The notes: generated by a model from the sequence alone, not told the origin. A DNA stretch of 42,197 nt from Candidatus Levyibacteriota bacterium (GCA_018061075.1 JAGOUW010000006.1:1-42197); one strand, 5' to 3'. Counted from the stretch's first letter, positions 1-42,197 are shown. A program made the numbers and translations.

Positions 1-1014
1 TTACGAGGAAAAATTGCAAAGCCAGATAAATTAAATCATGAAAATAATCCCTCTCCAAGATATACTTCTCGCGTCGCAGAATATAATTTAGGAGATTTAA
101 TAGCTACCAGAAAATCTTACGGTGAAACTTTACCCTCTCTGTTGTCCTCCCACCCTTCCCTAGTCGTACTTGACGGAGAGACTTCAAACTCGACCTTTTC
201 AGAAATTATCAGAGAAAAGCATAAAGACAAGTATTTTGAGATGTTTATAGCTGAGCAAAATATGGTTTCTGTCGCAGTTGGTCTTTCCAGAAGAGGAAAA
301 TTGCCTTTTATTTCTACCTTCGCAGCTTTTTGGACTCGAGCGCATGATCAAATAAGAATGGCGGCATATTCAAAAGCAAATATTAAGTTTGTGGGAAGTC
401 ACGCAGGGGTATCAATTGGTCAGGATGGTGCATCTCAAATGGGAATTGAAGATATTGCCATGTTTCGGTCCATTATTGACAGTGTGGTCTTATATCCTTC
501 AGATGGTGTAAGTGCAAAAAAATTAACAGAGGCTGCAGCTAGCTTTAAAGGAATTGTTTATCTCAGGACGACTCGAATGGATACGCCAGTCATATATCAC
601 GAGAAGGAAAGTTTTGAGATTGGTGGAAGTAAAACATTGAAATCAACTGCCAAGGATAAGGTGACTATTATTGGTGCTGGCGTAACGCTTCATGAAGCGC
701 TTAAAGCTTATGAGGAATTAAAAAAACAGGGGATAGACGCAAGGATAATAGATCTTTATTCCGTAAAACCTATAGATTCTGCGACGCTAGAAAGAGCAGC
801 TGACGAGACAGATTTGATTTTAGTTGTTGAAGATCATCGCCCCGAAGGAGGAATTGCAGAAGCAGTGCGCTCTTGCTTGTTAACTTCAAAAACTCCAGTT
901 CATGGTTTGAGTGTCGCAAAAATGCCTAGAAGTGGAACCCCTGAAGAGTTATTAGATTTTGAACAAATAAATTCAAAGGCGATTGTTGAAAAAGTTTACG
1001 AATTGTTGCGCTAG
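1..1014 (+). CDS. tkt: Transketolase, C-terminal half (5' end outside window)
   Basis: The frame is open from base 1 to the TAG at 1012-1014, giving about 337 residues, so the thiamine-diphosphate pyrophosphate-binding half lies upstream of the window. Transketolase moves two-carbon ketol units between sugar phosphates in the non-oxidative pentose phosphate pathway. Visible are the linker into the pyrimidine-binding domain (ATRKSYGETLPSL), the conserved Glu of the AEQNM motif that activates the cofactor, and GQDGASQMGIEDIAMF. That last motif matches the animal/archaeal-type single-chain enzymes, which have Gln where yeast and E. coli have His (THQP). The C-terminal domain follows, with VVEDHRPEGG. 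The TTG at 142 is internal and is not the start. The gene precedes gap and the pfkB-fba-rpiB operon, consistent with one sugar-phosphate locus. The family call is secure; only the upstream half is unknown. Confidence 0.93.
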   Translation, partial: LRGKIAKPDKLNHENNPSPRYTSRVAEYNLGDLIATRKSYGETLPSLLSSHPSLVVLDGETSNSTFSEIIREKHKDKYFEMFIAEQNMVSVAVGLSRRGKLPFISTFAAFWTRAHDQIRMAAYSKANIKFVGSHAGVSIGQDGASQMGIEDIAMFRSIIDSVVLYPSDGVSAKKLTEAAASFKGIVYLRTTRMDTPVIYHEKESFEIGGSKTLKSTAKDKVTIIGAGVTLHEALKAYEELKKQGIDARIIDLYSVKPIDSATLERAADETDLILVVEDHRPEGGIAEAVRSCLLTSKTPVHGLSVAKMPRSGTPEELLDFEQINSKAIVEKVYELLR

Positions 1015-1041
1015 TTTAAAGCGCTAAGATAGTTTTCTTCT

Positions 1042-1064
1042 GTTCTTTTCTCAGAGAAAAGAAC
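1042..1064 (+). terminator. Inverted repeat, possible transcription terminator of transketolase
   Basis: Two perfect 11-base arms (GTTCTTTTCTC and GAGAAAAGAAC) are separated by one base, so a hairpin would have a stem of about 10 bp and a three-base loop. It lies 27 bases after the transketolase stop. The stem is AT-rich and no clear U-tract follows, so termination is plausible but unproven. Confidence 0.4.
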
Positions 1065-1235
1065 CAAAAGCTCTTGTCAAAGTCTTGATTTGTGCTTTCT
1101 AAGATTTAATTCGCTTATCGGGTGATTTCACTCCCTTCTCAATGGTTCGGCAAACTCACCATGAGGAATCCCCCTGATGCGCTCATTAAGCTTTTCATGC
1201 ATAAATCTGCGAATTGACAGAAAGTATCTAAAAGT

Positions 1236-1264
1236 TTGACGCAAGTTAATCTAAATGAGATTAT
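1236..1264 (+). promoter_or_regulatory. Promoter of gap, leaderless geometry
   Basis: TTGACG at 1236-1241 and GATTAT at 1259-1264 are 17 bases apart. Transcription would start about 7 bases after the -10 box, at or next to the ATG at 1271. No Shine-Dalgarno sequence lies between. Confidence 0.5.
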
Positions 1265-1270
1265 AGATCT

Positions 1271-2323
1271 ATGATAAGAGTTGCGATAAATGGCTATGGA
1301 AGAATAGGGAGAATTGCGCATAGGGTAATTCTTGAGAAATATAAAAGTAAAATTGACGTGGTTGCGATTAATGCTGGCACATCAACTGATTTAAAGGGCT
1401 GGATGTATTTACTTAAGTATGATTCTGTCTATGGAAATCTAAAAGACGAGGTTGCGATTGAGCCCACAAAAGAATCAAAAAAAGATCTGCTTGGGAAAAT
1501 AGTTGTAAATAAAAGAAGAAAGAGTTTTGTTTATTCTCAAAAAGATCCTTCCCTTCTTCCATGGGAGGATTTAAAAGTAGATGTTGTAATAGAATCCACG
1601 GGACATTTTACGAGTCATGATGATTTAAATCTTCACATAAAAGCAGGAGCTAAAAGTGTAGTTTTATCTTCTCCAGCAAAAGAAGGAAATATAGAGACAT
1701 ATGTGCTTGGCGTTAACAACTCAGACTATAGCGGCGCAAATATGATAAGTAATGCAAGTTGCACTACAAACTGCATAACTCCAGTCGCAAAAGTTATTTC
1801 GGATGAATTCGGTATCGAAAAAGCGATGATGACCACAATTCATGGTTATACTCAGGATCAAAGATTGCAAGACGGTGGACATAATGATTACAGGAGGGCT
1901 CGCGGTGCAGCGGAAAATATAATTCCTACCAGTACCGGTGCTACAAAAGCAGCAGCAAAAGCGCTTCCAGAACTAGAGGGAATATTTGATGGACTTGCGA
2001 TTCGGGTACCTGTTCCTGTCGGATCCCTTTCAGATTTTACGTTTGTACTTAAGAAGAATGCGACAGTTGAGGAAATAAATAATGCATTTAAAACGGCCGT
2101 AAAGAAGAATAATTTTAAAGGAATTTTAGAAGCGACAGAAGAACCAATAGTTTCCTCAGACATAGTTGGTAATTCTCATTCTGCGATCGTGGATTTAAGC
2201 TTAACTCAGGTCGTAGGAGGAAATATGGTAAAGGTTATTGCCTGGTATGACAATGAATATGGATATGCGAACAGATTAATAGAAGAAGTTTTAATGGTAG
2301 GAAAATCTATTCAAGATTCTTAA
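1271..2323 (+). CDS. gap: Glyceraldehyde-3-phosphate dehydrogenase, type I
   Basis: The enzyme oxidises glyceraldehyde 3-phosphate to 1,3-bisphosphoglycerate with NAD(P) in the cytoplasm. The Rossmann motif INGYGRIGR is at residues 6-14, the active-site motif SNASCTTNC gives nucleophile Cys164, and His191 in TTIHGYT lies 27 residues later, the family spacing. The C-terminal WYDNEYGYANR is intact, and 350 residues is normal length. At the end of the second beta strand the sequence reads AINAG, without the Asp that usually binds the NAD ribose; Bacillus GapB-type NADP-preferring enzymes read INAS there. NADP or dual cofactor use is therefore inferred. Its 3' end overlaps the convergent rpiB by 17 bases. 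Confidence 0.97.
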   Translation: MIRVAINGYGRIGRIAHRVILEKYKSKIDVVAINAGTSTDLKGWMYLLKYDSVYGNLKDEVAIEPTKESKKDLLGKIVVNKRRKSFVYSQKDPSLLPWEDLKVDVVIESTGHFTSHDDLNLHIKAGAKSVVLSSPAKEGNIETYVLGVNNSDYSGANMISNASCTTNCITPVAKVISDEFGIEKAMMTTIHGYTQDQRLQDGGHNDYRRARGAAENIIPTSTGATKAAAKALPELEGIFDGLAIRVPVPVGSLSDFTFVLKKNATVEEINNAFKTAVKKNNFKGILEATEEPIVSSDIVGNSHSAIVDLSLTQVVGGNMVKVIAWYDNEYGYANRLIEEVLMVGKSIQDS

Positions 2324-2801
2324 TTTTTTCGACTCTTCTTTTATGTCTTTCTTCTCCCGGAAAAGGACTTTCTAAAAATATTTTCACTGCAGTCTTTATT
2401 TGTTCTTCAGTTAAAAAGCGAATTCCTAGGGAAAGCATATTTGAATCATTATGTGCGCGGGTTAATCTTAGCATCTCAAATTCATCAGTACTCTTATTTC
2501 CATTTATATCAATTGCTTGAACAGGAAGTGTTGGAGAATAAAAAAGAGCACACCTGACATTTTTAAATTTATTTGCGACAATTGCTTCTCCCTGACCAGA
2601 GCCGCCAAAAATTATCCCAATGCTTTCGGGATTTTCAGAAACTTTTAATGCGGCTTTTGAAATTAAATCCGGATAGTCGTCATCTTTGTCGTACCCAAAA
2701 GCACCGCAATCTTCCGGGTGGTGTCCAAGTTCTTTTAAATATTCGATTACTTTATTTTTAATCTCAAGACCTGCGTGGTCTGTTGCTAAATAAATTTTCA
2801 T
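2307..2801 (-). CDS. rpiB: Ribose-5-phosphate isomerase B
   Basis: RpiB interconverts ribose 5-phosphate and ribulose 5-phosphate. I place the start at the ATG at 2801, giving 164 residues beginning MKIYLATDHAGLEIK; the reading frame extends upstream to 2888, but that part has no family similarity and lies inside the aldolase gene. The start forms an ATGA overlap with the aldolase stop, so translation is probably coupled. Visible are the DHAG substrate motif near residue 10, the Cys/Gly-rich segment EDCGAFGYDKDDDYPD, and GGSGQGEAIVANK. The last motif is the Glu-type active site as in mycobacterial RpiB (GGSGNGEQ), not the CGTG Cys-type site of E. coli. It is the last gene of a pfkB-fba-rpiB operon. 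Confidence 0.93.
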   Translation of the reverse strand: MKIYLATDHAGLEIKNKVIEYLKELGHHPEDCGAFGYDKDDDYPDLISKAALKVSENPESIGIIFGGSGQGEAIVANKFKNVRCALFYSPTLPVQAIDINGNKSTDEFEMLRLTRAHNDSNMLSLGIRFLTEEQIKTAVKIFLESPFPGEERHKRRVEKIKNLE

Positions 2802-3550
2802 GGCCAGATTGTTTTTTTTACTTTTTCTGTGATTTCGAGAGGATTGTCCGATTGCCAGATATTTCGTCCAACTGCCATTCCTATGCAACCTGAGCTCATT
2901 GCCGTCTGGACAGTTTCCAGGAATGATCCTTCATCTTCTTTAGCGCCTCCTGAAATTACAACTCCAGTTTTTCCTGCGTTACTTACTGCCCATCTTAAGC
3001 TTTTCTCATCCCCTGGATATTTTATTTTTATTATGTCAGCGCCCATTTCAAGTCCAAGTCTTGCAGCGTATGCTGTTAACTCTCTAATGTCTTTTCCCTC
3101 AGCCCCGCTTCCTTTTATATACATCCAGCCTATAAATGGAATCCCAGCTTTGTGTGCTTCTTGTTCGATTTTACTAAATTCCTTAAACATTTTTGATTCA
3201 TGGCGGCTTCCAACATAAATCGTATATCCTACAGCTGAAGCGCCAATTCTTAGCGCTTCTTCGACTGAGCAAATTTGAGGAGAATATGGATCAGGATCTG
3301 TGTTTAAATTAGTTTTTCCGTTAAGTTTTATAATTAACGGCACTGTCGCTTCATATTCCTTTTTATAGTATTGTTCAGCAACTCCTTTTTGAAAAATAAT
3401 TCCCGTAAAGCCACCTTTTAGTCCGATTTTAATTATATTTTCCGGATCTGCATTTTCATCGTCAAAGTCAGATGGGCCATGTTCCATCCCCTGGTCGTAT
3501 GCTAGGAAAAGAGCCTTTCCATCTCGAGTTATTTTACTTAAATCTGTCAT
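2798..3550 (-). CDS. Class I fructose-bisphosphate aldolase, DhnA/archaeal type
   Basis: The 250-residue protein is a Schiff-base aldolase of the DhnA/FbaB family, which cleaves or forms fructose 1,6-bisphosphate. LAYDQGMEHGPSDF near residues 16-29 is the family hallmark. ADIIKIKYPGD at 171-181 carries the Schiff-base lysine, Lys175 by my recalled alignment to the archaeal (Thermoproteus) enzyme. ISGGAKEDEGSFL and GMAVGRNIWQ form the phosphate site. The start ATG overlaps the kinase stop by 4 bases and the stop overlaps rpiB by 4 bases. No Shine-Dalgarno is evident, consistent with translational coupling. Some relatives act as 2-amino-3,7-dideoxy-D-threo-hept-6-ulosonate synthases, but the neighbours favour the glycolytic role. 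Confidence 0.9.
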   Translation of the reverse strand: MTDLSKITRDGKALFLAYDQGMEHGPSDFDDENADPENIIKIGLKGGFTGIIFQKGVAEQYYKKEYEATVPLIIKLNGKTNLNTDPDPYSPQICSVEEALRIGASAVGYTIYVGSRHESKMFKEFSKIEQEAHKAGIPFIGWMYIKGSGAEGKDIRELTAYAARLGLEMGADIIKIKYPGDEKSLRWAVSNAGKTGVVISGGAKEDEGSFLETVQTAMSSGCIGMAVGRNIWQSDNPLEITEKVKKTIWP

Positions 3551-4521
3551 ATTTTTGTTGGCTGAAAGTTTTGATTGTCACTAGAAATTTGTTCGATTTC
3601 GCTCTCTTTTAATAGCCCATCTTGTGCGCCAATTTTTTTTATTACACTGTCAGCATTTATCGCTCCGTATCTCATAGCTTCTTCTATCGATTTGCCTTTT
3701 ATAATTGCGTATAAAAATGCCCCTGCATATGAGTCCCCAGCTCCTGTTCTTTCAACTGGTTTATCTTTTGAAATAGGACCAATGTGAAATATTTCACTAT
3801 CTTTGTTTATAGCATAAGAGCCATTTATTCCGTCTGTTACGACGGAGATTTTTGGCCCTTTTTCTTTAAGTTTAACCATCAAATTTTTTATGTCTGTTTC
3901 CTGTTCATTAATTATTTTTTGGGCTTCAGCTAAGTTTACAAAAAGAATTTCAATTTTTGGAAGTATTTCCAGAGTTTTTTCAAATCCCTCATTTAGTTGT
4001 CTCGAGCCGGGATTAAAAGCAAATAGCGAATTTGTATTGTTCGCAATTACTTGAGGAAATATTTTCTCCCAATTTCCATTTAATCCTGTTAAGTAAAAAT
4101 ATTTTGGATTTGCATTTCCAATTTCTAAAACTTCTTCGCTCGGAGTTCTTTCATCAAGAATCGTTCTGTCCCCGGCGTAGGAAAGAACGATATTGAAATA
4201 TGGAGTTTGTCTGTCTCCCTTTTTAATATATGTTTGATTGACCTCTTCCCTTTTTAAGGTGTTAACTATTTTTTCTGAGAATTCATCGCTTCCAATTTCC
4301 GCAGCAAGAGCAGTGTTTAGCCCAAGACGTTTGAGTCCTACAGCCAGGTTAGCAGCATTTCCACCTAGCGTTAATTTATGTTCATCGAGTGGAACTTTTT
4401 CTCCCAGAGGAAATGAAATATTATTGGAGAATTTATCGTAGGAAAATTTCTGAAGATTTTTAAGTAGAACAAAAACGTCAATTGTAGCGTTCCCTATACA
4501 TAAAACATCAACTGGCATCAT
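3547..4521 (-). CDS. PfkB-family sugar kinase
   Basis: The 324-residue protein is a ribokinase/PfkB-fold kinase. GGNAANLAVGLKRLG at 53-67 is the first family signature. ERTGAGDSYAGAFL near 257-270 is the second, with catalytic base Asp263 in the GAGD anion hole. It starts with tandem ATGs; either could initiate. It leads the minus-strand operon with the aldolase and ribose-5-phosphate isomerase. The substrate cannot be read from sequence: ribose, fructose or fructose 6-phosphate are candidates, and the fructose-bisphosphate aldolase next door makes a PfkB-type phosphofructokinase role attractive. That assignment is inference. The upstream region (GATAAT at 4535-4530) could hold a promoter but lacks a clear -35. 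Confidence 0.88.
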   Translation of the reverse strand: MMPVDVLCIGNATIDVFVLLKNLQKFSYDKFSNNISFPLGEKVPLDEHKLTLGGNAANLAVGLKRLGLNTALAAEIGSDEFSEKIVNTLKREEVNQTYIKKGDRQTPYFNIVLSYAGDRTILDERTPSEEVLEIGNANPKYFYLTGLNGNWEKIFPQVIANNTNSLFAFNPGSRQLNEGFEKTLEILPKIEILFVNLAEAQKIINEQETDIKNLMVKLKEKGPKISVVTDGINGSYAINKDSEIFHIGPISKDKPVERTGAGDSYAGAFLYAIIKGKSIEEAMRYGAINADSVIKKIGAQDGLLKESEIEQISSDNQNFQPTKI

Positions 4522-4561
4522 ACCCTGATATTATCATTTAAGTTGGACTAGCGCTACACGT

Positions 4562-4590
4562 TTGCAAAAGTGAGGTTGAAACTCTAGAAT
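4562..4590 (+). promoter_or_regulatory. Promoter of the 4597-6028 transcription unit, leaderless geometry
   Basis: TTGCAA (4562-4567) and TAGAAT (4585-4590) are separated by exactly 17 bases. The predicted start site coincides with the ATG at 4597, leaving no room for a leader or ribosome-binding site. Confidence 0.6.
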
Positions 4591-4596
4591 TAAGAT

Positions 4597-5022
4597 ATGT
4601 TTTTCAGGAAAAAAGAAGAAACCCCAGAGCCTATAAAGACTCGAAAAAAAGAAGAATCTAACGAAGAATGGGACAAAAAAAGATTAATTATCACTACATT
4701 TTTTGTTGTAGTTGCGATTCTTGCAGTTAGGGAAATTAAAACCACATTTTTCTCAAATAATGATGAAGTATTAGGTCAAAATGTTTCCGTAACACCCACA
4801 CCGATTAAAAAACCTGATGTTGAAATTCCTAGAGTAAATGTAGCGAATCAAGTTGGTTCAAAGATAAATGAAATCAAGAGAAATATCGAAGGGCTTAATG
4901 CGCAAGAGGTGGCATCATCTTCTCCCCAGATCCAGAAAGTTTTAAGGGATATGGAGGGACTTAAAGATCTTCCAAGCAATGAAGCAAAAAGCATGTGTGT
5001 AAAACTATGCTCAGAAATTTAA
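4597..5022 (+). CDS. Uncharacterised single-pass membrane protein
   Basis: The 141-residue protein has a highly charged N-terminus (residues 1-28, rich in K and E), one hydrophobic helix at about 29-46 (RLIITTFFVVVAILAV), and an extracytoplasmic region with a short Thr/Pro stretch (VTPTPIKKP) followed by a predicted amphipathic helical tail. The topology suggests a cytoplasmic N-terminus and an exported C-terminus. Two Cys (CVKLC) lie close to the C-terminal end. I recognise no family. It is immediately upstream of prfB (one base between stop and next ATG), so the two are probably co-transcribed from the promoter at 4562-4590. A functional link to release factor 2 is not implied. Confidence 0.75.
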   Translation: MFFRKKEETPEPIKTRKKEESNEEWDKKRLIITTFFVVVAILAVREIKTTFFSNNDEVLGQNVSVTPTPIKKPDVEIPRVNVANQVGSKINEIKRNIEGLNAQEVASSSPQIQKVLRDMEGLKDLPSNEAKSMCVKLCSEI

Positions 5023-5023
5023 C

Positions 5024-6028
5024 ATGGACGAAATAAGAGAGAGAGCAGAAAAAGTTCTTCAAAAAATAAATATCCAGGAGAAAGAAATTGCCTTCAAGCA
5101 TATTGAGGGAGAGTCTATGATGCCGGATTTCTGGAAAGATTCTCAAAAAGCCACCGAAAAAATGAAGGAGATGGCAGGTCTTCAAAAGGACATAGAAACT
5201 GCCAAAAGTTTAAGATCCATGATTGATCAGGGAAGATTTGATGAGGCAGAAGAATTATTAGGAGAACTTGAAAATTTACTTTATTTTTCTGGAGATTATG
5301 ATAAATCTCCTGCGATTATGTCTATTCATGCGGGTCAAGGTGGAGTAGAGGCAATGGATTGGACGCAAATGCTCTATAGAATGTATACAAGATACGCTGA
5401 GCTTAAAGGTTTTAAGCTAGAAACAATTGATGAAACGCCAGGTGAAGAAGCGGGGCTAAAAAGCATTACATTTTTAGTTGATGGGGATTATGCGTATGGT
5501 TTATTAAAATTAGAAGCTGGAACTCATAGGTTGGTTAGGCAGTCTCCGTTTAATGCAGATAAGCTTCGCCAAACCTCATTTTCTCTAGTTGAGGTAATTC
5601 CTCAAATTGAAGACGCGGGAGCAATTCAAATAAAAGAGGAAGATGTGGAGTGGGATTTTTATAGATCAGGCGGACATGGTGGGCAAAACGTAAATAAAGT
5701 TTCAACTGCAGTTAGGCTTAGGCATAAGCCCTCAGGATTAGTTGTTACTGCGCATTCAGAAAGATACCAGGGAAAAAATAGAGAATATGCCATGAAGTTG
5801 CTTATTGGAAAACTATGGTTTTTGCAGGAAGAAGAAAGAAAGAAAAATGAAGCTGCTTTAAAAGGAGGATATAAAACTCCCGGATGGGGAAATCAGATCA
5901 GAAGTTATGTTCTGCATCCATATAAAATGGTAAAAGATTTGAGATCGGAATATGAAACTTCAGATACACAGGGAGTTCTGGATGGAGATATTGATAAATT
6001 TATTGAGGCTGAACTTCGTACCCAATAG
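5024..6028 (+). CDS. prfB: Peptide chain release factor 2
   Basis: RF2 recognises UGA and UAA stop codons and triggers peptide release. The 334-residue protein has the tripeptide anticodon SPF at 174-176 (RF1 would have a PxT motif) and the catalytic GGQ at 219-221 within RSGGHGGQNVNKVSTA. The N-terminal coiled-coil domain is somewhat shorter than in E. coli (365 residues). The frame is continuous from the ATG, so the autoregulatory +1 frameshift of many prfB genes is absent. Its presence, with TGA stops throughout the window, shows that UGA is a stop codon in this genome. It follows the upstream membrane-protein gene by one base and has no strong Shine-Dalgarno. Confidence 0.96.
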   Translation: MDEIRERAEKVLQKINIQEKEIAFKHIEGESMMPDFWKDSQKATEKMKEMAGLQKDIETAKSLRSMIDQGRFDEAEELLGELENLLYFSGDYDKSPAIMSIHAGQGGVEAMDWTQMLYRMYTRYAELKGFKLETIDETPGEEAGLKSITFLVDGDYAYGLLKLEAGTHRLVRQSPFNADKLRQTSFSLVEVIPQIEDAGAIQIKEEDVEWDFYRSGGHGGQNVNKVSTAVRLRHKPSGLVVTAHSERYQGKNREYAMKLLIGKLWFLQEEERKKNEAALKGGYKTPGWGNQIRSYVLHPYKMVKDLRSEYETSDTQGVLDGDIDKFIEAELRTQ

Positions 6029-6083
6029 GGTTGATTAAAAGTCTTATTTATGGTTTACTAGAGATGTCCAGAAACTTAATCTT

Positions 6084-6539
6084 ATGGAAAAAGATAAGAA
6101 AACAGAGGAAGAATTAGTGCGACAATTTGACTCAAAATCAAGCAAATCTCCCTTAATGATGATAGCAATAGTTGTGGTTGTTATGGTCCTTTTGGGGGGT
6201 GGAAGCGGATTTTTAATCGCTAAAGGAACTACTGCAAACCTTGAGCCTACAAAAGAGGTAACAGATAAATCTCAGGTATCAAAAGGAACATCGATGGGTT
6301 CAAATGATACTACTACTTTTAAAGACACTGCAGAGGGAGTTCTTAAAGAAGGCGGAATTGAAGGGGAAGGGCAGTATCATTTGGAGCGTCCAGGTGGAGA
6401 AAGTCAGTATGTTTATCTCACTTCATCTTCTGTTGACCTGTCACTCGTAGAAGGTAAAAAAATTAAAGTGTGGGGCCAGACTCAAAAAGCCCAACATGCA
6501 GGCTGGTTAATGGATGTTGGAAGAGTAGAAGTTCTTTAA
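6084..6539 (+). CDS. Uncharacterised membrane-anchored protein, possible OB-fold C-terminus
   Basis: The 151-residue protein has a charged cytoplasmic N-terminus, one transmembrane helix at about 25-47 (MMIAIVVVVMVLLGGGSGFLI), a Ser/Thr/Lys-rich spacer, and a C-terminal beta-rich segment from about residue 85. The end (VEGKKIKVWGQTQKAQHAG then GWLMDVGRVEVL) resembles the last strands of small OB-fold domains in which a bound or modified group is measured against solvent, but I cannot name a family. A weak promoter (TTGATT at 6031, TTTACT at 6054, 17 bases apart) precedes it. It lies just upstream of ftsE, 24 bases away. Confidence 0.72.
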   Translation: MEKDKKTEEELVRQFDSKSSKSPLMMIAIVVVVMVLLGGGSGFLIAKGTTANLEPTKEVTDKSQVSKGTSMGSNDTTTFKDTAEGVLKEGGIEGEGQYHLERPGGESQYVYLTSSSVDLSLVEGKKIKVWGQTQKAQHAGWLMDVGRVEVL

Positions 6540-6563
6540 TAGTCCTCACCAGTTGTTTCAAAT

Positions 6564-7373
6564 ATGATTAGCCTTGAAAATGTTTCAAAAAAATTTGGCA
6601 CAGGAGTTTTCGCAATTTCGGATGTCTCTTTTTCAGTGGAAAAAGGTGAGTTCGTTTTTTTAATAGGCCCTACTGGATCAGGAAAAACTACTATATTTAG
6701 GCTTCTTATTCGAGAAATGCTTCCAAGTCAGGGAAAAGTTGTCGTAAATAGCTGGGATGTTGTAAAGCTTCCTGGTAGAAAAGTTCCTGAACTTAGAAAG
6801 AAAATAGGAGTAATCTTCCAAGATTTGAAACTCCTTCACGACAGAACGATTCTTGAAAATACTACTCTTCCTCTTGAGGTAATCGGGACAAAGAGAAAAG
6901 AGGCAGTAAGTCGCGCTATGGAAATTTTGAATCAAGTTGGCATTTTAGAACATAAAGATAAATTTCCAGTCCAGCTTTCTGGAGGAGAGCTTCAAAGAGC
7001 TGCAATTGCCAGAGCATTGATTCTTTCTCCGGATATTCTCTTAGCAGATGAGCCTACGGGAAACTTGGATGATGTAACTTCCTGGGAAATCGTAAAACTA
7101 CTATCTGACATTAATGAAAAAGGAACAACTGTTGTTATGGCAACTCACAATAATGAGATTATAAAAAAACTTAATAAGAGAGTAATTGAGTTAAATAAAG
7201 GTGAAATGGTTAACGATAAAAAAGGCCATAAATCTAAAGATCATCATGAAGAAAAAAAAGAGACGGATGAGAAAAAAGACGAAGAGGGACACGGCAAGAA
7301 ATCCGCCTCCGTTGAGGACTCCGGTGAGCCAAAGGAAGTTAAAACTGATGATTTTGAGGAGGCATTAAAATGA
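6564..7373 (+). CDS. ftsE: Cell division ABC ATPase FtsE with charged C-terminal tail
   Basis: FtsE is the cytoplasmic ATPase of the FtsEX complex, which transmits a division or growth signal to extracellular wall hydrolases. Walker A is GPTGSGKTT at 35-43, the ABC signature LSGGELQRA at 138-146, and Walker B LLADEPTGNLD with catalytic Glu163. The ATPase core ends near residue 215. A further tail of about 50 residues, rich in Lys, Glu, Asp and His, has no counterpart in typical FtsE (about 225 residues). The stop overlaps the ftsX start (ATGA), and ftsX is followed by a coiled-coil M23 hydrolase, the classic FtsEX effector arrangement. Confidence 0.95.
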   Translation: MISLENVSKKFGTGVFAISDVSFSVEKGEFVFLIGPTGSGKTTIFRLLIREMLPSQGKVVVNSWDVVKLPGRKVPELRKKIGVIFQDLKLLHDRTILENTTLPLEVIGTKRKEAVSRAMEILNQVGILEHKDKFPVQLSGGELQRAAIARALILSPDILLADEPTGNLDDVTSWEIVKLLSDINEKGTTVVMATHNNEIIKKLNKRVIELNKGEMVNDKKGHKSKDHHEEKKETDEKKDEEGHGKKSASVEDSGEPKEVKTDDFEEALK

Positions 7374-8236
7374 AGGCACTTAGCACAACCTGGAGAAATA
7401 TTAGAAGATCTCCGTATCAAGCTGTTGCCGCAATATTTGTAATGATGCTTACATTTTTAGCATTTTCAATATTTGCGCTAATTATTTTTGGATCTACGAG
7501 AATTGTTGATTATTTTGAATCAAAGCCTCAAGTGACAGCATTTTTTAGAGATGAGGCAAAACAAGCAGACATTGAAGATCTTGGAAATTCATTAAAAGAA
7601 TCCGGATTAATTTCTGAGGTTAAGTTTGTTTCAAAGGAAGAAGCTTTAAGAATTTATAAGGAACAAAATAAAGACGATCCTTTATTGTTAGATTTAGTTA
7701 CAGCTGAAATTTTACCAGCTTCACTTGAAATTGCCACCTATAACATAGAAGACCTCGCTCTTGTTTCAGATACTTTGAAAAAATCTACGATCGTTCAGGA
7801 GGTAGTATTTCAAAAAGATGTGGTTTCGACTTTAAGCTCTTGGACAAGTGCTCTTCGAAAAATTGGTCTTGCGGTTGTCATAATTCTCTCTATGGTTTCG
7901 ATTTTTATCATGGTAACTATAATTGGAATAAAAATTTCGCAGAAAAAATCAGACATAGAAACGATGAGGTTAATTGGTGCCGGGAGTTGGTACATCAGGT
8001 GGCCATTTATCTTAGAAGGAATTTTCTACGGTTTGATAGGAGCTCTGATTGGTTGGCTAATTTCAATCGGTGCGCTATTTTATGTAACTCCTTATCTTTC
8101 GTCATTCTTAAAAGGAATTCCAGTTCTTCCAATTTCCCCAATATTTTTACTTGAACTTTTGGCAGTTGAAGCTGTTGTGGCAATAATACTTGGTGCTTTC
8201 TCCAGTTACCTCGCTGTTTTGAGATATTTAAAATAA
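7370..8236 (+). CDS. ftsX: Cell division permease-like protein FtsX
   Basis: The 288-residue membrane subunit of FtsEX has four predicted transmembrane helices (about 20-42, 167-190, 216-241 and 258-282). The large extracytoplasmic domain between helices 1 and 2 (about 45-165) in the family contacts the coiled coil of a wall hydrolase. RNIRRSPYQAVAAIFVMMLT at the N-terminus and the ETMRLIGAG loop near 200 are typical FtsX signatures. A strong Shine-Dalgarno (GAGGAGG) precedes the ATG inside the 3' end of ftsE, and the genes overlap by 4 bases. The next gene encodes the likely effector. Confidence 0.94.
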   Translation: MKALSTTWRNIRRSPYQAVAAIFVMMLTFLAFSIFALIIFGSTRIVDYFESKPQVTAFFRDEAKQADIEDLGNSLKESGLISEVKFVSKEEALRIYKEQNKDDPLLLDLVTAEILPASLEIATYNIEDLALVSDTLKKSTIVQEVVFQKDVVSTLSSWTSALRKIGLAVVIILSMVSIFIMVTIIGIKISQKKSDIETMRLIGAGSWYIRWPFILEGIFYGLIGALIGWLISIGALFYVTPYLSSFLKGIPVLPISPIFLLELLAVEAVVAIILGAFSSYLAVLRYLK

Positions 8237-8252
8237 CACTTTTTTTAAGTGT
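8236..8252. repeat. Short inverted repeat between ftsX and the M23 hydrolase gene
   Basis: ACACTT and AAGTGT form six perfect pairs around a five-T loop, beginning at the last base of the ftsX stop codon and running into the -10 box of the next gene. It could attenuate read-through from ftsEX or overlap a regulator site. The stem is weak. Confidence 0.35.
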
Positions 8253-8257
8253 ATAAT
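8252..8257 (+). promoter_or_regulatory. -10 box of the M23 hydrolase gene
   Basis: A perfect TATAAT ends 9 bases before the ATG at 8267, predicting a start site within about three bases of the start codon. No good -35 is visible, so the promoter may be weak or activator-dependent; read-through from ftsEX is also possible. Confidence 0.45.
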
Positions 8258-8266
8258 TATAAAAGT

Positions 8267-9415
8267 ATGAAATTCAAAAAGATCTTACCATACTTAATTT
8301 TAGCTATCTCCATTTTTAGTGCACTGAGTTTTATATTTAGAATCACTGCAGTTGCTCAGACTCCTACTCCCACCTCTGGACAATCTAAAAATCAGGCGGA
8401 AATCTTAAGACAAATTGATGAGACGCAAGCAAAAATTTCCGCACTTCAGGGAGAAGAAAAAACTCTTTCATCTCAAATTGGAGTTATTGATAATCAAATA
8501 AAACTAACTCAGCTTAAAATTGATTCAGCACGTGCTCAAATTTCAGATCTTACATTGGATATAGATACAGCTGATAAGAAAATTGTAAAACTTGAAGACT
8601 CATTAGATAGTTTGTCGGAAATTCTGATAAATAGAATAAAAGAGACTTATATAGTGGGAAGTACTTCAAAGTTTCAGATGCTTCTTGCGTCTTCAAATGT
8701 AGAAGATTTTGTTAAAAAAGCTAATTATCTGAGAATTGCTCAGGCTCATGACAAGAGATTAATTTATGACACGGTTCAAGCGAGAAATGACTACTCAAAT
8801 CAAAAAGACATTTTTGAAGATAAAAAAATAAAAATAGAGCAGCTTAATGCAGAGCTTGAGAGTTATCAGACACAGTTAGACACGGAGAAAGCGCAGAAAG
8901 AGCAGCTTTTAGCTGTAACAAAAAATGATGAAGCGAAATTTCAGGAGCTTCTCGCACGTCTTAAAGCGGATGCAGCGTCTATTAATATCGCTTTAGGGAA
9001 CATTAATGCAAAAATCGGACCCGTTAATAAAGGAGACATAATTGCGGGTGTCGGATCAAGCGGATGTTCAACTGGACCGCATTTACATTTTGAAGTTTAT
9101 GTTAACGCGAGTGTTCAAAATAACAGAGTAATTGGAAATAGGGTGGATCCAAAACCATATATGGAAAATTCAGCGTATCAGCAGCCAGTTCCCGGATATC
9201 CAGGAAATGTAACAACTTGGTATGGAGAGGTTTATTTCCTAGGTACTCATACAGGACTTGATTTAGCAAATCCTTTCGGTACTCCAATTAGAGCAATGGA
9301 ATCTGGGGAAGCTTATGCGACGAGTGCGACATGTAGCTATAATGGTTCACTTGGAAAAGGAATAATTGTGGACCACAAAAATGGAACAGTTAGTCTCTAT
9401 TGGCATATACCATAA
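8267..9415 (+). CDS. Coiled-coil peptidoglycan hydrolase with apparently permuted M23 domain (FtsEX effector)
   Basis: I start the gene at the ATG at 8267 (382 residues), which gives a clean signal/anchor segment (about 6-30); the in-frame GTG at 8249 overlaps the -10 region. Residues 40-240 form long coiled coils of the CwlO/PcsB type, with the conserved middle segment LLASSNVEDFVKKANYL. From about 248 to 300 comes the half of an M23 LytM domain that normally lies at its end: NKGDIIAGVGSSGCSTGPHLHFEV, with His272 and His274 of HLH. From about 315 to 382 comes the half that is normally first: HTGLD (His328, Asp332), PFGTPIRA, then GIIVDHKNGTVSLYWHIP with His380. The protein stops two residues later. 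All catalytic and zinc residues exist, but in swapped order. Its position after ftsEX supports regulation by that complex. Confidence 0.9.
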   Translation: MKFKKILPYLILAISIFSALSFIFRITAVAQTPTPTSGQSKNQAEILRQIDETQAKISALQGEEKTLSSQIGVIDNQIKLTQLKIDSARAQISDLTLDIDTADKKIVKLEDSLDSLSEILINRIKETYIVGSTSKFQMLLASSNVEDFVKKANYLRIAQAHDKRLIYDTVQARNDYSNQKDIFEDKKIKIEQLNAELESYQTQLDTEKAQKEQLLAVTKNDEAKFQELLARLKADAASINIALGNINAKIGPVNKGDIIAGVGSSGCSTGPHLHFEVYVNASVQNNRVIGNRVDPKPYMENSAYQQPVPGYPGNVTTWYGEVYFLGTHTGLDLANPFGTPIRAMESGEAYATSATCSYNGSLGKGIIVDHKNGTVSLYWHIP

Positions 9416-9418
9416 AAA

Positions 9419-10264
9419 ATGAAAAAGCAGATTTTTATTATCTGTTTAATTGCATATTGTTTGTTTCCTTCCGCTGTATTTGCAACTCCTGTGATTAATG
9501 AATTTTCTTCAAGTACCTCTGATGACTGGATTGAAATTTATAATCCAGACGCCTTTCCGATTGATTTATCGATCTATAGAATAAGAGATTCGACTGAAAA
9601 TAATAATCTAGATCTGTCTGGGAGTTTAGCGCCACTTAGTTTGATTGCTTTTGAATGGTCAAATAAGCTAAATAATGGTGGAGACATAATAAAGCTTGTT
9701 CAGATTTCTGATAATTCAACCGTAGACCTAGTAACTTATGGAAATCAAGGAGGACTAATTGCTCCCGACATAAATCAATCAGCAGGTAGAATTTCAGATG
9801 GAGCTGGCAATTGGACAGTTTTTACAACAGCATCTAAAAACTCTACAAATAATTCATCTTTAGTTTTTGTTCCTCCAACTCCGATTCCCTCAAAGACACC
9901 AACTCCTACTAAGACTCCTCCTACCCCAAAAACAGTCACAAGTCAGCCGTCAAGGATCCCAACTTTATCAAAAAATACTTCGACAGGTTCAGTTGTTTCC
10001 AGAATTCCGACTCGCACTTCGTCAAACTCAGGCAATTCTGATAAAATAGCGCAGTCGTTTGAGAGAAATAACTATACAGGTATTAGAAATTTAACTGAAG
10101 TTACAGAAGCTTCTAGTAAGACAGAAGTAAAAGGCGCTAGCGACAGGAAGTTTCCGTTAATAACTTTAATTGGTGGAGTATTATTGATTTTTGCTGGAGT
10201 TTTGGTATTTAGTTTAAGATATATTAATCCACAAGAATTATATGAAAAAATATTTAACAAATAG
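9419..10264 (+). CDS. Secreted, C-terminally anchored lamin-tail-domain protein
   Basis: The 281-residue protein has a signal peptide (1-22, cleavage plausible after FA) and then a lamin-tail (LTD)-like beta sandwich at about 23-150: TPVINEFSSSTSDDWIEIYN, YRIRDSTENNNLDLSG, LVTYGNQGG and AGNWTVF fit the family pattern. A long low-complexity Pro/Thr/Ser linker (about 150-205) follows, and a single C-terminal transmembrane helix (about 246-266) ends with a short positive tail. The design is a surface-displayed adhesion or scaffold domain on a stalk. The gene starts 3 bases after the M23 hydrolase stop and its last 23 bases overlap tsaE, so it belongs to the same transcription unit. Substrate or partner unknown. 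Confidence 0.85.
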   Translation: MKKQIFIICLIAYCLFPSAVFATPVINEFSSSTSDDWIEIYNPDAFPIDLSIYRIRDSTENNNLDLSGSLAPLSLIAFEWSNKLNNGGDIIKLVQISDNSTVDLVTYGNQGGLIAPDINQSAGRISDGAGNWTVFTTASKNSTNNSSLVFVPPTPIPSKTPTPTKTPPTPKTVTSQPSRIPTLSKNTSTGSVVSRIPTRTSSNSGNSDKIAQSFERNNYTGIRNLTEVTEASSKTEVKGASDRKFPLITLIGGVLLIFAGVLVFSLRYINPQELYEKIFNK

Positions 10265-10673
10265 CGATTCTGAAACTATTAAGTTGGGTGAAGAATTTTC
10301 CGGAAAACTTACAAATGGAGACGTTGTGATGCTTTCTGGAAATTTAGGCGCAGGAAAAACGACTTTTGTGCAAGGAATTGCAAAAGGGTTAGGAATAAAA
10401 GATAGAATTTTATCTCCCACTTTTGTTTTAGTCAGAAGTCACAAGGTTGATTCTGAAAAGTTTCAGACCTTAAATCATATTGATCTATATAGAATTGAAG
10501 GTCAATATAATTTAGAAAAACTTGGAATTTCAGAATTTATAACTTCTGAAAATTCTGTGACAATTATAGAGTGGGCAGAAAAAATAACGGATTTTATTCC
10601 AGCAAAAGGTTACAGAATTAATTTTGTCTACTTAGGCGAAAATAAAAGAGAAATTAAAATAGAAGATTTATGA
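10242..10673 (+). CDS. tsaE: tRNA threonylcarbamoyladenosine biosynthesis ATPase TsaE
   Basis: TsaE is the P-loop ATPase that drives turnover of the TsaB-TsaD complex making t6A37 in ANN-decoding tRNAs. The 143-residue protein has Walker A GNLGAGKTT at 33-41, SPTFVLVR in the switch region, the HIDLYRIE motif near 82-89 and IIEWAEK near 109-115, all family landmarks. The start overlaps the preceding lamin-tail gene by 23 bases, and the stop overlaps tsaC through ATGA. Size is normal. Confidence 0.95.
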   Translation: MKKYLTNSDSETIKLGEEFSGKLTNGDVVMLSGNLGAGKTTFVQGIAKGLGIKDRILSPTFVLVRSHKVDSEKFQTLNHIDLYRIEGQYNLEKLGISEFITSENSVTIIEWAEKITDFIPAKGYRINFVYLGENKREIKIEDL

Positions 10674-11245
10674 ATAACATTGACGAGGCTATAGAAGTAA
10701 TAAGAGGCGGAGGAATAGTCATTCTTCCAACGGATACTGCGTTTGGAATAAGTTGCCGAATTGACGATGAAAAGGCGGTTAAGAGATTGTTTGAAGCTCG
10801 CAAAAGGCCTGTAAGTCAGGCAACACCTGTTTTATTTGATTCGATTGAAAGAGTAAGAGAGTTTGTTTCGTTTGATTCAAAGATTGAAGAACTAATGAAT
10901 AAGTTTTGGCCGGGAGCTTTAACAATTGTTTTAAAATGTGATATTTCAAAAGTTCCAGAATTAGTCAGGGGTGGCGGAGAAAATTTGGGAGTAAGAATTC
11001 CAGATCATGAAATTCCTAGAAAAATAGTTGAGGGTGTTGGAATGCCAATACTTGGCCCATCGGCAAATTTTCATGGAGAGCCAACTCCTTATAAATTTGA
11101 AGAACTTGATAATTCGCTCATAAAACTTGTAGACTTAGTAGTAGAAGGAAAAACCAAGGGAGAAAATTTAGCAAGCACTGTAATCGATTGTACAGAAGAG
11201 CCCTGGAAAATTATTAGGCAGGGGGCTGTAAAGATCGATTTATGA
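10670..11245 (+). CDS. tsaC: L-threonylcarbamoyladenylate synthase (Sua5/YrdC/TsaC)
   Basis: The enzyme condenses threonine, bicarbonate and ATP into threonylcarbamoyl-AMP, the first step of t6A synthesis. The 191-residue protein is a single YrdC domain without the C-terminal Sua5 domain. Motifs seen: GGIVILPTDTAFGISC near 14-29, the basic substrate-binding KRPVSQATPVL near 47-57, FWPGALTIVL near 82-91, GVRIPDH near 109-115 and GPSANFHGEPTP near 128-139. It overlaps tsaE and tsaB by 4 bases on each side, making a tightly coupled t6A cassette. Confidence 0.95.
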   Translation: MNNIDEAIEVIRGGGIVILPTDTAFGISCRIDDEKAVKRLFEARKRPVSQATPVLFDSIERVREFVSFDSKIEELMNKFWPGALTIVLKCDISKVPELVRGGGENLGVRIPDHEIPRKIVEGVGMPILGPSANFHGEPTPYKFEELDNSLIKLVDLVVEGKTKGENLASTVIDCTEEPWKIIRQGAVKIDL

Positions 11246-11550
11246 ATAGAATTGTAATTGATACAACTGATAATACGAAGACCCTCATAAAGTTAGAGGT
11301 GGATAGTCACTCCGACGAAATAATTGAACCCGCAAAACCAAGGACACAAGCTACACTTCTTTTAATCGAAAAAATACTTAAAAAAAATAATATTAATAAG
11401 AAGGATTTGGATGAGATTTTAGTAAATACTGGGCCTGGATCATTTACTGGGACAAGAGTCGGAGTCGCCATCGCAAATGCGTTAGGGTTTGCTCTTGATG
11501 TAAAAGTTAATGGTACAAAGCTCAAGCAAGCTCTTCCTAAATACTCGTGA
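11242..11550 (+). CDS. tsaB: TsaB, half-length (N-terminal domain only)
   Basis: The 102-residue protein matches the N-terminal ASKHA lobe of TsaB, the scaffold partner of TsaD in t6A synthesis. The diagnostic segment is VNTGPGSFTGTRVGVAIANA at about 68-87, followed by GFALDVKVNG. Typical bacterial TsaB is about 220-235 residues; the second lobe is absent and the frame closes cleanly at TGA 11548-11550 with the promoter of the next gene following at once, so this does not look like a simple frameshift. In E. coli the N-terminal lobe makes most dimer contacts with TsaD, so the short form may still work. TsaD is not in this window. Confidence 0.88.
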   Translation: MNRIVIDTTDNTKTLIKLEVDSHSDEIIEPAKPRTQATLLLIEKILKKNNINKKDLDEILVNTGPGSFTGTRVGVAIANALGFALDVKVNGTKLKQALPKYS

Positions 11551-11556
11551 TATACT
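11551..11556 (+). promoter_or_regulatory. -10 box before the CAP-domain gene, leaderless geometry
   Basis: TATACT ends 6 bases before the ATG at 11563, so transcription would begin at the start codon. No convincing -35 is visible. It may be an internal promoter that starts the long nucleotide-sugar operon. Confidence 0.45.
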
Positions 11557-11562
11557 TTTCTT

Positions 11563-12402
11563 ATGCGGGATTTTTTTTACTGTCTAATCTTTCCCCATCC
11601 TAGAAATAATCATAGGGCTCACGTTCTTCATCCGAAAGCGATTTTGTTCTTAATCTCCTTTTTTATATTTAGTTCTTTATTTTTTTCTTCAAGCATAAAT
11701 CCAATAGCATCTCAGATCAGAGCATATGCAGATATATCCAGCCAGGAGCTATTAAATTTCACTAATCAAAAAAGAGCTGAAAATGGTTTGGAATCTTTAT
11801 CAAATAATACTCAGCTAGCAGATGCAGCAAGTAAAAAAGCAGATGATATGTTTGCGAAAAACTATTGGGCTCATAATAGCCCTGACGGAACTACGCCGTG
11901 GGTTTTTATAAAAGCATCAGGGTATAACTATGTTTATGCCGGAGAAAATTTAGCAAGAGGATTTAATAGTGCAAATGACGTTGTAAACGCATGGATGGCA
12001 AGCCCAGCGCACAGATCAAATATTTTATCATCTAATTTTAAAGATGTAGGATTTGCGGTTAAATCAGGCACCTTAAACGGGGAGCAAACATTTTTAGTTG
12101 TTCAGGAGTTTGGAAGTAAAAATTACGCAGCAGTTGTGAAAAAAAGTCCGCCAAAAAAAGCAACTTCCAGAAAAGTATTAGGATTTGAAGTATCAAATAT
12201 TTCCATAAATAACGGAATGTCTAGATCAGGAGAATTAGCGATAGTATTACTTTTAGGATTTATTTCAGTATTGCTTCTTGATTTAGTTCTTATTGAAAGA
12301 AAAAAGATTGTTAGATTCGTTGGGCATAATTTAGATCATGCAATATTTCTTTTCGCGATTGTAATATGCTTAGGTATTCTTGGTGGAGGAGTAATAATAT
12401 GA
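11563..12402 (+). CDS. CAP-domain (SCP/PR1, YkwD-like) membrane protein
   Basis: The 279-residue protein has an N-terminal cytoplasmic stretch with a HPRNNHRAHVLHPKA motif common before the first helix in CPR CAP proteins, a transmembrane helix at about 27-47, and an extracellular CAP domain at about 60-190. Domain landmarks are ELLNFTNQKRAENGL, YWAHNSPDGTTPW, YAGENLARGF, WMASPAHRSNIL and FKDVGFAV; the His of YWAHNSPDG, Glu of GEN and His of SPAHR form the usual CAP cavity tetrad region. Two more hydrophobic helices lie near 225-245 and 259-279. Function of bacterial CAP domains is mostly unknown; surface role is inferred. Its stop overlaps the next gene through ATGA. Confidence 0.88.
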   Translation: MRDFFYCLIFPHPRNNHRAHVLHPKAILFLISFFIFSSLFFSSSINPIASQIRAYADISSQELLNFTNQKRAENGLESLSNNTQLADAASKKADDMFAKNYWAHNSPDGTTPWVFIKASGYNYVYAGENLARGFNSANDVVNAWMASPAHRSNILSSNFKDVGFAVKSGTLNGEQTFLVVQEFGSKNYAAVVKKSPPKKATSRKVLGFEVSNISINNGMSRSGELAIVLLLGFISVLLLDLVLIERKKIVRFVGHNLDHAIFLFAIVICLGILGGGVII

Positions 12403-12665
12403 GAAAAAGAGGACATATAGTTTATTATTTCCTCTTATCCTCGGTTCTTTTAGGCGGATTATCGTTAGTTCTTGCAGTATCTCCTGATAGACAAGCGCAA
12501 ATGATGATCATTGTTGGGCTCGGATTTTCATATGTTTTAGTTGGGGTAATTCATCATTTGATAAATCACGATTTAGTAGCTAAAATTGTGATAGAATATG
12601 TTCTTATTGCGTCCCTTGGGATTGCAGCAGCTTTCTTTATCTTTAAAGGAGGATTTGGAATTTAA
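12399..12665 (+). CDS. Small polytopic membrane protein
   Basis: The 88-residue protein starts MRKRGHIVYYF at the ATG at 12399, which overlaps the preceding stop by 4 bases and has a strong Shine-Dalgarno (GGTGGAGGAG). An in-frame upstream start at 12366 is less likely because it reads through that Shine-Dalgarno. Three hydrophobic segments (about 7-27, 34-52 and 62-85) separated by short loops make it almost entirely membrane-embedded; loop residues include SPDRQAQ and HHLINHD. No family recognised. It is coupled to the CAP-domain gene and sits just before the nucleotide-sugar genes. Confidence 0.78.
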   Translation: MRKRGHIVYYFLLSSVLLGGLSLVLAVSPDRQAQMMIIVGLGFSYVLVGVIHHLINHDLVAKIVIEYVLIASLGIAAAFFIFKGGFGI

Positions 12666-12668
12666 ATT

Positions 12669-13385
12669 ATGAAAGGTGTAATTTTAGCAGGAGGATTAGG
12701 TACAAGACTTTATCCTTTAACCCACGTTACAAATAAACATTTACTCCCCGTTTATAATAAGCCGATGATTTATTACCCTATCGAAACTCTCGTTAAGGCC
12801 GGGATTAAGGATATTCTCATCGTAACTTCTGGGCCTCATGTTGGACACTTCCTTGGAATTCTAAAAAATGGTACGGACCTTGGAGTAGAGCACTTAGAAT
12901 ATGCATATCAGGAAAAGCCGGATGGAGGAATTGCTGATGCACTCGCTCTAGCAGAAAGCTTTGCAGATAATGGCCCAGTTACGGTAATTCTAGGTGATAA
13001 TACATCTGACGCCGATATTAGCGAACAGGTGAGAAATTTTAAGGATGGCGCTATGTTTTTCTTAAAAGAGGTCCATGATCCCGAGAGATTTGGGGTTGCA
13101 GTTTTTGATGAAAATAAAAAAATAATTGAAATTGAAGAAAAACCAAAAGATCCTAAGAGTAATATGGCTGTAACTGGAGTATATATTTATGATGGTAAAG
13201 TTTTTGATTACATTCGACAAATTGAGCCTTCTGATAGGGGTCAGCTTGAAGTGACAGATTTAAATAATATTTATATTAAAGATGGCAAAATGTTTTGGGC
13301 AGAGCTTAATGGATTTTGGAGTGATGCAGGAACTTTTGAAAGTCTTTTTGCTGCAACTAAATACTGGGCGGAAAAAGATAAATGA
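12669..13385 (+). CDS. rmlA: Glucose-1-phosphate thymidylyltransferase (RmlA-like, short form)
   Basis: The enzyme transfers a nucleotidyl group (here most likely dTMP) to glucose 1-phosphate. The N-terminal LAGGLGTRLYPLTHVTNKHL is the nucleotide-binding signature, GDN near 108-110 holds the metal-binding Asp, EEKP near 157 and VTGVYIYD near 168 are typical of the RmlA fold, and GFWSDAGTFESL near the end is the allosteric/oligomer motif of the family. At 238 residues it is shorter than E. coli RmlA (about 290), as in many archaeal-like forms. It overlaps rmlB by 4 bases, which supports the dTDP-sugar assignment; specificity for UTP cannot be excluded. Confidence 0.88.
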   Translation: MKGVILAGGLGTRLYPLTHVTNKHLLPVYNKPMIYYPIETLVKAGIKDILIVTSGPHVGHFLGILKNGTDLGVEHLEYAYQEKPDGGIADALALAESFADNGPVTVILGDNTSDADISEQVRNFKDGAMFFLKEVHDPERFGVAVFDENKKIIEIEEKPKDPKSNMAVTGVYIYDGKVFDYIRQIEPSDRGQLEVTDLNNIYIKDGKMFWAELNGFWSDAGTFESLFAATKYWAEKDK

Positions 13386-14392
13386 ATATTTTAGTAACAG
13401 GCGGAGCAGGATTCATCGGCTCCAATTTCATCCTCTATTGGTTAAAAAATCATCCAACTGACAAAATAGTTAATTTTGATAAATTAACTTATGCTGGAAA
13501 TTTAGAAAATTTAAAAACAGTTGAAAAAAATCCAAATTACTCATTTATTCATGGTGATATTTGTGATGGTGCAGCGGTAAATTTAGCGATGGAAGGGATT
13601 GATACCGTAGTTCACTTTGCTGCTGAAAGTCATGTCGATCGTTCAATTATGGAACCCGCTTCATTTGTTGTAACTAACGTAGTTGGTACGCAGGTCTTGC
13701 TTGATGCTGCGCTAAAAAATAATGTTAAAAGATTTCATCACATCTCAACTGATGAGGTTTTTGGTGCGCTTGATTTAGATAGTACGGATAAGTTTAACGA
13801 AAAAACTCCTTATGATCCGCACAGTCCATATTCTGCGAGTAAAGCAGGTTCTGATCATTTAGTAAGAGCATATTTTGATACTTTTGGTTTGCCAATTACA
13901 ATTACAAATTGCGCAAATAATTATGGTCCATATCATTTTCCTGAAAAATTGATTCCACTGGCCATCACGAATCTAATTGAGGGAAAGAAAGTTCCAGTTT
14001 ATGGTGATGGTTTGTATGTTCGTGACTGGTTATATGTAGAAGATCATTGCAGGGCCATAGAGCTCGTTTTGCAAAAAGGAAAAATTGGTGAAACCTATTG
14101 CATAGGTAGTATGACGCAGGACGTAAATAATCTAGAAGTTGTTAAAAAAATTCTAAGTATTATGGGGAAAGGCGAAGACATGATTGAATATGTAAAAGAT
14201 AGGCCGGGACATGATAGAAGATATGCGATCGACTTTTCAAAAATAAAAAATGAATTAGGATGGGAACCAATGCACTCTTTTGATGAATGGCTTGAGTTAA
14301 CAGTGAAATGGTATCAGGAAAATGAATCCTGGTGGAAAGACGTAAAAAGCGGAGATTATAAATCTTACTACGAAAAGCAATATAATGGATAA
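13382..14392 (+). CDS. rmlB: dTDP-glucose 4,6-dehydratase
   Basis: RmlB converts dTDP-glucose to dTDP-4-keto-6-deoxyglucose, using bound NAD. The extended short-chain dehydrogenase has GGAGFIGSN at 7-15, the dehydratase-specific TDEVFG with Asp124 and Glu125 at 123-128, and the catalytic Tyr150 and Lys154 in YSASK. NNYGPYHFPEKLIPL and VRDWLYVEDHCRAI are additional RmlB signatures. Length (336) is typical. It starts inside the rmlA stop (ATGA) and overlaps the next gene by 8 bases. Confidence 0.95.
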   Translation: MNILVTGGAGFIGSNFILYWLKNHPTDKIVNFDKLTYAGNLENLKTVEKNPNYSFIHGDICDGAAVNLAMEGIDTVVHFAAESHVDRSIMEPASFVVTNVVGTQVLLDAALKNNVKRFHHISTDEVFGALDLDSTDKFNEKTPYDPHSPYSASKAGSDHLVRAYFDTFGLPITITNCANNYGPYHFPEKLIPLAITNLIEGKKVPVYGDGLYVRDWLYVEDHCRAIELVLQKGKIGETYCIGSMTQDVNNLEVVKKILSIMGKGEDMIEYVKDRPGHDRRYAIDFSKIKNELGWEPMHSFDEWLELTVKWYQENESWWKDVKSGDYKSYYEKQYNG

Positions 14393-15275
14393 GCCTCAAA
14401 TAATTGGACTGGGATTAAATGGACTAGTTGGCAGCAGAATCACGGAACTTTTTAAAGATAATTATGATTTTATTAGCTTAAGTCGCTCTACGGGGGTAGA
14501 CATTACTGACGCCGAAAGTTTGACCACGTTAAAAAATTATAAAGACGCTAAATTCGTCCTACAGTTTTCTGCAAAAGCAGATGTTGATGCATGCGAAAAA
14601 GATAAAGATCAGGGGATAGAAGGAGAGGCTTGGAAAATTAATGTAGGAGGCACTAAAAACGTAGCAGAAATTTGCAGAGAGTTAGGAAAGAAAATAATTT
14701 ATATTTCTACAGATTTTGTATTTGATGGAGAAAAAGAAAAAGGAGATTCATATAGCGAGAATGACACCCCAAATCCTATAAATTGGTATTCAAAAACAAA
14801 ATATGAAGGAGAAAAAAGAGTTGAAGAAAGTGGAGCGCCTTTTATAATTTTAAGGCTCGCATTTCCATACAGAGCAGGATTTGAACCGAAGAAAGATTTT
14901 GTTCGCGCAATTATGGATACGTTAAGGAATGGCAAGCAGATAAAAGGCGTTACGGATCAAATTTTTTGCCCAACCCTAATTGACGATATAGCTTTAGCGA
15001 TTGATGCCTTAATTAAAAATGATGCTATGGGAATTTATCATGCTGTGGGAGATGAAGCACTAACACCATTTGAGGCATCAATAAAAATTGCAGAAAGTTT
15101 TGGACTTGATATAAATTTAATTTCTGAAACAAATCGAGAAGAGTTTTTTAAAGACAGGGCTCCAAGACCATTTAATTTGCAACTTAGAAATGCTAAAATA
15201 GAACAACTAGGAGTAAAAATGAAGGGATTTTCAGAAGGTCTAATTGAAATTAAATCCCAACTTAATCCTCTATGA
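14385..15275 (+). CDS. rmlD: dTDP-4-dehydrorhamnose reductase-like (RmlD family)
   Basis: The 296-residue short-chain dehydrogenase has a GLGLNGLVGSRI nucleotide-binding loop, ISTDFVFDGEKE, the RmlD hallmark (STDYVFDG in most), and the catalytic Tyr135 and Lys139 of YSKTK. FCPTLIDDIALAI and a closing HAVGDEALT segment fit RmlD/RfbD. The family reduces a 4-keto-6-deoxyhexose on dTDP, but as no rmlC epimerase is seen the exact product (L-rhamnose, or a different 6-deoxyhexose) is open. It overlaps rmlB by 8 bases and ugd by 4 bases. Confidence 0.85.
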   Translation: MDKPQIIGLGLNGLVGSRITELFKDNYDFISLSRSTGVDITDAESLTTLKNYKDAKFVLQFSAKADVDACEKDKDQGIEGEAWKINVGGTKNVAEICRELGKKIIYISTDFVFDGEKEKGDSYSENDTPNPINWYSKTKYEGEKRVEESGAPFIILRLAFPYRAGFEPKKDFVRAIMDTLRNGKQIKGVTDQIFCPTLIDDIALAIDALIKNDAMGIYHAVGDEALTPFEASIKIAESFGLDINLISETNREEFFKDRAPRPFNLQLRNAKIEQLGVKMKGFSEGLIEIKSQLNPL

Positions 15276-16561
15276 CGATTACTTTTATTGGACATGGATA
15301 TGTAGGGCTAGTTACAGCAACTGTTTTTGCAGATTTCGGAAACACGGTTTATGTTATCGGGCACACCCCAGAGAAAATTGAAAATCTTAAAAAAGGAATA
15401 ATTCCTATTTATGAACCAGGTCTATCAGAAATGGTAAAGAAAAATGTGGATGCTGGCCGCTTGTTGTTTACCTTAGATTATAATCCTGCGATTACTGAGT
15501 CAGAAATCGTTTTCATCGCAGTAGGAACCCCTCCGCAAAAAACTGGAGACGCTGAGCTTTCAACAGTTTTTGAAGTAGCTAAGGAAATAGGAAAAAATCT
15601 AAAAAACTATACTGTCGTTGCTACTAAGAGTACTGTTCCAGTTGGAACAAATAAGAGAATTGAAAAAATAATTTCTGAATTTAAGCCAAAAGATGTAGAT
15701 TTTGACATCGCTTCAGTCCCTGAATTCTTAAGAGAAGGAACTGCGATTGAAGATACGCTTCGCCCAGATAGAATTGTCATTGGAACAAATAGCGATAAGG
15801 CAAGAGATGTATTGGTAAGTCTTCATAAGCCAATTAATGCGCCATTTGTTCACACAAATCTAGAAACTGCAGAGCTTATAAAATATGCTGCAAATTCATT
15901 CCTAGCTACTAAAATTTCCTTCGCAAATGCAATCGCAAAGCTAGCGGAATCAGTTAATGCAGACGGATTAAGAGTTCTAGATGGAATAGGGCTTGATAAA
16001 AGAATTGGAAGACATTTTCTTTATCCGGGAGCAGGGTACGGAGGAAGTTGTTTTCCAAAAGACGTAAAGGCTTTAATTTCGATTGCATCAGATCATGATT
16101 ATGATTTCTCGCTTTTAGATCAGGTTGAGGAAATTAATAAACAAGCAAAAAGAGATATCGTTAGAAAGGCTAGAAAAGTTTTAGGAGATATGACTGGAAA
16201 AAAAGTCGCAGTTTTAGGTTTAGCTTTTAAGCCGAACACGGATGATATGAGAGATGCGCCTTCAATTGATATTATCGAACTTCTAAAGCAGGAAAGAGCA
16301 TTAATAACCGCATATGATCCACAAGCTATAGAAAATTCTAAGAAAATTTTTGAAGGAATTGAATTCGGTGAGGATATATATTCTACGGTTGAGGGCGCAG
16401 AGCTTTTAATAGTTCTTACAGATTGGAATGAATTTAAGGAAGTAGATCTAGAGCAAATTAAAAAACTTATGAAGGAACCAAATATAATTGATGGAAGAAA
16501 TATTTATGATCCCTTGGAAGCAAAAAAATTAGGATTCTCCTATATTGGAGTAGGACGATGA
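15272..16561 (+). CDS. ugd: UDP-glucose 6-dehydrogenase family (UDP-glucose/GDP-mannose dehydrogenase)
   Basis: The enzyme oxidises a nucleotide hexose twice to the uronic acid. HGYVGLVTATVFADFG at 8-23 is the NAD-binding loop, VAVGTPPQKTGDAEL-like FIAVGTPP near 81-88 and the catalytic Cys260 in GAGYGGSCFPKD at 253-264 are intact. LGLAFKPNTDDMRDAPSI near 315-332 is the C-terminal UDP-sugar domain motif. Length (429) is normal. The second strand reads VYVIGHTPEKI, without the Asp that usually binds the adenine ribose. The UDP-xylose synthase-like gene four genes on makes UDP-glucose the likely substrate. Overlaps on both sides are 4 bases. Confidence 0.92.
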   Translation: MTITFIGHGYVGLVTATVFADFGNTVYVIGHTPEKIENLKKGIIPIYEPGLSEMVKKNVDAGRLLFTLDYNPAITESEIVFIAVGTPPQKTGDAELSTVFEVAKEIGKNLKNYTVVATKSTVPVGTNKRIEKIISEFKPKDVDFDIASVPEFLREGTAIEDTLRPDRIVIGTNSDKARDVLVSLHKPINAPFVHTNLETAELIKYAANSFLATKISFANAIAKLAESVNADGLRVLDGIGLDKRIGRHFLYPGAGYGGSCFPKDVKALISIASDHDYDFSLLDQVEEINKQAKRDIVRKARKVLGDMTGKKVAVLGLAFKPNTDDMRDAPSIDIIELLKQERALITAYDPQAIENSKKIFEGIEFGEDIYSTVEGAELLIVLTDWNEFKEVDLEQIKKLMKEPNIIDGRNIYDPLEAKKLGFSYIGVGR

Positions 16562-17511
16562 CGAAAGTTTTAATAACGGGAATTACAGGATTTGCGGGAA
16601 ATTATCTTTCAGATTACCTTCTTAAGCAAAATAAATTTGAAGTAAGCGGCACATATTTAAATGATAAAAGCCTTGCGAATTTAGATAACAAAGATTCCCT
16701 CAAGCTTTATAAAGTAGATCTTCTTGATCCAGATGCTACGGATAAATTAGTTCAATACGAAAAACCTGATTATTTGTTTCATCTAGCAGCTTTAACTTCT
16801 GCCAAGAAAAGTTTTTCAGACCCAAAAGAAACGTTTGTAAATAATGTTTCCGGACAAATTAATCTACTTGAGTCAATAATAAAAAGCGGACATGCGGATA
16901 CTAAGATACTTGTTGTTTCTTCAGCAGAAGTTTATGGATTAGTTAAAGCCGAAGATCTTCCAATTGATGAAGAAACCCCATTTAATCCAACTAATCCTTA
17001 TTCTGTTTCTAAGCTTGCTCAAGATTTCCTAGGACTTCAATATTTTAATTCTAATAATTTGAATATTGTTAGAGTGCGTCCATTTAATCATGTTGGACCA
17101 AAGCAGGCTCCGCATTTCGTAGTATCAGCATTTGCAAATAAAATTGCCCTCATAGAAAAAGGTAAAGAATCAGTTATGACAGTAGGGAATCTTGAAGCAA
17201 AAAGAGATTTTACAGATGTAAGAGATATGGTAAGAGCATATGTACTGGCGCTTGAGGAGGGAAAAAGTGGAGATGTTTATAATCTTGGGAGCGGAAAATC
17301 TCATAAGATTTCTGAGATTCTTGAAATCATGAGAGGTATGAGTAAAACTGAAATTAAAATAAAAGAGGATCCTAATTTGATTCGTCCATCTGATGATCCA
17401 GAGCTTTTATGTGATTCTTCTAAATTTGAAAATCTAACTGGATGGAAACCTGAAATACCAATTGAAAAAACACTTGAAGATACCCTAGAATACTTTAGAG
17501 GAATAGTCTAA
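16558..17511 (+). CDS. NAD-dependent epimerase/reductase, GDP-4-keto-6-deoxymannose reductase-like (Rmd)
   Basis: The 317-residue extended short-chain dehydrogenase has ITGITGFAGNYLSDYL at 6-21, SSAEVYG near 121-127, and catalytic Tyr138 and Lys142 in YSVSK. VRPFNHVGPKQAPHFV and AKRDFTDVRDMVRAY are typical of the Rmd/Gmd-associated group, which reduces GDP-4-keto-6-deoxymannose to GDP-D-rhamnose. The next gene is a clear GDP-mannose 4,6-dehydratase, which supports that role. Related GDP-fucose or other nucleotide-sugar reductases cannot be excluded from sequence alone. Confidence 0.78.
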   Translation: MTKVLITGITGFAGNYLSDYLLKQNKFEVSGTYLNDKSLANLDNKDSLKLYKVDLLDPDATDKLVQYEKPDYLFHLAALTSAKKSFSDPKETFVNNVSGQINLLESIIKSGHADTKILVVSSAEVYGLVKAEDLPIDEETPFNPTNPYSVSKLAQDFLGLQYFNSNNLNIVRVRPFNHVGPKQAPHFVVSAFANKIALIEKGKESVMTVGNLEAKRDFTDVRDMVRAYVLALEEGKSGDVYNLGSGKSHKISEILEIMRGMSKTEIKIKEDPNLIRPSDDPELLCDSSKFENLTGWKPEIPIEKTLEDTLEYFRGIV

Positions 17512-17520
17512 AATAATTTT

Positions 17521-18495
17521 ATGCCAAAAGCTCTTATTACAGGAATTACAGGACAAGATGCATCTTATTTAGCTGAGTTTTTACTTGATAAAGGATATGA
17601 GGTTTATGGAACGACGAGACGTTCAAGTACGGTAAATAACGAGAGAATAAAACATATAGAAGACAAGATTCACATTCTTTCAGGAGATTTACTAGACCAG
17701 AGTTCATTGGTTTCAGCTCTTCAAGTTTCCCAGCCAGATGAAGTTTATAATCTTGCAGCTCAGTCCTTTGTTAAGGCTTCATGGGATCAGCCAGTTTTAA
17801 CTGGAGAATTTACAGCGATTGGAGTTACCAGGATTTTAGAAGCTGTTAGAAATGTTGATCCTAAAATAAAGTTCTATCAAGCATCTTCTTCTGAAATGTT
17901 TGGAAAAGTTTTAGAAATACCTCAAAAAGAAACCACAAGATTTTATCCAAGGAGTCCATATGGAGTCGCTAAGGTTTATGGACACTATATAACGCTTAAT
18001 TATAGGGAAAGTTTTGATATGTTTGCTTGTTCAGGAATTCTATTTAATCATGAGAGTCCAAGGCGAGGACTTGAATTTGTAACTCGAAAAATAAGTCATG
18101 CAGTAGCAAGAATTAGTCTTGGAAAGCAGGATAAATTAGAACTAGGAAATCTTGATGCTAAAAGAGATTGGGGTTTTGCAGGCGACTATGTAGAAGCAAT
18201 GTGGATGATGCTTCAACAAGATAAGCCAGATGATTATGTAGTTGCGACAGGAGAAGCGCATTCTGTGCAGGAGTTTGTAGAAATTGCGTTCAATTTCGTA
18301 GGAATTTCTGATTGGCAAAAATATGTTGTTTCAAATGTTAATGCACACCTCCGTCCTGCTGAGGTAGATCATTTGATAGGAGATGCCACAAAAGCCAAAA
18401 ATGAGCTCGGTTGGACTCCTAAAACAAGCTTTAGAGATCTAGTTGAAATGATGGTTAAATCAGATTTAGAACGCGAGAAGAGGAACGAAGGTTAA
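17521..18495 (+). CDS. gmd: GDP-mannose 4,6-dehydratase
   Basis: Gmd forms GDP-4-keto-6-deoxy-D-mannose, the precursor of GDP-fucose, GDP-rhamnose and GDP-perosamine. [15 protein letters not shown] at 8-22 and GTTRRSS at 30-36 (NADP recognition) are family hallmarks. SSSEMFG near 122-128 and catalytic Tyr147 and Lys151 in SPYGVAK are intact. NHESPRRG and [17 protein letters not shown] further identify Gmd. It is 324 residues, a little shorter than most. There are 9 bases after the preceding stop and the next start shares its stop codon (TAATG). Confidence 0.96.
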
Positions 18496-19448
18496 TGCAA
18501 ACGGTTATCGTAGCTGGTGGAGCAGGTTTTATAGGAGTACATCTTTGCGAATCACTTCTAAGTGATGGATATAAGATAATTTGTGTAGATAATTTTTTCA
18601 CAAGCAAAGAAGAAAAATTAAAAGATTTAAGAAATAATCCCAATTTTTCATTCATAAATCATGATGTCACAAAGCCTCTAGAAATTAACGAGAAGATTGA
18701 CTATATTTTCCATTTAGCTTCCCCGGCTAGTCCAAATCACCACAGTAAAATTAGCTATCATGCACTCCCTGAAGAAACAATGGAAGCCAATACTACTGGA
18801 ACATTTAATCTTCTTAGACTTGCCGAAAAAAATAATGCAACGTTTTTATTTGCTTCAACTTCCGAAGTGTATGGAGACCCAAAGGAAAACCCTCAAAACG
18901 AAAATTATAGAGGAAATGTTTCCACTACTGGTCCTAGATCGGTATATGATGAGGCAAAAAGATTTGGTGAAACCATAACTGCATATTTTGGAAGAGATAA
19001 GGGAGTGGACGTTCGAATTGCAAGGATTTTTAATACGTTTGGTCCTGGAATGCTTCCTGAAGACATGAGAATGATAATTGTTTTTATAACTCAAGCTCTT
19101 AGGAATGAGCCAATATCTATGTTTGGAGATGGATCTCAAACGAGATCGCTTTGTTATGTTTCGGATACAGTTGAGGGCTTGAAGAAATTTATGTTCACCC
19201 CGAATTTAAAAGGAGAAGTAATCAATATTGGTTCAAATGATGAGCATTCAGTTAGGGAGTTTGCAAGCCTAATTAAAGAAAAATCTGGCTCATCAAGCGA
19301 AATTGTAGAAAGCGAAGAATTACCTAAGGATGATCCATTAGCAAGAAAACCGGATATTGAAAAGGCAAAAAGACTACTGGGTTGGTCGCCAAAAGTTCCG
19401 CTTGAAGATGGAGTAAGTAAAACTATACAATATTTTAATAGCCTATGA
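18495..19448 (+). CDS. UDP-glucuronate decarboxylase-like (UDP-xylose synthase family)
   Basis: The 317-residue extended short-chain dehydrogenase has GGAGFIGVHLC at 8-18, FHLASPASP at 72-80 (a UXS signature), STSEVYGDP at 121-129, and YDEAKR with catalytic Tyr151 and Lys155. TGPRSVYDEAKRFGET and RIFNTFGPGM are characteristic of UDP-glucuronate decarboxylases, which make UDP-xylose from UDP-glucuronate, the product of the Ugd-like enzyme upstream. Tightly coupled on both sides (TAATG before, ATGA after). Related dTDP-glucose dehydratases share this fold, so substrate is inferred from motif and neighbours. Confidence 0.85.
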   Translation: MQTVIVAGGAGFIGVHLCESLLSDGYKIICVDNFFTSKEEKLKDLRNNPNFSFINHDVTKPLEINEKIDYIFHLASPASPNHHSKISYHALPEETMEANTTGTFNLLRLAEKNNATFLFASTSEVYGDPKENPQNENYRGNVSTTGPRSVYDEAKRFGETITAYFGRDKGVDVRIARIFNTFGPGMLPEDMRMIIVFITQALRNEPISMFGDGSQTRSLCYVSDTVEGLKKFMFTPNLKGEVINIGSNDEHSVREFASLIKEKSGSSSEIVESEELPKDDPLARKPDIEKAKRLLGWSPKVPLEDGVSKTIQYFNSL

Positions 19449-20614
19449 AAGCAGTAGTCATCATTCCAACATATAACGAAAAAGGAAATATAGAAAAATT
19501 AATTGAAGTTCTTGAGAAAGAAATTTTTCCTGATATAAAAAACTATGAAATGGGAATACTCGTGGCTGATGATAATTCTCCAGATGGAACAGGCGAGATT
19601 GTAAAAGATCTCATGAAGAAATGGAAAAACCTGGAATTGATAACTGGAAAAAAAGAGGGTTTGGGTGCGGCTTACGTTAGAGGGATGGATCATGCAATTT
19701 CTAACATGAAAGCTGATGTGGTTTTCGAGATGGACGCAGACTTCTTTCACGATCCTAAGAAGATTCCTGAATTCCTGAAAAAAATTGACGATGGACACGA
19801 TTTTGTAGTTGGAACACGGTATAGTAACGGTGGATCGATTCCTGCTAATTGGGGAATGCATAGAAAATTTCTTTCGATTGTAGGGAATTTTGTAATTAGA
19901 AGTATCTTAATGCGCTTTTATATTCATGATTGGACTGGTGGATATCGCGCAATTAAAAAAGAGGTATTTCTTAAGGAGAGAGAAAAAATTAAGAAATTTA
20001 AAGGTTACACTTTTCAGGTCGGATTTCTCTTATCAGCTGTTGAGGATGGATTTAAAATTGCAGAAATTCCATTTTCCGCAACGGATAGAGTAGCTGGTAG
20101 ATCTAAAATTCCTGCAGGTCAAACAATATTTCAAACTCTTTCATTTGTCATTGTTGCAAGAATGATCGAGCTAGTTCATTCTCCATTTCTGAAGTATGCG
20201 ATCACTGGTTTTGTGGGTTACTTAATTAATGCAATCTCATTAGAAGTATTGTCTCAGGCCTTTTCATTTCATCCTTTACCTGCAGCAGCGATCGCAGCCG
20301 AATTTTCTATCGTCTGGAATTTTATAGTAAATAACTTTTGGGCATTTGGAAACCAAAAGATCACAAGCCCGTGGAAAGTATTGATCAAATTCCCTCAATT
20401 TAATTTGGTTTCTTTAGGTTCTTTGGTTTTAATTACATCGACTGTATTTGTAGGAACTCATCTATTTGGAAATACTACCATGGCAAGACAAGTTTCTCTT
20501 GTTATCGCAATAGTGCTATTCGTTATCCCTTATAGTTATTCAATGTATAATATTTTTATATGGAAAAGATGGCACATCGCTTCTCTTTCAAAACTCCAGA
20601 AAAAATTAGGCTAA
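19445..20614 (+). CDS. Polyprenol-phosphate glycosyltransferase (GT2, Dpm1-like) fused to GtrA-type membrane domain
   Basis: The 389-residue protein has an N-terminal GT-A domain (about 1-235) resembling dolichol-phosphate mannosyltransferase: IIPTYNEKGNIEKLI, ADDNSPDGTG, DxD motif MDADFFHDP (Asp97, Asp99) and the YTFQVGFLLSAVEDG segment. Residues about 250-375 form four transmembrane helices of the GtrA/DPMS family (ITGFVGYLINAISLEVLS, VNNFWAFGNQ). Such proteins move a sugar from a nucleotide to undecaprenyl phosphate and may flip it across the membrane. It follows the nucleotide-sugar genes and precedes a GT39-like transferase that would use lipid-linked sugar. Its 3' end overlaps the next gene by 55 bases. 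Confidence 0.9.
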   Translation: MKAVVIIPTYNEKGNIEKLIEVLEKEIFPDIKNYEMGILVADDNSPDGTGEIVKDLMKKWKNLELITGKKEGLGAAYVRGMDHAISNMKADVVFEMDADFFHDPKKIPEFLKKIDDGHDFVVGTRYSNGGSIPANWGMHRKFLSIVGNFVIRSILMRFYIHDWTGGYRAIKKEVFLKEREKIKKFKGYTFQVGFLLSAVEDGFKIAEIPFSATDRVAGRSKIPAGQTIFQTLSFVIVARMIELVHSPFLKYAITGFVGYLINAISLEVLSQAFSFHPLPAAAIAAEFSIVWNFIVNNFWAFGNQKITSPWKVLIKFPQFNLVSLGSLVLITSTVFVGTHLFGNTTMARQVSLVIAIVLFVIPYSYSMYNIFIWKRWHIASLSKLQKKLG

Positions 20615-22152
20615 AGCCAGAATGGTTTCCGATTTTTATAATCTTACTTCTGGGATTTTTTTTGCGCTTTTATAGAGTTAGAGATTATATAGTTTTCCTA
20701 GGAGATGAAGGCAGGGACGCTTTAGTCGTTTACAATATTCTTCACGGTGATTTAACTCTTCTGGGTCCTACTTCTTCGGTTGGCGGATTTTTTCTAGGTC
20801 CTATTTATTATTACCTCATGACTCCTTTTATGTTTCTTTCGCGATTTGATCCAGTTGGCCCTGCGATTATGGTAGTTTTATTTGGAGTCGCTACGATTTA
20901 TCTGGTTTATAGAATGGGGCGTGAATTTTTCAATCCGCTTGCAGGAATAATCGCAGCATTTTTATATGCGATTTCTCCAGTGGTGGTTACTTATTCGCGT
21001 TCTTCCTGGAATCCAAATGTTTTTCCGTTTTTTACAATTTCTACGCTTTACGTTTTATATAAAGCGGTAGTTAAAAATAAGATTTCGCTTTTTGTTCTTG
21101 CAGGATTTTTAATGGGAATAAATCTGCAGATTCATTATTTGGCAACATTCGTGGGAGCAATTGTATTTTTCTACACACTTCTTGCAGGATTTCAGTTAAG
21201 AGTTTCATATCTTAAAGCATTAGCTAAGAGATATTTAAGCTTGCTTGCAGGATTTTTGATTGGTTTTTCTCCATTTCTGTTGTTTGAAGTTAGACATCAA
21301 TTTACCAACACAAAAAATATTTTAGAATTTATTTTTAATTCTCCTGAGACTGGTGCATCAGGACAATTTTTAGTTAATGTTCAGCATGTTTTCGTCAGGT
21401 TATTCGGAGGATTAGTTCTCGCATATCCAGACTTTTCTAAGTTCCATAAATTCGATCCCACTGTTCTTCAAATCTGGTTGGTTATTTCAGCGTTCTTGGG
21501 TTTGGTTTCAGTCATATTCTTTTTGATTTTATTTATTAAAGCCAGAGCTGAGAGTTTGGAATTAAAAAAATTCTTATTAATTTTTATTTGGGCACTTGTT
21601 GGAATTGGGCTCTTCGGATTATATAAAAAATCAATTTATGATTATTATTTAGGTTTTATTTTCCCTGTGCCGTTTCTATTAATAGGACTTCTCTTATCAG
21701 AAGTAATTATTATTCTAAAAAAACCTGGGAAAATTATTGTCCTTATAATTTTGGCTTGTTTATTTTTCTTAAATCTAAAATATAGTCCGATCGCAAATCC
21801 TGGAAATAATCAGGTAAGACAGGTAAAAGAGATCTCAGATTTTGTAATTTCAAAAGCAGGTGGTAAGCCATATAATTTTTCAATTAGCGGAATTGGAAAT
21901 TCAGATCATGCTTATAGATATTTCTTTAAACTTGATGGAAGAGAGCCGGTAACAATTTTAGGAATAGATCAAGATCCTGATAGAAAAAGTGTTACAGATC
22001 AATTATTGGTAGTCTGTGAGACGAATCCGTGTTATCCTCTCGGAGAATCTCGTCAGGAGATCGCAGGATTTGGTAGAGCTGAAGTTGCAGGCCAATGGGA
22101 TGTATCAGTACTAAAAGTTTATAAATTAATCCACTATGAAGGTGAAGAATAA
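20560..22152 (+). CDS. Membrane glycosyltransferase, GT39/ArnT-like (GT-C fold)
   Basis: The 530-residue protein has about 11-12 hydrophobic helices. After the first one, the motif FLGDEGRDALVVYNIL carries the acidic pair (Asp-Glu) in the first extracellular loop that is catalytic in GT-C enzymes such as ArnT and protein mannosyltransferases. The C-terminal 130 residues form a mixed extracytoplasmic domain. It probably transfers sugar from the lipid carrier made by the upstream GT2/GtrA protein to an external acceptor; substrate and acceptor are unknown. The ATG at 20560 lies 55 bases inside the previous gene, and the ATG at 20569 is an alternative start. Its last 17 bases overlap a 45-residue zinc-ribbon ORF. 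Confidence 0.85.
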   Translation: MEKMAHRFSFKTPEKIRLKPEWFPIFIILLLGFFLRFYRVRDYIVFLGDEGRDALVVYNILHGDLTLLGPTSSVGGFFLGPIYYYLMTPFMFLSRFDPVGPAIMVVLFGVATIYLVYRMGREFFNPLAGIIAAFLYAISPVVVTYSRSSWNPNVFPFFTISTLYVLYKAVVKNKISLFVLAGFLMGINLQIHYLATFVGAIVFFYTLLAGFQLRVSYLKALAKRYLSLLAGFLIGFSPFLLFEVRHQFTNTKNILEFIFNSPETGASGQFLVNVQHVFVRLFGGLVLAYPDFSKFHKFDPTVLQIWLVISAFLGLVSVIFFLILFIKARAESLELKKFLLIFIWALVGIGLFGLYKKSIYDYYLGFIFPVPFLLIGLLLSEVIIILKKPGKIIVLIILACLFFLNLKYSPIANPGNNQVRQVKEISDFVISKAGGKPYNFSISGIGNSDHAYRYFFKLDGREPVTILGIDQDPDRKSVTDQLLVVCETNPCYPLGESRQEIAGFGRAEVAGQWDVSVLKVYKLIHYEGEE

Positions 22153-22273
22153 GCCTCGGAAAAATCTTCGAACCCAAAATTGTCCAGTTTGCTTGACCCC
22201 AATGGGAGATATGCCGGGAAGTAGAGATGCATATTGCCCCAACTGCGGTTATAAAGACCCCTGTTGTGAATAA
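22136..22273 (+). CDS. 45-residue zinc-ribbon protein
   Basis: An open frame from ATG 22136 to TAA 22273 overlaps the end of the GT39-like gene by 17 bases. The predicted 45 residues begin MKVKNKPRKNLR and contain two CxxC pairs, Cys16-x2-Cys19 and Cys34-x2-Cys37 (NCPVCL and YCPNCGY), plus a terminal Cys43-Cys44. The spacing is typical of a treble/ribbon zinc site, and the N-terminus is basic. Function unknown; a nucleic-acid or ribosome-associated role is possible but only inferred. It ends the nucleotide-sugar operon and is followed by two hairpins. The coding case rests on the Cys pattern and the coupling with the gene before. Confidence 0.65.
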   Translation: MKVKNKPRKNLRTQNCPVCLTPMGDMPGSRDAYCPNCGYKDPCCE

Positions 22274-22307
22274 TATTCCTCTTTGTATGTAATTTATTGT
22301 TTTGCTG

Positions 22308-22330
22308 TTCTGCAAGGCCACGCCTTACGG
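22308..22330. repeat. Copy 1 of a dispersed hairpin repeat
   Basis: TTCTGCAAGGCCACGCCTT (22308-22326) is identical to a sequence at 27483-27501. Here the stem CTGCAAGGC/GCCTTACGG around loop CAC has one C-A mismatch and one G-T pair. See the paired finding. Confidence 0.6.
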
Positions 22331-22343
22331 AATCAAAATAAAG

Positions 22344-22367
22344 AAAAATCCCCTTTCGGGGATTTTT
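22344..22367. terminator. Strong bidirectional Rho-independent terminator
   Basis: AAAAATCCCC and GGGGATTTTT form a perfect 10-bp stem around a TTTC loop, flanked by A- and T-runs, so both strands gain a U-tract. It lies between the convergent zinc-ribbon genes (plus strand ending 22273, minus strand ending 22422) and can end transcription from both sides. Confidence 0.88.
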
Positions 22368-22421
22368 CAATCGTGTTTCTTGGATTCCAAATTAAGGATG
22401 TCCAAGAAAGAAATCTGCTAG

Positions 22422-22565
22422 TTAAGCTTTTCCGATCTTGTACATTCCTGTACCACAGACTGGACACTTTCCTTTCATTGCAGGTTTTCCATTTTTCATG
22501 GTCACTGGTGTAGCACTAGGATCATCTCTCTTAGCTCTACATTTTACACAATACATTTCTGCCAT
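22422..22565 (-). CDS. DUF5679 zinc-ribbon protein
   Basis: The frame from ATG 22565 to TAA 22422 encodes 47 residues beginning MAEMYCVKCRAKRDD. It has two CxxC pairs (Cys6-x2-Cys9 and Cys34-x2-Cys37 in KCPVCGTG) around a MKNGKPA segment, which is the pattern of DUF5679, a widespread small CPR/actinobacterial zinc ribbon of unknown function. A G-rich Shine-Dalgarno-like run (GGGGGGTG) precedes the ATG. It is 33 bases downstream of the gene ending at 22599 and may be co-transcribed with it. Confidence 0.85.
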   Translation of the reverse strand: MAEMYCVKCRAKRDDPSATPVTMKNGKPAMKGKCPVCGTGMYKIGKA

Positions 22566-22598
22566 AATATTTCACCCCCCTTCAATATAAGTAAAAAC

Positions 22599-22865
22599 TT
22601 ACATGCTACTTAAAACTATAAAAAGAATTATCTGAGCTAGAAGAATAACACCAGTTACGATAACAGTTTTTCTTAAGTCTGTAACTACATGTGAATTAGA
22701 GGTTAAAGCGATAGTTTGATTAGGTCGAGATAAGGCTGGTAATTCAAGTCTTGATTTTTTTTCACGAGGATGACTTACTTGAGCAGAGGTTTCATTTTCA
22801 AGGTGATAGACGATGTGTCGAGAATCGGCAAGAATCTTTTGTTTTCTAGTTTTCTTCTTTGCCAT
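22599..22865 (-). CDS. Small basic protein with C-terminal membrane helix
   Basis: The 88-residue protein has a very basic N-terminus (MAKKKTRKQKILADSRH), a polar middle, and one C-terminal helix at about 66-86 (TVIVTGVILLAQIILFIVLSS) preceded by VVTDLRK. This small K/R-rich tail-anchored layout recurs in Microgenomates genomes as I recall it, but no function is known. The ATG at 22865 has a possible -10 (TACAGT at 22878-22873) 7 bases upstream, so it too may be leaderless; no clear -35. It diverges from the DUF4446 gene. A weak AT-rich inverted repeat (22588-22601) covers its stop codon. Confidence 0.75.
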   Translation of the reverse strand: MAKKKTRKQKILADSRHIVYHLENETSAQVSHPREKKSRLELPALSRPNQTIALTSNSHVVTDLRKTVIVTGVILLAQIILFIVLSSM

Positions 22866-22914
22866 TTTTTAGACTGTAGCCTTGATTTAAAGCTACATAA
22901 GGCAAGATACACTA

Positions 22915-22943
22915 TTGACATCATGCCTGTCAAGGAGTAACAA
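22915..22943 (+). promoter_or_regulatory. Candidate promoter of the DUF4446 gene
   Basis: A consensus TTGACA (22915-22920) is followed after 17 bases by TAACAA (22938-22943), a weak -10. The start site would be within a few bases of the ATG at 22953. The overlapping AAGGAG at 22932-22937 suggests an alternative reading, given in the findings. Confidence 0.4.
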
Positions 22944-22952
22944 TGGAACACT

Positions 22953-23423
22953 ATGTTAGGTAACATCACGCTCATAATACTATTGGTTGTTTCTCTCTGG
23001 ACCGTCTTTCTAACAATTCTTTTCTGGCGTATGCTTGTTCACTATAATAAGCTGTCTGATGGTGTTGGAAAAGATGGACTTAAGGCATTATTAGAGGACG
23101 TTTTAAAATCGGAAGCGAAGACTAAAAAGGATATTGAAATGCTACGAAGTCTATATGATAGAATAGAACAAGAGGGTCAATTTCATATACAGAAGGTTGG
23201 CCTTTTACGATTTAATCCTTTCAAGGATACAGGAGGAGATCAGAGTTTCATATTGTCCTTACTAGACAATACTGACACAGGAGTGATTATATCGGGGCTC
23301 TATTCTAGGTCCGGTCTTAGATGGTATGCTAAGAGAGTTATAAACGGTAAAGGCACAGAGCATGAGCTGTCCGATGATGAAAAGAAGGCTTTGAAAGAAG
23401 CTGGAAGTTTAAAGAAATCATAA
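22953..23423 (+). CDS. DUF4446 family membrane protein
   Basis: The 156-residue protein has an N-terminal membrane helix (about 4-28), a coiled-coil-like segment (about 40-72), and then the DUF4446 core: IQKVGLLRFNPFKDTGGDQSF near 78-98, LLDNTDTGVIISGLYSRSGLRWYAKRV, and a terminal ELSDDEKKALKEA. Function is unknown; the family is common in Firmicutes and CPR. A stop codon lies in frame 15 bases upstream, so 22953 is the first possible ATG. It is followed after 3 bases by the DUF3048 gene, so the two form a unit. Confidence 0.9.
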   Translation: MLGNITLIILLVVSLWTVFLTILFWRMLVHYNKLSDGVGKDGLKALLEDVLKSEAKTKKDIEMLRSLYDRIEQEGQFHIQKVGLLRFNPFKDTGGDQSFILSLLDNTDTGVIISGLYSRSGLRWYAKRVINGKGTEHELSDDEKKALKEAGSLKKS

Positions 23424-23426
23424 TTT

Positions 23427-24596
23427 ATGCTTAAAGATAAAAAGATTATTCTAATTGCTTTTGTTGTTTATTTACTCGCAACAGGCGCCTCATATTTCTT
23501 ATTTGCTAAATCTCCACTAGCGCAAAGATTTACCTCACCTATCCCGCCAGCTACTAAAGGTGCTGATGGAGAATTAGTTTTTGATGATGCACTTCCAAAG
23601 ACAGAAGCATGTCCCCTAAATGGCGCTAAATATTCTAAACAGCAAAAAGATTGGTGGGAAAAACACAGGCCTCTTGGAGTGATGATCGAGAATCATGAGA
23701 ATGCTCGTCCACAATCAGGCCTCAACGCAGCAGACATAACCTATGAAGCAGTCGCAGAGGGCGGAATCACTAGAACTTTAAACATTTATTATTGTAATGC
23801 TCCAGTTCAGGTAGGGCCTATTAGAAGTGCGAGAACATATTTCCTTGACTGGATGTCAGAATACGGCGATAGTCCTTTGTACGCTCATGTAGGAGGCGCA
23901 AATACCCCAGGCCCAGCAGATGCACTATCTCAAATAAATGATTATGGATGGGGTGGGTATAATGACCTTAATCAGTTCTCGATTGGATTCCCAACTTTCT
24001 GGAGAGATTACAATAGATTAGGACATGCTACAGCTACGGAGCACACTATGTACTCTACGACTAGTAAATTGTGGGAATTTGCAGAAGAGGAAAGAGGACT
24101 TGGTGTAGAGGGTGAGGATGGAACTCCATGGGACGAAGGATTTACTCCATATAAATTTAAAGATGAAGCAGCTAGCTCAGCAAGGGGTAATACTAAGACC
24201 ATTCACATTGAGCATTGGGATGGATATGACGAATATTTCATCGATTGGACCTATAACAAAACCTCAAATGAATATAGCAGGAAAAATGGAGGAGCTCCAC
24301 ATCTAGATAAGAATACAAATAAGCCAGTAACAGCTAAAACTATCGTAGTTCTTTATCAGATTGAGAGTAGCGCAAACGATGGCTATGAAAATAACGCTCA
24401 TCTTTTATATGACACTGTGGGAACCGGCGATGCTGTGATACTTATGGATGGAAAAGAAATCGAGGGAAGCTGGAGTAAGAAAACTAGAACAGATAAAACT
24501 GTGATAGAAGATGAAAATGGGGAAGAAATTGAATTTAGTAGAGGTAAGATTTGGTTCCACATACTACCAACTGAAGGCGTCTTGGACGTGAAATAG
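23427..24596 (+). CDS. DUF3048 (YerB-like) membrane-anchored protein
   Basis: The 389-residue protein has an N-terminal signal anchor (about 8-27) and then the DUF3048 fold: RPLGVMIENHENARPQSGL, ADITYEAVAEGGITR, VGPIRSARTYFLDW, PLYAHVGGANTPGPADAL, and a C-terminal domain with TIVVLYQIE and a GSWSK strand, all characteristic of YerB. The protein would act outside the membrane. YerB-type proteins are associated with the cell envelope, but their biochemical role is unknown. It has 3 bases from the DUF4446 stop and lies upstream of the HTH-nucleotidyltransferase gene. Confidence 0.9.
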   Translation: MLKDKKIILIAFVVYLLATGASYFLFAKSPLAQRFTSPIPPATKGADGELVFDDALPKTEACPLNGAKYSKQQKDWWEKHRPLGVMIENHENARPQSGLNAADITYEAVAEGGITRTLNIYYCNAPVQVGPIRSARTYFLDWMSEYGDSPLYAHVGGANTPGPADALSQINDYGWGGYNDLNQFSIGFPTFWRDYNRLGHATATEHTMYSTTSKLWEFAEEERGLGVEGEDGTPWDEGFTPYKFKDEAASSARGNTKTIHIEHWDGYDEYFIDWTYNKTSNEYSRKNGGAPHLDKNTNKPVTAKTIVVLYQIESSANDGYENNAHLLYDTVGTGDAVILMDGKEIEGSWSKKTRTDKTVIEDENGEEIEFSRGKIWFHILPTEGVLDVK

Positions 24597-24652
24597 TTTG
24601 ACATAGTTTACTAATCCTCTTAGATCGAGTAAAATAACTGTTAGTATTCTCT

Positions 24653-25228
24653 ATGCTTTCAGATCTTATAACATCAAGATCCCGCGTAAAGCTTCTGAAC
24701 GTATTCCTGTCCAATCCTTCAGAGATGTATCACGTTCGTGAGCTCGTAAGGCGCACAGGGGACGAGATAAATGCAGTTAGACGCGAGTTATCTTACTTAG
24801 AAAAAAAAGGAATCCTCACAAAGGAACCTCGTGCCAACAGGGTCTATTATTTCCTTTCAAAAAATTACGAATTCTATTTTGATTTATTAAAAATTGGAAG
24901 TAAAACTGTAGGTCTTGGAGAAAATATTCTTAAAAATAGGGTAAAGTTGGGTCGGCTTAAGTATGTAATGTTTTCCGGAAAGTTTGCAAGAAGATTGCCA
25001 AAAGGCCCTGAAGATGTAGACTTACTTGTCGTTGGAGCTGTGGTTTTGCCAGAGCTCGCACTTCTCGTTCGTGAAGAAGAAAAGAGGCTTGATACAGAAA
25101 TAAATTATACAGTTATGACAGAGGAGGAATTTGATTTTAGAAAAAAGAAAAGAGATCCATTTATTCTTTCCATTCTTTATGATTCTCGTGTTATGCTAAT
25201 TGGTGACGAAGAAAATATGCTTTCATGA
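24653..25228 (+). CDS. Winged-helix regulator fused to minimal nucleotidyltransferase-like domain
   Basis: The 191-residue protein starts with an HTH domain (about 1-70; RSRVKLLNVFLS, YHVRELVRRTGDEINAVRREL, LEKKGILTKEPRANRVYYF). Residues about 100-190 resemble a minimal (MNT/KNTase-like) nucleotidyltransferase domain: MFSGKFARR, then EDVDLLVVG with Asp121 and Asp123. The usual GSxxRG loop is altered to FSGKFAR. This architecture is widespread in CPR genomes and its target is unknown. Its stop overlaps secD (ATGA), so it may control or accompany the Sec translocase auxiliary genes. A weak promoter (TTTACT, 16 bases, TAAAAT at 24630-24635) lies upstream. Confidence 0.82.
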   Translation: MLSDLITSRSRVKLLNVFLSNPSEMYHVRELVRRTGDEINAVRRELSYLEKKGILTKEPRANRVYYFLSKNYEFYFDLLKIGSKTVGLGENILKNRVKLGRLKYVMFSGKFARRLPKGPEDVDLLVVGAVVLPELALLVREEEKRLDTEINYTVMTEEEFDFRKKKRDPFILSILYDSRVMLIGDEENMLS

Positions 25229-26571
25229 AAAATCCGCGGCTCCTTTTCGCTTTTATAATAGTTTTAACATTGTTAGCTGCCTTTATAAATCTTCCAGGCA
25301 GAATTAACCTGTTAGGTTTTGACCGCGAAATTAAATATAACTCCAATACCGTTTTGCAAAAGCTTAATATCCCTAAAGAAATTTCATTTAGACAAGGTCT
25401 TGATTTAAAAGGCGGAGTGAGTCTTAATTTTAAAGCTGAAGTTGAAAAATTGCCAGCAGGTGAAAGAGACCAGGCGCTAGAAAGCGCCAGGGAGGTAATT
25501 GAGCGACGTATTAATTTGTTTGGAGTATCTGAACCATTAATTCAAACTGCCAAAGTAAATAACGATTCTAGAATTATCGTAGAGCTCCCTGGAGTAACTG
25601 ACGTAAGTCAGGCAATTAATCTTATTGGTTCAACTGCGCAGCTTACATTCTGGGAGCCGACCGCTTCCGTTGCAGCTGATGTTATGGCATCCGGCGAGTA
25701 TCCAATTAACGCCGATGAATCAGGGCTTGGACCTCTTAAGAAAACGGACTTATCAGGATCAGATCTGAGCTCAGCTGTTGTTTCATTCGACCCGAATACT
25801 GGATCTCCCGTGGTGCAATTGATGTTTGATTCAAAAGGGAAAGAAAAATTTGGAAAAATAACAGAAAGAAATCTACAGCAGCCGGTAGCTATTGTTTTAG
25901 ACAATATGATATTAACAGCCCCAACTGTTAGCGATGTTATTTTAACTGGAGACGCAATAATTTCTGGAGGATTTACTCAGGAACAAGCAAAAGCGCTTAG
26001 TACTCAGCTAAATGCAGGAGCACTTCCAGTAAAGCTTACAGTTTTAGAGCAGCATGTAGTGGGTCCAACTTTGGGACAGGAGTCGCTTAAGAAAAGTTTG
26101 ATTGCAGGAGTAATAGGATTTATAACTGTTGTAGTGTTTATGGTCTCAATTTATGGAAGGCTTGGAGTGATCGCGAGTATAGCTCTTCTTCTCTACACAT
26201 TGTTCAATTTGGCAGTCTTTAAATTAAGCAGTCTTACTCCGTTTGGAATTACCTTAACTTTAGCCGGCGTAGCAGGTTTGATTCTGTCTATTGGTATGGC
26301 TGTTGACGCAAATATTCTTATTTTTGAAAGAATAAAAGAAGAAATGAGATCAGGAAAGAGTAAATCAAGCGCTATTGATCTTGGTTTTTCAAATGCCTGG
26401 ATGTCGATTAGGGACTCTAATGTTTCTACAATTATCACGTGTATAATTTTATATAGTTTTGGCACTGGAATTGTCAGAGGATTTGCATTAATTTTAGCAA
26501 TTGGAGTTGTAATTTCTATGTTCTCAGCAATAACAGTTACAAAAACTTTGTTAAAAATAGCTTATAGATAA
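25225..26571 (+). CDS. secD: Protein translocase subunit SecD
   Basis: SecD, with SecF, uses the proton gradient to pull preproteins through SecYEG. The 448-residue protein has an N-terminal membrane helix (about 4-23), the LDLKGGVSLNF motif near 60-70, an extracytoplasmic P1 domain, and five C-terminal helices with LSIGMAVDANILIFERIKEE near 350-370 (conserved D and R relevant to proton movement). The head region is compact. It starts inside the regulator stop codon and is one base upstream of secF. Confidence 0.96.
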   Translation: MKNPRLLFAFIIVLTLLAAFINLPGRINLLGFDREIKYNSNTVLQKLNIPKEISFRQGLDLKGGVSLNFKAEVEKLPAGERDQALESAREVIERRINLFGVSEPLIQTAKVNNDSRIIVELPGVTDVSQAINLIGSTAQLTFWEPTASVAADVMASGEYPINADESGLGPLKKTDLSGSDLSSAVVSFDPNTGSPVVQLMFDSKGKEKFGKITERNLQQPVAIVLDNMILTAPTVSDVILTGDAIISGGFTQEQAKALSTQLNAGALPVKLTVLEQHVVGPTLGQESLKKSLIAGVIGFITVVVFMVSIYGRLGVIASIALLLYTLFNLAVFKLSSLTPFGITLTLAGVAGLILSIGMAVDANILIFERIKEEMRSGKSKSSAIDLGFSNAWMSIRDSNVSTIITCIILYSFGTGIVRGFALILAIGVVISMFSAITVTKTLLKIAYR

Positions 26572-26572
26572 T

Positions 26573-27481
26573 ATGGATATAATTGGAAGAAAAAAAATAT
26601 GGTTTGCGATTTCATTACTTGTAATGATTCCAGGTTTAATTTCGCTTGCTCTTTTTGGGTTAAATCTTTCGATTGAATTTACAGGTGGATCCCGAATGTC
26701 TGTTTCGTTTTCTAGTGAAGTTACTAACGAGCAAAAAGACTTCTTAAGAAACACCCTTGAGGAGAAAAATATAAAAGTTTCTTCGATTGAGACTTCAAGT
26801 AAGCTTGCCATAGTAAGAACTGAAGAAATTGATCAAAGACAAAACAGTGAGTTCGTAAAGGATCTCGGAGCAAAATATAAAGATGCTAAGCAGCAGGAGT
26901 TTTCAACAATTGGGCCAACTATTGGAGGAGAAACAACCAGGAATGCTATTAAAGCTGTTTTAGTAGCCTCACTTTTAGTGGTAATTTATATTTCCTGGGT
27001 TTTTAGAAAAGTTCCAAAGCCCGCAAGTTCTATTCGTTTTGGAGTCTCTACGATTATAGCTTTAGTTCATGATGTTCTTGTGGTGGTCGGAGTATTTTCA
27101 ATTCTAGGACATTTCCTGCATGTAGAAATTGACAGTTTGTTTGTTACAGCACTTTTGACAGTAATTGGATTTTCAGTTCATGACACGATTGTTGTTTTTG
27201 ACAGAATGCGTGAGAATCTTGAGAAAAATGGAGGAGGAAATTTTGCAAAAGTTGCAAATGACTCTATTGTTCAAACAATAGGAAGATCTTTAAATAACTC
27301 GATTACTGTTCTTTTGGTTTTGTTTGCATTGCTATTATTTGGAGGAGAAAGCATAAGGTGGTTTGTTGTAGCATTATTTATTGGAATGATAAGCGGTACT
27401 TATTCATCAATTTTCAATGCCACCCCAATATTAGTTGCCTGGCACGAATGGAGTTTGAAAAGAAGCAGGAGTAAGATCTAG
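26573..27481 (+). CDS. secF: Protein translocase subunit SecF
   Basis: The 302-residue protein has an N-terminal helix (about 9-29), the IEFTGGSRM motif near 34-42, a short extracytoplasmic domain, and five further helices with HDVLVVVGVFSILG and TVIGFSVHDTIVVFDRMREN, both SecF hallmarks including the conserved Asp and Arg. Length is typical. It follows secD by one base; a strong hairpin at 27485-27505 ends the unit. The ATG follows directly after the secD stop. Confidence 0.97.
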   Translation: MDIIGRKKIWFAISLLVMIPGLISLALFGLNLSIEFTGGSRMSVSFSSEVTNEQKDFLRNTLEEKNIKVSSIETSSKLAIVRTEEIDQRQNSEFVKDLGAKYKDAKQQEFSTIGPTIGGETTRNAIKAVLVASLLVVIYISWVFRKVPKPASSIRFGVSTIIALVHDVLVVVGVFSILGHFLHVEIDSLFVTALLTVIGFSVHDTIVVFDRMRENLEKNGGGNFAKVANDSIVQTIGRSLNNSITVLLVLFALLLFGGESIRWFVVALFIGMISGTYSSIFNATPILVAWHEWSLKRSRSKI

Positions 27482-27482
27482 A

Positions 27483-27507
27483 TTCTGCAAGGCCACGCCT
27501 TGCAGGG
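27483..27507 (+). terminator. Perfect hairpin after secF; copy 2 of the dispersed repeat
   Basis: CTGCAAGGC and GCCTTGCAG form a perfect 9-bp stem around loop CAC, followed by GGTTTT. It lies between the convergent secF and YqeY genes and would terminate secDF transcription. The left arm, loop and part of the right arm are identical to the sequence at 22308-22326. Confidence 0.75.
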
Positions 27508-27509
27508 TT

Positions 27510-27962
27510 TTAAGAGTTGAGTTTGGATTTTACAATTTCAGAAACTATTCCCATATCGGCTTTGCCTTTAAGTTTTCCGTTTAGAGCCCCCATAAGTTTG
27601 CCCATATCAGCAATTGATGTTACTCCTGTTTCAGAAATTGTTTCTTCAACTATTTTAGCGACTTCATCTTCTGGCATTTTTTCTGGAAGATATGCTTCTA
27701 AGATTTTAAGCTCAGCTGTTTCTTTATCTACTAAATCCTGACGCTCCGCCTTTTCATATTCAGTAATTGAATCACGTCTTTTCTTAGCTTCTTTTTCAAC
27801 AACTGTTAAAATATCTTCAGGAGTGGCCTCATAACCAGCCCCGCCTTTTTCAGTTTGATAATAATTGATAGATGAAATAAGCATGCGGATAGTGGACTTT
27901 TTAGTCTCATCTCCGGCTTTCATCGCAGCTATTAGTTCTTGTTGTAATGCTTTCTTATCCAT
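27510..27962 (-). CDS. yqeY: GatB/YqeY domain protein
   Basis: The 150-residue protein is a stand-alone YqeY domain, related to the C-terminal tail of GatB and thought to bind tRNA. Landmarks: N-terminal MDKKALQQELIAAMKAGDE, RMLISSINYYQTEKGG, VEKEAKKRRDSITEYEKAER, LEAYLPEKMPEDEVAKIV and MGKLMGALNGKLKGKADM, all family-typical. Its ATG shares bases with the upstream permease stop (TAATG), so it is co-translated with an ABC exporter, which is likely chance clustering. The function is not firmly established. Confidence 0.93.
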   Translation of the reverse strand: MDKKALQQELIAAMKAGDETKKSTIRMLISSINYYQTEKGGAGYEATPEDILTVVEKEAKKRRDSITEYEKAERQDLVDKETAELKILEAYLPEKMPEDEVAKIVEETISETGVTSIADMGKLMGALNGKLKGKADMGIVSEIVKSKLNS

Positions 27963-28747
27963 TAAATTAATCTTCCGATTCCTTTCTGTTTACTTTTGTT
28001 AAATGCCCATGTAAACAGTAAGATTGATAATAGCAAATAAGTAACGCTTAATGCAAAGCTTATAATTAACTTATCAATGCTCACGCTTCCACTTTTTATG
28101 TGTTCTCGCATTGCTTCAAAAACATAACTTGCAGGAATTATTTTGGAAATTTCGATTGCCCAATCAGGAAGAATTGCTGCGGGGTAATAAATAGCTGAAA
28201 ATGGCACGAGTATATATGCACCGGTCCATGCAAGTGTTTGAACTTTTTGTCCATATCTAATAATAAGAGATGCTACGCTAAAACCAATTGCCCATCCCAT
28301 AATACAAAGATTAATCGCAAATGGAACTATCCACCAGCCGAATCGAAAGAAATCATAGCCATATAAAACAAAAGCAATGGATGCTGAGAAAAGAAGACTT
28401 GCAAACATTTTTATTCCGCCGTAAATCATAACTGAGGATATCCATTCTGACATTTTTAATGGAGATGAAAATAAATTTACTAAATTTTTATCCCACATTT
28501 CAGTAAGCAGATTTACGGTTACTTCGTATTGTGTTCGCCAGGTAATTATCCAAAAAATTAAACCTGTTAAGAGAACCGTCGTGGTTTCTTCAGGATTTGT
28601 ACTTAATTTTGCAAAATAAATTCCAGTTAATCCCCAAATTAAAATATCCATTATTGGCCAATAAAACATATCGCTTAATCTGTCATAGCTATGAATTAAG
28701 GTATAGAAATATCTTTTGTTCATGGCGTAAATTCTTCTTAAGCTCAT
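27962..28747 (-). CDS. ABC-2 type transporter permease
   Basis: The 261-residue protein has six predicted transmembrane helices, with the ABC-2 core seen in WTGAYILVPFSAIYYPAAIL near 185-204 and an N-terminal RRIYAMNKRYFYT segment. This is the DrrB/NodJ class of exporter permeases, partner of the ATPase encoded just upstream (4-base ATGA overlap). A strong Shine-Dalgarno (GAAGGAGG) precedes the ATG. Substrate is unknown: lipids, drugs or polysaccharide are all possible. Confidence 0.9.
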   Translation of the reverse strand: MSLRRIYAMNKRYFYTLIHSYDRLSDMFYWPIMDILIWGLTGIYFAKLSTNPEETTTVLLTGLIFWIITWRTQYEVTVNLLTEMWDKNLVNLFSSPLKMSEWISSVMIYGGIKMFASLLFSASIAFVLYGYDFFRFGWWIVPFAINLCIMGWAIGFSVASLIIRYGQKVQTLAWTGAYILVPFSAIYYPAAILPDWAIEISKIIPASYVFEAMREHIKSGSVSIDKLIISFALSVTYLLLSILLFTWAFNKSKQKGIGRLI

Positions 28748-29676
28748 TTTCCTCCTCCTTCAGGCCTTTGGCCTTTTGAATATTTTAAGAAATAGTCCTC
28801 AAGGTCTGGTTTGTTGACGCTAATATCCTGGAATTCAATTTTCTCAGATGATAGGTCAGTTAGGATTTTTGATATTTCTTCGGTTTTAATGTTTAGATTA
28901 AAAATATTTCCATCCTTTAAAAAATTAATGTTATTTTTCTTAAAGTGTTTTTCTGCTGTCTCTGAATCCTTAATTAAAATTTCGATATGAGAATCTGTAA
29001 TTTGTCTTGCAAGATTTTCCGGTGTGTCTTCTGCCATAATTTTTCCGTGATTAAGAAAAATCACTCTGTCGCACATTTCTTCGACCTCTGTCATGTTATG
29101 CGAAGTGAAAAGCATGCTAACTTTATATTCCTCTTGTTCCTTCTTTAAAAATTTTCTTATTTTTACTGCAATATCTGGGTCAAGTGAAGCCGTTGGTTCA
29201 TCAAGTAAAATAATTTCGGGATAATTTAAGAAAGCTTTTGTTAAAAGTAGCCTTGCTCTTTCTCCAGCAGATAAAGTGTGAACTGCTTTTTTTCTAAGAT
29301 GAATTATTTCAAACTCTTCTAATAATTTATCAATTCTTTTTTTCTTGTTCGGAACTTCATACAAATCTGCAAAAACAGAAAGAACCTGATCAATTGTAAA
29401 AAACCAAGGGAGGGAAATGTACGCTGAAGAGTAATTAATTTTTTTTAAAATTCCACTTCTGTCTTCTCTAAATTTTTTCCCAAAATAAATTATGTCTCCG
29501 GATGTTGGGGACATCACATCTAAAAGCATGTGAATACTTGTGGTTTTTCCAGCGCCATTTGGTCCCAGGAGACCTAATATTTCTCCTTCTTTTAATGAAA
29601 ATGATATATCATCTACAGCAGAAAAATTTCCAAATTTTTTTGTTAAATTATTTACCTCTAAAACTTTTTTAACCAT
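28744..29676 (-). CDS. ABC transporter ATP-binding protein (DrrA/NatA type)
   Basis: The 310-residue protein has Walker A GPNGAGKTT at 38-46, signature LSAGERARL at 135-143 (Ala where the consensus has Gly), Walker B IILLDEPTASLDP with Glu160, and a C-terminal extension of about 80 residues like the DUF4162-type tail of exporter ATPases. The ATG at 29676 is the first gene of the minus-strand unit ATPase-permease-YqeY and is preceded by a leaderless-type promoter. Confidence 0.94.
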   Translation of the reverse strand: MVKKVLEVNNLTKKFGNFSAVDDISFSLKEGEILGLLGPNGAGKTTSIHMLLDVMSPTSGDIIYFGKKFREDRSGILKKINYSSAYISLPWFFTIDQVLSVFADLYEVPNKKKRIDKLLEEFEIIHLRKKAVHTLSAGERARLLLTKAFLNYPEIILLDEPTASLDPDIAVKIRKFLKKEQEEYKVSMLFTSHNMTEVEEMCDRVIFLNHGKIMAEDTPENLARQITDSHIEILIKDSETAEKHFKKNNINFLKDGNIFNLNIKTEEISKILTDLSSEKIEFQDISVNKPDLEDYFLKYSKGQRPEGGGK

Positions 29677-29682
29677 GAATAG

Positions 29683-29710
29683 ATAATAGCATATTAAATA
29701 TTTCTATCAA
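29683..29710 (-). promoter_or_regulatory. Promoter of the ABC exporter operon, leaderless geometry
   Basis: On the minus strand TTGATA (29710-29705) and TATTAT (29688-29683) are 16 bases apart. The -10 ends 6 bases before the ATG at 29676, so the predicted start site is the start codon itself. Confidence 0.55.
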
Positions 29711-29733
29711 AAATAAGTAATTGGGTGGGTTTG

Positions 29734-29768
29734 ATTTTTAAAAATTATATATCGATATATCGATATAT
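29734..29768. repeat. Adjacent AT-rich palindromes downstream of cca
   Basis: A perfect 22-base palindrome (29747-29768) consists of ATATAT and CG in alternation, an 8-base unit about 2.75 times. It abuts a 12-base palindrome ATTTTTAAAAAT (29734-29745) and reaches the cca stop codon. It may terminate cca transcription or bind a regulator for the ABC operon promoter. Confidence 0.6.
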
Positions 29769-31129
29769 CATGCAGAAATTTCCTTAACTCTTTTAGTTAA
29801 ATATTCTTTGGTATTTTTTGATTGATCTTCATCTATTTCTTCGTATAATTTTTGTAAAATTTCTCCAATTTCTTTTCCAGGTTTTATATTTAAAATCTTC
29901 ATTACATCATTTCCGTCGATTGCAAGATCATTGATTGAAAAAGCAGCAGGTGCAAGCTCTTTTTCTATTCTATCTTTAAATAGCTTAAGTCTCCAGGATT
30001 CTGCTGTTTCGGTGCCGCTTCCTAATCTATCGCCAATTCTTAAATCTATTAAATCTTTAACATTTTCTACGCCAATCCGTCTTATAAATCTTCGGACAGC
30101 TGCGTCAGTTATTTTGTCATCCACTGAAAACATATGCCACCTAATTAAACTAATAACTCTGTTTCTTTCAATTTTAGAAAACTTTAATCTTTCGCAAATT
30201 TCGTAAGCGAGTTTTGCTCCTGCTACTTCATGATTATAAAAAGTGACTAGTCCGTCATTATCTTCACCTCTGACTTTTGGTTTTCCAACATCGTGAATAA
30301 GAGTCGCAAATCTAACGATAGGGTCAACTGATGGGCAATATTTAAGAGACATAATGTTATGTGTAAAAACATCAGTTGTGTGATGACGTCCAGGTCTAAC
30401 CTGAGAAACATTAATTCCTTCCAGAAGTTCAGGAATTATAAATTTCAAAAGCCCTGCATCTTTTAAAAGCAAGATTCCCTTGGATGGATTTTCGCTTGCT
30501 AAAATTTTTAAGAGTTCATCTCTAATTCGCTCATATGAGATTTGTTGGATTAGGGGCGCATCTTCAACGAGTTCTTTTCCGGTCGCATCATCAATGTCAA
30601 AAGAAAGAACTGTAGCAAATCTAATTGCTCTTAAGAGTCTAAGTGCATCTTCTTTAAATCTTTCCGAAGGCGCACCAACAGTTCTAATAATTTTATTTTT
30701 TATGTCAGTTTGTCCATCATAGGGATCAATAAATTCAGGCTCAGCTTGTTTGTCTTTTGGAAAACGAAGAGCGATAGCATTAATCGTAAAATCACGTCTG
30801 CTTAGATCTTCCTCAATTGTTTTTCCCCAAGCGACTTTGTCAGGATGCCTTTTGTTTGAAAAACCCTGCTCTGTTCTATAAGTGGTAACTTCAACAATTG
30901 TCTTCTCATCTAAGGGAATTCCTACAGTTCCAAAGTCATTATTATAGTACCCGTCTGGGAAAAGTTTTAAGATCTGTTCTGGAGTAGCGTTAGTCGTAAG
31001 ATCCCAGTCTTTAACAGGTAAATTTAGAATAATATTTCTTACTGATCCGCCGACGAAGTATGCTTCAAAGTTATTTTTTTCAAGGCTGTCATGGATTTTT
31101 AAAACACTTGGTGGAATCAAATCTTTCAT
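29768..31129 (-). CDS. cca: CCA tRNA nucleotidyltransferase with HD domain
   Basis: The enzyme adds or repairs the CCA 3' end of tRNAs. The 453-residue class II protein has GGSVRN at 27-32 and VKDWDLTT with metal-binding Asp41 and Asp43, RRDFTINAIALRF near 110-122 and the RRDD-class neck segment. An HD domain (LIHDVGKPKVR near 284-294, with RWHMFS later) follows, as in E. coli-type CCA enzymes, where it may act as a phosphodiesterase/phosphatase. A poly(A) polymerase role cannot be excluded from sequence alone. It diverges from recJ; no clear promoter with leaderless geometry, though TATACT lies 20 bases upstream. Confidence 0.9.
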   Translation of the reverse strand: MKDLIPPSVLKIHDSLEKNNFEAYFVGGSVRNIILNLPVKDWDLTTNATPEQILKLFPDGYYNNDFGTVGIPLDEKTIVEVTTYRTEQGFSNKRHPDKVAWGKTIEEDLSRRDFTINAIALRFPKDKQAEPEFIDPYDGQTDIKNKIIRTVGAPSERFKEDALRLLRAIRFATVLSFDIDDATGKELVEDAPLIQQISYERIRDELLKILASENPSKGILLLKDAGLLKFIIPELLEGINVSQVRPGRHHTTDVFTHNIMSLKYCPSVDPIVRFATLIHDVGKPKVRGEDNDGLVTFYNHEVAGAKLAYEICERLKFSKIERNRVISLIRWHMFSVDDKITDAAVRRFIRRIGVENVKDLIDLRIGDRLGSGTETAESWRLKLFKDRIEKELAPAAFSINDLAIDGNDVMKILNIKPGKEIGEILQKLYEEIDEDQSKNTKEYLTKRVKEISA

Positions 31130-31143
31130 TAAAATTTGCGCTC

Positions 31144-31152
31144 TGATATAGT
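31144..31152 (+). promoter_or_regulatory. Extended -10 promoter of recJ, leaderless geometry
   Basis: TGA followed by TATAGT (31147-31152) is an extended -10, which can work without a -35. The -10 ends 7 bases before the ATG at 31160, placing the transcript start at or just before the start codon. Confidence 0.5.
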
Positions 31153-31159
31153 ATAGCAG

Positions 31160-32821
31160 ATGAAAAAGTGGGACCTACAAAGTGAAATAAAATTTGACGA
31201 AAATAAGTTTGAACCTCAAGAATTAATTAACGTTTTACTTGAAAACCGGGAGATTAAAACCAAAAAAGAAATTGATAACTTCTTAGATCCGAAGCTTGAT
31301 GATCTAGATATTAATTTACTCGGAATAAATAAAAATGATCTCACGAAAACTTTAAAGAGAATTAAGGGAGCGATTGGAAAAAAAGATCTAATAATTATTT
31401 TTGGAGATTATGATGCCGATGGAATAACTGGCGCTGCTATTCTTTGGGAGTCATTAAATGAATTAGGTGCAAATGTAATGCCGTATATTCCTAACAGAAT
31501 AACTGAGGGTTATGGCCTTTCAAAAAAGGGCGTAGAGGGGATGATGGCAAGATATCCGGATACAAAAATGGTTGTAACTGTGGACAATGGAATTGTCGCA
31601 TTTGAAGGGGTGGATTCTGCGAATAGTTTGGGACTAGATGTAATTATTACCGACCATCATGTCAGGGCACAAAAATTACCAAACGCTTTTTCAATCGTTC
31701 ATTCAACTAAAGTTTGCGGCTCTGCAGTAGGGTGGTTTTTATCAAGATTTTTAGAGGAAAAAATAAAAGGAAAAATCGACTTAAAAAAACATTTGGATTT
31801 AGTAACGATTGCGACTATTGCTGATTTAGTTCCATTAACAGAGCAAAGTCGAATCTTGGTAAAGTTTGGTTTGAAATATTTAAGAGAAACTAAAAGAGTT
31901 GGTTTGCTTTCTCTCTTTGAAGAAGCAGCGCTAGATCCCGAAAAAATAGGTACTTATGAAATTGGACATATTATTGCGCCCAGACTTAATGCCATGGGGA
32001 GACTCGAAGAGGGGATGGATAGCTTGCGACTTCTTTGCACAAAAGACGAAAAGAAAGCAAAAAATTTAGCAAGGACGATTGGAGAGACAAATAGAAATAG
32101 GCAGCAAATAACAGCTGAAACTGTCGATCATGCAAAAGATGCTGCATCAGGGAAAATTTCTAAAAAATTATTATTTGTTTATCATGAAAGTTATCAGCCA
32201 GGTGTAATAGGTTTGGTGGCAGGGCGACTTACAGAGGAATATTATTTGCCGTCAATTGTTTTGTCGAAAGGAGAAGAGTTTAGTAAAGCATCCGCTCGTT
32301 CTGTATCAGGTTTGAATATCATCGAATTCATAAGAGAAGCATCTGAATTTTTGGTTGATGCCGGAGGACACCCTATGGCAGCAGGTTTTACGGTAGAAAC
32401 AAAAAAACTGGAGCTTCTAGAGAAAAAACTTGAAGAGCTCGCAGAAAAATTAATTTCAAAAGAACATTTAATTCGGAAATTAAAAATTGATTGTGAGTTA
32501 TCGATTGGGCTAGTTAATTTGGATTTGTTTGGAGAATTATTAAAACTTGAACCATTTGGAATGAAAAACCCATCTCCAGTTTTTTTAAGTAAAAGTTTAG
32601 TTATTGAAAGTTTGCGTTTTGTCGGAAAAGAAAGTAAACACGTTAAGATAGAATTTAAAAAAGATAAAACTATAATTGGCGGAATCTTATTTAACTATGA
32701 TAAAAGTTTGGATTTAAAAATAGGAGACAATGTAGATGTCGTTTATTCGATTGAGTTAAACGAATGGAATGGAAATAAAAAAATTGAGCTGAAAATTAGA
32801 GATATAAAAAAGGCAGATTAA
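31160..32821 (+). CDS. recJ: Single-stranded-DNA-specific 5'-3' exonuclease RecJ
   Basis: RecJ degrades single-stranded DNA in recombination and mismatch repair. The 553-residue protein has the DHH-family motifs: FGDYDADGITG with DYDADG at 83-88, VTVDNG near 139-144, and TDHH with Asp165-His166-His167. A second domain has GGHPMAAGF (DHHA1), and a C-terminal OB-fold segment closes the protein. Length is normal for RecJ. Its 3' end overlaps the convergent minus-strand gene by 4 bases; it diverges from cca. Confidence 0.95.
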   Translation: MKKWDLQSEIKFDENKFEPQELINVLLENREIKTKKEIDNFLDPKLDDLDINLLGINKNDLTKTLKRIKGAIGKKDLIIIFGDYDADGITGAAILWESLNELGANVMPYIPNRITEGYGLSKKGVEGMMARYPDTKMVVTVDNGIVAFEGVDSANSLGLDVIITDHHVRAQKLPNAFSIVHSTKVCGSAVGWFLSRFLEEKIKGKIDLKKHLDLVTIATIADLVPLTEQSRILVKFGLKYLRETKRVGLLSLFEEAALDPEKIGTYEIGHIIAPRLNAMGRLEEGMDSLRLLCTKDEKKAKNLARTIGETNRNRQQITAETVDHAKDAASGKISKKLLFVYHESYQPGVIGLVAGRLTEEYYLPSIVLSKGEEFSKASARSVSGLNIIEFIREASEFLVDAGGHPMAAGFTVETKKLELLEKKLEELAEKLISKEHLIRKLKIDCELSIGLVNLDLFGELLKLEPFGMKNPSPVFLSKSLVIESLRFVGKESKHVKIEFKKDKTIIGGILFNYDKSLDLKIGDNVDVVYSIELNEWNGNKKIELKIRDIKKAD

Positions 32822-34551
32822 ATAAACCCTGCTCTTTTGGAAGCTCTATGAGTAGAAACTAGCATGTCGTGAACTTCGTCTGCTGTTCCGTATGGCTCAA
32901 CTACTTTCTTATTATAAATTTCATCTGGAACATGATGTGTGTATATTCTACCTGACCCAAACCATCTTCTTATAGCGTATTCACCGTGTCCTGTTCTGTC
33001 CCTAAGTTTATAATCTGCATCCGTTTGAAGTGTATGGATCATAACCTCATAATTTTCTCCATCAAATTGTAATCTAACTTTCAGTACGCGCATATCAGGA
33101 TCACTCACAGGGTTTAGCGTATCTCTTGTTGTGGATCCATCAAGATTATCTTCAACATCATAAATTTCTATTTGTTTTCCAGATTTTCTAGAAGCTTCTC
33201 TTATTCTGTCTAGTAGCTTCCTAGCCTGACCTACGTTTCTTGCAATTAATATCGCTCCCTGGTCATCTTTTATAATTTTTTCTGGATCCATTTCTCCTGT
33301 TCGCATCATTTTTATAAATATTGAATCATCATCTTTTATGCCTCTATCTGTAATATGGGCTTGAATAGATTGACCGCGAAATGTTGTTGTTCTAACAGGC
33401 AAGGTGTGGATTCTTACTTTGTTGTTTTTAGGGTTTTGATTGTTTGAGTCTCTTTTTTTTCTTTCTTCAGCAAACTGATCGTTGGGGAATTCTCTTACTT
33501 CAACAACGCTATAGTCATCCTTATCTGTAGTGTCATGTACGGTGGCATAAGTGATGGTTGCATCGGATCCGCCTTCCCATACATTGTCGATAAGGAAATT
33601 AACAAATGTTGTTCTTTCTCCTTCAACGGATTTTGACCTATTCACGCTTTGAGCATTATTTAATGCTTCTTGAATAACCTTGTTTTTTTCTCTCCATGCG
33701 AAAATATTCCTGCGGAGCTTCATAGAGTGAAGTTTTAAACCAGCACGATACTTAACCTCTGGGTCTTCACTCGTGAAAATTGATTCAATTAAGCTTAATA
33801 TGTCATCTCTTTCTTTGACATCTTCTGGCAAGTCGATGACATCTCCAATACCACTTAATACTCCACCATTTTGTCTAGTTTTGGCCCAAAAATTATCTGC
33901 TTGCTGTGCAAATTCTCTAATTATTCCTGCGGGCCATTGTGTTTCATAGTCATATGGAATTCCTGCGTTATCTAAGAACATTTCATTAATTCTTTTTCTT
34001 AATGCAGATCGTTCAGCGCCTGTCATGGTTCTAAATTTTTCAAAAATTTCACCAGTTGTTTTTACATCCATATAGCTTTTTATTTCCCCTAGAGTTGATC
34101 TAACTTCCTGTACATGCATTCTAAACTCAGTTCTAAGTGGTGCGTTTGTTCTTAATCTTCTTCTTTCTTGTCTTATAGCATCTCTTCTTTCCTCTACTGT
34201 TGCTGCTACCTTAGGATTCTTTATATCTTTTTTGGGTGGTACTACGGGAAGTTCGACCATTGATTCAGATATTCGTCTAATATATCTAACAGCATGCCCA
34301 ATGGTAGGCATTGGATTTGGATCTTTTTCAGGATTAAAAACGTCAACTGGATGTGGTTCTCCGGTTAATAATGATACTGGGAAAACATCTTGTCTTAAGA
34401 AATGAAAATTATGTACAGGATTTGGTTTTGAGGTAGGACCTGTAGGTGTGGGATCTGCAACCGCAGGTGTTCCTTCACTCTTATTTTGTCGAGTGGTAAT
34501 AGTTGTGCCTGCATCTTTTATTATTTCAGTTTTTATTGCTTCAGGTGGCAT
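32818..34551 (-). CDS. Uncharacterised protein with RelA/SpoT-like C-terminal domain
   Basis: The 577-residue soluble protein has a Pro/Thr-rich N-terminus (1-50), a short motif LRQDVFPVSLLTGEPHPVD at 52-70 shared with the neighbouring small protein, a charged helical middle (about 100-320) and a C-terminal domain at about 405-535. There, SIFIKMM near 410-416, DDQGAILIA near 429-437, a helix GQARKLLDRI, YEVMIHT near 501-507 and GHGEYAIRRW at 521-530 recall the synthetase fold of RelA/SpoT (SIxxKM, DxxGxRI, ExQIRT, HxxYK). The usual D.R..R nucleotide motif is altered, so activity is uncertain. No signal peptide or membrane helix. Function is unknown; the RelA/SpoT similarity is by eye. Confidence 0.65.
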   Translation of the reverse strand: MPPEAIKTEIIKDAGTTITTRQNKSEGTPAVADPTPTGPTSKPNPVHNFHFLRQDVFPVSLLTGEPHPVDVFNPEKDPNPMPTIGHAVRYIRRISESMVELPVVPPKKDIKNPKVAATVEERRDAIRQERRRLRTNAPLRTEFRMHVQEVRSTLGEIKSYMDVKTTGEIFEKFRTMTGAERSALRKRINEMFLDNAGIPYDYETQWPAGIIREFAQQADNFWAKTRQNGGVLSGIGDVIDLPEDVKERDDILSLIESIFTSEDPEVKYRAGLKLHSMKLRRNIFAWREKNKVIQEALNNAQSVNRSKSVEGERTTFVNFLIDNVWEGGSDATITYATVHDTTDKDDYSVVEVREFPNDQFAEERKKRDSNNQNPKNNKVRIHTLPVRTTTFRGQSIQAHITDRGIKDDDSIFIKMMRTGEMDPEKIIKDDQGAILIARNVGQARKLLDRIREASRKSGKQIEIYDVEDNLDGSTTRDTLNPVSDPDMRVLKVRLQFDGENYEVMIHTLQTDADYKLRDRTGHGEYAIRRWFGSGRIYTHHVPDEIYNKKVVEPYGTADEVHDMLVSTHRASKRAGFI

Positions 34552-34560
34552 AGTTGGGTG

Positions 34561-34590
34561 ATTCTAGCATAGCTTATAGTAGTATGTCAA
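34561..34590 (-). promoter_or_regulatory. Promoter of the RelA/SpoT-like gene, near-leaderless
   Basis: On the minus strand TTGACA (34590-34585) and TAGAAT (34566-34561) are separated by 18 bases. The -10 ends 9 bases before the ATG at 34551, so a leader of at most three bases is predicted. The box lies 18 bases downstream of the preceding gene's stop, giving this gene its own promoter. Confidence 0.6.
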
Positions 34591-34607
34591 TCAAAACTGA
34601 GGCTAAA

Positions 34608-34886
34608 TTATCCGTTAGGTTTTATTTCAGGAGCTTGCTGTAGGCCTTGAGGTGTTAGTCCATGTCTAAATTCATCTCCTCGAACATCTTTAGCAAGATC
34701 CGATGCTAATGCATGTGGAACTAATGCTGTTCCTTCAGGAAGTAACTCTATTCCAGGAATTTGACGTTCTTGAACATGTTTGACGGGTATAACCCCAATT
34801 GGAGTTGGTTCGCCAGCTAATAGAGCAACATAAGGACCCATATCTTTTTCAAGATCTCCATAAAATCCTTCGTGTGATCTTTTCAT
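34608..34886 (-). CDS. Uncharacterised small protein with GEP motif
   Basis: The 92-residue soluble protein contains LEKDMGPYVALLAGEPTPIG at 12-31, followed by VIPVKHVQERQIPGIELLPEG. The segment aligns, with one gap, to residues 52-70 of the larger downstream protein (LRQDVFPVSLLTGEPHP). The rest is polar, with a Gly/Pro/Gln-rich end, and has no transmembrane segment or Cys. No family recognised. It has a consensus leaderless promoter of its own, divergent from aspS, and lies directly before the RelA/SpoT-like gene. Confidence 0.65.
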   Translation of the reverse strand: MKRSHEGFYGDLEKDMGPYVALLAGEPTPIGVIPVKHVQERQIPGIELLPEGTALVPHALASDLAKDVRGDEFRHGLTPQGLQQAPEIKPNG

Positions 34887-34894
34887 TGCTCGCT

Positions 34895-34923
34895 AGTATA
34901 TAATTCTGAATGCTTATTGTCAA
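34895..34923 (-). promoter_or_regulatory. Consensus promoter of the 92-residue protein, shares -35 with aspS
   Basis: On the minus strand TTGACA (34923-34918) and TATACT (34900-34895) are separated by exactly 17 bases. The -10 ends 8 bases before the ATG at 34886. The -35 bases also form the plus-strand TTGTCA of the aspS promoter. Confidence 0.65.
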
Positions 34924-34945
34924 TTTACGCACAAAAATATACAAT
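34917..34945 (+). promoter_or_regulatory. Promoter of aspS, leaderless geometry
   Basis: TTGTCA (34917-34922) and TACAAT (34940-34945) are 17 bases apart. The predicted start site is the ATG at 34952, which fixes the aspS start and argues against the in-frame ATG at 34910, upstream of the promoter's transcript. Confidence 0.65.
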
Positions 34946-34951
34946 ACGGTT

Positions 34952-36376
34952 ATGCAAAGAACGCTTATAAAAGACACTGTAAATAAGGTTGGGGAAGAAG
35001 TTTTGATTCAAGGATGGGTAGATATAAGACGGGATCATGGGAAATTAATCTTCTTAGATCTTCGAGATAGGTCAGGAAAAATCCAAGCAGTAGTTATACC
35101 AAGCAGTTCTCCAGAGGCTCACACAAAAGCCGGGGAATTAAGGCCAGAATTTGTAGTAGAAATTACTGGAAAAATTAATGCTAGACCTGAGAGAAATGTA
35201 AATAAAGATCTTTTAACTGGCACCGTAGAGCTAGAAGTTTTGGGTGTAAAAATTCTTAATAAGGCGGAAACTCCACCTTTTGATGTTACAAGTGATGGGC
35301 TAGATATTAACGAAGAGGTTCGTTTGAAATATAGATATTTAGATCTCAGACGCCCAAGAATGCAGGACAATATCAGACTTAGAAGTGACTATATGCAGGC
35401 ACTTCGTGGGGCACTCGTTAAAAAAGATTTTGTAGAAATTGAAACTCCAATTCTCTCTAAAGCCACAATGGAAGGAGCGAGAGATTTTATAGTGCCATCT
35501 CGTTTTCAGCCAGGTAAATTTTATGCACTTCCACAGAGTCCACAGCAGTACAAGCAGCTTCTAATGGTAGCCGGATTTGAAAGATATTTTCAATTTCCGC
35601 ATTGTTTACGCGATGAAGATTTAAGAGCTGATAGAGGATTCGAACACACACAGTTAGACTTGGAAATGAGTTTTGTAAATCGGGAGGACGTTATGTCTAC
35701 CGTTGAAGAAGTTGTGAAAGAGGGAGTTTTAGCAGTTGGCGGAAAATTAAAAGACGAAACATTTCCTGTTGTTTCATATAAAGAAGCAATGGAAAAATAT
35801 GGAGCTGATAAGTTTGATTTGCGCTCCGATGAAGATAAGAAAAATGGAGTATTAGCTTTTGCATGGGTCACAGATTTTCCTTTCTTTAGAAAAACAAGCA
35901 CTACGGAAGCATCAGATAAATTTGATAGCAAGAGTGGATGGACATTTACTCATAATCCATTTAGTATGCCGATTCCAGAGCATTTAGATTGGTTAATGAA
36001 GGGCGAAAATATTGATCAAATCACAACTACTCAATATGATTTGGTTTGCAATGGCTTAGAAGCAGGCGGAGGAAGTATCAGAGCCCATACTCCTGAAATT
36101 TTGAGAGCCACGTATAAGATAATGGGCTATACGGATGCACAGATTGAGGAAAGTGTCGGGCACATGATCGAAGCATTTTCATTTGGTGCACCTCCTCATG
36201 GAGGAATAGCTTTAGGGCTCGATCGTCACATAGCACTTCTCAGGGGAGAAGCATCCATAAAGGAAGCAATGGCATTTCCAATGACTTCAACTGGAAGAAC
36301 TTCCGTTATGGACGCTCCAGCTGCTATTTCAGAAGAACAGCTTAAGGAATTAGGAATTAAAATTGTCACAAAGTAA
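34952..36376 (+). CDS. aspS: Aspartyl-tRNA synthetase, compact form without GAD domain
   Basis: The 474-residue enzyme charges tRNA-Asp (possibly also tRNA-Asn). It has the N-terminal OB-fold anticodon-binding domain (GWVDIRRDHGKLIFLDLRD at 21-39), motif 1 with ETPIL near 154, motif 2 with FQFPHCLRDEDLRADRGFEH at 203-222, and motif 3 GIALGLDRHIALLRGE near the end. After YGADKFDLR at 263-271 the sequence passes directly to LAFAWVTDFPFF, so the GAD insertion of about 110 residues present in typical bacterial AspRS (about 590 residues) is missing. Motif 2 and the OB domain are bacterial in type. The ATG at 34952 is chosen from the promoter position and family N-terminus. Confidence 0.96.
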   Translation: MQRTLIKDTVNKVGEEVLIQGWVDIRRDHGKLIFLDLRDRSGKIQAVVIPSSSPEAHTKAGELRPEFVVEITGKINARPERNVNKDLLTGTVELEVLGVKILNKAETPPFDVTSDGLDINEEVRLKYRYLDLRRPRMQDNIRLRSDYMQALRGALVKKDFVEIETPILSKATMEGARDFIVPSRFQPGKFYALPQSPQQYKQLLMVAGFERYFQFPHCLRDEDLRADRGFEHTQLDLEMSFVNREDVMSTVEEVVKEGVLAVGGKLKDETFPVVSYKEAMEKYGADKFDLRSDEDKKNGVLAFAWVTDFPFFRKTSTTEASDKFDSKSGWTFTHNPFSMPIPEHLDWLMKGENIDQITTTQYDLVCNGLEAGGGSIRAHTPEILRATYKIMGYTDAQIEESVGHMIEAFSFGAPPHGGIALGLDRHIALLRGEASIKEAMAFPMTSTGRTSVMDAPAAISEEQLKELGIKIVTK

Positions 36377-36382
36377 AAATGG

Positions 36383-37315
36383 ATGAAACACTTCCCAAAG
36401 ATAAATAAAGTAAAAATTGTCTACTTCGTTACTTTAGTAATCGTTTTTGCTGCATTTAGTTTTTTAGCGCTTCTTAATATTGAGCTTAAAAAACAAAACT
36501 CATTAATTGGAACCTACACAAATCCTATTAACTTTACTCCAGCGCGATATCCTCAAGTTAACTTCTCGCTTGCTCCAGTTATTTCTGCACAGGGCGCTGT
36601 TGTAATTGATAAAGACTCTCAGGTGGTTTTGTTTGAAAAAAATCCAAATATAAGATTTTCACCAGCTTCTACCACTAAAATTATGACTTCGCTTGTCGCA
36701 TTAGAATATTACGAGCCGTCTGATATTTTAACTATATATAAATCAAATGTAGAGGGGACTACTTTAAGATTTCCGTTAAATGAACAATTTACATTTGAAG
36801 ATCTTCTTTATGCGATGATGCTTCCTTCTTCAAATGACGCGACGCAGGCAATTGCAGAAAATTATCCTGGAGGAGAAAAAGCCTTTGTTGCAAGAATGAA
36901 TGAGAAAGCAAAGGCCTATCATTTAACAGACACATATTTTGAGGAACCAATCGGGCTTCTTGATGAAAAAGATTATACAACTGCAATTGACTTAGCAAGA
37001 CTGACCAGTATCGCATTAGAAAACGAGGTATTTTCAAAAGTAGTTGCTACTAAAAGTAGGCAAATCCAAAGTATAGATGGTAGTAGGTATATGGCAAGAA
37101 ATATAAATATTTTATTAGATATTCCTGGAGTCAGTGGAGTGAAAACTGGTTTTACGGATGGAGCTGGACAAGTACTTGTAACTTCCCGAAATCTTCCCAA
37201 TGAAAATGCCGATTTAATATTTGTTGTTATGCAAAGTCAGGATAGGTTTGGGGATACAGAAATTTTATTAAATTATCTAAATAATAATATTACTTTTCTA
37301 TCCATTCGTCCTTAA
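36383..37315 (+). CDS. D-alanyl-D-alanine carboxypeptidase (S11, DacF/PBP5 family)
   Basis: The enzyme trims the terminal D-Ala of peptidoglycan pentapeptides outside the membrane. The 310-residue protein has an N-terminal signal/anchor (about 10-31), then the SxxK motif SPASTTKIMTS, the SxN motif SSNDATQAIAE, and KTGFTDGAGQVLV. The C-terminal beta domain of PBP5 is absent, leaving only the transpeptidase-like core. It follows aspS by 6 bases. Its last 26 bases overlap the convergent gene ending at 37290. The overlapping short ATG at 36379 in another frame opens only a few codons. Confidence 0.93.
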   Translation: MKHFPKINKVKIVYFVTLVIVFAAFSFLALLNIELKKQNSLIGTYTNPINFTPARYPQVNFSLAPVISAQGAVVIDKDSQVVLFEKNPNIRFSPASTTKIMTSLVALEYYEPSDILTIYKSNVEGTTLRFPLNEQFTFEDLLYAMMLPSSNDATQAIAENYPGGEKAFVARMNEKAKAYHLTDTYFEEPIGLLDEKDYTTAIDLARLTSIALENEVFSKVVATKSRQIQSIDGSRYMARNINILLDIPGVSGVKTGFTDGAGQVLVTSRNLPNENADLIFVVMQSQDRFGDTEILLNYLNNNITFLSIRP

Positions 37316-38336
37316 CTGCAGAAACATAAGCCATAAAATTATTATTTCCTTCAAAAACAATTACAGGCATTAAGTATTCTTGTTGTTTTCCTTCTGAATA
37401 TAATCCCAAATAAACATTTTTAATTACAATTTCCAAATTATCGCCTGTTTGGTTTACGACTCTGCCTTTGCCATTTTTTAATTCTTCAAATGCTTCCTCA
37501 GCTGTCTTAATCGGATATGTTCCTGATTCTTCAGTAGACCGCTGATAGAAAAATCTGGCATTAACCACTTGGGGTTCTCTTTCACCTGCACCAATCACAA
37601 GATTCATTGGAGAATTTGTTCCACCGGGATAGACCATTTTCACTTCATCTTTATCCGTCTGGAAATAAGAGACGCTTATTAATTTTGCGCGAGATAAGCT
37701 TTCAGCAGGACCTAGGACTTCATTGTTAATTGAAAATAGTTCAACTTCTGTTTTTTCATCATCAATATCTTCTGGGTAAAGTCCTAAAGCATTTAAAAAT
37801 GTTTTAGCAGTTGAAAGTGCGTCCTCTTGGTTTCCGAGTGTAGCGCCAGAAAGAACCGTCGGGTCACTTAAGAACGGTGAATAGAGAGTAAAAGAAGCCA
37901 TGTTTACATTCAGTACGAGGCTTTTTGCTGGAGGTCCTGGACTTGTCCAGCGATATTGAATGTCAGAGAGTTGTTCTGGTTTGTTATTAAAACCAAGAGA
38001 CGAGACTTTTTCATTTGCACGCTGGACTGCGAGAAGATCAGGTCCTGGTTTTTCCATTTCATAAACTTTTGTTCTATCAGGAAGTGAGGGAAGTTCTCCG
38101 CTTAGGGTATCCACTGAATATGTGAATTTCTTGTTAATGCTCTCAGGAAAAAAGATCGGAGGTAGTTTGCCAAAAGAAACAGTAGGTGGCGGAGGTGGTG
38201 TAGGAGATATAATTTCCTTAATAATAAAGAAAACTTTTATCAGCACAAAAATTCCTATCAGAATTCCAATGACTATCGCGGCCCATTTGGCCACAACTAA
38301 AAACTGACTCTTAAATTTGCTAAGGGTCGTGGGCAT
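37290..38336 (-). CDS. Membrane-anchored PepSY/YycI-like protein
   Basis: The 348-residue protein has one N-terminal membrane helix (about 17-40) followed by a Pro-rich linker (PTPPPPPTV) and a large extracytoplasmic region. In that region, YPIKTAEEAFEELKNGKGRV near 275-294 resembles the repeat of YycI/YycH-type regulators and PepSY domains, and a weaker match (TAKTFLNALGLYPEDI) lies near 174-189. The function is unknown; such proteins often modulate envelope sensing or proteases. The gene is divergent from gltX and convergent with the carboxypeptidase gene, with a 26-base 3' overlap. Confidence 0.75.
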   Translation of the reverse strand: MPTTLSKFKSQFLVVAKWAAIVIGILIGIFVLIKVFFIIKEIISPTPPPPPTVSFGKLPPIFFPESINKKFTYSVDTLSGELPSLPDRTKVYEMEKPGPDLLAVQRANEKVSSLGFNNKPEQLSDIQYRWTSPGPPAKSLVLNVNMASFTLYSPFLSDPTVLSGATLGNQEDALSTAKTFLNALGLYPEDIDDEKTEVELFSINNEVLGPAESLSRAKLISVSYFQTDKDEVKMVYPGGTNSPMNLVIGAGEREPQVVNARFFYQRSTEESGTYPIKTAEEAFEELKNGKGRVVNQTGDNLEIVIKNVYLGLYSEGKQQEYLMPVIVFEGNNNFMAYVSAVKDEWIEK

Positions 38337-38339
38337 ATA

Positions 38340-38368
38340 TTGAGTATAAAGGAGATTTTAGCTACAAT
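38340..38368 (+). promoter_or_regulatory. Promoter of gltX, interlocked with a divergent promoter
   Basis: TTGAGT (38340-38345) and TACAAT (38363-38368) are 17 bases apart. The -35 overlaps the minus-strand -10 of the divergent gene, and the -10 overlaps its -35. The start site (about 38375) falls among three in-frame ATGs. An AAGGAG at 38349-38354 would be upstream of this start site. Confidence 0.45.
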
Positions 38369-38372
38369 GCAA
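38343..38372 (-). promoter_or_regulatory. Promoter of the PepSY/YycI-like gene, leaderless geometry
   Basis: On the minus strand TTGCAT (38372-38367) and TATACT (38348-38343) are 18 bases apart. The -10 ends 6 bases before the ATG at 38336. The elements are nested with those of the gltX promoter. Confidence 0.5.
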
Positions 38373-38378
38373 ATGACT

Positions 38379-39770
38379 ATGGTTAGAACTAGAATTGCAC
38401 CGAGCCCAACAGGATTTCCGCATATAGGAACTATTTATCAAGCTCTGTTTGATTTTGCATTTGCTAAAAGAAATAAAGGCCAATTTGCTATTCGAATCGA
38501 AGATACAGATAGAGCAAGATTTGTAGAGGGAGCAGAGAATAAAATTTTTGAGGCAATTGACTGGTTCGCACTTGCAGAAGATGAGAGTGTTAGGAAGCCT
38601 GGAGAATTTGGTCCTTATAGACAGTCAGAGAGATTGGAAATTTACAATAAATATATTGATGAGTTGATCAATAAAGGGGGAGCATATTATTGTTTTTGTA
38701 CTAAGGAGAAGTTGGATGCACTCAGGGCTACGCTTACTGCAGCCAAAGAACCAGTAATTTATGACAAAACCTGCAGAAGCTTGAATATTGAGGAATCTAA
38801 AAAAAGATTGGATGAGTCACATGTCGTAAGGCTCAAAATGCCGACTGACAAAGCATTTAAAGTCTTAGACCAAATAAGAGGGGACATAGAATTTGACCTA
38901 ACCCTTTTAGAAGACTCAGTGCTTATTAAATCAGACGGTTTTCCGACCTATCATTTTGCTGTAGTTGTCGACGACCACCTGATGGAAATAACACACGTTA
39001 TTAGAGGAGAAGAATGGCTTTCATCTCTTCCAAAGCATATAGTTTTGTATGATTATTTTGGTTTTGAAAAGCCGCTTTTTTATCACACTCCGAATTTAAG
39101 AAATCCAGATAAGTCTAAATTATCTAAAAGACATGGCCATGCAAGCGTTGATTGGTATAAAGAAGAGGGCTTTTTACCAGAAGCGATTCTTAATTTTCTA
39201 GCACTTATGGGATGGAGTCATCCAGAGCAAAAAGAAGTTTTTGAAATTTCAGAGTTTATAAATTTATTTGATCCAAAAGACTTAAAACCAGTTGGTCCAA
39301 TTTTTGATCTTGCAAAACTTGAATGGATAAATGGAATGTGGATTCGAAATATGTATCCAGGGGAACTTAAGAAAAGGCTTGAAAAGTTTTATAGAAATGA
39401 CAAGGAGTTTAGCGTAATTTTTGATAGCAAACACGTAGAATTATTGATTGGACTTGCGCAAAGTAGAATGAAAAAACTTTCTGAATTTAGAAATCTAGTA
39501 AATGCCCCTCAAAAACAAAGAGAGTTTACGAAGGAAGAGAAAGATTCTGCAAAAATGCTCTTAGAAGTTTTGGAAAAAATTAATCACACGGACTGGAGAG
39601 AAGATATAATCTTAAATCATCTTAAGAATTTTAGAGATCAGGAAGGAGTTTCTATGAAGATAATTTACTTTTTGATTACTGGAAAAGAACAAGGTCTTCC
39701 TCTAATCGAAACAATGGTAAAAATTGAAGGACGAGATCAAATTATAAAAAACCTCAAGTCGCGCATTTGA
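38379..39770 (+). CDS. gltX: Glutamyl-tRNA synthetase
   Basis: GluRS charges tRNA-Glu (and often tRNA-Gln in bacteria without GlnRS). The chosen ATG at 38379 gives a 463-residue protein starting MVRTRIAPSPTGFPHIG, the usual N-terminus; ATGs at 38367 and 38373 and a TTG at 38340 are in frame. The HIGH motif is PHIG, the ATP-binding KLSKRHG is the KMSKS equivalent, and GFPTYHFAVVVDDHLMEI and THVIRGEEWL are class I GluRS landmarks. The anticodon-binding helical domain follows. Stop overlaps the next frame. Confidence 0.95.
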   Translation: MVRTRIAPSPTGFPHIGTIYQALFDFAFAKRNKGQFAIRIEDTDRARFVEGAENKIFEAIDWFALAEDESVRKPGEFGPYRQSERLEIYNKYIDELINKGGAYYCFCTKEKLDALRATLTAAKEPVIYDKTCRSLNIEESKKRLDESHVVRLKMPTDKAFKVLDQIRGDIEFDLTLLEDSVLIKSDGFPTYHFAVVVDDHLMEITHVIRGEEWLSSLPKHIVLYDYFGFEKPLFYHTPNLRNPDKSKLSKRHGHASVDWYKEEGFLPEAILNFLALMGWSHPEQKEVFEISEFINLFDPKDLKPVGPIFDLAKLEWINGMWIRNMYPGELKKRLEKFYRNDKEFSVIFDSKHVELLIGLAQSRMKKLSEFRNLVNAPQKQREFTKEEKDSAKMLLEVLEKINHTDWREDIILNHLKNFRDQEGVSMKIIYFLITGKEQGLPLIETMVKIEGRDQIIKNLKSRI

Positions 39771-39784
39771 CTTCTATAAAATAT

Positions 39785-40651
39785 ATGAAAAAGAAAAGCA
39801 GTGAGTTTATTATTAAAACGAGTAAATATAAAGTTAAAGATATTTATTTAAATGTTGCAGAGGTTGGAAAAGGCGAAGCTCTAATTTTTATTCATGGTTG
39901 GTCTAATTCTTGGATTGGATGGACATTATTAGCTAAAGAGCTTGCCCCGCATTATAAGCTTTACATGTTAGATCTGCCTGGATTTGGAGACTCAGATGTT
40001 TTGCCGAATTATTCCCTTGAGATTATTAATGAATATGTGTCCTATTTTATTGATAAGTACGTTCCAAACCCAAGAGCAATCGTGGGAGCTTCATCTGGTA
40101 CTTTTGTAGCATCCTATGTAGCACTAGCGAATGATTATAAATTTGACATAATTTTAATAGGTACGATTTTAAATAGACGTAAGACAAAATTAATAAAGGA
40201 TATTTATGCCATGTTGCTATCATTTTCAGCAAATTCAAAATTGGCACATCAAGCAGCGGAGATGATAATTAAAAATCCTTACAGTGCTTATTTTATTGAG
40301 AAATATATTCATGCTTATCAGTTTAATAAAAAAAAGATTGATCTCTACTCAGTCCCTGGCAGAAAGAAGGTTAAGGGAAAGTCTTATATTCAGCTTGGAG
40401 TCGCGATAATGGAATATATTTTTGACAAAGAGTTAGAAATTATTCCCAATAGGACACTTCTGATATTTGGTTCAGATGATAAATATGTCTCGAAAAAGAC
40501 TGCTGATAATTTTCTAAAAAATTCTAATAATCCTAATTTGTCAGTTTCTATTATTGAGGAAGCTGGGCATAGTCCATCATATGAGCAGCCGGAAAAAACA
40601 GGAGAGGTAATACGAGAATTCTTAAGTGCACTTGATATAAAACGAAAGTAG
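39785..40651 (+). CDS. Alpha/beta hydrolase
   Basis: The predicted 288-residue protein begins MKKKSSEFI at the ATG at 39785. A TTG at 39767 overlapping the gltX stop would add six residues and is less likely. IFIHGWSNSWIGW gives the oxyanion HGW at 37-39, LDLPGFGDSD follows, and the nucleophile elbow GASSGTF puts Ser103 in G-x-S-x-G. Asp in FGSDDKYV and His in AGHSPSYEQP complete the triad. There is no signal peptide. Substrate unknown; the family covers esterases, lipases, haloalkane-type and C-C hydrolases. It probably shares a transcript with gltX. Confidence 0.88.
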   Translation: MKKKSSEFIIKTSKYKVKDIYLNVAEVGKGEALIFIHGWSNSWIGWTLLAKELAPHYKLYMLDLPGFGDSDVLPNYSLEIINEYVSYFIDKYVPNPRAIVGASSGTFVASYVALANDYKFDIILIGTILNRRKTKLIKDIYAMLLSFSANSKLAHQAAEMIIKNPYSAYFIEKYIHAYQFNKKKIDLYSVPGRKKVKGKSYIQLGVAIMEYIFDKELEIIPNRTLLIFGSDDKYVSKKTADNFLKNSNNPNLSVSIIEEAGHSPSYEQPEKTGEVIREFLSALDIKRK

Positions 40652-40660
40652 ATTTAATAT
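40632..40660 (+). promoter_or_regulatory. Candidate promoter of the 40669 membrane-protein gene
   Basis: TTGATA (40632-40637) and TAATAT (40655-40660) are 17 bases apart; the -10 ends 8 bases before the ATG at 40669. It lies across the end of the hydrolase gene. Confidence 0.45.
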
Positions 40661-40668
40661 GAAAACAA

Positions 40669-41259
40669 ATGAAAGATTTCGTTCTGCTTTCTACTCCGAT
40701 TTGGATTAATCTGTTAATCCTAGTCCCAATTATTCTCTTATTTTACTGGAGAAAAAATAAACTTTTAATTTCCCGAAAGACTCTCTTATATGCTCTTATT
40801 TTTGGAATTGCATTTGGGGTAATTGAAGCGACTTGTGTAATCTATCTAAGAGCTTCTACGGGAATGCTTCCAGGATTTGAAGGAAATATTTTTGATGTAT
40901 GGAAAATGTCTGAGGAGTTTTCATATAGTCAGGAAGTTTTGAGGGAAACTTTGCCAATGAGCTTGTTAGTATTTGAAATTATTAGAGAAGCGGGAACTAT
41001 CATAATGCTCGGGATGATAGCATTTATTGCGGCAAATAGATGGAGAGAAAGAGTAGCAATTTTTCTTTGGACATTTGCTGCTTGGGACATAGTTTATTAT
41101 CTCCATCTTTGGTTAATGGTTAGGTGGCCTTCTAGTCTTACAACTCCTGATGTTTTGTTTTTGATTCCAGAGCCGTGGATAGGTCAAGTCTGGTTCCCAT
41201 TATTAGTAAGTGGTTCAACAATGCTCGCAGTTATTTCTACCTCAAAAAATAAAATGTGA
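40669..41259 (+). CDS. Uncharacterised polytopic membrane protein
   Basis: The 196-residue protein has five to six predicted transmembrane helices (about 9-26, 37-57, 96-120, 127-147, 163-190), with the conserved-looking segment FGIAFGVIEATCVIYLRAST in helix 2 and GTIIMLGMIAFIAANRW later. Loops include MLPGFEGNIFDVW and SSLTTPDVLFLIPEP. No signature residues allow a family call; the helical content suggests a small transporter or lipid-modifying enzyme, but that is a guess. The N-terminus begins at the first ATG in frame. Function unknown. Confidence 0.72.
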   Translation: MKDFVLLSTPIWINLLILVPIILLFYWRKNKLLISRKTLLYALIFGIAFGVIEATCVIYLRASTGMLPGFEGNIFDVWKMSEEFSYSQEVLRETLPMSLLVFEIIREAGTIIMLGMIAFIAANRWRERVAIFLWTFAAWDIVYYLHLWLMVRWPSSLTTPDVLFLIPEPWIGQVWFPLLVSGSTMLAVISTSKNKM

Positions 41260-41314
41260 ATTGCTGGCACTAGTGTACGATGTCGGAACTTTTTATCAAA
41301 ATTTATATACCATG

Positions 41315-41333
41315 AGTTACAATTTTGGTAACT
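41315..41333. repeat. Short inverted repeat near the 41332 stop
   Basis: AGTTAC and GTAACT form six perfect pairs around a seven-base loop that ends at the stop codon of the minus-strand gene. A weak terminator at best. Confidence 0.25.
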
Positions 41334-41916
41334 AGTTAGGGGTGCAGTTTCCCTCATACACAATTGTTATATCTCTCCATTTGCTTATTTTCTCACCATA
41401 TAGCTTTGAGCAATTACCGTATGTTATTTTAAGCGTATTGTTATCTACCCATGATGGAGTTGCCGATGATAGAGAACCATTAAACCAGAATACCGATTCA
41501 CTAACTCCAGCTCTATAACGTAATAAGCTAAAATTACTCAATATACTGCGTGCATCACTTACTGTTACACCTGTCATGAAGCTACAAGTAGCACCACAAT
41601 TATTTTCATCAACCTGAGCAAAGTATGCACCGTTCGGAGAATAGATTTTTTCTGATGACCTATTCATTGCAGCACCAATACTGCTTATAAATAAGATTAA
41701 GACTATAAAAATAGTAAAAATAATCGTAAGTACGGAATAAACTTTCTTCTTCCAAATTTTGCGAAAAAAACTGTTTGCTGACTTACGAAAAATGACATAT
41801 AGCGTAGCACTTAACACTAATACCAACCAGTGTGTCTTAACTATCTCAATAAAACCCCAAAAAGCAACTACAATGAAAAACATTAAAACCAAAAAAATAG
41901 CACCAAAAATATCCAT
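41332..41916 (-). CDS. Uncharacterised membrane protein with extracytoplasmic Cys domain
   Basis: The 194-residue protein has three hydrophobic helices in the first 85 residues (about 4-28, 29-46, 60-84) and then a soluble C-terminal part of about 110 residues with four Cys (NNCGATCSFM, GNCSKLYGE, GNCTPN), which may form disulfides outside the membrane. The segment SPNGAYFAQVDENNCGATCS may be a beta-strand pair. No family recognised. The ATG at 41916 is preceded by an extended -10 promoter with leaderless spacing. It is convergent with the preceding plus-strand gene, with 72 bases between their stops. Confidence 0.7.
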   Translation of the reverse strand: MDIFGAIFLVLMFFIVVAFWGFIEIVKTHWLVLVLSATLYVIFRKSANSFFRKIWKKKVYSVLTIIFTIFIVLILFISSIGAAMNRSSEKIYSPNGAYFAQVDENNCGATCSFMTGVTVSDARSILSNFSLLRYRAGVSESVFWFNGSLSSATPSWVDNNTLKITYGNCSKLYGEKISKWRDITIVYEGNCTPN

Positions 41917-41922
41917 ACTCGA

Positions 41923-41931
41923 ATTATAGCA
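41923..41931 (-). promoter_or_regulatory. Extended -10 promoter of the 41916 gene, leaderless geometry
   Basis: On the minus strand TGC precedes a perfect TATAAT (41928-41923), an extended -10 element. It ends 6 bases before the ATG at 41916. No good -35 is seen, as expected for an extended -10 promoter. Confidence 0.6.
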
Positions 41932-41963
41932 GAGTTGAGGCTAATCTGAGCTATCTATAAAAA

Positions 41964-42197
41964 TCAAGCTGAGTATTTAGCTCGAATGTTTACTGCTTCT
42001 TCAACTGCGTTTGATAAATGAGTTGAAATCCAAGCATATCTTTCTTTGCTATTTATTCCAGCAGGATTGTAGCGTTTTACAATTGAAGACAATGGTTTTC
42101 CAGTTTGACCATGGACAATGTAGTCGAATGGATTATTGCCTCTGTTAGCTGTGTAACCATCATGATTAAGTAGTCCATGGATATCAGTACCAACAAC
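41964..42197 (-). CDS. 3' end of an unrecognised gene (5' end outside window)
   Basis: A minus-strand frame is open from the window end at 42197 to TGA at 41966-41964, giving 77 residues of a C-terminus. It contains TDIHGLLNHDGYTANRGNNP, a charged central part (VKRYNPAGINSKERYAW) and ends EEAVNIRAKYSA. It has no membrane helix, and the codon usage resembles its neighbours. No family recognised; the gene start and any catalytic domain are beyond the window. It points the same way as the gene at 41332-41916. Confidence 0.6.
   Translation of the reverse strand, partial: VVGTDIHGLLNHDGYTANRGNNPFDYIVHGQTGKPLSSIVKRYNPAGINSKERYAWISTHLSNAVEEAVNIRAKYSA

Follow-up and report, generated by a model that had tools for sequence, protein, structure and literature searches.

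The RSH (RelA/SpoT-type) superfamily comprises central and heavily studied bacterial signaling enzymes. For SaRelP and FaRel2, the roles of individual residues in binding the ATP triphosphate and the metal have been described (PMC5794853; PMC11782079). The donor site of SaRelP contains R78, K80, S84, K88, and R91 (PMC5794853), which we use below as equivalents of a motif running from R403 to R417 in the protein studied here, and a G-loop tyrosine is called critical for the binding of guanosine nucleotides by (p)ppGpp synthetases (PMC5794853). We analyzed gene X, which encodes a divergent relative of these enzymes in a 42,197-nucleotide stretch of DNA from Candidatus Levyibacteriota bacterium (GCA_018061075.1 JAGOUW010000006.1:1-42197; hereafter the window). 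The X family is still nameless in Pfam and NCBIfam, neither of which has a model for it, no description of it emerged from a limited literature search, and it appears to be undescribed.

Gene X, its neighbors, and its domains

An earlier note on this DNA had proposed a RelA/SpoT-like protein, and the gene bears that description out: the ORF is intact and starts with ATG, the motifs quoted in the note are present, and the invariant residues and RSH spacings hold (Table 1). The stop codons of X and of the convergent recJ homolog overlap tail to tail. A minus-strand ORF of 92 amino acids (34608–34886), which is without a family match, separates X from aspS; by eye, this ORF and the disordered N-terminus of X have an LLxGEPxP-like string in common. 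In AlphaFold2 models, the elements of the SYN domain follow the order β1-α-β2-α-β3-(G-loop)-β4-β5-α-α.

Table 1. Coordinates of gene X, its neighbors, and its predicted domains and motifs in the window
Feature	Coordinates	Strand	Basis
Gene X in full, encoding a divergent RSH-like protein of 577 aa	32818..34551	-	Intact ORF and homologs
recJ homolog, convergent neighbor of X	31160..32821	+	Product named by eye from sequence
aspS homolog (aspartyl-tRNA synthetase), divergent neighbor of X	34910..36376	+	Named by eye
RSH synthetase-like (SYN) domain, residues ~385–551	32899..33399	-	AlphaFold2 models, Foldseek, profile A6
Donor ATP-phosphate motif R403-x2-K406-x3-S410-x3-K414-x2-R417	33301..33345	-	Homolog alignment; SaRelP equivalents
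D429, predicted to bind Mg (D107 in SaRelP), with I434 in place of the D+5 Arg	33265..33267	-	Alignment
G-loop, S483 to M487 (acceptor-base Tyr position)	33091..33105	-	Unguided MAFFT alignment
E502 in YEVMIHT, matching the EIQIRT Glu and predicted as the second metal/catalytic residue	33046..33048	-	Alignment
N-terminal all-helical domain, residues ~113–324	33580..34215	-	AlphaFold2 models and conservation in alignments
Family-specific β region linking helical and SYN domains, residues ~330–384	33400..33564	-	DSSP of models
N-terminal extension, probably disordered, residues 1–105	34237..34551	-	Low pLDDT, alignment gaps

The C-terminal domain is of the RSH synthetase type

The X family is homologous to RSH synthetases, and residues ~385–551 of X constitute a divergent RSH synthetase-type domain. 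Searched alone, the window protein gave no match above chance in Pfam, NCBIfam, PADLOC, PHROGs, or the PDB, and did not match the RelA_SpoT profile PF04607. This profile matched 3 of 28 family members at E<1. One member (L008 of genome G024) scored 29.4 bits (E 5.5e-7) in a genome search, where the curated cut-off is 27, and 26.6 bits, slightly below that cut-off, when searched as a protein. PF04607 also matched the C-terminal domains of two distant relatives, L186 (over positions 6–93, E 4e-5) and L187 (E 2.9e-4), both of which had been retrieved by the family profile through their N-terminal domains. When a profile built from 26 SYN domains of X relatives (profile A6) was run against all PDB sequences, the top five matches were all RSH proteins (YwaC at 3.3e-4, CapRel twice, Mtb Rel, and 3l9d).

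AlphaFold2 models of the window protein (pLDDT 76.7) and of a Thiothrix homolog (pLDDT 90.2) both show the RSH strand order, and the predicted SYN fold is present, with a five-stranded sheet and the G-loop between β3 and β4. In Foldseek searches of the PDB, RSH chains alone occupied ranks 1–18 in one search and ranks 1–35 in the other, mostly with probabilities of 0.8–1.0; weaker matches to TdT and PAP were also returned. The best Foldseek E-value was ~2e-3, with none below 1e-3, and whole-length TM-scores against RSH proteins were low; our claim of RSH homology therefore rests on the agreement of these lines together with the residue map described below. Comparison of the X family with long RSH proteins by hhalign scored 20.4 at full length (decoys up to 27.7) and 22.8 for the SYN domain alone (decoys up to 27.2), and because neither score exceeded the decoys, both were left out of the evidence for homology. 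Thus, with regard to the profile or structural match to the RSH fold on which the earlier note had staked its proposal, RSH synthetases are matched by both profile and models.

Donor-site residues are kept and acceptor-site residues are replaced

The residue map was derived from an unguided MAFFT alignment of 34 diverse family domains and 8 canonical RSH proteins. Residues that are invariant in alignments of 8, 28, and 40 homologs include R403, K406, K414, D429, S483, E502, R529, and P542. Among the 34 diverse homologs, the basic residues corresponding to those that bind ATP, whose conservation the earlier note had proposed to check, are kept in 27 (R403), 32 (K406), 32 (K414), and 29 (R417) cases, with equivalents in 8/8 RSH proteins. 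S410, K414, and R417 lie 4, 8, and 11 residues after K406, the same spacing as that of K80, S84, K88, and R91 in SaRelP (PMC5794853). The D429 column is Asp in all 34 domains. The Glu of YEVMIHT, also singled out in the note, falls in the column of the catalytic EIQIRT Glu; this column (E502) contains Glu in 33 domains and Asp in one. A His matching the RSH AHW motif is found in 27 of the 34.

Just 2 of the 34 relatives have the second adenine-stacking Arg (D+5), which is I434 in the window protein. The column of the RSH G-loop Tyr is occupied by Y (9), T (9), F (5), L (5), V (3), I (2), or M (1), with M487 in the window protein, and the column of the PKPNGY Lys is Ser in 29/34 relatives (S483 in the window protein). 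Bridging members (L143–L147, L186–L188) and canonical RSH proteins were used to place the Tyr column; an assignment in which the conserved GSS Ser took the place of the Tyr was dropped, as the Tyr column is four residues further on, at M487. Replacement in the X branch thus affects both the Tyr that holds the acceptor base and the second Arg that stacks on adenine. By these conservation counts in 34 relatives and 8 RSH proteins, the X family combines a donor half like that of RSH with a remodeled acceptor half, and the remodeling goes furthest in the window protein and in the proteobacterial group. The statement that the D.R..R motif is not conserved needs one qualification: the basic R..K...S...K..R residues are kept, and the loss concerns the second adenine-stacking Arg in D..G.R and the G-loop Tyr. 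That the donor and metal residues persist at such high divergence argues that nucleotide chemistry or binding has been under selection.

The N-terminal region

The 400 residues preceding the synthetase-type domain, which had been called unfamiliar, consist of ~105 probably disordered residues found in this protein only, followed by the helical domain and the short β region. In the AlphaFold2 model of the window protein, residues 1–105 have pLDDT values mostly below 50, and gaps in the alignments show that this extension is missing or much shorter in other family members. The helical domain (~210 residues) and the β region are common to the whole family, whose members are ~440 aa long. Most members carry the helical-domain motif RFEAxRKLxLM, which is degenerate in the window protein (KYRAGLKLHSM).

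Homology of the N-terminal domain to HD hydrolases was not detected by hhalign (score 14.8, with decoys up to 19.6), and no conserved HD/His motif was seen in this domain in the family alignments. With an hhalign score below those of decoys, HD-domain ancestry was dropped for want of sequence support. Foldseek alignments of the X models extend over both the HD and SYN regions of RSH chains, and a distant structural relationship between the N-terminal domain in these models and the HD region is possible.

Distribution of the family and the recJ–aspS interval

Homologs of X with 18–28% identity were found in 7 of 59 sampled relatives, and a profile search across 82 genomes of the window's order found X in 10, the window's own included. 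X lies between recJ and aspS in 8 of these 10 (the window, L002–L005, L008, L017, and L018). A homolog from another family of the same class (L149) also occupies the recJ–aspS slot, and one further homolog (L150) adjoins recJ. This interval (window 32818–34910; L020–L059) is a variable slot in the order, which in many other genomes contains ORFs of ~70–470 aa, usually on the minus strand and without detectable similarity to X; one of these (L040) resembles a methyltransferase by eye. Upstream of the X homolog in L003 is a 123-aa ORF (2947–3315, minus strand) whose product, judged by eye, resembles DNA-binding proteins of the sigma-70 region 4 type.

Scanning 84,980 named genomes with one single peptide pattern, which leaves the count incomplete, gave at least 73 X loci. 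These included two records named Levybacteria, whose family also contains the window's assembly, other Patescibacteria, and many Desulfobulbales; further hosts were Thiothrix/Thiofilum, Thiobacillus, Gallionellaceae, and others. Of 116 sampled Desulfobulbales genomes (the order of G498), 90 carry X, nearly always in a single copy. Phage, plasmid, and viral-contig collections contained no X homologs at the sensitivity used. In a tree of the family, the Levybacteria branches are very long.

One subfamily (L143–L147, ~830 aa; for example L144:1075–3534) combines an X-type domain with a C-terminal Nudix domain, whose score exceeds the Pfam cut-off in L144, L145, and L146 but not in L147. This fusion points to nucleotide chemistry. 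Between the two domains lies a stretch with weak similarity to phosphoribosyltransferases. The G-loop Tyr is kept in all five of these proteins and in L186. Canonical RSH was found in 0 of 37 genomes of the window's Levybacteria-type family (G000–G036); PF04607 is present in 100 of 145 sampled Patescibacteria.

Nitrogen-fixation genes near X

We counted nitrogen-fixation neighbors within 8 kb of X at 63 loci outside the Patescibacteria. A nif, PII, Amt, or modA gene lies within this range at 32 loci and directly adjacent to X at 16, and the order nifA-X-nifV occurs at 10. One NifA representative scored above the NCBIfam equivalog cut-off; NifV was the best match of the NifV representative, yet below the NCBIfam cut-off. 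In Desulfobulbales, nifH was detected in 68/90 X-positive genomes compared to 11/26 X-negative genomes (Fisher p=0.003), figures that ignore shared ancestry and genome incompleteness and for which the X-negative genomes with nifH were counted by hand. Counted by hand, 12 genomes of this order have X and nifH ~15 kb or less apart, compared to ~0.6 expected when kinship and genome incompleteness are ignored. The conserved nif gene order around X may partly reflect shared ancestry. At several loci (L073:4844–5578, L075, L078, L083, L090, L119, and L131), a class-I glutamine amidotransferase gene is beside or near X, in several cases by PII and Amt genes.

A nifH match is absent from 22/90 X-positive Desulfobulbales genomes, so that we reject a strict dependence of X on nitrogenase, and from about 16/50 X-positive genomes. 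Patescibacteria and several nifH-negative hosts showed no nif linkage of X. Nitrogen fixation is not known in Patescibacteria.

Possible activities of X

Our leading reading, to which we assign a probability of roughly 0.6, is that X represents a divergent branch of the RSH superfamily that joins a helical regulatory N-terminal domain to a domain of pyrophosphokinase fold with an altered acceptor. X is most likely an ATP-dependent pyrophosphokinase. Such an enzyme would bind Mg-ATP as the pyrophosphate donor and pass the pyrophosphate on to an acceptor bound without the customary Tyr–guanine stacking, and this acceptor would thus not be GDP or GTP, or would be so only inefficiently. The helical domain may sense a ligand or partner and gate the activity. 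The presence of nif, PII, and Amt genes around X in sulfur bacteria suggests that X could signal nitrogen or energy status there, and because the relatives in these bacteria often lie among nif genes, X may produce or detect a nucleotide-type signal of another kind. In Levybacteria, X would be the only RSH-type enzyme seen, as canonical RSH was not found in the 37 genomes of that family. That X makes or binds an alarmone-like nucleotide, as the earlier note suggested, is possible and close to this leading idea. We regard as tentative, and probably not correct in all its parts, the proposal that X forms a new class of RSH-derived pyrophosphokinases with an unknown signal or a non-guanosine acceptor, linking nitrogen or energy status to the regulation of nitrogenase in sulfur bacteria, and that the gene for X was exchanged with Levybacteria.

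Loss of the D+5 Arg and the G-loop Tyr could instead mean that catalysis has been lost, which counts against the leading reading. Its main rival is a pseudo-enzyme sensor that no longer transfers pyrophosphate, takes ATP/ADP or an alarmone as a ligand, and reports energy or nitrogen status through the helical domain. Absence of both residues from most members while the phosphate-binding residues stay would suit such a protein, as would the neighboring PII and Amt, which are ligand-sensing nitrogen-control proteins. A mere binder, however, need not keep both predicted metal acids (D429 in 34/34 domains, E502 in 33/34), and the Nudix-fused subfamily retains the G-loop Tyr; we consider loss of transfer rather unlikely. 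X might instead be a bona fide alarmone synthetase, producing (p)ppGpp or a (p)ppApp-type nucleotide through a remodeled pocket and replacing long RSH in Levybacteria. Such a replacement would fit the contrast between 0/37 genomes with canonical RSH in the window's family and 100/145 among sampled Patescibacteria, and some relatives (L143–L147, L186) keep the Tyr. We find it improbable, however, as the patchy occurrence of X in the order (10/82 genomes) means that it is no general replacement for long RSH, and the window protein and the nif-linked members are without the Tyr that is critical for guanosine nucleotide binding (PMC5794853).

That X is a toxSAS-like toxin or defense effector acting on tRNA or ATP, a type that the earlier note had offered as an alternative, now seems very unlikely. 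The closest PDB sequence matches of the family are indeed CapRel and YwaC, and the Levybacterial genes sit in the variable recJ–aspS slot. However, X has no conserved antitoxin-sized partner in the loci examined, no PADLOC match, and, at the sensitivity used, no phage, plasmid, or viral-contig homolog; it also occurs in 90 of the 116 sampled Desulfobulbales genomes, of which hardly any have more than one copy, and it has nif neighborhoods. No conserved small upstream ORF that might be an antitoxin was found in the Patescibacteria loci examined, and outside the Patescibacteria the neighbors of X are varied or are nif genes; similar small upstream ORFs look antisense to aspS and were rejected as toxin–antitoxin partners. 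Least probable of all, and hardly credible, is that X is another enzyme of nucleotidyltransferase fold (similar to poly(A) polymerase or TdT), or that it is unrelated to RSH and resembles it by coincidence. The weaker Foldseek matches to TdT and PAP and the lack of a Pfam match for the window protein leave some room for it, but RSH proteins take all top places in structure and profile searches, and the RSH-specific motif spacing and the G-loop column align without guidance.

The family combines a kept ATP-donor half with a changed acceptor half and repeated linkage to nifA, nifV, PII, and Amt, and this pattern of active site and gene context makes X a candidate, open to direct testing, for novel nucleotide signaling in nitrogen fixation. 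X also bears on stringent-type signaling in Levybacteria, which are apparently without RelA/SpoT.

Comparison with known systems

By its SYN domain, X belongs to the same superfamily as the subgroups into which Atkinson et al., 2011 (PMC3153485) divide RSH proteins; a keyword search of that paper gave no match to the helical N-domain family or to the nif context. Long RSH proteins (Rel, RelA, SpoT), which combine HD, SYN, and TGS/ACT domains, resemble X in having a helical N-terminal region before the SYN domain. Unlike them, X is without sequence support for an HD hydrolase and without TGS/ACT, and its profile comparison with them does not rise above decoys. The toxSAS enzymes CapRel and FaRel2, which are tRNA-CCA pyrophosphokinases, share the SYN fold and donor residues with X, and CapRel ranks second in the PDB profile search with the X family. 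X has no visible antitoxin or pZFD domain, however, its gene context differs from theirs, and it lacks counterparts of both G-loop Y128 and R95, on which FaRel2 depends. RelP/YwaC (SAS2) and RelQ are like X in SYN fold, in the R.K...S...K..R donor spacing, and in the metal D/E residues, and YwaC is the best PDB sequence match to the family profile. Compared to these small synthetases, X carries a large helical N-terminal domain and is without the D+5 Arg, most members are without the G-loop Tyr, and Ser replaces the Lys of PKPNGY.
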